Part shown: one piece after another, positions 1 through 36,556 of the stretch
Position numbering within the stretch: position 1 is the first letter of the stretch
Layout: every line of letters starts with the position of its first letter
Source of the DNA: an uncultured bacterium
GTDB lineage: Bacteria > Planctomycetota > Phycisphaerae > Phycisphaerales > SM1A02
Length of the DNA: 36,556 nucleotides
NCBI GenBank assembly: GCA_903898755.1
Contig: CAIUGT010000128.1
Span: forward strand, 1-36,556
Direction: 5' to 3'
Notes under the pieces: generated by a model
What the model was told of the DNA's origin: nothing
Seen by the model: only the letters and a program-made list of their open reading frames with translations
The model's database searches: none
Program-made: the position numbers and the translations under genes

Positions 1-900
1 CGGAATGTTTTTGTTGATGCCGACCGCGACACGCTGCTAGCGTCGCCCGAGGCGCTTGAAGCCGCAATCACGGCGCGTACCAAAGTTGTGATTCCAGTTC
101 ATTATGCCGGCGCGCCGGTTGATCTTGATCCCATTCGCGCCATGTGCGCGCGCAAAGGCGTGCATCTTTTAGAGGACGCCGCGCACGCCATTGGCACGCA
201 TTACAAGGGGCGCGAAATTGGAAATGGCGGCACCGCGATTTTCTCGCTGCATCCAATTAAAACAATTACAAGTGGTGAAGGCGGCGTGCTTGTGACCGAT
301 GACAGCGCGCTTGCCGCAAAGATTCGTGGTCTGCGATTTCACGGACTTGCGGTTGATGCACATGATCGCGCGCAACAAGGTCGCTCGCCGCAAGCCGAAG
401 TGCAGCTACCTGGCTACAAACAAAACATGCCCGACATGAACGCCGTGTTGGCGCTGAGCCAGTTTCCACGGCTTGACGCGTTGATCGCTCGTCGCCAAGA
501 GTTGGCCATGATGTACCGCGAGCACCTTGCCAACATTGATGGCGTGACCATGCTTGCGGACCCAACGTGGTCGCACAAACATGCGCGGCACTTGCTGGTG
601 GTGCGTGTTGATGAGCGCCGCTGCGGCATGGAGCGCAGCGCATTTATGGAAGCGCTGAAGGCGAAAAATATTGGCACCGGCATTCATTTCTTGGCGTCGC
701 ACACGCACCGTTGGTACCGCGAAAATCGTCCAGAGGCCGCGGGTCGCCTTGCCAATACCGAGTGGAATTCAGCCAGAATATGCACGCTTCCAATGTTTCC
801 AGACATGGCCAACGAGGACGTGCTTGATGTCATTGACGCCATCAAAGAAGTGCTGCCAAAAAGCGTGGCCAAAGTGGCTGTGACAGGATCAACACGATGA
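1..900 (+). CDS. arnB: UDP-4-amino-4-deoxy-L-arabinose aminotransferase ArnB, 5' truncated by window
   Basis: PLP-dependent aminotransferase of the DegT/DnrJ/EryC1/StrS family. It converts UDP-4-keto-pentose to UDP-L-Ara4N in the cytoplasm, using glutamate as amino donor. The frame is open from base 1, so the gene begins outside the window; 299 residues are visible against about 380-385 in known ArnB, so roughly 80 are missing. Visible ArnB signatures are VIPVHYAGAP, LEDAAHAIGTHYKGR, the PLP-lysine region FSLHPIKTITSGEGG (the Schiff-base lysine is the K of HPIKT), LPGYKQNMPDMNA, and NTEWNSARICTLPMFPDM near the C-terminus. The stop overlaps the arnC start by 4 bp, which indicates translational coupling. 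It is the first visible gene of an arnB-C-A-D-T operon. The sequence is close to the proteobacterial enzyme, so this call is more specific than a generic sugar aminotransferase. Confidence 0.95.
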   Translation, partial: RNVFVDADRDTLLASPEALEAAITARTKVVIPVHYAGAPVDLDPIRAMCARKGVHLLEDAAHAIGTHYKGREIGNGGTAIFSLHPIKTITSGEGGVLVTDDSALAAKIRGLRFHGLAVDAHDRAQQGRSPQAEVQLPGYKQNMPDMNAVLALSQFPRLDALIARRQELAMMYREHLANIDGVTMLADPTWSHKHARHLLVVRVDERRCGMERSAFMEALKAKNIGTGIHFLASHTHRWYRENRPEAAGRLANTEWNSARICTLPMFPDMANEDVLDVIDAIKEVLPKSVAKVAVTGSTR

Positions 901-1895
901 AGTCAAGCGTTTCAATTGTCATTCCCGTTCACAACGAGCGTTTGAATTTGCCGCAACTGATTGAGCGCTGCGTCAAAGTTGGACGCGCGCTGGATCGACC
1001 GTGGGAACTTATTTTAATTGATGACGGTAGCCGCGATGGCTCTAGCGAAATGTTGGCCGAGGCCGCCAAGACATATCCAGGCGAAATCAAGTCGCTGATT
1101 CTGAACCGCAACTACGGACAACACAACGCAATTTTGTGCGGCTTTGCCAACGCACAAGGCGACGTCATGGTGACGCTTGACGCGGACTTGCAAAATCCGC
1201 CTGAAGAAATTCCAAAGCTGCTCGCCGCCATCGATGACGGCTACGACGTTGTGGGCAGCGTGCGCGCAGATCGACAAGATGTGTTTGCGCGCAAACTTTT
1301 CTCCGGCATTATCAATTCAATCGTGCGCCGCTCGACCGGCGTGCAAATGCACGATTACGGCTGCATGTTGCGCGCCTACAAGCGACGCGTGGTGGACGCC
1401 ATGTTGCAATGCCGCGAGCGCAGCACATTTATTCCTGTGCTGGCAAATCTGTTCGCCAAGCGTGTCACGGAAATTCCAGTGGCGCACGCCGCGCGCGCCG
1501 CGGGCGACAGCAATTACTCCGTCATTAAACTTGTCAATTTGCAATTTGATTTGCTCACCTGCATGACCGCGGGACCGCTGCGACTTTTGACATGGCTGGG
1601 CGGCGGCATTTCCGCGCTGGCCATTGGCTTTGCCATGCTGCTGTTCTTTCTGCGCGTGGTGTTTGGCTCGGAATGGGCGGGCAACGGAGTATTCACGCTG
1701 TTTTCCATTCTGTTTTTCTTTGTTGGCGCGCAATTTGTGGCGCTTGGATTAATGGGCGAGTACGTGGGTCGCATCCATGCAGACGTGCGCGAGCGCCCCC
1801 GCTACATTCTTGACAATGTTGTAGGCGAGACGCTTGCTGAAGTACCATCGCGGGGCTCGGCTGGCGCTTTCACGCCCGCGCGAACAGTTGCCTGA
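897..1895 (+). CDS. arnC: Undecaprenyl-phosphate 4-deoxy-4-formamido-L-arabinose transferase ArnC
   Basis: GT2-family glycosyltransferase that moves formylated L-Ara4N from UDP onto undecaprenyl phosphate at the inner membrane. It has 332 residues, the usual ArnC length. The GT-A domain fills about residues 1-225, with IPVHNERLNLPQL at the N-terminus, the nucleotide-binding LIDDGSRDGS, and the DxD-type motif TLDADLQNPPEEIP. Two hydrophobic helices follow at about residues 233-260 and 270-297, as in ArnC/DpmI-type enzymes. Its ATGA start overlaps the arnB stop. An 88-bp gap separates it from arnA. Taken alone the sequence could be another polyprenyl-phosphate sugar transferase; position between arnB and arnA makes ArnC the best call. 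Confidence 0.93.
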   Translation: MKSSVSIVIPVHNERLNLPQLIERCVKVGRALDRPWELILIDDGSRDGSSEMLAEAAKTYPGEIKSLILNRNYGQHNAILCGFANAQGDVMVTLDADLQNPPEEIPKLLAAIDDGYDVVGSVRADRQDVFARKLFSGIINSIVRRSTGVQMHDYGCMLRAYKRRVVDAMLQCRERSTFIPVLANLFAKRVTEIPVAHAARAAGDSNYSVIKLVNLQFDLLTCMTAGPLRLLTWLGGGISALAIGFAMLLFFLRVVFGSEWAGNGVFTLFSILFFFVGAQFVALGLMGEYVGRIHADVRERPRYILDNVVGETLAEVPSRGSAGAFTPARTVA

Positions 1896-1971
1896 TTGAT
1901 TGACATCGCTCACTTTCTAGATTGGCAAACGGAATTGCCCATCGAATAACACTTTGTTTCACATACTTTTT

Positions 1972-1976
1972 AAGGA
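1972..1976 (+). promoter_or_regulatory. Shine-Dalgarno site of arnA
   Basis: AAGGA lies 6 nt upstream of the ATG at 1983. It shows that arnA, after the 88-bp gap behind arnC, has its own ribosome entry, unlike the overlapping arnB/arnC and arnD/arnT junctions. Confidence 0.7.
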
Positions 1977-1982
1977 AACCAC

Positions 1983-4028
1983 ATGAAGACCGTCGTCTTG
2001 GCTTATCACGAACTTGGCGCCGCGGGGCTTAAAGCAGCAATTCGAAATGGCCTTGATGTGGTCGCGGTGTTCACGCATCGCGATGATCCATCCGAAGGTG
2101 GTTGGTACACCTCCGTGGCGCGCGAAGCCGCGGCCGCTGGCATTCCAGTGTTCGCTCCTGAAAAACTTGACCACCCAATTTGGATCGAGCGCATCAAAGA
2201 GATGAAAGCCGATCTACTTTTGTCGTGCCACTATCGAAACATGGTTGGCGCGAAAGTGCGCGAGTTGTTTCCGAAGGGTTGCATTAATTTGCACTCGGCC
2301 ATGTTGCCCAAGTACCGCGGCCGTTGCCCGATTAATTGGGTGCTTGTGAATGGCGAAACTGAAACTGGCGTGACGCTGCATTACATGAGCGACAAGGCCG
2401 ATGCGGGCGACATCATTGGTCAGCGCAAGGTGAAGATTGACATTGCCGACACCGCGCGCACATTGACCGCCAGCATGAGCCAAGCCACCAGCGATTTGCT
2501 TGATGAGTTGCTGCCGCTGGTCAAAGCCAACAAGGCGCCGCGCACCCCGCAAGACGAGAAGAACGCCAGTTCATTTGGTCGCCGCACTCCAGAGGACGGC
2601 AACATTGATTGGACCAAATCCGCCGAGGAAATACGCAATTTAACGCGCGCCGTTGCTTTCCCATGGCCTGGCGCATTCACCTTTGCGGGCGAGCGCAAGT
2701 TCATGGTGTGGACCACCAAAACCGCGCAAGGCACGGGACAGCCTGGTGAAATTCTCAGCGCCGATCCAATGATTGTGGCGTGCGGAAAAGGCGCAATTGA
2801 AATTGTGGAGGGACAACCCGCCGATGGCGTGTGGAGTTCCGGCGCGCAGATTGCAAAGGACATGAACTTGGTCGCCAAGATGCGCTTGGGCAAGCGCGTT
2901 CTTTCGTCGCGAAAGAAAACAACTTCCATTTTAATTCTTGGCGTGAACGGTTTCATTGGAAGCCATCTCACGGAACGCTTGTTGAAGAATGAAAACTTTG
3001 AAGTGTACGGAATGGATTTGCGCTCGGACAATATTGGCAACGTCGCAGATCATCCGCGCTTTCACTTTATTGAAGGCGACGTTTCCATCAACCGTGAATG
3101 GGTTGAATACCACGTGCGCAAGTGCGATGTGATTCTGCCGCTGGTGGCCATTGCCACTCCAATTGAGTACGTGCGAAATCCACTGCGCGTATTTGAATTG
3201 GACTTTGAGGAGAACCTGCGCGTGGTGCGTGATTGCGTGCGCTACAACAAGCGCATTATTTTCCCAAGCACCAGCGAGGTGTACGGCATGTGCAAGGACG
3301 AGCACTTTGACGAGGAAACTTCCAATCTGGTCACAGGGCCAATTCATCGCCAACGCTGGATTTACAGCGCTTCCAAGCAACTTTTGGACCGCGTGATTTG
3401 GGCTTACGGTTCCACGCGCGGCCTGCAATTCAGTTTGTTCCGTCCATTCAATTGGCTCGGGCCACGCTTGGACACGCTTGATTCCGCTCGCATTGGTTCC
3501 TCGCGCGCCATCACGCAACTTATTTTAAACTTGGTTGAAGGCACGCCAATTCTTTTGGTGGATGGCGGCGAACAAAAGCGTTGCTTCACCGATGTGGATG
3601 AAGGCGTGGATTGCCTGTACCGCATCATTGAGAACACGGATGGCAAAGCCACTGGTGGAATTTTCAACATTGGAAACCCCGACAATGAGGCGAGCATTCG
3701 TGAGCTTGCTGAAATGTTGGTTGAGGCCTTTGATCGCCATCCACTGCGCGCATGCTTTCCGCCGTTCGCCGGCTTTGAAGAAATTGAAAGCGCCCGCTAC
3801 TACGGCAAGGGCTACGAGGACGTGCAACATCGCACGCCAAGCATTCGCAACGCCAAGAACGCGTTGGGTTGGACACCAAAAATTTCCACGCGTCAAAGCG
3901 TGGAACGAACTTTGGATTGGTTCATTCGCCAACACGCCAAGACGCACAACTTGACGGCGCCAAACACGCCAGCAACTGGCGCAGCGGCGGGCAATAAGGT
4001 TCCAGCGTCCCGAAGTCCATCGCACTAA
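1983..4028 (+). CDS. arnA: Bifunctional UDP-L-Ara4N formyltransferase / UDP-glucuronate decarboxylase ArnA
   Basis: Two-domain enzyme of 681 residues (E. coli ArnA has 660). The N-terminal domain (about 1-300) formylates UDP-L-Ara4N with N10-formyl-THF. Its catalytic triad is visible in [12 protein letters not shown] (N102, H104) and KADAGD (D140), at the same residue numbers as E. coli. The C-terminal domain (about 317-655) is an SDR that oxidises and decarboxylates UDP-glucuronate. It has the NAD motif [11 protein letters not shown], the catalytic FPSTSEVYG and the YSASK motif (Y-x3-K). The last 25 or so residues are an Ala/Pro-rich tail not expected in the family. The start is fixed by AAGGA 6 nt upstream. 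arnD begins 12 nt downstream. Retention of the fused two-domain architecture indicates a true arn pathway. Confidence 0.97.
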
Positions 4029-4040
4029 AGCAACCACGCC

Positions 4041-5018
4041 GTGGCCATTGCCCCCATTGCGCTGCGTGTGGATGTGGATACGGTGCGCGGAACTCGTGAT
4101 GGTTTGCCGCGTTTACTGAGGATTTTAGAGGCACGCGGCATTTGCGCCACGTGGTACGTGACACTTGGTCCCGACAATATGGGTCGACATGCGTGGCGCC
4201 TTTTGCGCCCCGCTTTCTTTTTAAAGATGCTGCGCTCGCAAGCCGCGTCGCTGTATGGGTACGACATTTTATTTCGTGGCACTCTGTGGCCAGGCACTGT
4301 GATCAGTCGCCACTTCAAGGAACAGTTGCGCATGCCCATGAAGGCGGGCCAAGAAGTTGGCGTGCATGCGTGGGACCATCATCTTTGGCAAGTTGGTATT
4401 GACAGACTTTCAGATGAGGCGCTTGAAGCGCAACTCATTTTGGCGTGCGACGCGTTTGAGGAAGTCATGGGGCAGAAGCCGCAAAGCGCCGCGTGTCCAG
4501 GTTGGCGCTGCAGTGAACGCGTGTTGAACTTTGCACGTTCGCGTCAATTTCAATTTCGCAGCGACTGTCGTGGCCCCGCTCGCGCATTTCGCCCGCGCAT
4601 TGGCGCAACCGTTCTAAATCAACCACAAATTCCAGTGGACTTGCCAACCTACGATGAGGCGGCGCTCCCCAAGGAAAACCGTGATGAGGTCTGGAACGCC
4701 CGCTTGTTGCAACTCATTTCAGATGGCAATCCGCATGTGTTGACGGTGCACGCCGAAAGCGAAGGCGGAGCCAAAGCCGCTTGTTTTGAAGCCTTTCTAG
4801 ACCAAGCGTTGGCTGCCGGTCACACATTCGCGCCGCTCAGTTCTATGCTTCGCGCGCCAATAAACCCAACAGACAGAAGCTCGCCCCACTCTTCGCATTC
4901 TTCTGGTGGATCCATGCACCCAATGACCGAACTTGAAATTGGATCCATTGGACCCGGAAAAATTCCTGGTCGTGAAGGGTGGGTTTGCGTTCGAATGGAT
5001 ACGCTTACCCACGTATGA
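4041..5018 (+). CDS. arnD: 4-deoxy-4-formamido-L-arabinose-phosphoundecaprenol deformylase ArnD
   Basis: Polysaccharide-deacetylase-fold (NodB-like) enzyme that removes the formyl group from lipid-linked L-Ara4FN, making transfer irreversible. It starts at GTG, 12 nt after the arnA stop; no clear Shine-Dalgarno is seen. ArnD landmarks in order are LRVDVDTVRGTRDGLPRLL (metal-site Asp pair in DVD), LGPDNMGRHAWRLL, the block around SLYGYDILFRGTLWPG, VHAWDHH (metal-ligand His), SDCRGPARAFRP, and LTVHAESEGG. It has 325 residues; known ArnD is near 300. The extra length is a C-terminal Ser/His-rich stretch before GPGKIPGREGWV, which aligns with the usual ArnD ending. Its TGA overlaps the arnT ATG (ATGA). 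Confidence 0.94.
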   Translation: MAIAPIALRVDVDTVRGTRDGLPRLLRILEARGICATWYVTLGPDNMGRHAWRLLRPAFFLKMLRSQAASLYGYDILFRGTLWPGTVISRHFKEQLRMPMKAGQEVGVHAWDHHLWQVGIDRLSDEALEAQLILACDAFEEVMGQKPQSAACPGWRCSERVLNFARSRQFQFRSDCRGPARAFRPRIGATVLNQPQIPVDLPTYDEAALPKENRDEVWNARLLQLISDGNPHVLTVHAESEGGAKAACFEAFLDQALAAGHTFAPLSSMLRAPINPTDRSSPHSSHSSGGSMHPMTELEIGSIGPGKIPGREGWVCVRMDTLTHV

Positions 5019-6688
5019 GCGCACGAGTCATTACGGGTTACATCACTGTCCTCTTTGCCTTGCTGTACTTGTTGCCTCTATCGCTACGACCAATTATTTC
5101 ACCAGATGAATCCCGCTACGGAGCAATCGCGCTGGAAATGTTGCACAATCATGATTGGTGGTCGCTGAAACTTGTGGGCTTGAGCTACTACGAAAAACCG
5201 CCAATGGGATATTGGTTGACAGCGAGTTCCATGGCGCTGTTCGGCGAGAACGCGTGGGGCCTACGACTCGCACCAGCGCTTGCCGCATTGGTCACAGCGC
5301 TTGCCACTGGCGCCATTGCCAAAAGAATCTGCGCTCTGCCACACATTGGAGTGATCACGACGGCGGTTCAACTCACGTTGATTTTCCCCTGGGTCTTTGG
5401 AAATGTGGCTATTTTAGACGGCATTTTCACTGCCTTTATTACCGCGTCCGTTGCGTTGTTTGTGTACGCCGCCACGGATTCAGAGCGAAGATGGCGCATG
5501 TTCTTTCTTGCGCTTAGCGGCGTCGCGGCCGCGGGTGCGTTCTTGACCAAGGGATTTCTTGGACTCGCGTTTCCCGCCATCATCGCAGGCGGTTGGCTGA
5601 TTTGGCAAAAGCGTTGGCGCGACTTGTTCGTGTTGCCGCTGGTTCCTATCGCGTCGGCGCTTGTGATTTCGACGCCACTGATCATGCAAATTCACAAACA
5701 CAATCCAGGATTTTGGGATTATTTCTTTTGGGTGGAGCATGTGCGCCGCTTCACGTCGCCAGATGGCAATCAACATCCCGAACCCTGGTGGTATTTCCTT
5801 CCCATGCTTCCTGTTGGCGCTTTGTTGTGGACTTTGAATATTGGCAAAGTGTGGAGCGGATTTCGCACATCACTCTTTCGCGGCCGCGGCGCTTCTTTGT
5901 GCGCGGTATGGATTGCCCTGCCCTTACTACTGTTGTCGGCGAGCAGCGGAAAACTGCCAGCCTATATTTTGCCTATTTTCCCTGCATTTTCTGTCGTCAT
6001 CGCAATTTCATTGCTGCACTATTTCAGCCAAGACCAAAAGACCTCTTTCGTTGATCAACTTGGCCGGTGGCTTCTTGTGGCCGCGGCGCTGTTGAGCGCA
6101 TCATTTATTCTGACGGGCCATCAGTGGTTGTATGCGGATCAGTTATGGCGCGACAATTCCACGTGGCGCTTTGGCTTGGTTGCTCTTGCGCTTCTTGCGT
6201 GGGCGGCGCTTGATCATTGGGCGCAACGCACACAAGTCTCAGCTCATCGCCTGATGCGAATGGCGTTTTCACCAGCGCCCTTGCTCATGATTGCCGGCTT
6301 GCTATTGCCCGATGCGTTGATTGAGAAAAGTAAAATTGGAGTGGAGACGTTGCGCGCTCAATCGCAGGACCTTGCGCAATCACACACTTTGATTGTGGAT
6401 GCCAACATGGCGACCTGCGTGGCCTACTCCACCAAAAGATTTGACATGACCTTCATTGGTCCTGGCGGCGAGTTGGACAATGAATTGAATTTGCCACTTG
6501 AACAAGCGCGCTTCATCACGCGCGAGCAAGTGTTGGCGCAAGTCGCGTTGGCGCAAAGAACTGGCTCCGTTGCTTTGGTGATCATGCGCAATGATTTAAA
6601 GGCATTTCAAGCGCCCGACGCGCCAAAACCACAAAGCCAATTCATTGATGGCGATGTTTCAGTGGCGTTGTTTACGCAAGTGAAATAG
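5015..6688 (+). CDS. arnT: Lipid A L-Ara4N transferase ArnT (GT83)
   Basis: Polytopic inner-membrane glycosyltransferase (ArnT/PMT type, GT-C fold) that moves L-Ara4N from undecaprenyl phosphate to lipid A phosphate on the periplasmic side. This lowers surface charge and gives resistance to polymyxin and cationic peptides in known systems. It has 557 residues. The first periplasmic loop carries the family signature ISPDESRYGAIALEML, with the acidic catalytic region, then GLSYYEKPPMGYWL. About a dozen hydrophobic segments follow, and a soluble C-terminal domain begins near residue 440. The ATG overlapping the arnD stop is chosen; an in-frame upstream ATG at 4979 lies inside arnD and would add 12 poorly hydrophobic residues. 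No arnE/arnF flippase genes follow; the next gene is convergent, 7 bp away. Confidence 0.93.
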   Translation: MSARVITGYITVLFALLYLLPLSLRPIISPDESRYGAIALEMLHNHDWWSLKLVGLSYYEKPPMGYWLTASSMALFGENAWGLRLAPALAALVTALATGAIAKRICALPHIGVITTAVQLTLIFPWVFGNVAILDGIFTAFITASVALFVYAATDSERRWRMFFLALSGVAAAGAFLTKGFLGLAFPAIIAGGWLIWQKRWRDLFVLPLVPIASALVISTPLIMQIHKHNPGFWDYFFWVEHVRRFTSPDGNQHPEPWWYFLPMLPVGALLWTLNIGKVWSGFRTSLFRGRGASLCAVWIALPLLLLSASSGKLPAYILPIFPAFSVVIAISLLHYFSQDQKTSFVDQLGRWLLVAAALLSASFILTGHQWLYADQLWRDNSTWRFGLVALALLAWAALDHWAQRTQVSAHRLMRMAFSPAPLLMIAGLLLPDALIEKSKIGVETLRAQSQDLAQSHTLIVDANMATCVAYSTKRFDMTFIGPGGELDNELNLPLEQARFITREQVLAQVALAQRTGSVALVIMRNDLKAFQAPDAPKPQSQFIDGDVSVALFTQVK

Positions 6689-6695
6689 CGCGCCG

Positions 6696-7145
6696 TTACG
6701 CCAACAGTTGATCCACCAGCACGGCGCACGGAGTGGATTGACGATATTCAAATCCGAGCTTGGAATAAAATGGCTTGGCCTCATCGCGCGCGTCAAGCAA
6801 CAGCGCTGGAATGCCAAGACGCTTGGCTTCGCGCGCTAAAAATTGCAACATGGCGCGGCCCGCACCGCCGCCGCGGCATGCCTTGGTCACCACTAAATCA
6901 TCCACGCGCAAATGCGAGCCGCGCGACAAGCCGTGGTTGTGATGAACACCTGCGAGTGAAATTAATTTTGTATCGGAAAAGCCGCCAACAAGTCGGTAAC
7001 CATTGGTCGATGCAATGGCGCGCACCGTCAACACAAAAGTGTCACGCGTTAATTCTTTGCGCAGTTCATGCATAAGATCAAATGCGCTGTCAATGTCTTG
7101 GTCCGATTCAAGCCAGCGAAAGACATAAGGACTTGCGTTGATCAT
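6696..7145 (-). CDS. GNAT-family N-acetyltransferase
   Basis: Small acetyl-CoA-dependent acyltransferase of 149 residues, the usual size of a single GNAT domain. The acetyl-CoA pyrophosphate-binding loop is visible as CRGGGAGRAML (R/Q-x-x-G-x-G/A) after the beta-4 strand LRVDDLVVTKA. The C-terminal part LGIPALLLDARDEAKPFYSKLGFEYR is the classic GNAT beta-5/alpha-4 ending, split here as LLLDARDEAK and FYSKLGFEYR. The substrate cannot be read from sequence. It converges on arnT with only a 7-bp gap. The ATG at 7145 has a TAAGTT hexamer 6 nt upstream, which suggests a leaderless transcript and supports this start. Confidence 0.85.
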   Translation of the reverse strand: MINASPYVFRWLESDQDIDSAFDLMHELRKELTRDTFVLTVRAIASTNGYRLVGGFSDTKLISLAGVHHNHGLSRGSHLRVDDLVVTKACRGGGAGRAMLQFLAREAKRLGIPALLLDARDEAKPFYSKLGFEYRQSTPCAVLVDQLLA

Positions 7146-7151
7146 GACGCC

Positions 7152-7157
7152 AACTTA
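7152..7157 (-). promoter_or_regulatory. Putative -10 box (TAAGTT), leaderless GNAT gene
   Basis: The minus-strand hexamer TAAGTT ends 6 nt before the ATG at 7145. Transcription starting about 7 nt after a -10 box would begin at the start codon. No consensus -35 is evident. The support is the repetition of this spacing at many genes in the window. Confidence 0.5.
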
Positions 7158-7258
7158 CCAATGTTTGCGCAGTGATTCACGCAGCAACGCATTGGCGTTT
7201 ACTGCAGCGTTTACTGAAGCATGCAAGCGCGTATTTTTCAAAAACCAATTGCCAGCCA

Positions 7259-8476
7259 TCAAGGAACTTCTGACATCCACGAGGCTGGGTCTTTACCCAT
7301 TTTCTCGCCTAAATCAGCCAGGTTTTCCATAGTTTCCTTGATGAATATGCCTTCTTGCGGCGGGCGCCACGAATCAGGAATGGCGACAAGATGAACCTCG
7401 CATTTGCCTTCGCCGCGCAACGTTGTCAACTCCGCGTGCGCCACCAAATGGCGCAGCCCAACAATGGTGGCGGCGCGAATTCCAACTTCAACGCTGCGGC
7501 CAATGATGGCTGGCCACGTTGGCTGAACGGTTTGCGGCACCGCGTTGAATTGATTGTTGAGAATGACCCAGTAGCGCGTGGTGGGAATTGGCAAATCAGG
7601 ATGCAAGCGCTTCCAAGTCACGCCAAATGAATTTTCCCGCTTCATGCGCGCGCCGTACATGACATTGCCCACCACGCCGCCGTCGCAATACAGGCTGCCA
7701 TAGATTTCGCGTGGGGGAAACGCTCCGGGAATTCCGCTTGAAGCAAGAAGCATTCGATTCAGCGTTTCGTAGTCACCGCTTTTGTTGGCGCGAATGGCCT
7801 CTTCTGAAACAGCAAACGCGCGCGGCTGCCCCATGTCTAAATCTGTCGTGTTCACGGCCAACACGCGGCCAGCTTGCGCCTCTGTGGCCATGGCCGCCAC
7901 CATTTGTGGAGTGATTGCGTTGCGTAATTCGCGCTCTAAACCCGGCACTTCCGCGAACGATTCATTGGCTGGAAGAAAGAACAACAAGCCGCGGGTCTTG
8001 ACCATGTCTGGCTGTGGATTTCTATAAAAGCTGACAACCTGATCAATGCTTTCGGTCGTGCCCACAAAGACAAATGGCGCAATCAACGCGCCGGTGCTCA
8101 CGCCACTGACCACATCAAACTTTGGCATGGACATAGGCCCAGGTGCAAGCGTGTTCCAACCCTTCAGATAGCCGGCGCCAAACGCTCCCCAATCGCCACC
8201 ACCAGAAATTACCAGCACATCAAGCGTGACGGGAACTTTACTCTTGCCCGCCACGAAATCTTTTTGCTTGGCCGCGACATGCTCAACTAAATCAACAATG
8301 AGTTGCTTCGTGACCATGTCCACTTTGACCGCGTCAGCATCTCTACGCGCCATCAGAACATCACTGGTCTCAATGGGGCGCTGCCGAGCGCATGCGCTGG
8401 CCAGCGCCGTCATAGCGATGAAGATCATGCAAGTCTGAACGGCCTTCAATCCACGGAATTTCTTTAAAGATTTCAT
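7259..8476 (-). CDS. Patatin-like phospholipase lipoprotein
   Basis: Predicted serine acyl-hydrolase of the patatin/RssA-type family, anchored as a lipoprotein. It has 405 residues from the ATG at 8476. A type II signal peptide is visible: basic start, hydrophobic core, lipobox LASAC with Cys29. Patatin elements in order are the oxyanion-hole glycines ISGGGDWGAFGAGYL, the nucleophile elbow GVSTG, and the dyad Asp in CDGGV. It probably acts on membrane phospholipids or lysolipids at the envelope; the substrate is unknown. An in-frame ATG 12 nt upstream (8488) is possible, but 8476 has TATGTT 7 nt upstream, as at other genes here, and gives a better signal peptide. It lies 66 nt downstream of the HD-GYP gene on the same strand. 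Confidence 0.85.
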   Translation of the reverse strand: MKSLKKFRGLKAVQTCMIFIAMTALASACARQRPIETSDVLMARRDADAVKVDMVTKQLIVDLVEHVAAKQKDFVAGKSKVPVTLDVLVISGGGDWGAFGAGYLKGWNTLAPGPMSMPKFDVVSGVSTGALIAPFVFVGTTESIDQVVSFYRNPQPDMVKTRGLLFFLPANESFAEVPGLERELRNAITPQMVAAMATEAQAGRVLAVNTTDLDMGQPRAFAVSEEAIRANKSGDYETLNRMLLASSGIPGAFPPREIYGSLYCDGGVVGNVMYGARMKRENSFGVTWKRLHPDLPIPTTRYWVILNNQFNAVPQTVQPTWPAIIGRSVEVGIRAATIVGLRHLVAHAELTTLRGEGKCEVHLVAIPDSWRPPQEGIFIKETMENLADLGEKMGKDPASWMSEVP

Positions 8477-8483
8477 TTGCGGA

Positions 8484-8489
8484 AACATA
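8484..8489 (-). promoter_or_regulatory. Putative -10 box (TATGTT) for patatin-like gene
   Basis: TATGTT ends 7 nt before the ATG at 8476. It overlaps the alternative in-frame ATG at 8488, so if it is the promoter only the 8476 start can be used. Confidence 0.45.
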
Positions 8490-8542
8490 ACGCTTCACAA
8501 AGAAATTCACAAGGCGACTAGAAATTGGAAATCAAAAACAAA

Positions 8543-10612
8543 TCAAACTTTAGGCAACGCGCCTTGCTCTGGATAGCGTGCGCGGGCAGTGCGAATGCGA
8601 TCAAGTCGTTCAAAGAAAATTTCAATCAACTCTGGATCAAAGGCCTTGCCACTTTCATTGCGCATCTCTTGCTCAACACGCTCTGGTGCCCACGCCTCTT
8701 TGTACGCGCGGTGACTTGAGAGCGCGTCAAACACATCGGCAATAGCGACCATGCGCGCGAACAACGGAATGTCGTCGCCTTTCATGCCGGTGCTTGGCAA
8801 CTGCATTTCCAGCAAACTTTGATCGTCGCTGGGCAAATTTTCAATACTCACCGCGCCGGGATACCCGCGCCCGTCCCACCGCTCATGGTGATGCATGGCC
8901 ACTTCCCGAGCGTCTTCACTGTCATTGCCAAGTAAATGGGGCACGCCAAGCACCGAGTGGTGCTTCATGATTTCGTATTCTTCTTGCGTCAATTTCCCAG
9001 GCTTTTTGAGTATTAAATCACTGATACCAATCTTGCCCACGTCATGGAGAATGGCCGCCATGCGTAAAGTGTCGCGGGAAAATTGGCAATCTTCCTGGCG
9101 CATTCCGCGTCGCTTCGCCCATCCGTCAAAAATTTCAAGAGCAGTCGCGGACACGCGCTTGACATGTGGACCGGTCTCGCTTGGATCGCGCGATTCCGCC
9201 ATGCGAACTTTGCTCCACATCATTTTTTCCTTTAACGCGCGCCGTTCCAGCGCCGTGGAAATCAAGGTTGCGATATGCCGCAAGTCCACAATTTCTTGTT
9301 CAGTGAAACTTGCATGTGTGGCATTGGGTTGCCGCGCAACAAGAAGTACGCCCAGCGTTTCACCTGATCCAGATTTCATGGCGATGGCCGCCGCCGCCGC
9401 GCCGACAATTCCCGCGGCTTCAACCAATAATCCGTGCGTGGAATTTAATTTGTCAACGCTGATCGTTATGTGCTCAATCGCTTGCGCCAACAAGCCCGTG
9501 CGCTGGGCGATGTAGCCAATGAAGGATGTACCCACTTCCTTGACTTGTTCGGCGCGCGTTGCGTAGGCCAACACAAAATCCGCGCCATCTGGCAAAAAGA
9601 CACAGCACATTGGCGCGTGAATCACTTGCGGAACAGCCTCCAAAACCCTGCCCATTTGCAAATCAAAATCACTTATTTGGTTGAAGTTCAATTCAAGATC
9701 GTTAATGACCTTCACGCGAGACTGCTGCAAGTTTAAATTCTCACTCAACTGCTTGTTGCGACGCATGATTGCGTCCCGCTGACCCAAATTCTTAGCGAAC
9801 TTATTCAATTCCTTGAATACATTTCGAATCTCCGGCGGCCCGCGTAACTGCAAACGATGATCAAATTTACCCGCGTCAAGTGCCGCGGCAAATTCACCAA
9901 TGTCCTGAATTGGCCGAACAAGCTGCTTGGAAATTGGCCAAGAAAGCAATACGCAAAGCAAAGCCACCAGTCCAAACGCACTCAGTGTGATTTGTAAAAT
10001 ATCAAACAACACGGCGTCGACAATTTCTTTTTGCGCGCCTAGAAAGAGCAACCCCTTATGGTCGGCAAGTGGTTCAATGGCGCCAAGCATGGTTTTGTTC
10101 GATGTTTTATACCAACCCGCGCTGCGTTGATGCAGTGAAATGGGCGGAGTGTTGGAGTCCAGTGGCTCCACGGAAAGAAGCGATCCACTGGATGCGTATG
10201 TGTTCAGTTTCAATTCACCGACAATCTTGGAATCGTCAATCGCAAGATAGTTGGAGCCTTTGGGATCCTGCCGCGCGATGATGCGCCACTGATCGCCTTC
10301 AGGAACCGCAATGACTAAGTTTGACCAAATGCTTGGGGTTTCACCCATGTCCCTGTCAGCGTGCTCCAACTCTTCTTTTAATTGGTGAAGTAAATCAGGT
10401 TTTGTTTGCAACTTTTCAACTGTAATTCCGTCACGCTCTAAAACATCCGCGAGCGCGCACGCGACATCTTGCGCCCAACCAATGGCAGCTTTTTCCAATT
10501 CAATGCGCATGATTCGGAAACCAAATAGGCCCATCAGCAACGCGCTGAGTCCACCAACCGCGACCAAGACAAGGGCAATGCGAAAGCGGAAACTTGTATT
10601 GAAGAATCTCAT
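8543..10612 (-). CDS. Membrane HAMP-GAF-HD-GYP signalling protein (putative cyclic-di-GMP phosphodiesterase)
   Basis: Predicted receptor that hydrolyses cyclic-di-GMP. It has 689 residues from the ATG at 10612. Order: transmembrane helix at about 8-30, periplasmic sensing region to about 190, second helix, HAMP linker (start LVRPIQDIGEFA), coiled coil, GAF-like domain (about 300-450), C-terminal HD-GYP domain. The metal and signature motifs are present: HDVGKIGI, MKHHSVLG, MHHHERWDGRGYPG, IADVFDALSSHRAYK. Between the GYP motif and the usual G-x-x-IPL-x-AR segment there are about 22 extra residues. A longer start at 10705 would add 31 residues without a better membrane signal. The tRNA-Thr gene lies just upstream on the same strand. 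Ligand and output are unknown. Confidence 0.88.
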   Translation of the reverse strand: MRFFNTSFRFRIALVLVAVGGLSALLMGLFGFRIMRIELEKAAIGWAQDVACALADVLERDGITVEKLQTKPDLLHQLKEELEHADRDMGETPSIWSNLVIAVPEGDQWRIIARQDPKGSNYLAIDDSKIVGELKLNTYASSGSLLSVEPLDSNTPPISLHQRSAGWYKTSNKTMLGAIEPLADHKGLLFLGAQKEIVDAVLFDILQITLSAFGLVALLCVLLSWPISKQLVRPIQDIGEFAAALDAGKFDHRLQLRGPPEIRNVFKELNKFAKNLGQRDAIMRRNKQLSENLNLQQSRVKVINDLELNFNQISDFDLQMGRVLEAVPQVIHAPMCCVFLPDGADFVLAYATRAEQVKEVGTSFIGYIAQRTGLLAQAIEHITISVDKLNSTHGLLVEAAGIVGAAAAAIAMKSGSGETLGVLLVARQPNATHASFTEQEIVDLRHIATLISTALERRALKEKMMWSKVRMAESRDPSETGPHVKRVSATALEIFDGWAKRRGMRQEDCQFSRDTLRMAAILHDVGKIGISDLILKKPGKLTQEEYEIMKHHSVLGVPHLLGNDSEDAREVAMHHHERWDGRGYPGAVSIENLPSDDQSLLEMQLPSTGMKGDDIPLFARMVAIADVFDALSSHRAYKEAWAPERVEQEMRNESGKAFDPELIEIFFERLDRIRTARARYPEQGALPKV

Positions 10613-10728
10613 GAATTGTGTTGGGTCAAAAGTTGTAAGAAATGGAATTTCAAGAATGAAATGAATGAAGTTCACTACTGAGTGAGTCACATTCGTTACG
10701 AACATGTTCTAAAAAAACCTTCAGCAAA

Positions 10729-10800
10729 GCCACCTATCGGAATCGAACCGACAACCTCATGATTACAAATCAAGTGCTCTACCAATTGAGCTAAGGTGGC
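10729..10800 (-). tRNA. tRNA-Thr (anticodon UGU)
   Basis: The minus strand folds as a complete cloverleaf. The acceptor GCCACCT pairs with AGGTGGC. The D-arm has GCTC/GAGC around AATTGGTA. The anticodon stem CTTGA/TCATG has one T-T mismatch and holds the loop TTTGTAA, anticodon TGT. The T-arm is GTCGG-TTCGATT-CCGAT. The 3' CCA is not encoded. It sits between mnmG and the HD-GYP gene, all on the minus strand. Confidence 0.96.
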
Positions 10801-10840
10801 GAAAAGTGATCCAGTGAAAAGTGAAGTGAATGCAATGAAC

Positions 10841-10863
10841 CAAGTCACTCAATCAGTGAGTTG
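10841..10863 (-). other. Hairpin between mnmG and tRNA-Thr
   Basis: CAAGTCACT and AGTGAGTTG form a 9-bp stem with one mismatch and a 5-nt loop, 15 bp after the mnmG stop. No T-run follows on the minus strand, so it is at most a weak or factor-dependent terminator, or a processing signal before the tRNA. Confidence 0.3.
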
Positions 10864-10877
10864 GCTCCGTAATTTAG

Positions 10878-12833
10878 TCATGCAAGAGTACCGTGGCGGC
10901 GCAAAGCGAGCGCGACAAGGGTGACATCCGCGGGATTCACGCCCGCAAGGCGACCAGCTTGGCCAAGAGTGGCTGGACGATGGCGCTGTATCACTTCCGC
11001 GGCTTCGCCGCGCAAACCGCGCACTTGCATGACATCAAATTCACGAGGAATTGGCACGTTTTCGCTTTCTTTTTGACGGCGAATGTCTGTTCGTTGATGC
11101 GCTAAATACCCCGAGTAGCGCAAATCCGTGGAGACCCGCGCCAGCAATTTCGTGTCAACGCCAGCGGCGCACACGCTGGCAAGTTCTTGCAACGTGGCTT
11201 CCGGCCGACGCGCCCATTCATTGGCGCGAACGCCGTTGATTTTTCCCTTGGCAAGCGCTGCGCGAATGTCCTCTATGGATCGCTGGCGAAGTTGATACGC
11301 GCTCCACTGCGCATCTCCAACAAGACCAAGCTCACGCCCCTTCGCAGTCAATCGTTGATCGGCGTTGTCGGCGCGCAACGAAAGCCGATGCTCAGCGCGG
11401 CTGGTGAACATTCGATACGGCTCGCGCGGAGTTCGCACAACTAAATCATCCAGCAACACTCCAAGGTACGCCTCATCACGACCAAGGCGAACCGCTTCAA
11501 GACCAAGCGCGCGGCGCGCGGCGTTTAAGCCCGCGACCAAACCTTGCGCGGCGGCTTCTTCGTAGCCACTTGTGCCGTTGATTTGTCCCGCAAGAAAAAG
11601 CCCTGGCACTAATTTTGTTTCAGCCGTGGCGTCCAGTTGATGCGGCCACACCATGTCATATTCCACGGCGTAGCCATAGCGCAAAATGGTGGCGTGCTCG
11701 CAACCGCGCATGCCCTTCACAATTCCATCCTGCACTTCGGCGGGCAAACTTGTTGAAATGCCGTTGCAATAAATTTCGTTGGTGAACAAACATTCAGGCT
11801 CCAAGAACACGCCGTGATGATCGCGCTCGGCGAAGCGCACCACTTTGTCCTCTAGGCTTGGGCAATAGCGCGGACCGCATTCGGCCTCCATTTCGCCGGC
11901 ATACATGGGCGCTCTATGCAAATTGGCGCGCACCAAATCGTGAATGGAGGCGCTGGTTTCCGTTTGGCGGCACTCCACTTGCGGCAATTTTGGGAAAGCG
12001 ACTTCGCTGGTCATCTCGCTGAACATCTGCGGAACTTCATCGCCCCACTGCGGCTTCAAGTTGTCCCAGTCAAGCGTTTCTTTTGCCAGCCGAGGCGGCG
12101 TGCCGGTTTTCAAGCGGCCAAGTTCAAAGCCCATTGAAGTGAGCGCCGCGGAAATTCCTACGGCGCTGCCTTCGCCAACGCGGCCGCCGGCGGTTTTGGT
12201 TTCGCCAGTGTGCATCAGCGCGCGCATAAATGTGCCGGTGGTCAACACCACGCTCTTGGCGGAAATATCAACGGTGCCATGCGATGCGGACAAATGTTCA
12301 TCCGCCACAAAAAGAGGCCGCGCTTGTTGCGCGTGTGTTTCATTGGCAGCGAGCGCGGAGTGGTCCACGCAAAATGTTCGCGCGCCAGCCGCAAGCGTCA
12401 CGCCAACGCACACGCCATCACGTGTTTGAATTTTGTCCACGGTTCCCGCCCACACATGCACGCCAGCGCGCGCCACAATGCGTTGCACTTCGGCGGGATA
12501 CGCGTGCTTGTCGCACTGCGCGCGCGGACCCCACACCGCTGGACCCTTCGAAGCATTGAGCACGCGAAATTGAATTCCCGCATGATCCGTTGCCTCGGCC
12601 ATGACTCCGCCAAGCGCGTCAATTTCGCGCACCATTTGTCCCTTAGCAAGGCCGCCAATCGCCGGATTGCAACTCATTGCGCCAATGCGGGTTGGGTCCA
12701 TGGTGATCAAAAGAACGCGCGCATTTGTTTGATTGGCTTGTGGATTGGCCGCGCCCAAAACGCGCGCGGCGGCGCACGCGGCTTCAACGCCGGCGTGTCC
12801 GCCACCAATCACAATCACATCGAACGATTCCAT
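10878..12833 (-). CDS. mnmG: tRNA uridine 5-carboxymethylaminomethyl modification enzyme MnmG (GidA)
   Basis: FAD-dependent partner of MnmE that installs the cmnm5 group on U34 of several tRNAs. It has 651 residues, slightly above the usual 620-630. The N-terminal dinucleotide-binding motif VIVIGGGHAGVEAA is followed by SCNPAIGGLAKGQMVREIDA, the conserved PAVWGPRAQCDK region, GTPPRL, GYAVEYDMVWP, GLFLAGQINGTSGYEEAAAQG, and the C-terminal FTSRAEHRLSLRADNAD. All are hallmark MnmG blocks. The ATG at 12833 has TAGGCT 6 nt upstream. pepA is divergent; the start codons are 58 bp apart. Its product would act on U34-containing tRNAs in general, not specifically on the tRNA-Thr encoded downstream. Confidence 0.97.
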   Translation of the reverse strand: MESFDVIVIGGGHAGVEAACAAARVLGAANPQANQTNARVLLITMDPTRIGAMSCNPAIGGLAKGQMVREIDALGGVMAEATDHAGIQFRVLNASKGPAVWGPRAQCDKHAYPAEVQRIVARAGVHVWAGTVDKIQTRDGVCVGVTLAAGARTFCVDHSALAANETHAQQARPLFVADEHLSASHGTVDISAKSVVLTTGTFMRALMHTGETKTAGGRVGEGSAVGISAALTSMGFELGRLKTGTPPRLAKETLDWDNLKPQWGDEVPQMFSEMTSEVAFPKLPQVECRQTETSASIHDLVRANLHRAPMYAGEMEAECGPRYCPSLEDKVVRFAERDHHGVFLEPECLFTNEIYCNGISTSLPAEVQDGIVKGMRGCEHATILRYGYAVEYDMVWPHQLDATAETKLVPGLFLAGQINGTSGYEEAAAQGLVAGLNAARRALGLEAVRLGRDEAYLGVLLDDLVVRTPREPYRMFTSRAEHRLSLRADNADQRLTAKGRELGLVGDAQWSAYQLRQRSIEDIRAALAKGKINGVRANEWARRPEATLQELASVCAAGVDTKLLARVSTDLRYSGYLAHQRTDIRRQKESENVPIPREFDVMQVRGLRGEAAEVIQRHRPATLGQAGRLAGVNPADVTLVALALRRHGTLA

Positions 12834-12839
12834 TTCATA

Positions 12840-12845
12840 AGCCTA
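12840..12845 (-). promoter_or_regulatory. Putative -10 box (TAGGCT), leaderless mnmG
   Basis: TAGGCT on the minus strand ends 6 nt before the mnmG ATG. It is one of two divergent hexamers in the 58-bp mnmG-pepA spacer. Confidence 0.5.
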
Positions 12846-12879
12846 GCGAACATTCGCGCACGAAAGAAATTGAGGCGCT

Positions 12880-12885
12880 TACAAT
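12880..12885 (+). promoter_or_regulatory. -10 box (TACAAT), leaderless pepA
   Basis: TACAAT matches five of six positions of the sigma-70 -10 consensus and ends 6 nt before the pepA ATG at 12892, leaving no room for a Shine-Dalgarno leader. No good -35 is seen at 16-18 nt. Confidence 0.6.
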
Positions 12886-12891
12886 CGCCGC

Positions 12892-14364
12892 ATGTATCAA
12901 ACCATCAAAATTCGTCGTGCTACAAAGCCCGTCACCGTGATCTGCGTCTTCGCTGGAGACAAAGTGGTGCGCGGCTCCAAGCACGCTGGGGCAATGGAAA
13001 TTGCGCTTGCGCATCCAGGCTTCCGCGCGGATAACGGCGAAGTGGTTGCCGCCGGAAAAAATATGTTGGCGCTTGGCCTGGGAGACAAGAAAAAATTCTC
13101 GCTGGACAGCATGCGCGTGGCCGGCGCGCGTTTGATGAAAGTGTTGGCGCGCATGAAAGTGAGCGCCATTGATGTTGAACCATCCGCGCAAGTGGACAAG
13201 CGCGCAACATCGCTTGACGCGCTTGGTCAAAGTCTTGCCGAGGGAATTGCGCTGGCCGCGTGGCGCTTTGACCACTTCGACGGCAAGGCGACCAAGAAGT
13301 CCGCCAAACTTTCTCAACTTGATGTGCATTCCTTGGACAAAACATTCTTGGCGGGATTGACACGTGGCTTGACCATTGCATCCAGCGTGAATGAGGCGCG
13401 CAGAATGGCGGCCACACCGCCCAACATTTGCAATCCAGATTGGGTGGCGCAACAAGCCAAGAAAATTGGGCGCGCCAGCGGTTTGCGCACGCGCGTGATT
13501 GGTTTTAAAGAGGCGCAAAAACTTGGAATGGGCGGCATTGTGAATGTGGGCAAAGCCAGCGCGTCCAAGCCGTGCATGATTGTGCTGGAACATCGCCCAC
13601 GGACAATTTCACCACGCGTCAAAACAGAACACATTGTTCTTGTTGGAAAAACCATCACCTACGACACCGGCGGCTATTCGCTGAAGGTGAACAACGGCAT
13701 GAAGGGAATGAAGTACGACAAGTGCGGCGGCATGGCGGTGATTGGAGCCATGCAAGCCATCGCGGCGCTGAAGTTGCCCATTCGTGTGACCGGCATTTTG
13801 CCCACGGCGGAAAATATGGTTGGCGGTGACAGCTACCGGCCCGACGACATCATCACTATGCACAACGGCGTCACGGTTGAAGTGACCAACACCGACGCCG
13901 AGGGTCGCTTGGTGCTGGCCGACGCGCTGAGTTTTGCGTGCAGCGATTTGAAACCGACCGCGATCATTGACTTGGCAACTCTCACAGGCGGAGTCGTTGT
14001 TGCGCTTGGACATTTTTGCGCGGGATTGTTTTGCGAGAACGACGCGCTGCGCCGCCGCGTGAAGGACGCCGCTGTCACCACGGGTGAATCCGTATGGCGT
14101 TTGCCGTTGTGGAAAGAGCACCGCGATTTCATGCGTGGGCAACATGCGGATTTAATCAATAGCAATCCGCAGCGGTCGGCGCACCCCATTCAGGGCGCCG
14201 CGTTCTTAAGTTTCTTTGTGGATGAATCCGTGCCGTGGTGCCACTTGGATATTGCGGGCGTGGCCAACACCGAAAGCAATCAAGACGTGTGCGCGGCGGG
14301 ACCAACTGGCTGGGGCGTGCGTACTTTGGTGGAGTTGCTCACGCGTTGGTCAAGCGCGCTGTAG
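12892..14364 (+). CDS. pepA: Leucyl aminopeptidase (M17 family)
   Basis: Cytosolic two-metal aminopeptidase releasing N-terminal residues from peptides; in some bacteria it also binds DNA. It has 490 residues, typical of the family (about 480-500). The N-terminal macro-like domain (about 1-170) is divergent. The catalytic domain shows VGKTITYDTGGYSLK (metal-binding Lys and Asp), GMKYDKCGGMAV, and the M17 signature NTDAEGRLVLADAL, then TLTGGVVVALGHFCAG and a C-terminal DIAGVAN. All metal and catalytic positions recognised are present. It is divergent from mnmG. The start is fixed by the adjacent TACAAT box and the lack of an alternative upstream. Confidence 0.95.
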   Translation: MYQTIKIRRATKPVTVICVFAGDKVVRGSKHAGAMEIALAHPGFRADNGEVVAAGKNMLALGLGDKKKFSLDSMRVAGARLMKVLARMKVSAIDVEPSAQVDKRATSLDALGQSLAEGIALAAWRFDHFDGKATKKSAKLSQLDVHSLDKTFLAGLTRGLTIASSVNEARRMAATPPNICNPDWVAQQAKKIGRASGLRTRVIGFKEAQKLGMGGIVNVGKASASKPCMIVLEHRPRTISPRVKTEHIVLVGKTITYDTGGYSLKVNNGMKGMKYDKCGGMAVIGAMQAIAALKLPIRVTGILPTAENMVGGDSYRPDDIITMHNGVTVEVTNTDAEGRLVLADALSFACSDLKPTAIIDLATLTGGVVVALGHFCAGLFCENDALRRRVKDAAVTTGESVWRLPLWKEHRDFMRGQHADLINSNPQRSAHPIQGAAFLSFFVDESVPWCHLDIAGVANTESNQDVCAAGPTGWGVRTLVELLTRWSSAL

Positions 14365-14444
14365 TTGAACGAGTTGCCGCAATTGCGCGGAGAAAATGTA
14401 CATCACCACCAATTTGAAATGGCGGCGTGTCGCCGTGCGCTCCA

Positions 14445-14912
14445 TCACGAAGTTTTGGACGCCGACGGATCGTGTCCGTTTTCAATCATCGTGATTTTGG
14501 CTAGGCGACGCTCATGACGACCGCCATCAAAAGCGGTGCGAAACCAAATATCCACAATGCGCTTCATCAACGTCTGTCCCAAAAGATCCGCGCTGAGGCA
14601 CAACACATTGGCGTCGTTATGCGTGCGGCTGAGTTGCGCGCTGAGTTCATCCTGCGCCAAAGCGGCGCGAATTCCCTTGATTTTGTTGGCGGCAATGCAC
14701 ATGCCAATGCCGGTTCCACAAATTAAAATTCCGCGGTCAGCGGTGCCCTTTGCAACAGCGCTGGCCACTTGCCACGCGGCGTCGGGGTAATCGCATGTCT
14801 GACCTCCGCAATCTCCCAGCAAATTCACTTCATGGCCGTCGCTACGTAGTTGCGTCATCAGTGTCTGCGCAACTTGATTGCCGCGATGATCAGAACCAAG
14901 AACAACTTTCAT
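14445..14912 (-). CDS. rpiB: Ribose-5-phosphate isomerase B
   Basis: Interconverts ribose-5-phosphate and ribulose-5-phosphate in the pentose phosphate pathway (RpiB/LacAB family). From the ATG at 14912 it has 155 residues, the family size. Visible are VVLGSDHRGNQVAQ (phosphate and substrate binding), GDCGGQTCDYPDAA, the active-site loop ICGTGIGMCIAANKIKGIRA containing the catalytic Cys, and SRTHNDANVLCLSADLLG with the base His. An in-frame ATG at 14942 would add ten residues ahead of the conserved MKVVLGSDHRG start. It follows the LMW phosphatase gene on the same strand with an 81-bp gap. A phosphatase-rpiB pair recalls ywlE-ywlF of Bacillus. Confidence 0.95.
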   Translation of the reverse strand: MKVVLGSDHRGNQVAQTLMTQLRSDGHEVNLLGDCGGQTCDYPDAAWQVASAVAKGTADRGILICGTGIGMCIAANKIKGIRAALAQDELSAQLSRTHNDANVLCLSADLLGQTLMKRIVDIWFRTAFDGGRHERRLAKITMIENGHDPSASKTS

Positions 14913-14993
14913 TGCGACACCGTTGACAGCCTTGCGGCGCATGTTGCGAGAGCCGTAAAATTTATTTCCATGATGAATTTCATTGACTGACCA

Positions 14994-15446
14994 TCATGTT
15001 AAATATTCCACAAGTTGCTTTGGAATCACTTTCATAAAACGCACGGAAAGTGAATCGTAGGCGGCCTGCCCTTTGCCAATCGGGTCTTCAATGTCGCCCT
15101 TTGGATCAAGCAGCACAATGCGGTCCTGACTTTCGTCGTGATCCACCAAGCGCTGCGCAGCAAGCAAGTGGCTTTCGGTCATGACAAAAGTCACATCGGC
15201 TTTGCGAATCATGGCCGCGGTGACGCGTTTGCTATGGCCGTCATGTTTCAGCGAAAGTTTGTCAAGCGACGACCTGGTTTCACGGCTAATGGGCAAGCCA
15301 TCTCCCGCGGACAAGCCCGCGCTGGCCACAAAAATATCCTTGGACAAGCCGTTCATGGAGCCTTGATCAATCACATACCTGGCAATCGACTCCGCCATTG
15401 GCGAACGGCAAGTGTTGCCTGTGCAAAGAAAGAGAGCCGTTTTCAT
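14994..15446 (-). CDS. Low-molecular-weight protein phosphatase, likely arginine-phosphatase type (YwlE-like)
   Basis: Cysteine phosphatase of the LMW-PTP fold, 150 residues. The P-loop sits at the very N-terminus: MKTALFLCTGNTCRSPMAES, with nucleophile Cys8 and Arg14. The general-acid Asp is in LLDPKGDIEDPIG. In YwlE the P-loop residue after Asn is Thr, and it selects phosphoarginine; tyrosine phosphatases carry Ile or similar there. Here it is Thr12, so phosphoarginine is the more likely substrate (inference). The ATG at 15446 is chosen because the P-loop must lie close to the N-terminus; the longer in-frame start adds 22 unrelated residues. TACCAT lies 9 nt upstream. rpiB follows on the same strand. 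Confidence 0.87.
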   Translation of the reverse strand: MKTALFLCTGNTCRSPMAESIARYVIDQGSMNGLSKDIFVASAGLSAGDGLPISRETRSSLDKLSLKHDGHSKRVTAAMIRKADVTFVMTESHLLAAQRLVDHDESQDRIVLLDPKGDIEDPIGKGQAAYDSLSVRFMKVIPKQLVEYLT

Positions 15447-15543
15447 GGGGCACGAATGGTACAGCAAGTTGGCTTGCACTCGTCGCGCAAAAGTGCTGTA
15501 GGATTTCCTCAAGCCCTCGTAGGGCCTTCAACCGAGACCCACT

Positions 15544-16128
15544 GTGGAATTCGTAACATTTGAAGAAGCGTGGAGTCTGCTTCGCCGCCTTGGCGTAAAC
15601 AAGGTGACGGACGCTCCGAATGAAATGCGATTTGAATTGGCTGACTCGCCCAGCGTTGTGGTGCTTGATGTCGCCGCCAACGATCACGTTGATATCAAGT
15701 CGCTGCCAAAAGAAATGCGCCGCGTTCCGCGCAACGCCATTGCGAACTTCGTTGAGGCGCTGGTGCACAAGATGCACCTGCAACGCACGTATGTGATTCC
15801 AATTGGAAAGTGGCGCCAGATTTTTGAAGCCGTCAGCCACGGCATGGTCAGCAACGCCGCGTGGCGTGGCGTGGACACATCCGCCAGCGTGGAGTTGAAC
15901 ACGCGCGACCCGCTGCAATTTAATTTGGCAGACGCGCACACCTTGCGCGATTTAATCAAAGTGATTTTGCGCGATGGCCGCGGAATTGAGCATGGAATTA
16001 CGCTGTGCAGCGATGGCGCGCCATTGGTGATTGAAGTCATGCCCGCGGGCGAAATGATTATTTTCGCGGGGCGGCCAGACTTGGCCAAGCAGTGCGAAGA
16101 ATTGCTGGCGCACGCCAAAGCGGACTGA
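15544..16128 (+). CDS. Hypothetical protein (about 194 aa)
   Basis: I do not recognise this family. The protein has 194 residues, mixed alpha/beta, with no signal peptide, no membrane segment and no cysteine cluster. The N-terminal third begins with an aromatic, acidic segment (EFVTFEEAWSLLRRLGV) followed by a beta-rich stretch. The middle has a helix rich in Arg/Asn and a GKWRQIFEAVSHGM segment. The C-terminus has a hydrophobic strand and AGRPDLAKQCEELLAHAK. The start is GTG, with a stop codon 21 nt further up in frame, so the N-terminus cannot extend much. It is divergent from the LMW phosphatase gene and convergent with the zinc-ribbon membrane protein. Codon use matches its neighbours, so it is probably real. 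Confidence 0.7.
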   Translation: MEFVTFEEAWSLLRRLGVNKVTDAPNEMRFELADSPSVVVLDVAANDHVDIKSLPKEMRRVPRNAIANFVEALVHKMHLQRTYVIPIGKWRQIFEAVSHGMVSNAAWRGVDTSASVELNTRDPLQFNLADAHTLRDLIKVILRDGRGIEHGITLCSDGAPLVIEVMPAGEMIIFAGRPDLAKQCEELLAHAKAD

Positions 16129-16192
16129 CTCGAGGCGCTTGATCAATCATTGAATATTTTTTCACCCGGGACTTTGCGCGCAAGGCGCAGCC

Positions 16193-16579
16193 TTACTCCA
16201 CGACAATCAATTTTGCGTTCACGTCGGGCGTTTCCATGTCGATCGCGTCTTGCGAAAGTTGCGTGCCATCAAACTCAAAGCGCACGCCGCAACCAAGACA
16301 TTGATAGGCCGCGACATTTTTCTGAATAGGACCCATTCGACACGCCGGACAACGATTCCTTTTCAACGCGCGTCGCGTCAAGATGCCTTCGATGCCGCTT
16401 AAAGTTTCGCCAAAGAAAACAACGAACGCCAAACTCAACACGCTTCCAATGATGAGCACCAAGGCGCCCAATGGAAAAGTAAAAACACAGATAAATGCCA
16501 GCGCGAAAGCCGCCATGTAGCCAGCCAAAACCAAAAATGGATAGGCGCGGTTCAGGGATCGCAAGATGCGCAGAATCAT
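16193..16579 (-). CDS. Small membrane protein with C-terminal zinc ribbon
   Basis: A 128-residue protein of unknown function. The N-terminal half has two hydrophobic segments at about residues 14-35 and 38-58, consistent with a helical hairpin in the membrane. After a basic linker (RRALKRNR) comes a zinc-ribbon pattern CPAC-x(14)-CLGC (the second pair in AAYQCLGCGVRF), which is compact and complete. The tail is acidic. Such ribbon proteins can bind nucleic acid or protein partners; no more specific role can be read. The ATG at 16579 has TACGAT exactly 6 nt upstream. It is divergent from dnaN across about 120 bp that carry a large inverted repeat. Confidence 0.75.
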   Translation of the reverse strand: MILRILRSLNRAYPFLVLAGYMAAFALAFICVFTFPLGALVLIIGSVLSLAFVVFFGETLSGIEGILTRRALKRNRCPACRMGPIQKNVAAYQCLGCGVRFEFDGTQLSQDAIDMETPDVNAKLIVVE

Positions 16580-16585
16580 GAGCCA

Positions 16586-16591
16586 ATCGTA
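16586..16591 (-). promoter_or_regulatory. Putative -10 box (TACGAT), leaderless zinc-ribbon protein gene
   Basis: TACGAT on the minus strand ends 6 nt before the ATG at 16579. Confidence 0.5.
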
Positions 16592-16634
16592 GAGAAGTGA
16601 GACCCGCCAGTCGAGCGCTATGCGAGCCGTTGCC

Positions 16635-16678
16635 AGCCCAACCTAAATTTTTCTGTTGGTTACACTTTAGGTTGGGCT
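16635..16678. repeat. 13-bp perfect inverted repeat at the dnaN promoter
   Basis: AGCCCAACCTAAA (16635-16647) and its exact complement TTTAGGTTGGGCT (16666-16678) are separated by 18 bp. The spacer contains TTGGTTACAC and the right arm begins with the last T of TACACT, a candidate -10 box of dnaN. It could be an operator for a dimeric repressor flanking the promoter, or a hairpin if transcribed from further upstream. Confidence 0.7.
16661..16666 (+). promoter_or_regulatory. Candidate -10 box (TACACT) of dnaN
   Basis: TACACT lies inside the inverted repeat, 36 nt before the ATG at 16703. The same 11-nt string TTGGTTACACT recurs upstream of rpsP (27720-27730), where a matching -35 exists. Here no good -35 is seen 16-18 nt upstream. 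Confidence 0.4.
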
Positions 16679-16702
16679 ATTCCAGCCCGTGGAACACTTC
16701 TT

Positions 16703-17824
16703 ATGGCTGACCAAATGAAATTGATTTGCGACCGTGCCGCCTTTGTTGAAGCTGTGCAGATTGCCGCCGCCGTTGTTGCGACGCGTGGAAATGTGCCCGC
16801 TCTGCTTTGCATCAAGTTGACGGCGAAAGACAATCGTTTATACCTGCAAGCCGCCGACAAGGACATTGCGCTTGAAATTCCAGTGGCCAGCGTGGACGTG
16901 AAATCCCCAGGCGAGGCCCTTGTGCCGGCCGAGCGCTTGTCGCAAATCGCGCGCGAATGCGCGGGCACAACGTTGGCGTTTGAATCCAACAAATCTATTT
17001 TGTCCATCAAAGCCGATGGCATGCGCTTTAATGTCAACGGCTACGACCCGAAAGAATTTCCAGCGCCGCCGCAGTTGAATTCAAATCCTGAATGCACCGT
17101 CAGCGCCGCGACATTTCGCAAACTGGTTGGTCGAACTATTTTCGCGACCGCGGTTGAAAATAATCGCTACGCCATTGGCGGCGTGTTGATTGAACGCGTG
17201 GGCAAGCGCTTGCGCCTGGTGGGAACCGACGGTCGCCGTTTGGCTGTGGCCAAGGGCGATTGCATTTCAGCAACCGAAACCGATTCATCCGTGATTGTGC
17301 CTACAAAGGCGCTGAATTTACTCAACCGCTTGGCGATTGATCCAGAAGATCCAATCGAAATTTCAAAGGCGGACGGTCGCCTTGTGTTCACCATTGGCAG
17401 CGGCGCCGACGCCGCGAAGATGGTGACCAGTTTGATCGAGGGAACATTCCCGCCGTTTGATGATGTGATTCCCAAGGAACATGATCGCCGCGTGACATGC
17501 AATGTCGCGGCGCTGACCGCGGCCGTGCGTCGATCAAGTTTGTTGACCAGCGAACAAAGCAAAGGCGTGAAGATGAGTTTCACCGCCACGCAGTTGACGC
17601 TCTCAAGCAGTTCACCCGATGTTGGCGATTCCGAAATCACAATGCCACTGGAAGGTTTCCAAGGCGAGCCAATCGAAGTTGGTTTCAACCCTGGCTACAT
17701 TGTGGACGCGCTTAAAATTATCGACGCACCGGAAGTCATCATAGAGTTGAAAGCCACCAACAAGCCTGGTGTGCTTCGCATTGGCCAAGAGTTCACGTAT
17801 GTCATCATGCCACTGAATGTTTGA
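16703..17824 (+). CDS. dnaN: DNA polymerase III beta subunit (sliding clamp)
   Basis: Ring-forming processivity clamp that tethers replicative and repair polymerases to DNA. It has 373 residues, the usual length. Three clamp repeats are recognisable. The first starts with MKLICDRAAFVEAVQIAA. The central one includes KLVGRTIFATAVENNRYAIGGVL and the peptide-binding region LVGTDGRRLAV. The third includes LTAAVRRSSLLTSEQSKGV. The C-terminus ends with the typical VIMPLNV. The start could be 16703 or the in-frame ATG at 16715, which matches the usual MK- beginning; there is no Shine-Dalgarno to decide. dnaA and recF are not adjacent, so this is not the classical dnaA-dnaN locus. A terminator follows. 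Confidence 0.97.
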   Translation: MADQMKLICDRAAFVEAVQIAAAVVATRGNVPALLCIKLTAKDNRLYLQAADKDIALEIPVASVDVKSPGEALVPAERLSQIARECAGTTLAFESNKSILSIKADGMRFNVNGYDPKEFPAPPQLNSNPECTVSAATFRKLVGRTIFATAVENNRYAIGGVLIERVGKRLRLVGTDGRRLAVAKGDCISATETDSSVIVPTKALNLLNRLAIDPEDPIEISKADGRLVFTIGSGADAAKMVTSLIEGTFPPFDDVIPKEHDRRVTCNVAALTAAVRRSSLLTSEQSKGVKMSFTATQLTLSSSSPDVGDSEITMPLEGFQGEPIEVGFNPGYIVDALKIIDAPEVIIELKATNKPGVLRIGQEFTYVIMPLNV

Positions 17825-17846
17825 TTTCTGTTTCAAGCAAAAATAA

Positions 17847-17883
17847 AAGAAGCCCGACCGCAAGGCCGGGCTTCTTCTTTTTT
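17847..17883. terminator. Bidirectional intrinsic terminator between dnaN and redoxin gene
   Basis: AAGAAGCCCGACC, loop GCAA, GGCCGGGCTTCTT gives a 13-bp stem with one mismatch and a tetraloop, followed by CTTTTTT on the plus strand. The preceding AAAATAAAA gives a T-rich run on the minus strand, so it can end both convergent transcripts. Confidence 0.92.
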
Positions 17884-17903
17884 ACAATGAAATCAGCGGC
17901 AAA

Positions 17904-18590
17904 TTAGCCATTTTGACCCTTGGCGTACTTCACTCCGCAGCCATAGGACTTGGTCTTGTCGGGCGAAACTTTTTCGCCAGCCTTCAGTTGCGTAAGCGCG
18001 TTGATGACATAGTTGGTCTTGCCTGGGGTAGAGCCCCGATCGGAACTGTCATCAAAAGCGCCGCCGTACACAAGCGTGCCCTTTGAATCAATCACATACA
18101 CGGCGGGCGTGGTCTTGGCATCGAACATCTTTCCAATGACTCCACTGCCATCAATCACCTCGGCGTTGGCCACCACTTTGTTCTCGGCCAAGTAAGTGGC
18201 GGTTGCCTTTGGATCATTGGCCGTTGCAGCCGTGCTGTTGACCATGACAAACACAACATTGGGATCAATCACCTTGGCTTCGGCGATCATTTTGGTGACC
18301 AGACCAGCCTTGGTAATTCCAGCGCACACTGGGCAACCTGGATTGACCCATTCCATGACAACAGTTTTGCCGGAAAAGTCGCTGAATTGCATTGTCTTTC
18401 CGTTGACATCGGTCATGCTGAAATTTGGAACTTGCTCGCCAACCTTCACGCGCTTTTCTTTGGTGTCGGTGGTGTCGGCGGCCTTGTCGTGCTTCTTGTC
18501 CTTCTTGGTGTCGTCGGCCATGGCGAATGTGGCGGCGCCAAACAAAAGTGCGGAACTTGTAAGCAACGCAGTCAGACGTGAGTGCTTCAT
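17904..18590 (-). CDS. Exported thioredoxin-fold redoxin (AhpC/TSA-like)
   Basis: Secreted thiol-redox protein of 228 residues. A Sec signal peptide (about 1-25, cleavage near FAMA-DD) is followed by a charged Lys/Asp-rich linker (about 26-47). The thioredoxin-fold domain begins with VGEQVPNFSMTDVNGK, has the redox motif NPGCPVCAG (CPVC), and the cis-Pro segment KTTPAVYVID. A further cysteine occurs near the C-terminus (YGCGVKY), as in related planctomycete redoxins. It likely acts in the periplasm as a reductase or disulfide partner. The DsbD-alpha-like gene lies just upstream on the same strand, 103 bp away. AAGGAA, about 8 nt before the ATG, is a good Shine-Dalgarno. Confidence 0.87.
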   Translation of the reverse strand: MKHSRLTALLTSSALLFGAATFAMADDTKKDKKHDKAADTTDTKEKRVKVGEQVPNFSMTDVNGKTMQFSDFSGKTVVMEWVNPGCPVCAGITKAGLVTKMIAEAKVIDPNVVFVMVNSTAATANDPKATATYLAENKVVANAEVIDGSGVIGKMFDAKTTPAVYVIDSKGTLVYGGAFDDSSDRGSTPGKTNYVINALTQLKAGEKVSPDKTKSYGCGVKYAKGQNG

Positions 18591-18650
18591 GAAGTGATTC
18601 CTTTCGGGGTTTGGTGAAGAATAGAACTGAACAGAAAATATTGACTGTGC

Positions 18651-18656
18651 AGTATA
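18651..18656 (-). promoter_or_regulatory. Candidate -10 box (TATACT) of redoxin gene
   Basis: TATACT, five of six consensus positions, lies about 60 nt before the ATG at 18590 on the minus strand, giving a leader of about 50 nt with an AAGGAA ribosome site. No clear -35 is seen. It suggests redoxin can be transcribed separately from the upstream DsbD-like gene. Confidence 0.4.
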
Positions 18657-18693
18657 GCCCGCTTGCCGTGGCCAACTGCGTTTGACAAGACAA

Positions 18694-19617
18694 TTAGGGT
18701 TGAGAAGCCTTGATGTTCAATGGAAGGCGAATCATTTCGCAACGATCGCTGTTTGATTGGCCGAACAAAAGCAACCCTTTGAATACAATTGGCTTGCCCA
18801 GCGCATTGTGCGGCTGAATTTCTATTGGAATGTTGAGCGATATTTTTCCTTCGGACACGGCCGCTTGAAATGGCCCGGCGGACTTGAGTGACGCGCCGGG
18901 CATGACATCGGGAATAAATTGCGCCGTAGTTGTGGCCATGCTTTTCGACGCGGCGCTGGAAGTGCTGCCAGAAATTGTGATGGTTTGATCTTTGGAATTG
19001 AACGTTGCCGTTGCGCCCACAGTGGGAAACGAGCGCCCAAGCCGCACGTCACCCGCCGCAGGAATTTCACCAGTTGCCGCCGCAAATTCCAAGTGCGCTC
19101 GACCAATTTCACAGTGATCTTTGCAAGTCATCCATGAAAGATCGAGCGAACACGCCGGCGCGGTGACGCCCGCTGGTCCCTGAATAGGCAAGAGCCATTC
19201 CCAGGAAGTGTCATAGATAAATTCCGTGTCGTCGACGGTTTTTAGAATGGAGGGCCGCGGAAAAATAGGCTCCGACAATGTCCATGCATCTTTGGCGCGC
19301 AGTTGCGCGAGTGGCGGCGCACCGCTTTCGCCAGGATTTTCCCAGTACATGTGCCAACCATTTGCAATTTCAAAACGCACAACCGCCGCGGTTTGGCCGT
19401 TGGCAAGTTTCACCCACCCCGCCGCTGTGGCCTTCACTGGAGTCTTGTCATTGACCACTTCAGCGGTTGCGGAGTTGAGCGCGGCCTCGGGCTTGAAACT
19501 TGGCGCTGCGGGAATTGTTTGTGTGGCTGCCACGGCGGGCTTGAAATTTAAAAAAACTTGAGAAGCGGCGCCAAGCATGCACACGGTCAACATTAGAAAT
19601 CGAAAGCGAATGATCAT
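18694..19617 (-). CDS. Exported DsbD N-terminal (alpha)-domain-like protein
   Basis: A 307-residue periplasmic protein related to the N-terminal immunoglobulin-like domain of the disulfide reductase DsbD (PF11412 type), without the membrane and thioredoxin domains. A signal peptide covers about 1-31 (hydrophobic core FLMLTVCMLGAASQVFL). Family landmarks are VRFEIANGWHMYWENPGESG, LPRPSILKT-like FPRPSILKTV, and the cysteine region LSWMTCKDHCEIG, which carries the candidate redox pair CxxxC. The C-terminal third is a beta-rich domain. The start at 19617 is chosen; the open frame runs 104 codons further, but that region lacks coding character, crosses the divergent rhodanese gene and would bury the signal peptide. 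TATGCT lies 8 nt upstream. The redoxin gene follows. Confidence 0.82.
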   Translation of the reverse strand: MIIRFRFLMLTVCMLGAASQVFLNFKPAVAATQTIPAAPSFKPEAALNSATAEVVNDKTPVKATAAGWVKLANGQTAAVVRFEIANGWHMYWENPGESGAPPLAQLRAKDAWTLSEPIFPRPSILKTVDDTEFIYDTSWEWLLPIQGPAGVTAPACSLDLSWMTCKDHCEIGRAHLEFAAATGEIPAAGDVRLGRSFPTVGATATFNSKDQTITISGSTSSAASKSMATTTAQFIPDVMPGASLKSAGPFQAAVSEGKISLNIPIEIQPHNALGKPIVFKGLLLFGQSNSDRCEMIRLPLNIKASQP

Positions 19618-19696
19618 TGAATGAAAGCATAGACATGCCGCGGCAAATTTTACACAACTTTCAAAGGGCACGAGAAGTGAAAATGTATTTTCGCAG

Positions 19697-19725
19697 TTGC
19701 CTAGCGCGCCAAATGCGGTGACAAT
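19697..19725 (+). promoter_or_regulatory. Promoter TTGCCT-17-GACAAT, leaderless rhodanese-like gene
   Basis: TTGCCT (19697-19702) and GACAAT (19720-19725) are separated by 17 bp, and the -10 ends 6 nt before the ATG at 19732. It is one of the few leaderless candidates here with a reasonable -35. Confidence 0.55.
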
Positions 19726-19731
19726 GAAATC

Positions 19732-20196
19732 ATGAGAACCCTTGCCACTGTTTGCATTGCGATTTTGGCGGCCACCGCGTGCACAAAAAGCACCAGCGAT
19801 AAAAATATCACCTATGTGACGCCGTTTAAGGCGGTTGAACTTATGAATGATCCCGGCAGCATGCTCAAGCGCGCGCCCGTCAGCGTGTGGGTTGATCCGC
19901 GCAGTCCAGAAAAATACGCCGAGGGACATATTCCTGGCGCGATTAATTTGCCGTTCCCGCGCATGACGGCGGAGGCGGGTCTTGTGCTTGGCAAGTACGA
20001 CCAGTTTGTTGTGTACGACACTTCATACGACGACACCATTGCCAAAGCGGCAAGCAAGCGCCTTATTGAACTTGACTTCAGCGATGTCTACACGCTTGAA
20101 GGCGGTCTGAAGGCGTGGACGCGCGATGGTAATCCGCTTGAAACTGGATTTCCTGCGCCGCCAAGCGCGCCAGCGAAAGCACCCGCTCCGCAATAA
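19732..20196 (+). CDS. Rhodanese-like lipoprotein lacking the catalytic cysteine
   Basis: A 154-residue lipoprotein: signal peptide with lipobox LAATAC, Cys17 being the predicted lipidation site. One rhodanese domain covers about residues 30-140, with VDPRSPEKYAEGHIPGAINLP (split around HIPGAINLP) and the C-terminal YTLEGGLKAWTRDGNPLE. The position of the sulfur-carrying Cys in the motif VVYC is Asp here (FVVYDTSYDDT), and the usual CxxGxRS loop is absent, so sulfur transfer is unlikely. It may be a binding or regulatory module. The C-terminus is Pro/Ala-rich. It is divergent from the DsbD-alpha-like gene with 114 bp between start codons, suggesting a common envelope redox context. Confidence 0.85.
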   Translation: MRTLATVCIAILAATACTKSTSDKNITYVTPFKAVELMNDPGSMLKRAPVSVWVDPRSPEKYAEGHIPGAINLPFPRMTAEAGLVLGKYDQFVVYDTSYDDTIAKAASKRLIELDFSDVYTLEGGLKAWTRDGNPLETGFPAPPSAPAKAPAPQ

Positions 20197-20223
20197 TTTT
20201 TCATTCGCAGATGGTGCTTGCGC

Positions 20224-20249
20224 ATTGCGTCATTTCACAATGACGCAAT
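20224..20249. terminator. Perfect 11-bp hairpin between rhodanese-like gene and atpG
   Basis: ATTGCGTCATT, loop TCAC, AATGACGCAAT lies in the 132-bp gap between two convergent genes. No T-run follows on either strand, so it would be a non-canonical or Rho-assisted terminator or an mRNA 3'-end stabiliser. Confidence 0.5.
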
Positions 20250-20328
20250 TGCAACTCAATTGAAAATGAGCGCCACTATCTGAAGTGAAAATCTGAAACA
20301 CGGTCCACCCTATGCAGCGCTTGTGAAT

Positions 20329-21204
20329 TTATTCCAAAGCGGCGGCGCCAGAAATAATTTCCGTGAGCTCGGTTGTAATGCGACCTTGACGCGCGCGGTT
20401 GTAACTGCGGTGCAAGGATTTCGCGATTCCAGAAGCGTTGTCTGTGGCGGCCTTCATGGCGATCATGCGCATGACATTTTCGCTGACGATGGCGTCAATG
20501 ACGGCTTGGAACAAACTTATTTTCACGGCGCGCGGCAACAAATCGTTCAGCAATTCGCTGGCATTTGGACTGAATTCGTATAGCGACTCGCTGCTCTTGA
20601 CGTCGCTCTTTGCGGCGGCGGGGACGCGCATTGGCAGCAATTGCATGGTCTCTGGAACCTGCTTGCTGTTGCTGACAAATTTCATGTAGACCACTCGGCA
20701 CGCGTCGTATTGACCCGCGAGATACTCGCTCATCAAACGCTCAGCCAGTGGCTCCACCATTTCAAATGTTGGTCGATCACCAAATTGGTGCTTCTGTGCG
20801 ACAGGAATTTTTTGAAACTTAAAAAACGCCGTCGCTTTTTTGCCGATGGTTTCAACAACGCTTTCGGCGTTGCGACTTTTGACGCCCTTCAAAGCGATGA
20901 GCGAAGTGCGCAGGACATGTCCGTTGTAGGCGCCGCACAATCCACGATCGCTTGCAATGACAAGAATGAGTTCTTTGCCGGCTGGCTTTGCAGGAGCAAG
21001 ACAGAGCGGATGACTTTCATCACCAGCGCGCGCCGCGACTTCGGCAACCAACTCACGAATACGCTCCATATATGGCCGACTGGCTTTCGCGCGCGCAAGA
21101 CTTGCGGTGAACTTCGCCGTGGCGATCATCTGCATCGTTTTGGTGATGCGTTGAATCGTTCGGACAGCGACCATTCGTTTTTTAATTTCGCGGATCTGCG
21201 CCAT
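20329..21204 (-). CDS. atpG: F1Fo ATP synthase gamma subunit
   Basis: Central rotor stalk of F1, coupling proton flow to catalysis. It has 291 residues, normal for AtpG. The N-terminal helix shows the family start AQIREIKKRMVAVRTIQRITKTMQMIATAKF (read here in parts: IREIKKRMVAVRTIQ, ITKTMQMIATAKF). The Rossmann-like middle contains LILVIASDRGLCGAYNGHV, and the C-terminal helix has MRMIAMKAATDNAS and NRARQGRITTELTEIISGAAAL. All are intact. atpA, atpD and atpC are not neighbours: the upstream gene is a metallo-hydrolase and the downstream gene is convergent. TAAACT lies 9 nt before the ATG. Confidence 0.96.
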   Translation of the reverse strand: MAQIREIKKRMVAVRTIQRITKTMQMIATAKFTASLARAKASRPYMERIRELVAEVAARAGDESHPLCLAPAKPAGKELILVIASDRGLCGAYNGHVLRTSLIALKGVKSRNAESVVETIGKKATAFFKFQKIPVAQKHQFGDRPTFEMVEPLAERLMSEYLAGQYDACRVVYMKFVSNSKQVPETMQLLPMRVPAAAKSDVKSSESLYEFSPNASELLNDLLPRAVKISLFQAVIDAIVSENVMRMIAMKAATDNASGIAKSLHRSYNRARQGRITTELTEIISGAAALE

Positions 21205-21255
21205 GGGGCAAGAAGTTTAGCGAATTTTTGGCGGCGGGCACGCGTGCGTTCGAGG

Positions 21256-22077
21256 CTAGGAAATCTTCATCGAGTCAAAGCCCAGGCGCATGCCGGATGG
21301 CAGAGTGGGGTCAAACTCGCCATGAAGAAGATCATGGGTCATATGCACGAAAATCGTTTGTTTTGCCGCAATTTTCTCGGCCGTTGCAATGGCCTGATCG
21401 CACGTGAAATGCGTCGGATGGGCGCGCGGGCGCAGCATGTCCAGAATGAGCGTGTTGATGCCCTCTAGAAACGGCCAACTCTCATTTGGAATGTGGTTCA
21501 CGTCGGTGCAATAGGCGATGGGAAATAGTGGATCGGCATTCGGTGAATCAAAGCGCCAGCCAAGAATGGGCAGGCGGCCGTGCATCAACGTGAAGGCGGT
21601 GGCGGAAATTCCGTGCAAGTTCAGTTGCGTGCCGTGCTCCACGCGTTGTTGCGTGAGCGAGGCGACAAAGGAATCATTTTTATTCTCCTTGCGGAAAAAA
21701 ATGTGGCGATAGACGCGCTCAAGTTGCTCCCATGTTTCATTGTCGGCGTACACCGGAATCGGCTGGCGCATCATGGCGTTATAGCGGCGCACTTCATCAA
21801 GGCCAAAGACGTGGTCGACATGTCCATGCGTGATCAAGATCGCGTCGCAGCGATCAATGCCCGCGCGCAAACTTTGCTCGCGGTGGTCGGGCGGAACATC
21901 GATCAAGATCACGCGCGGCTGGCCAGTGGCGTCAGTGAATTGCAACATGGCGCCTGTGCGCAAACGTTTATCACGCGGGTCGGTGCTTTGACATGTGGCG
22001 CAGCCGCAACCAATCACGGGCACGCCAGAACTTGTTCCAGTTCCAAGCAAGGTGAGCGCGGCGTTCAAATGATTCAC
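21256..22077 (-). CDS. Metallo-beta-lactamase-fold hydrolase (PhnP-like)
   Basis: A 273-residue MBL-fold phosphodiesterase-like protein. It begins with LTLLGTGTSSGVPVIGCGCATC, a pattern seen in PhnP-like proteins where the GCxCxxC cysteines bind a structural zinc. The metal motif THGHVDHVFGLDEVRRYNA follows, with later ligands in LMHG, YCTDVNHIP and FVHMTHD. Substrate is unknown; PhnP acts on cyclic phosphodiesters, and other relatives on nucleotides or lipoate/quinone precursors. There is no phosphonate operon nearby. The start is GTG (22077); no TAnnnT box or Shine-Dalgarno supports it strongly. It lies upstream of atpG on the same strand, with a 51-bp gap. Confidence 0.85.
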   Translation of the reverse strand: MNHLNAALTLLGTGTSSGVPVIGCGCATCQSTDPRDKRLRTGAMLQFTDATGQPRVILIDVPPDHREQSLRAGIDRCDAILITHGHVDHVFGLDEVRRYNAMMRQPIPVYADNETWEQLERVYRHIFFRKENKNDSFVASLTQQRVEHGTQLNLHGISATAFTLMHGRLPILGWRFDSPNADPLFPIAYCTDVNHIPNESWPFLEGINTLILDMLRPRAHPTHFTCDQAIATAEKIAAKQTIFVHMTHDLLHGEFDPTLPSGMRLGFDSMKIS

Positions 22078-22134
22078 AAGAGTTCGCGCCCCGAAATTTG
22101 TGGTGAACGCACAGTCATATGAACCGCGTCAAAT

Positions 22135-22197
22135 TTTTTTGAGAAAACAACATCATGTGGCATGGCCAAAGTTTTTTGCGAAAACAACATCATGCGG
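22135..22197. repeat. Two near-identical 26-bp direct repeats at the thiE 3' end
   Basis: Positions 22135-22160 and 22172-22197 agree at 24 of 26 bases, with a period of 37 bp. Both contain GAAAACAACATCATG preceded by a run of six T. The right copy includes the stop codon of thiE; the left lies in the spacer before the MBL gene. A weaker partial echo (GCGAAAGTTTTTCG) occurs inside thiE near 22220. Confidence 0.7.
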
Positions 22198-23245
22198 AAG
22201 CGTGCTCAGATGTGTGTGGCGAAAGTTTTTCGAGCAAGTGCGCAACAACGGCCGCGGGATTGCTTGCGCCACAGACCGCGCCGCTGACGGCCACGCCGCG
22301 GCAACCCACGGCGGTCAATTGTTCAATGTTTTGCAGGGAAATTCCACCGATCGCAAGGTGCGGCACGTGCGGATAATGACGAATGAACTCCGCCACAAGC
22401 GCCACGCCACACGGTGCGCGATCGGGTTTCAATTGCGTGGCAAAGATGGCGCCCACACCGCACACATCCGCGCCTTCCGTCACAGCGGCTAATGCTTCGG
22501 CGGCGTTGTGCGTGCTGGCGCCAATGAGCAAATTCGTGCCAGCAAGTTTGCGCGCGGCACGAATGGACAAATCTCCAGTGCCCAAGTGAACGCCATCGGC
22601 GCCGCTGGCCAGCGCAATGTCAACGCGGTCATTCACGATCACTCGCGCGTTGGTGGGGCGCGCCACTTCCATAATTTTTTCAACGCGCGCGATCAAGTCG
22701 CGGTCGGACATATTTTTCTCGCGCACTTGAATCATGTCGGCGCCGCCATCAAGCGCACCGCGCAGCACATCCATCCATGGAAGTTTGCACAGCGACTCGG
22801 TCAGCAATACGCACACGCGTGGCTGAAAGCGCGCGGACGAACCAAACGCAAGAATGGCGTCGCGTTCCAAGTCGTACATGGCGTAGCGCATGGCGGCGAT
22901 CTGTTGGGCGAATGCGCCATCAAGAATTTTTCCAACTTCCTCCAGCGTTCGCAGCGCCTCAATCACGCGCTTGCCAGCGGCCACCGCAACGGCGCGCACA
23001 TCGCCGCGCTGAAATTCTTGAGGCGTGTGCGCATGTTGGCCCGCGTCGCCCGCCGCGTCGCGGTGCGCCTCCAACAATCCCGCGGGAAATCGATCAAATG
23101 CCGCGCGCAATTGGTGGCGCAACGCCTTGGCGCGCCGCAATAAATCCGCATGATCAAGCGAAAATCGAAGAACATCCTCCAACGTTCGCAAGCCTTCGCG
23201 CGCACGATTACCCGCGGCGTCAATGATTCGATGTTCACTTCGCAT
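22190..23245 (-). CDS. thiE: ThiD2-ThiE fusion, thiamine-phosphate synthase
   Basis: A 351-residue fusion. The C-terminal half (about 150-340) is ThiE, which joins HMP-pyrophosphate and HET-phosphate to thiamine phosphate. Visible are MIQVREKNMSDRDL, VNDRVDIALASGADGVHLG, LLIGASTHNAAEALAA, and LAIGGISLQNI. The N-terminal half (about 1-145) matches the all-helical ThiD2 type: RIIDAAGNRAREGLRTLEDVLRF (in parts) and, repeated later, RVIEALRTLEEVGK. ThiD2 has been proposed as an alternative HMP-phosphate kinase. The start at 23245 (MRSEHRI) is supported by TACTCT 6 nt upstream; a longer frame to 23329 has no such signal. No other thi genes are nearby and I recognised no TPP riboswitch. Confidence 0.92.
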   Translation of the reverse strand: MRSEHRIIDAAGNRAREGLRTLEDVLRFSLDHADLLRRAKALRHQLRAAFDRFPAGLLEAHRDAAGDAGQHAHTPQEFQRGDVRAVAVAAGKRVIEALRTLEEVGKILDGAFAQQIAAMRYAMYDLERDAILAFGSSARFQPRVCVLLTESLCKLPWMDVLRGALDGGADMIQVREKNMSDRDLIARVEKIMEVARPTNARVIVNDRVDIALASGADGVHLGTGDLSIRAARKLAGTNLLIGASTHNAAEALAAVTEGADVCGVGAIFATQLKPDRAPCGVALVAEFIRHYPHVPHLAIGGISLQNIEQLTAVGCRGVAVSGAVCGASNPAAVVAHLLEKLSPHTSEHASA

Positions 23246-23251
23246 GGAGCA

Positions 23252-23257
23252 AGAGTA
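23252..23257 (-). promoter_or_regulatory. Putative -10 box (TACTCT), leaderless thiE
   Basis: TACTCT on the minus strand ends 6 nt before the ATG at 23245. The same hexamer at the same spacing precedes the M50 protease gene. Confidence 0.55.
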
Positions 23258-23378
23258 CGCAATCCGCGAAGCAATTTCATGGTGAAGTTCATGTCCAAGG
23301 CGCTCGCTCTGAACACTGAGCGAACGCAATCTAAAAACAAATTGAATTTCACATGTGGCGCAATGCGCCGCCGCGCCC

Positions 23379-23384
23379 TATTGT
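23379..23384 (+). promoter_or_regulatory. Putative -10 box (TATTGT), leaderless long form of superoxide dismutase
   Basis: TATTGT ends 7 nt before the ATG at 23392. It supports that start over the in-frame ATG at 23353. Confidence 0.5.
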
Positions 23385-23391
23385 TGGCGAC

Positions 23392-24180
23392 ATGTCCGAC
23401 GCAGCAAACCGCCGAAGCTTTTTGCGCCACTCCCTTGTTGGGCTTGGCGCGTTCACGGCGCTGTCCTCGCAGGGAATCTCGCAAACTTTACGCGCGGCGA
23501 ACAGTAGCGCCGCACCATCAACTCAACCCACAACTCAGAAGGAGCAACACATGCCATTCACACTTCCAAGTCTTCCGTATCCGGAGGCCGCGCTTGAGCC
23601 ATCGATTGATTCACAGACCATGATCATTCATCGCACCAAGCACCATCAGGCATATGTCGACAATTTAAACAAGGCCCTTGAAGGGCAAGCCGATCTGCAA
23701 AATAAAACAATCGAGGAATTGTGTGCCTCGCTGCCATCATTGCCAGAAGCCATTCGTGGCGCGGTACGCAACAACGGCGGCGGACATTTCAACCACAGCA
23801 TGTTCTGGCAAATCATGGCGCCAGCAGGCAGCGGCGGCGCGCCAAGCGCGGAATTGAGCGCGGCCATTACAAAAACTTTTGGCACCATGGAAGATTTCAA
23901 AGCCAAACTTGCCGACGGTGGCATGAAACGCTTCGGCAGTGGTTGGTCTTGGCTGATTGTCAAACCAGGCGGAGCGCTTGAAGTGGTCAGCACCGCGAAT
24001 CAGGACAATCCGCTAATGAAGGGAACCATTGACACGCTTGGCACGCCCATTCTTGGCGTGGATGTGTGGGAGCACGCGTACTACTTGAAGTACCAGAATC
24101 GCCGCGCCGATTACTTGAAGAGTTGGTGGGACGTGGTGAATTGGAACGAAGTGAACAAGCGTTTCGCCGCGGCAAAGTGA
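23392..24180 (+). CDS. sodA: Fe/Mn superoxide dismutase with Tat-type leader
   Basis: Converts superoxide to hydrogen peroxide and oxygen. The frame encodes 262 residues: a 53-residue leader with a Tat motif ([14 protein letters not shown], Arg7-Arg8) and then a standard SOD of 209 residues. Metal ligands are visible in [12 protein letters not shown] (His), [11 protein letters not shown] (His), and [11 protein letters not shown] (Asp and His). GSGWSWLIV and [10 protein letters not shown] resemble the manganese-type enzyme, although metal choice cannot be proven from sequence. An in-frame internal ATG at 23551 with a strong AAGGAG would produce the leaderless cytosolic enzyme. Thus the gene may make an exported and a cytosolic form. 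A terminator follows. Confidence 0.93.
23539..23544 (+). promoter_or_regulatory. Internal Shine-Dalgarno (AAGGAG) inside sod reading frame
   Basis: AAGGAG stands 6 nt before the in-frame ATG at 23551, exactly where the mature SOD fold begins ([11 protein letters not shown]). It is the best ribosome site seen at this locus and would initiate a 209-residue cytosolic form. Confidence 0.75.
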
Positions 24181-24198
24181 GCTGATTCAGTCAAACCA

Positions 24199-24244
24199 AA
24201 CGCGCGGATTGAAATTATTTTCACTCCGCGCGTTTTTATTTTTT
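24199..24244 (+). terminator. Intrinsic terminator after superoxide dismutase gene
   Basis: AACGCGCGGA (24199-24208) pairs with TCCGCGCGTT (24225-24234) across a 16-nt loop, and TTTTTATTTTTT follows. It lies 18 bp after the stop. The loop is longer than average. Confidence 0.75.
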
Positions 24245-24359
24245 GCGCGCTGTGGCTGCGTTCCCCGCTTCTTGGTGAGTCAAACGTTGCACAAGACAAT
24301 TGGCTTTATACATCGCGAAATGAACGACACTTGAAGATTGTCGCACGTCAATTTTGAAA

Positions 24360-25133
24360 TCACTTCACAAGCGGCGCGCGTGGCGCAAGTCCATCCACCA
24401 TGGCTTCAAAATCTTTTCGAGCGGCTTCCACGGTGCTCTCTGGACCGACCATGCGAATGTAAATAGTTTCTTGCGGCAACTCGATGGCGGCGGCGAGTTG
24501 CTCGGAATTATTTTGCGACTCGCCCATGCCCATGCCCTTCCACGCGCCCTTGAAGTCAACGCGCGTCACGGATGCTCCAGCCACCACGCGCTGTGAACGA
24601 GTTGGTTCCGCTGGACTGCCGTCAGCATTTTGAAATTGATTTTTCCAGCGGCCAATGTTGGCGTCCACACTGCCGCCATCGCCCAACTTGAACACGCTCA
24701 CAATGAGGTCCGCGCATGGCGCAACTTTTCCCGGACCAGGGTTACACACTTGATATTGCAAAGTGCGAAACTGCATTGACGGCTTCACCCAGGTCCAGGC
24801 CGCGGGCTTGGGCAGCGTGATTGACGGCAATTCAATCAACGACGAATTTGAAGTGGCGCTACTTGTCAACGGATTCACGGAGGGGACGGCCGCGGGCATT
24901 GTTGAAGCAATCGCATTTGAGTTGGCGGATGATGTGACATTTGAGTTCGCTGATGAAATTGCATTGGTCCCCACGGCGGTTGGCGCAGAAACTGCACCCG
25001 CGTTCGACGTGGTTTGAACAGGAAACGCCGCTGGAAGCTTGGGTTTTGGCGCGTCGTCGGCGCAGGACACGAGCGCTCCAAAGAATAATCCCGCCAACAG
25101 TCCATTGCACACGATTGAAAGTTGATTGCGCAT
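24360..25133 (-). CDS. Hypothetical lipoprotein
   Basis: A 257-residue predicted lipoprotein: signal peptide with lipobox ALVSC, Cys24. Residues about 30-95 are a low-complexity Ser/Asn/Ala/Thr linker containing near-repeats (SSANSNVTSSANSNAIAS). The C-terminal domain (about 105-250) is a beta-rich fold, with TWVKPSMQFRTLQYQV, FKLGDGGSVDANIGRWKNQF and IYIRMVGPES. It ends with a helix typical of small uptake-like or stress proteins. I do not recognise the family. The start at 25133 is preceded by TAGTAT at 7 nt and gives a proper signal peptide; the frame stays open to 25535, but that part is antisense to the amidohydrolase gene. The divergent amidohydrolase starts 16 bp away. Confidence 0.78.
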   Translation of the reverse strand: MRNQLSIVCNGLLAGLFFGALVSCADDAPKPKLPAAFPVQTTSNAGAVSAPTAVGTNAISSANSNVTSSANSNAIASTMPAAVPSVNPLTSSATSNSSLIELPSITLPKPAAWTWVKPSMQFRTLQYQVCNPGPGKVAPCADLIVSVFKLGDGGSVDANIGRWKNQFQNADGSPAEPTRSQRVVAGASVTRVDFKGAWKGMGMGESQNNSEQLAAAIELPQETIYIRMVGPESTVEAARKDFEAMVDGLAPRAPLVK

Positions 25134-25136
25134 ATC

Positions 25137-25146
25137 TACGATACTA
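25137..25146. promoter_or_regulatory. Overlapping divergent -10 boxes between lipoprotein and amidohydrolase
   Basis: TACGAT (25137-25142, plus) ends 7 nt before the ATG at 25150. TAGTAT (25141-25146, minus) ends 7 nt before the ATG at 25133. The two boxes overlap by 2 bp. For the plus promoter a TTGAAA lies 16 bp upstream of the -10, inside the lipoprotein gene. Confidence 0.6.
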
Positions 25147-25149
25147 GCG

Positions 25150-26832
25150 ATGCCACGCACACGGATCACCGCGAAAACAATTTGGACAGGCGATGCAACG
25201 CGCCCATTTGCAAAGTCAATCACCATGGATGGCGGAAAGATTGTGGCCATTGATGACGCAAGCGCGGTCGACCACGAAATGGATGGCGGAGAATTTGTCT
25301 GTCCCGCGTTTATTGACTCGCATGTGCATTTGCTGCTTGGCGGCCGCGCGCTTTCACAGGCACATCTGGCTGGCGTTTCATCGCGTGAAGAATTTGAGAG
25401 CGTGATTCGCGCCAAGCATGAGTCACTGCCCAATGATGTTTGGCTTGAAGCGAGCGGTTGGGACCAGGGCAATTGGCAGGCGTCTTCACAGAACACCACC
25501 GCGACGAACGCGCGGAAAATTTCCGGGGACGGCATGCCCGATCACACTTGGCTAGCAAGTTGCGGCAACCGCCCCGCTATTGCGTGGCGCATGGATCAAC
25601 ATGTGTGCGTGGTCAATCGCGCCGCGCTGAACATCATTGCGCAGCGCCACGATCTTTCGCGCGATCCTGTTGGCGGAACAATTGCGCGCGACGCTGCAGG
25701 CAACCCAACTGGATTGCTGTTGGAACAAGCCGCATGGAAACTGGCCATTCCTTGCGTTCCAGAGCCAAATTCAGCCGCTTTGCGTCAAGCGGCGCACGCC
25801 GCCGCGCGCCACTTGCACGCGCATGGAATTGCCACCGTGGGCAGCATGGAATATTCGCGCGACCTTATTTCAACGTTGTCGCCGCTGCGCCATGAATTGA
25901 ACGTGCGTATTCGCGCAACCATTCTTGACCGCGAGTGGCCCGTGGATTGGAGTCTGGGTCAATGCGTCGCCGCCGACGACGCACTGCGCATTATTGGTTT
26001 TAAAAGTTTCATCGATGGCACGCTTGGTTCGCGCACTGCGCGCATGCTTGAACCATATTGCGACGCGCCCGACAACTGCGGCATGTTTGTTGAACTAGCA
26101 GAGTCAGGAAAACTTTCCGACTGGTTACGCGAAGGACTTTCGCGTGGCTGGAGCATGTCCATGCACGCCATTGGAGACGCGGCCTTGCGCGCCGCGCTTG
26201 ATGCCGCCGACGCCGCGGAATCATTGAGCGCTACGAATGTCCGTGCGAATGAAATGTATGTCGATGCACCATCGCACAACGAGGAAAAAATATCCGCCCC
26301 CAACTCCACCCGCAGCAACCCAGCGCGCGAATCACTGCGCATTGAACACGGCCAAACCGCGCACGCCAGCGACGTTGCGCGCTGCAAGGAACGTTGGTTG
26401 AGCATGCAACCCCTGCACAAATATTTTGACGCTGGCCCCGCCCTTCCCCGACTAGGAGCCGCGCGCATGGATCGCTTCTTTTCTTTCAAACAATTCCACG
26501 AAGCCGGCGCGCGACTTGCCTTTGGCAGCGACTGGCCCATTGTGGAACCAGACTGTTTGCAAGCCATGCAAACCGCCATTACTGGCGCAACTTCCGGCGG
26601 CGCCATCACTCGACCTGACGCCTCAATTACAGGGGAAATTGCCTTGAAAGCATTCACCTGCAACGCCGCGCAATGCCTGCGCGCCAGCGACACATGCGGC
26701 ACCCTGAAAGTTGGACACGCCGCCGATGTTGTGTCGCTTGACCGCAATCCACTCACTATGGATTGGTCCAAGCACAAGCCAAACATCCGCTTCACTTGCG
26801 TTGCCGGACTCAACACATCTGCCGCGCGTTGA
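25150..26832 (+). CDS. Amidohydrolase-superfamily metal-dependent hydrolase (YtcJ-like)
   Basis: A 560-residue member of the YtcJ/amidohydrolase-3 branch of the amidohydrolase superfamily. A small beta-sandwich N-terminal domain is followed by the TIM barrel with the metal motif FIDSHVHLLLGG (HxH). Further elements are SGWDQGNW, KSFIDGTLGSRTARML (carrying the subgroup Lys and Ser/Arg positions), MSMHAIGDAALRAALD (His ligand), IEHGQTAHASDV, and AFGSDWPI (catalytic Asp). Members act on amides, formamides or other C-N bonds; the substrate here cannot be read. No signal peptide, so cytoplasmic. A non-conserved insertion rich in Asn/Ser lies at about residues 360-400. The ATG at 25150 is preferred over a TTG at 25126, which overlaps the divergent gene. 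Confidence 0.87.
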   Translation: MPRTRITAKTIWTGDATRPFAKSITMDGGKIVAIDDASAVDHEMDGGEFVCPAFIDSHVHLLLGGRALSQAHLAGVSSREEFESVIRAKHESLPNDVWLEASGWDQGNWQASSQNTTATNARKISGDGMPDHTWLASCGNRPAIAWRMDQHVCVVNRAALNIIAQRHDLSRDPVGGTIARDAAGNPTGLLLEQAAWKLAIPCVPEPNSAALRQAAHAAARHLHAHGIATVGSMEYSRDLISTLSPLRHELNVRIRATILDREWPVDWSLGQCVAADDALRIIGFKSFIDGTLGSRTARMLEPYCDAPDNCGMFVELAESGKLSDWLREGLSRGWSMSMHAIGDAALRAALDAADAAESLSATNVRANEMYVDAPSHNEEKISAPNSTRSNPARESLRIEHGQTAHASDVARCKERWLSMQPLHKYFDAGPALPRLGAARMDRFFSFKQFHEAGARLAFGSDWPIVEPDCLQAMQTAITGATSGGAITRPDASITGEIALKAFTCNAAQCLRASDTCGTLKVGHAADVVSLDRNPLTMDWSKHKPNIRFTCVAGLNTSAAR

Positions 26833-26970
26833 CTTGCCGTTGCGACTTACGCGGGCAACGCTGTTTCAACACAAAGCGTAAACAAACGCAATGTTGCACT
26901 GACCAAATCGCGTTGGCGATAGCGCGCCAAAATTAAATTCAACGCGCCAACAAAAATGCGAAACATCTTC

Positions 26971-26976
26971 TACTCT
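26971..26976 (+). promoter_or_regulatory. Putative -10 box (TACTCT), leaderless M50 protease gene
   Basis: TACTCT ends 6 nt before the in-frame ATG at 26983. It lies downstream of the alternative ATG at 26956 and therefore favours the shorter protein. Confidence 0.55.
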
Positions 26977-26982
26977 TGCACA

Positions 26983-27648
26983 ATGCAAAGTGGTTGGTGG
27001 GTCCATGATCTTTACGAAAGCAGCCCCGTGCTTCTGGCCAGCTGGGTGTTCTGGGTTTTGCTCAGCATTATGTTGCATGAACTTGCCCACGGCTGGGCCG
27101 CCATTTGGCAAGGCGACAACACGCCGCGCTATTTGGACCGCATGAATCTGAATCCACTGACGCACATGGGTGGGACCTCATTGATCTTTTTCGCGCTCAC
27201 CGGTTGTGCGTGGGGCATGATGCCGGTTGATCCAACCCGCTTTCGATGGGGCCGCCGCGGCGAGGCGGCCGTTGCGTTCGCCGGACCGCTGATGAACATT
27301 GTGCTTGCGTTGATCTCGTTGACCGCGCTTGGAATTTGGCTGGCGCGTGGACCCGTGAACAAACCCATCTACGAAAATCTGCAAATCTTTTTATACGCGG
27401 GCGGCTGGCTGAATTTTTTCCTGGCCGCATTCAATTTATTGCCTGCGCCACCACTGGACGGCTCGCGCATTCTCGCCGGCCTTTCACGTCCCGCCCGCGA
27501 AATTATCGAAAGCCCGCCTGTGATGCAATTTGGCTGGATAGCCATCTTCGCGCTTAGCATGCTGGGCTTCTTCGCGCCCATCGAACGCTTCTGCCGCTTG
27601 ATTTCCATTGAGTACGCCCAGCGCATCGCCACTATTTTTGGGGGCTAA
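26983..27648 (+). CDS. M50/site-2-protease-like membrane metalloprotease
   Basis: A polytopic zinc protease of the rhomboid-like S2P group, 221 residues. The first helix carries the zinc motif MLHELAHGWAA (HExxH). A later helix has NLLPAPPLDGSRILAG, with the Asp ligand of the NPxDG-type motif as LDG. Five or so hydrophobic segments span the length. There is no PDZ domain, which resembles the minimal S2P family (FtsH-associated or SpoIVFB-like). Possible substrates are membrane-bound regulators; none is encoded next to it. The start at 26983 (MQSGWW) is chosen because of the TACTCT box at 6 nt; the in-frame ATG at 26956 would add nine residues. rpsP follows after 210 bp with its own promoter. 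Confidence 0.86.
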   Translation: MQSGWWVHDLYESSPVLLASWVFWVLLSIMLHELAHGWAAIWQGDNTPRYLDRMNLNPLTHMGGTSLIFFALTGCAWGMMPVDPTRFRWGRRGEAAVAFAGPLMNIVLALISLTALGIWLARGPVNKPIYENLQIFLYAGGWLNFFLAAFNLLPAPPLDGSRILAGLSRPAREIIESPPVMQFGWIAIFALSMLGFFAPIERFCRLISIEYAQRIATIFGG

Positions 27649-27701
27649 CGGCTGACTTTTCAACATTTTGCGCCCCTCCGCCAAGAAATTTCATCAAGCC
27701 G

Positions 27702-27730
27702 TTGGCGTGAAATGAAACTTTGGTTACACT
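27702..27730 (+). promoter_or_regulatory. Promoter TTGGCG-17-TACACT of the rpsP operon
   Basis: TTGGCG (27702-27707) and TACACT (27725-27730) are separated by 17 bp, upstream of rpsP and downstream of the M50 gene. It predicts a leader of about 120 nt. Confidence 0.65.
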
Positions 27731-27807
27731 CGTCGATTCGCACCTGCCCACCGTTATGGCGGCACGGCGAGCTGAAAAGCCCGCCCCACCGACATACGGA
27801 ACTGACA

Positions 27808-27826
27808 AGTTGATCGCTGATCAACT
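27808..27826 (+). promoter_or_regulatory. Hairpin in the rpsP leader
   Basis: AGTTGATC, loop GCT, GATCAACT is a perfect 8-bp stem, 32 nt before the rpsP start and just upstream of the purine-rich GAGGAGG (27833-27839). It could control access to the ribosome site, for example by autoregulation. Confidence 0.45.
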
Positions 27827-27858
27827 GGTTCCGAGGAGGCGGCTGATGGAGAACTCAC

Positions 27859-28215
27859 GTGGTCGTATTACGTTTCAAGCGTTTCGGAAGAATTCATCGT
27901 CCAACATATCGATTGTGCGCCGCTGACAAGCGCTGCCCTCGCAACGGAACGGTGATTGAGGAACTCGGCTGGTTCGATCCAGCCGGCCCTGAAGGCAAAC
28001 AATTTGAATTCAACATGGAGCGCGTGGCGCATTGGTTCAAGATGGGCGCGCAGCCATCTCAAACCGCAGCCAACATGATCAAGAAAGCTGGCGGAACAAT
28101 TCCGGCGGCCGCGATCAAGGCGCTCTCCGTGCGCAGCAAAGTTTCGAAACATCCAAAGCCAGCCGTGGTTGCAACACCAGCGGCTGCCGCAGAGGAGACC
28201 CCGAAGGGCGAGTAA
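27859..28215 (+). CDS. rpsP: 30S ribosomal protein S16
   Basis: Small-subunit assembly protein, 118 residues: an S16 core of about 80 with a C-terminal Ala/Pro-rich extension. The core shows VVLRFKRFGRIHRPTYRL, AADKRCPRNGTVIEELGWFDP and MERVAHWFKMGAQPS, all S16 signatures. The start is GTG, with GGAG 7 nt upstream; GAGGAGG further up may also help. It is the first gene of an rpsP-trmD-rplS operon; in many bacteria ffh and rimM are part of the same cluster and both are missing here. An overlapping out-of-frame ORF covers the start region, discussed separately. Confidence 0.95.
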   Translation: MVVLRFKRFGRIHRPTYRLCAADKRCPRNGTVIEELGWFDPAGPEGKQFEFNMERVAHWFKMGAQPSQTAANMIKKAGGTIPAAAIKALSVRSKVSKHPKPAVVATPAAAAEETPKGE

Positions 28216-28236
28216 CGCCTTTCGAGGAACACGGAG

Positions 28237-28950
28237 GTGCGCATTGACCTCCTCACCATTTTCCCGGAGATGATGGCAACGCCTTTGGCGACCAGCATTC
28301 CCGGCCGAGCGGCGAGTTGCGGCGCGATGGAATGTCATGTGCACGACATTCGCGCGTGGAGCAACTCACCCCACCGCAAGGTGGATGACCGACCCTTCGG
28401 GGGCGGGCCCGGAATGGTGTTCATGTGTGACCCCCTCGTCGACGCGGTCGAGGCGGTTGAAAAATTAGACTCACGAGCAGCGTGCCGCGTGCTGCTCACG
28501 CCGCAGGGTGAACCCCTTCGGCAATCTCGCGTGGAATGGCTTGCCAAACAGCCGCGTTTGCTGCTGATTGCGGGCCACTACGAGGGAATTGATGAGCGGG
28601 CGATTGAAGAGCTTCGTCCGCTCGAACTGAGTGTCGGCGACTTCACAGTGTCTGGCGGCGAGCTGCCCGCACTGTTGGTGGTCGACGCGGTGTCCAGACT
28701 TCTTCCAGGAGTTCTTGGGCATGAATGTTCGGCCGCGCAAGACTCCTTCAGTCTTCGCGACGAACACGGCAATCCTCTTTTGGATTGCCCTCACTTCACC
28801 CGACCGCGCTCGTGGCGCGGCAGGGATGTTCCCGAGATCTTGCTCTCGGGCGACCACGCGGCAATCGCGGCGTGGCGGTTGGAACAATCGGTCAGTCGCA
28901 CGCGTGTGCGTCGGCCAGATTTATTTGGAAGCGCCACCCCTGAGTCGTAA
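28237..28950 (+). CDS. trmD: tRNA (guanine-N1-)-methyltransferase TrmD
   Basis: SPOUT methyltransferase that makes m1G37 in tRNAs reading CNN codons, preventing +1 frameshifts. It has 237 residues, the usual size. Visible are RIDLLTIFPEMM at the start, KVDDRPFGGGPGMVF, and the SAM-binding trefoil knot LLIAGHYEGIDERAIEE, with LSVGDFTVSGGELPALLVVD and the catalytic-Asp region. The C-terminal domain includes LDCPHFTRPRSWRGRDVPEILLSGDH, in parts. The start is GTG, 21 nt after the rpsP stop, with AGGA about 12 nt upstream and GGAG immediately before it. Confidence 0.96.
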   Translation: MRIDLLTIFPEMMATPLATSIPGRAASCGAMECHVHDIRAWSNSPHRKVDDRPFGGGPGMVFMCDPLVDAVEAVEKLDSRAACRVLLTPQGEPLRQSRVEWLAKQPRLLLIAGHYEGIDERAIEELRPLELSVGDFTVSGGELPALLVVDAVSRLLPGVLGHECSAAQDSFSLRDEHGNPLLDCPHFTRPRSWRGRDVPEILLSGDHAAIAAWRLEQSVSRTRVRRPDLFGSATPES

Positions 28951-29042
28951 GAACTCAAGTGGAAAGTGTTGAACGGCGGATTTGCGAAAGCAAAAGCTGA
29001 ACAACCAAACGGATCCGTCCTGGATCCAGATTGAGACTGGTC

Positions 29043-29465
29043 ATGAATCGTCAATTGTTAATCGAACAACTTCTCTCTCCGCAACTGAAGGCCGGCAAAG
29101 ATTTGCCAACATGCAGCGTCGGTGACACCATCGATGTGCATTACAAGATCGTCGAAGGCGACAAGGAGCGCGTGCAGGTTTTCCAAGGCGTGTTGATCGC
29201 CGAGAAGGGTCGTGGCGTGAACCACACCATTACCGTGCGCCGCATTGTTGCCAACGAAGGCGTGGAAAGAATTTTCCCGCTGCATTCGCCGCGCATCGCA
29301 AAGATTGATGTGATCCGTCGTGGCGATGCCCGACGCGCCAAGCTGTACTTCTTGCGTGAACGCACCGGCAAGAGCCGTCGTTTGCGTGATCAACGCCGCG
29401 GTCTCAAGGGCTTGGAAGCCGCCTTGCAAGCCACGGACACGACACCGCAACCAGCGGCGGAGTAA
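29043..29465 (+). CDS. rplS: 50S ribosomal protein L19
   Basis: Large-subunit protein at the subunit interface, 140 residues (the family has 115-120). Core motifs: DLPTCSVGDTIDVHYKIVEG, VQVFQGVLIAEKGRG, TVRRIVANEGVERIFPLHSP, RRAKLYFLRERTGKS. There is a C-terminal tail of about 25 residues ending in Thr/Pro/Ala. The ATG at 29043 fits the family start; a TTG four codons upstream is possible. It is the last gene of the rpsP operon, 92 bp after trmD, and followed by a strong terminator. Confidence 0.95.
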   Translation: MNRQLLIEQLLSPQLKAGKDLPTCSVGDTIDVHYKIVEGDKERVQVFQGVLIAEKGRGVNHTITVRRIVANEGVERIFPLHSPRIAKIDVIRRGDARRAKLYFLRERTGKSRRLRDQRRGLKGLEAALQATDTTPQPAAE

Positions 29466-29488
29466 GCCTTTTTCATTGATTTTGAACA

Positions 29489-29525
29489 ATCGCCCCAAGC
29501 AACCCTTGGGGCGATTTTTATTTTT
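29489..29525 (+). terminator. Intrinsic terminator of the rpsP-trmD-rplS operon
   Basis: ATCGCCCCAAG, loop CAACC, CTTGGGGCGAT forms a perfect 11-bp stem, followed by TTTTTATTTTT. It lies 23 bp after the rplS stop. Confidence 0.95.
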
Positions 29526-29628
29526 AATTCAAAGGTTGCGCGCTGCGAAACATGCGCGCGGCGATCACACCACCTCAACTAGAAGCACGCTCAAAAGAAA
29601 TTGAAGGATCATGATGTGACATGCTCCA

Positions 29629-31062
29629 TTACGACGGTGGAAGTTCTCGAATGTAGATATTGGCGAACTCAATCGGCGCGCCGTGATGTTGCAGAGCGAT
29701 CGGACCGTCCGCGGGCACGCCGGGAAGACGAGCGTTGTCCAGCACTGTTTTTCCGTTGAGCACCACGGTCAAACGATCGCCTTGCATTTTAATTTTCATG
29801 CGGTTCCATTTGCCTGGCGGAGCGTCCGCATTTTCAGACGGCGTCACACCCGCGCGCACTTGGGCAGTTTGCGAAGGATCGGTTCGATATCCATACACCT
29901 CACCGCTTCCAACCGGCCACGACCAAATATTCACTTGGCTTTTGTCATTGCCGCGTAGAAAAATTCCGCTGTCACCAAACTCGTCAATCTCCACCGTCTC
30001 TGGTTTTCCATCGGCGCCCACGGGAGTGGTTCCATCTTTGCGCACCACGGGCACCTTGGCTTTGTGCGAAGTGCCACTCCAACGCCAATCCGCGATCAAT
30101 TCAAAATTGGCGTAACTTTTCAGGCTCCACAACGTTTCGCCGCGGCCGTCATAGGTCAACTTCCAATCATCCACCTTCCAGTGACCGGCAAGGTCCGCCT
30201 GCTCGCGCCAACCTTGAAGCGAACCCGTAAAAATGCTTCTAAAACCCTGGTCTTCCATGCATTTTGCGTCCGGCGCAAGCGGCTCGCCCGCGGGCAATTC
30301 TTGAATGCGGATATTGCGAAAGTGAACGGGCGACCCTTCGCTCTCCAGACAAATAAATCCTTCGCGCGGATTCACATCAAAGGCGCCGCTGACTTCTTTT
30401 CCATTAATGGCCAACTTGATGGTGCCGTCAATCGCCGTCACGCGATAGTGATTCCATTCGCCCGCGCCCTTGGTGCGATTCTCACTTGGCAAACAACGCG
30501 CCCACCCCGCGGGGTGCGGTCGATCCGGCTTCATGGTTGCGCCGTGGATGGAAAAAATATCGCCCTGACTTGTGTACATCAACTTGCCGTCTTCGTGGTA
30601 TTCGTCGCCCAACATAATTTGCACTTCAACACTGCGCGTAAATGGCTGACCCTTGGCCGTGATGGGGTCGCTCCAAATAAACAAGCCCGCGTTGCCGGTT
30701 GGACTTTCATGCATCCACTCAAGTTCCAAAACAAAATTGCGATAGGACTTTTCAGTTCGCAACACGCCGGTGGGAACGCCGGTGCAAAAGATTTCGCCGT
30801 TCTTGGCGCTCCATGTGGTTGGACTTGTGTTGACATTCACCCAACCCGATAAATCTTTTCCATTAAAGAGCGGCGTGAAACTATCGGCGGTCATCACCTT
30901 GACCGTCTTGGCTTGATCTGCCTGAGCGGCCAGCGTCACAGCGGAGAACATCTGCGCCGCATCAGCAGAAATGGCGCAAGTGCGAGCACTCGCCGGCGCG
31001 ACATGTCCAAATGCAACAAGCGAAGCAACAAGTCCAAACGCGGCAAAATGGTGTGTTTGCAT
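29629..31062 (-). CDS. Secreted protein with two DUF1080 (3-keto-disaccharide hydrolase-like) domains
   Basis: A 477-residue exported protein: signal peptide at about 1-27 (hydrophobic core, ends ASA-RT), then two concanavalin-like beta-jelly-roll domains of the DUF1080 family. Domain 1 (about 60-260) shows FTPLFNGKDLSGWVNV, FVLELEWMHESPTGNAGLF, GEWNHYRVTAIDG and INGKEV. Domain 2 (about 280-475) shows FRSIFTGSLQGWREQ, FELIADWRWSGTS, SGIFLRGND, GKWNRMKIKMQGD and VVLNGKTVLDNARLPG. The repeat layout suggests internal duplication. DUF1080 proteins are abundant in planctomycetes and some act on 3-keto glycosides. No dehydrogenase partner is nearby, so the role here is open. TAGATT stands 6 nt before the ATG. 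Confidence 0.9.
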   Translation of the reverse strand: MQTHHFAAFGLVASLVAFGHVAPASARTCAISADAAQMFSAVTLAAQADQAKTVKVMTADSFTPLFNGKDLSGWVNVNTSPTTWSAKNGEIFCTGVPTGVLRTEKSYRNFVLELEWMHESPTGNAGLFIWSDPITAKGQPFTRSVEVQIMLGDEYHEDGKLMYTSQGDIFSIHGATMKPDRPHPAGWARCLPSENRTKGAGEWNHYRVTAIDGTIKLAINGKEVSGAFDVNPREGFICLESEGSPVHFRNIRIQELPAGEPLAPDAKCMEDQGFRSIFTGSLQGWREQADLAGHWKVDDWKLTYDGRGETLWSLKSYANFELIADWRWSGTSHKAKVPVVRKDGTTPVGADGKPETVEIDEFGDSGIFLRGNDKSQVNIWSWPVGSGEVYGYRTDPSQTAQVRAGVTPSENADAPPGKWNRMKIKMQGDRLTVVLNGKTVLDNARLPGVPADGPIALQHHGAPIEFANIYIRELPPS

Positions 31063-31068
31063 GTGTGC

Positions 31069-31074
31069 AATCTA
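31069..31074 (-). promoter_or_regulatory. Putative -10 box (TAGATT), leaderless DUF1080 gene
   Basis: TAGATT on the minus strand ends 6 nt before the ATG at 31062. Confidence 0.5.
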
Positions 31075-31201
31075 ACTTGCCACGCGTTCTGTGTGCGGGC
31101 GCAAGCCGCGAAGGCATGGCCATTTCAAATACATGATTGAGGCGCTTGGAATGAGATTGAAATAGCGTGAAATGAAATCATGCGCGCCAGCGCGCAGTGC
31201 T

Positions 31202-31207
31202 TACTAT
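31202..31207 (+). promoter_or_regulatory. Putative -10 box (TACTAT) deciding a GTG start
   Basis: TACTAT ends 6 nt before the in-frame GTG at 31214. The upstream ATG at 31172 would lie before the promoter, so the GTG is preferred. Confidence 0.55.
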
Positions 31208-31213
31208 GTCGGC

Positions 31214-31924
31214 GTGAATATCCATGTCCTCCATGATTGCCGCGTGCTTGCCAATTTGACTGGGCAAACGCAATTGCCCTGCGACGGAATTGTCTCCCGC
31301 CTTGGTCAAGCCAATGACATCGCTGCGGCATGGATTGATGGCAACCCACTGAGCGAGAACTTTGTCGCAGATGTTGATCAAGTTTCATCGCGCCTTCTGA
31401 TGTACAGCGGCACGCTTTCAAGCAGCCTGTTTGGCGAGGACCCGCGCACTTGGCTCAAGCCTGGCCGCGTCGCGCTGGACGCGTTCGCCGATCGCGTTCT
31501 TCCCACGCTGCAAAATGCAAATCGCACAATTTGTTTTCGCCTGCACGCGCGCCATGTCCTAAGCGATCCGCAAGGGGCGCTTCGATTTATGTTGGATCAT
31601 GCGCAACAGCCATTTGAAATTGCGCTCGGTCCCGCCGACATGATCACGCCCGACATGGTTGGAACCATTGACGATCACTTGCGCCGAATGTTTGAATCGT
31701 TGGCGCCGCGCGCCGCAATGGTTTTTTTAAACGACATACGCCTAAACGCCGCCGGCCAAGCGCGCAGCGTGGCGCTGGGTGATGGAATATTGCCTCAAGA
31801 ACTTGTCCTGTCATTAATTCGTGAGCATGTGCCGGCAAACACCCCTGTTGTTTTGCCGCCGCACAAGTTGGAACAGCAGCTGAAATGGCTGCGATTTGAG
31901 CACAACCAAGCCGTTTCCAAGTAA
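31214..31924 (+). CDS. Hypothetical protein, possible TIM-barrel-like fold
   Basis: A 236-residue protein that I cannot assign to a named family. It has no signal peptide and no clear membrane segment. The sequence alternates strands and helices, e.g. ICFRLHARHVL, ALRFMLDHAQQPFEIALGP, LRRMFESLAPRAAMVFLND, and ends with a helix ahead of LRFEHNQAVSK. The spacing and the FEIALGPADM and VFLND segments faintly recall sugar-phosphate isomerase/epimerase TIM barrels, but a metal-ligand set is not evident. I hold that as weak inference. The start is GTG with TACTAT 6 nt upstream; a longer start at 31172 adds 14 residues. It is divergent from the DUF1080 gene, a neighbour that could fit a sugar-related role. 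Confidence 0.7.
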   Translation: MNIHVLHDCRVLANLTGQTQLPCDGIVSRLGQANDIAAAWIDGNPLSENFVADVDQVSSRLLMYSGTLSSSLFGEDPRTWLKPGRVALDAFADRVLPTLQNANRTICFRLHARHVLSDPQGALRFMLDHAQQPFEIALGPADMITPDMVGTIDDHLRRMFESLAPRAAMVFLNDIRLNAAGQARSVALGDGILPQELVLSLIREHVPANTPVVLPPHKLEQQLKWLRFEHNQAVSK

Positions 31925-32064
31925 GGCCCGAAGGCTGCTCAATGGTGTCATCCACCACTGATTCATTCACGGTTTCCACTTGCACAACCCGTCACATAAA
32001 CGCTTGGCTTAGGGCTTCCAAACCAAAAATTTGCGCGCGCCACACAAATTCCAAAGACATTTCA

Positions 32065-32093
32065 TTGGACTCCCGCCATTTGAGAGTTACTAT
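32065..32093 (+). promoter_or_regulatory. Promoter TTGGAC-17-TACTAT of the HNH gene
   Basis: TTGGAC (32065-32070) and TACTAT (32088-32093) are separated by 17 bp. GGAGG (32127-32131) lies 9 nt before the ATG at 32141, so this gene has a leader of about 40 nt with a ribosome site. Confidence 0.65.
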
Positions 32094-32140
32094 ATAAATG
32101 CAATGCCCACAAGGATACGGGTGTTCGGAGGTACGTCAGG

Positions 32141-32770
32141 ATGACATCGCACGCATCAACTCTTGATGCCCGCGTCTTGGTGCTGAATCGGCTCTATGGT
32201 GCGATACGCATCATCGATGCCGCTCGCGCTTTCTCTCTTCTATTTCGTGAACTGGCCGAGGTCATCAATGTTGAGGATGGCTCGTATATGAATTACACCT
32301 TCAACACGTGGAGTGAGGTCTCCGTGTTGCAGCGCGAGTACGAGTGCGAGCAACACGACTGGGTGCACACGTCGCGCTTGGTGATTGCGGTGCCAAAAAT
32401 TATCCGCTTGTTCCGCTACGACCGCTTTCCAAAACAGCAAGTGAAATTAAATCGCCGCAACATTTACGCGCGCGATGAAAGCCGCTGCCAATATTGCGGC
32501 AGACATTTTTCCACCAAGGAACTCACGCTTGACCATGTCAAGCCGCGTGTGCAAGGCGGAGAGAATTCGTGGGAAAATTTGGTGTGCGCCTGCGTGAAAT
32601 GCAACGCGCGCAAAGGCGGTCGAACTCCCATTCAATCTGGAATGAAGCTTATTCGTGCGCCATTTCGCCCAAAACGAAATCCAGCCATCGCGCTGCGTTT
32701 GGGCAGTCCCAAGTATCAAAGCTGGAAAGCGTTCTTGGATGACGCCTATTGGTCGATTGAATTGACCTGA
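32141..32770 (+). CDS. HNH endonuclease domain protein
   Basis: A 209-residue protein with an N-terminal domain (about 1-100) beginning LDARVLVLNRLYGAIRIIDA and a C-terminal HNH zinc-finger nuclease domain (about 105-170). The nuclease domain has CQYCGRHF (C116, C119), the HNH core LTLDHVKPRVQGG (H132), the Asn in SWENLVCAC, and the second Cys pair CVKC (C151, C154) with NARKGGRTP. This architecture is found as a single conserved copy in many bacteria, often far from phage or restriction genes, and its cellular role is not established. There is nothing mobile in the surrounding sequence. The start is fixed by GGAGG 9 nt upstream. Confidence 0.9.
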   Translation: MTSHASTLDARVLVLNRLYGAIRIIDAARAFSLLFRELAEVINVEDGSYMNYTFNTWSEVSVLQREYECEQHDWVHTSRLVIAVPKIIRLFRYDRFPKQQVKLNRRNIYARDESRCQYCGRHFSTKELTLDHVKPRVQGGENSWENLVCACVKCNARKGGRTPIQSGMKLIRAPFRPKRNPAIALRLGSPKYQSWKAFLDDAYWSIELT

Positions 32771-32866
32771 ATATTCCATTGGTACTCACGCCAAGGCGCC
32801 CGCAGGACAAGCATCGTCAGTCACGCATTGATGGTGATTGTGTTTTGCAAAACCCCGCGCTTGAAA

Positions 32867-34408
32867 TCACATCTGAAATAGAATCACGTTCAGCGCAAGC
32901 ACCGTTGCGTTCTGAATTCCGTGCGCGATCATTCCAGGAAATACGCTGCCGCTCCACTCGCGCGTGATGCAGAACGCGCACGCCAATCCCGCCAGAGCTG
33001 GCGCCACAAACGCGCCTTGCGGATGAATGCCCGCGAAGATTGTTCCGCTGATCACCATTGAAAAAATCATCGAGGCCACCACGCCCCACTTGTTTGTGCC
33101 TTGGCGAAGATGTCCGTAGAGCACGCCGCGAAAAATAATCTCCTCCGTGATGGGCGCGGCCACGCACGCCAATGCGAAGAGCATGAATAATTCCATGGGA
33201 TTGGCTTTGTCAATGAGTTCCTGAATTGGGTGCGTGGGATTTCCTAGGTTGGGCACATTGAAGAACCAACCCATGCCCAGGCCAATCAAAAGACCCAAGC
33301 CCATCAGCGGTAGCGCCGTCACGTAGGAAATGGCGGCCTTCCACAGCAACTGAAAAAACCCTTGATTCCAGCGCAAACCGATCAGATCCATGAGTGCGCC
33401 CATTGAAAGTCCGCGCCACCGCGCCCATGCAAGCGCGCCTAAGGCCGCGAACATGAGTGCGCCTGACAGCACCAAACGCCAGGGAGATTCTGGGTCCACC
33501 GGCACCAACATGGCGGCGAATTGCAATCCTAAGAACAAGACAAACCATGCCACAAAGGTTTCGCCAAGAATGAGCGATGTGTTGGCGCGAGATGTGATTG
33601 CGGAACCAATTTTGCGCGTCAGCCCCATCACGATCAGCGTGATCAACGCGGCGATACCGCATGCGCCAAATCCCATGAACCAGATGGCGGCGAAACCCAA
33701 CACCAACATGAACTTCAAGTCGCTTTCTTGCAACTCGCTCAACGCGTGTTCGTCGGCAGAAATTTTTGCCTGCGCAAATGTTCCAAACCATCCAAGTCGC
33801 TGCTGCAACAATTCAAATTGCTCCTGAGTTGGCGGCGCAGCCAATGTGGAACTGGACTCAGTAGCACTTGATTGATGTGCACTTGCGTCCGATGCAGGCC
33901 ATGCGTTCACGACGGCGCTTGTGGCATTGAGCAGCGCCGCATCGCTCGCTTTATCATTCGCTTTGTCATCCGAGTCGCCACTGTCACTATCAAAACCCTT
34001 CGCCGCCAAATCAATTTGTTCGCCGGCCTCGGCTTTCATTCCAAAGTTGACCATGACAATTGCGCTGGCAAGTTGATCCAATGGCGCGTCGCCTAAAACC
34101 AAATCCTGCTCCGAAGTTGCGCCAGCCGGCGCGGCCATGGAGCGCGCCACCACCAACAATCGCCCGCGCAACTCCGTGCTGGAAGAAACATGCTCCTCTT
34201 GAAACGGCTCGCTCTCCGCTTCAGTTGCTTCGGTATCTGGCTTCATGGCATGCGCTTCATCAGCTCCAGCCAACTCGCTCTCTTTATGCATGAGTCCCAG
34301 GTCAATTTCCGTGTTTTTAGGATTCGCCCTATGCGGCACATAAATCGACACCCCAGCAACCCCAAGAATCAGGACCCAAATGGCTACGGCGTGTAGAAAT
34401 CGCTGCAT
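32867..34408 (-). CDS. CPBP-family (Abi/CAAX-like) intramembrane metalloprotease with long acidic N-terminal region
   Basis: A 513-residue membrane protein. A single N-terminal helix (about 6-24) is followed by a long acidic, Ser/Ala-rich region (about 30-225) containing hydrophilic low-complexity parts. Several membrane helices follow from about residue 230. The CPBP motifs are at the C-terminus: ITEEIIFRGVLYGHLR (EExxxR), FAGIHPQGAF (His), and GMIAHGIQNA (His). Relatives cleave prenylated proteins or peptides, or process bacteriocins; here no peptide substrate is adjacent. The N-terminal region is larger than in typical 250-300 residue members. TATTGT stands 6 nt before the ATG. It is divergent from rplM. 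Confidence 0.87.
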   Translation of the reverse strand: MQRFLHAVAIWVLILGVAGVSIYVPHRANPKNTEIDLGLMHKESELAGADEAHAMKPDTEATEAESEPFQEEHVSSSTELRGRLLVVARSMAAPAGATSEQDLVLGDAPLDQLASAIVMVNFGMKAEAGEQIDLAAKGFDSDSGDSDDKANDKASDAALLNATSAVVNAWPASDASAHQSSATESSSTLAAPPTQEQFELLQQRLGWFGTFAQAKISADEHALSELQESDLKFMLVLGFAAIWFMGFGACGIAALITLIVMGLTRKIGSAITSRANTSLILGETFVAWFVLFLGLQFAAMLVPVDPESPWRLVLSGALMFAALGALAWARWRGLSMGALMDLIGLRWNQGFFQLLWKAAISYVTALPLMGLGLLIGLGMGWFFNVPNLGNPTHPIQELIDKANPMELFMLFALACVAAPITEEIIFRGVLYGHLRQGTNKWGVVASMIFSMVISGTIFAGIHPQGAFVAPALAGLACAFCITREWSGSVFPGMIAHGIQNATVLALNVILFQM

Positions 34409-34414
34409 TCCAGC

Positions 34415-34420
34415 ACAATA
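34415..34420 (-). promoter_or_regulatory. Putative -10 box (TATTGT), leaderless CPBP protease gene
   Basis: TATTGT on the minus strand ends 6 nt before the ATG at 34408. Confidence 0.5.
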
Positions 34421-34519
34421 GCGGGTTTGAGCGCGCCGCGAACTCGTTGCAGGCGGCTAAACAAGCCCGCCTGGGTCGCAAAGATCCAAGAATCCACCGC
34501 CAAAAAACTGCCCCGCCGC

Positions 34520-34547
34520 TTGACAGAAACAGCAAAGTTTCTATCCT
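34520..34547 (+). promoter_or_regulatory. Promoter TTGACA-16-TATCCT of rplM-rpsI
   Basis: A perfect -35 TTGACA (34520-34525) and TATCCT (34542-34547) with a 16-bp spacer stand 34 nt before the rplM ATG. This is the clearest -35 in the window and fits a strong ribosomal-protein promoter. Confidence 0.75.
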
Positions 34548-34581
34548 CCTCGACCCGGCATATTCGCCGGAAACAAATCAA

Positions 34582-35043
34582 ATGCCACGCCAAACCACAT
34601 TTATCAAGCCAGGTACGACCAAACTTTCTTGGAGGCATGTCGATGCAACCAAAATGGTTCTGGGTCGACTCGCCACTGAAGTCGCAACCGTTTTAATGGG
34701 CAAGCATTTGCCCAACTACACACCCAATGTTGATTGCGGCGAGGGTGTGATTGTGACCAACGCATCAAATGTGGCCATCACTGGTCGCAAGTTGGATCTC
34801 AAGACCATTCGTCGATGGAGCGGATATCCAGGTGGACTTCGCGTGCGCAATTACCGCACTGTTTTGGCTGATGATCCGACAACTCTTGTTCAAGAAGCAA
34901 TCATTCGTATGTTGCCACGCGGACGCTTGGGTCGCAAAATGCGAACCCGTCTTCGAATTTTCGCTGGCGCGGAGCACACCTTCGCCGCTCAGCAACCAAC
35001 TAAGCTCGTCATCAAGTCACGAAAGGCTCCAGCGAGTCGCTGA
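34582..35043 (+). CDS. rplM: 50S ribosomal protein L13
   Basis: Early-assembling large-subunit protein, 153 residues. L13 landmarks: WRHVDATKMVLGRLATEVA, LMGKHLPNYTPNVDCGEGVIV, NASNVAITGRKLDLKTI, RWSGYPGGLRVRN, the segment VQEAIIRMLPRGRLGRKM and LRIFAGAEHTFAAQQP. The ATG at 34582 (MPRQTTF) is the right start. The open frame extends 45 codons upstream but crosses the promoter. rpsI follows 8 bp downstream, the universal rplM-rpsI pair. Confidence 0.97.
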   Translation: MPRQTTFIKPGTTKLSWRHVDATKMVLGRLATEVATVLMGKHLPNYTPNVDCGEGVIVTNASNVAITGRKLDLKTIRRWSGYPGGLRVRNYRTVLADDPTTLVQEAIIRMLPRGRLGRKMRTRLRIFAGAEHTFAAQQPTKLVIKSRKAPASR

Positions 35044-35051
35044 GATTTCAC

Positions 35052-35576
35052 ATGAGAACCCAAGATAAATATTCAGATCGAAACCGCGACCGCAACCAAG
35101 ATGGCGAAGAGATGGATTTCGCCCCAGTCGCCGTTGTGAAAGCGCCACCTGCTCCACGCCCGCTTCGCGCGCAAGAGCCAGCTGACAAGTTTGGTTGGTG
35201 GTGGGCCACTGGTCGCCGCAAGACTTCAATCGCTCGCCTTCGCATTAAGCCAGGCAAGGGTGAATTCAAGGTGAATGAGCGTGAATTTGATCAGTTCTTC
35301 GTTGAAGAGCGCGATCGAAAGAACATTCTTGCCGTGATTGAAAAGACCGGCATCAAGGGTCAAATTGATATTCGCGCCACATGCAATGGTGGCGGCGTCA
35401 CTGGTCAGACTGGCGCAGTTTTACTTGCGCTTGCTCGAGCCGTGATGGCCTACGACCCGACTTTGGAAACCGTGCTCCGTGACAACAACTTCTTGACCCG
35501 TGACGCCCGCAAGGTTGAACGCAAGAAGTACGGTCAATCAGGCGCCCGTCGTCGTTTCCAATTCAGCAAGCGTTGA
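35052..35576 (+). CDS. rpsI: 30S ribosomal protein S9 with N-terminal extension
   Basis: Small-subunit protein whose C-terminal tail contacts P-site tRNA. The S9 core starts at about residue 50: ATGRRKTSIARLRIKPG, FFVEERDRKNIL, CNGGGVTGQTGAVLLALARA, RDARKVERKKYGQSGARRRF, ending in FSKR with the invariant Lys-Arg tail. The protein has 174 residues against about 130, because of an extension of about 45 residues that is charged at first and Pro/Ala-rich later, joined to the core by GWWWATGRRK. Such extensions occur in some planctomycetes. Start ATG 8 bp after the rplM stop. Confidence 0.96.
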   Translation: MRTQDKYSDRNRDRNQDGEEMDFAPVAVVKAPPAPRPLRAQEPADKFGWWWATGRRKTSIARLRIKPGKGEFKVNEREFDQFFVEERDRKNILAVIEKTGIKGQIDIRATCNGGGVTGQTGAVLLALARAVMAYDPTLETVLRDNNFLTRDARKVERKKYGQSGARRRFQFSKR

Positions 35577-35733
35577 TTTCTTTGTCTGCGCGTTTGTGCG
35601 AACTGCATTCATGCGGTGGCTTTGTTGCATGGGCGTTGCGCACGCACTCTCGTGAACGCGTGGGCTTTGTTTTCTTTGCGCATGTGCCACGCGACAGGTC
35701 GTGCGCTAACTGACAATTTTTGCGCGCACTTCA
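35577..35733. other. Convergent spacer without a recognisable terminator
   Basis: 157 bp between rpsI and the minus-strand sigma-like gene. I find only short imperfect dyads (e.g. CATGC...GCATG near 35613-35632) and no stem followed by a T-run, unlike the two other ends of highly expressed genes here. Confidence 0.4.
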
Positions 35734-36556
35734 CTACGCGCTAGTTCGAACAAGTTTTCGAAACATGTCCGCGGCCATGATCGCTGCGCGCCGAGGATGA
35801 ATGCCAAGCAATTTCGCGGCGTCATTCATGGTGTGCGGCGTTTCACCTTTCCATCCATAGCGCAGAGAAAGCAGATCGCCGCCAATGGAAGGCGGCGCTT
35901 TCGCCTGCGACAAATCATCCCGCAGTGGGGCCACGCACAACCAAGGAACGCATTGAGATTGCAACGCGGGCGACAATTCAACGCGCTCGTCTGGCGCGGG
36001 TCGGGCGCGAGATTTCCAATGTTTCACCGCTGTTTTCTCGGCAAAGGCGGCGGCCAATGAACCCAACCGAATCGCTCGATCAGTCGCTGGATTTTGCATG
36101 CATTGATCAAGAATTGCGCTAACGCTCTCCAGCGCAATTTCAATGGCTTGGCACATGCGCGCGTTGTGAAGTGAAACCAGCGGCTCACCTGCCATCGCTT
36201 GAAGACGGCCAAGCGCTTCGCCAACCGAACGCTGTACAAGAGTCAGACGAATTCGCGCCGCCCACCGCAAGGCGGTTTCGCAGCGATCAAGATCTATCCA
36301 CAGACTTTCAGTGTTGCTGATTGGGGACGCTTTGGTTGCCACAAGTTTTCGGCTGGACTTTTTATTTGAAACCGTTTTTGTTGGCGTGCCCGCGTTGAAC
36401 ATCACCTGCTCGGCTTGCCACAAAAGAAATCGCAGTGCGGTCAGTTGCATGCCGTCGATGGCAACCATGTTTTTGCGCGCTTGCGACACAGGCGCGAAGG
36501 CCGCAAGAAAATCTCGCGGTTGCGTGGGCCACGCTCCATGCGCCAAATGTTGGCGA
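35734..36556 (-). CDS. Partial protein with sigma-factor region-4-like C-terminus
   Basis: The frame is open to the window edge, so the gene's 5' end is missing; about 273 residues are visible. A TTG at 36546 could be read as a start but is unconvincing. Most of the protein is helical and not recognised. The last 45 or so residues resemble sigma-70 region 4 or a related HTH: LLSLRYGWKGETPHTMNDAAKLLGIHPRRAA in parts, where LRYG, the following helix with DAAKLLGI, and the recognition helix PRRAAIMAADMFRKL align with the usual LRYGLDG, EIGxxLGVSRERVRQIExxALRKL. Several usually conserved Arg/Glu positions of the recognition helix differ. It may be a divergent sigma factor or an anti-sigma-like or HTH regulator. 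Confidence 0.6.
   Translation of the reverse strand, partial: RQHLAHGAWPTQPRDFLAAFAPVSQARKNMVAIDGMQLTALRFLLWQAEQVMFNAGTPTKTVSNKKSSRKLVATKASPISNTESLWIDLDRCETALRWAARIRLTLVQRSVGEALGRLQAMAGEPLVSLHNARMCQAIEIALESVSAILDQCMQNPATDRAIRLGSLAAAFAEKTAVKHWKSRARPAPDERVELSPALQSQCVPWLCVAPLRDDLSQAKAPPSIGGDLLSLRYGWKGETPHTMNDAAKLLGIHPRRAAIMAADMFRKLVRTSA

Follow-up and report, generated by a model that had tools for sequence, protein, structure and literature searches.

Stem-loops located at the very 5' end of an mRNA reportedly act as stabilisers in E. coli, where those of the ompA/papA type are said to have been described by Emory, Bouvet and Belasco in 1992. Operators of dimeric repressors can lie over a -10 element. 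According to PMC3997798, single-stranded 5' ends are needed by both RppH and RNase E, and mRNA is stabilised by 5' structures. Template-switch mutation associated with quasipalindromes, including homogenisation of the arms, is a known process (PMC8604942; see also PMC7202029); according to the former, template switching favours repeats with shorter spacers. The search of the open-access literature revealed no account of a dnaN leader hairpin or of an inverted repeat that controls dnaN in Planctomycetes.

The locus compared with these systems here is situated in the window, i.e. the whole stretch of 36,556 nt that was analysed, and comprises the following features:

16193..16579, minus strand: divergent ORF of 128 aa, the nearest ORF upstream of dnaN, without a Pfam match
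16635..16647, plus strand: left arm of the perfect inverted repeat, AGCCCAACCTAAA, in the -35 region and upstream of the predicted start
16661..16666, plus strand: TACACT, very likely the -10 element of the dnaN promoter judging from its conservation, found in 15/15 genus loci and 59/93 order-level loci
16666..16678, plus strand: right arm of the perfect inverted repeat, TTTAGGTTGGGCT, the GTTGGGCT end of which is invariant in 9/9 close genomes
16673..16674, plus strand: predicted transcription start, 7th to 8th nucleotide past the -10, deduced by reading GTTACACT-N6-ATG sites as leaderless
16674..16688, plus strand: predicted 5'-terminal mRNA hairpin GGGCU-AUUCC-AGCCC, a conserved fold with compensatory changes in six more distant genus members
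16703..17824, plus strand: dnaN, encoding the DNA polymerase III beta clamp (Pfam PF00712, PF02767 and PF02768)

The assignment of the downstream gene as dnaN in the preliminary description agrees with all three Pfam domains. Like the ompA/papA stabilisers, the dnaN hairpin lies right at the predicted 5' end, leaving 0–1 unpaired nucleotides, in a genome encoding RNase E/G; unlike them, it belongs to dnaN, is found in Planctomycetota and has a stem of only 5–8 bp, and its 5' end is predicted from sequence. The repeat arms resemble operators of dimeric repressors in their two-fold symmetry about the -10, but differ in being single copy, imperfect in relatives and without a candidate regulator. 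As in a quasipalindrome template switch, the relatives have an imperfect repeat and a single lineage a perfect one, and the changes concentrate in the arms; in contrast to a single switch, both arms are changed, and the spacer has 18 nt, whereas shorter ones are favoured according to PMC8604942. The locus is probably best described as a dnaN core promoter followed by an ompA-like stabilising hairpin at the 5' terminus of the mRNA, with the perfect repeat as a lineage-specific by-product.

For the comparison, 16 genomes of the window's genus were used, 15 of which contain dnaN. In the eight closest relatives the DnaN protein is 91–98% identical and the promoters align gap-free. The order-level set comprised 96 genomes with a dnaN match, from which three with partial or split genes (G018, G093 and G047) were dropped, resulting in 93 upstream regions. 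The dyad-centre and hairpin scans cover the 59 of these 93 that have TACACT. One overview alignment of the genus dnaN loci covers 8 of the 15, with seven close ones left out. A three-gene tree groups the window with G015 (support 100) and then with G003 (92), while deeper supports are 50–79 and several genomes are partial. The tree based on dnaN only, which leaves out the loci L013 and L016, does not resolve the close genomes (supports 53–63). The queried stretch is present in the sister genome G015 for its first 34 bases only, and the dnaN promoter of this genome is therefore missing from the comparison.

The repeat was found as initially described: AGCCCAACCTAAA and TTTAGGTTGGGCT, read directly from the sequence, are complementary at 13/13 positions and are separated by 18 nt. 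No other perfect inverted repeat with arms of 13 bp or more and a spacer of 3–60 nt exists in the whole window. Copies generated with a second-order Markov model contained on average 0.12 such repeats, and 42 of 400 copies held at least one. The occurrence of the repeat in the window is thus unusual, not extreme, and scaling arithmetic from the Markov copies leads to several chance repeats of this quality being expected genome-wide. Since about a tenth of the copies match it, rarity by itself is no proof of function. In the 2.59-Mb assembly, exact copies of the arm core GCCCAACCTAAA are carried by the two arms only. With up to two mismatches on both strands, 150 matches were obtained in the genome, compared to 459 for the reversed control. 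A repeat family or regulon was rejected on the basis of the single-copy arm core and of two-mismatch matches fewer than in the control. Many copies acting as a plain genome-wide repeat, which the preliminary description had named as counter-evidence, were not seen, the arm core being absent outside the two arms. The 11-nt string TTGGTTACACT does recur at 27720-27730, as had been noticed, and the gene behind this copy is rpsP (S16 by Pfam). Five copies of the string are present in the genome, compared to three for the reversed control. The distance from the rpsP promoter copy (region 27720-27860) to the S16 ORF, approximately 128 nt, is longer than at most other sites.

The candidate -10 TACACT was originally placed between the arms. 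The element itself is conserved; the right arm begins with its final T, and the -10 is thus not entirely located within the spacer. In the nine close genomes, TGGTTACACT and GTTGGGCTATTC are invariant (9/9). A scan with the E. coli consensus gave no -35 element and no -35/-10 pair. In the window's genome GTTACACT is rare, with 19 sites compared to 237 for the reversed control. At six of the 19 sites an ATG follows after exactly 6 nt, which suggests leaderless mRNAs. At three of these six (L150, L152 and L161) the ATG is internal to a longer open frame, and its use as start codon is therefore an assumption. GTTACACT is found 6 nt ahead of genes for a succinyl-CoA-ligase-type ATP-grasp protein and an AAA-kinase-like protein, 12 nt ahead of that for an EF-Tu-type GTPase and 36 nt ahead of that for ribosomal protein S12; product names beyond the Pfam domain are the analyst's reading. 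We infer from this spacing that TACACT is the -10 of the lineage, with transcription starting at the 7th nucleotide after it and many mRNAs being leaderless. According to a published survey (PMC5397173), low Shine-Dalgarno use in Planctomycetes, based on one species, is tied to leaderless or S1 signals. In this genus, where the dnaN mRNA would have a structured 5' end, several further genes with this -10 look leaderless.

A hairpin at the predicted +1, beginning approximately at the 8th nucleotide after the -10, was found in 15/15 genus dnaN loci, and GGGCU-AUUCC-AGCCC appears in the computed RNA fold of the window's leader. Hairpin scores of at least 9 were reached in 8/9 close genomes and in 6/6 more distant genus members, where shuffles led to expected numbers of 0.3 and 0.53, respectively; the remaining close genome has a 4-bp stem and a score of 8. 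In the nine close genomes 97.8% of the cells are paired and the hairpin is almost invariant, so that covariation is uninformative among them; none was detected (500/500 shuffles). The six more distant members have other letters at the same place (GCGGC or GCGGCC, GCGGCGA and GAGGCTG, each with matching partners). Here, among five distinct rows, three of seven pairs are altered on both sides (a value reached by 13/500 shuffles); the score for covariation is 0.343 in the true register (3/500 shuffles) and at most 0.086 in slid registers. After addition of L022, a locus of another genus (G032) picked because the hairpin fits, five of seven pairs are altered (0/500 shuffles). By these sequence comparisons, it is the structure of the hairpin, not its letters, that is conserved in the genus. 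Beyond the genus, a +1 hairpin with a score of at least 9 is present in only 5 of 44 TACACT leaders (1.45 expected), and among the 19 genomic GTTACACT sites only two reach this score, dnaN being one of them. The minimum-energy folds of the distant leaders L012 and L014 do not contain the hairpin, while the centroid of L014 does. Folding z-scores of whole leaders are unremarkable (window -1.05). Rfam covariance models gave no match up to E 1 within 16400-16800, and a known RNA family was rejected for this region.

If TACACT serves as the -10 and transcription proceeds from 16673/16674, 7th to 8th nucleotide after it, the dnaN mRNA would open directly with GGGCU-AUUCC-AGCCC. The hairpin would then leave 0–1 unpaired nucleotides at the 5' end, mask this end from 5'-end-dependent decay of the RppH/RNase E type and thereby prolong the lifetime of the dnaN message. 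A member of the RNase E/G family is encoded in 13/16 genus genomes, including that of the window. RNase J (TIGR00649) was found in none of the 16 at the cut-off, with weak partial matches below it in 15/16. Given 5'-end sensing by RppH and RNase E and the presence of RNase E/G in the genus, the most likely role of the hairpin, by analogy, is to slow the 5'-end-dependent decay of dnaN mRNA. The right arm would be conserved because it holds the start of this hairpin. If this is true, a replication gene of Planctomycetota would carry an element that protects its mRNA at the 5' end, and a striking lineage-private palindrome would be replaced by a conserved and testable structured 5' end on the dnaN mRNA.

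The 13-bp perfect repeat, on the other hand, is probably not the functional unit, its left arm fully matching the right one in the window's genome only. The perfect form is perhaps a lineage-specific by-product, generated by template-switch homogenisation of an older imperfect repeat. The ancestral promoter would have contained an imperfect repeat with about 7 of 13 pairs, which was perfected in the window's lineage, plausibly via a template switch between the arms. The tree places the window among genomes with 5–8 of 13 pairs, while the outgroup G014 has nine. Between the window and G003, 10 of 26 arm columns differ (seven in the left and three in the right arm), compared to three of the 54 remaining columns. 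With an equal number of random changes, 11/13 pairs were reached from G003 with P 3.5e-5, and from any of the eight relatives P ranged from 3e-5 to 1.9e-4, in a test that shares its ascertainment with the finding of the repeat. The clustering of changes in the arms, toward pairing, suggests that an older imperfect repeat was homogenised, either by template switching or by selection for symmetry. Since both arms are changed, a single template switch does not account for all changes. The perfect inverted repeat of one genome can thus mislead before relatives are compared.

The preliminary description had proposed a dimeric regulator that binds the 13-bp arms and closes the dnaN promoter, and had named lack of conservation upstream of orthologous dnaN genes as counter-evidence. 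None of the dnaN promoters of the eight closest relatives has perfect arms (0/8; 5–9 of 13 positions pair), and the core-arm pattern with a spacer of 10–40 nt was matched by the window's genome alone among 101 genomes searched. As the perfect repeat is lacking in these relatives and the core pattern in the 100 other genomes, a conserved operator is not supported. Moreover, the lack of a second exact arm-core copy in the genome gives no sign of an operator regulon. An operator on which a dimeric regulator, bound to arms straddling the -10, shuts the promoter, and which originated from an old degenerate dyad that became perfect in the window's lineage, is rather unlikely. What sustains it is a weaker dyad on the same axis in the close relatives, which leaves a weak operator reading at the sequence level. 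The centre of this dyad, 4.5 nt ahead of the -10, ranks 1–2 of 80 in six of the nine close genomes and 6–8 in the other three. With the structure in all dyad tests being defined from the window itself, 65.0% of the cells are paired in the nine close genomes (reached by 9/500 shuffles; no more than 40.2% in slid registers), four dyad pairs are changed on both sides (13/500 shuffles) and total pairing is 70, with an average of 65.3 after permutation (2.0% of permutations; 6/120 in a five-genome subset). Furthermore, G014 retains 9/13 pairs with the inner ACCGGAA/TTCCGGT. When the window, in which the repeat was noticed, is excluded, however, 12% of permutations reach the observed pairing. For all nine genomes, the covariation score of 0.107 barely exceeds the 0.105 obtained after sliding the register by -2. 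The centre ranks 38/80 in the six distant genus members and 73/80 in 44 other loci; a dyad conserved order-wide was rejected on the latter rank. In view of the hardly raised covariation, the 12% obtained without the window and an axis that is unremarkable beyond nine genomes, the operator is kept as a minor rival. Interpretation of the perfect repeat as a by-product must invoke shared ancestry for the axis ranks of 1–8 of 80 in the nine close genomes. Both functions might be combined in a fast-evolving operator of a dimeric clamp-gene regulator, the downstream half of which doubles as the 5' strand of the protective hairpin; we regard this as improbable. Repressor binding and message stability would in that case share the same letters.

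A chance 13-bp inverted repeat, spotted because the whole window was scanned for such things, is unlikely. It would be in line with the equal repeats in 42/400 shuffled windows and with the lacking conservation of the perfect form in relatives, but the arm columns have changed far more than their neighbours, and toward pairing, albeit in the test with shared ascertainment.

An intrinsic terminator, or a 44-nt RNA hairpin formed by both arms in the dnaN leader, is highly improbable: the hairpin is stable as RNA (-18.8 kcal/mol, z -4.23, 0/200 shuffles), as is expected of any perfect repeat, but no T run is found past either arm on either strand. Transcription of dnaN is predicted to start within the right arm, and the ORF next upstream is divergent; read-through might come from an ORF on the plus strand that ends at 16128. 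An intrinsic terminator at the repeat was rejected on the lack of a T run directly after the stem; the terminator scan, which did not list the repeat, covers loops of 3–8 nt, a range outside which the 18-nt loop lies. As the left arm is located upstream of the predicted start, the 44-nt hairpin is unlikely in the dnaN mRNA. Of the alternative suggestion in the preliminary description, that the element is an RNA hairpin, the form built from both arms is therefore unlikely, while a shorter one that includes the end of the right arm is conserved.

Several observations concern the surroundings of dnaN. In five of the six more distant genus members (L012-L016), the stop of a mini-ORF, ATGGCAGRCAGGC..., overlaps the dnaN ATG (ATGA), and this overlap aligns with the dnaN start of the window itself. 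It possibly reflects translational coupling or a start shift. The sixth distant member (L017) has ATT in place of the dnaN ATG. Downstream, a terminator-like hairpin with A/T runs on either side is located at 17831-17892, between the convergent dnaN and redoxin genes, and is probably a bidirectional terminator. Comparable hairpins adjoin the 3' end of dnaN in relatives. In several members of the genus, the N-terminal part of the DsbD-N protein (18694-19929) gives a match of its own, often containing stops.
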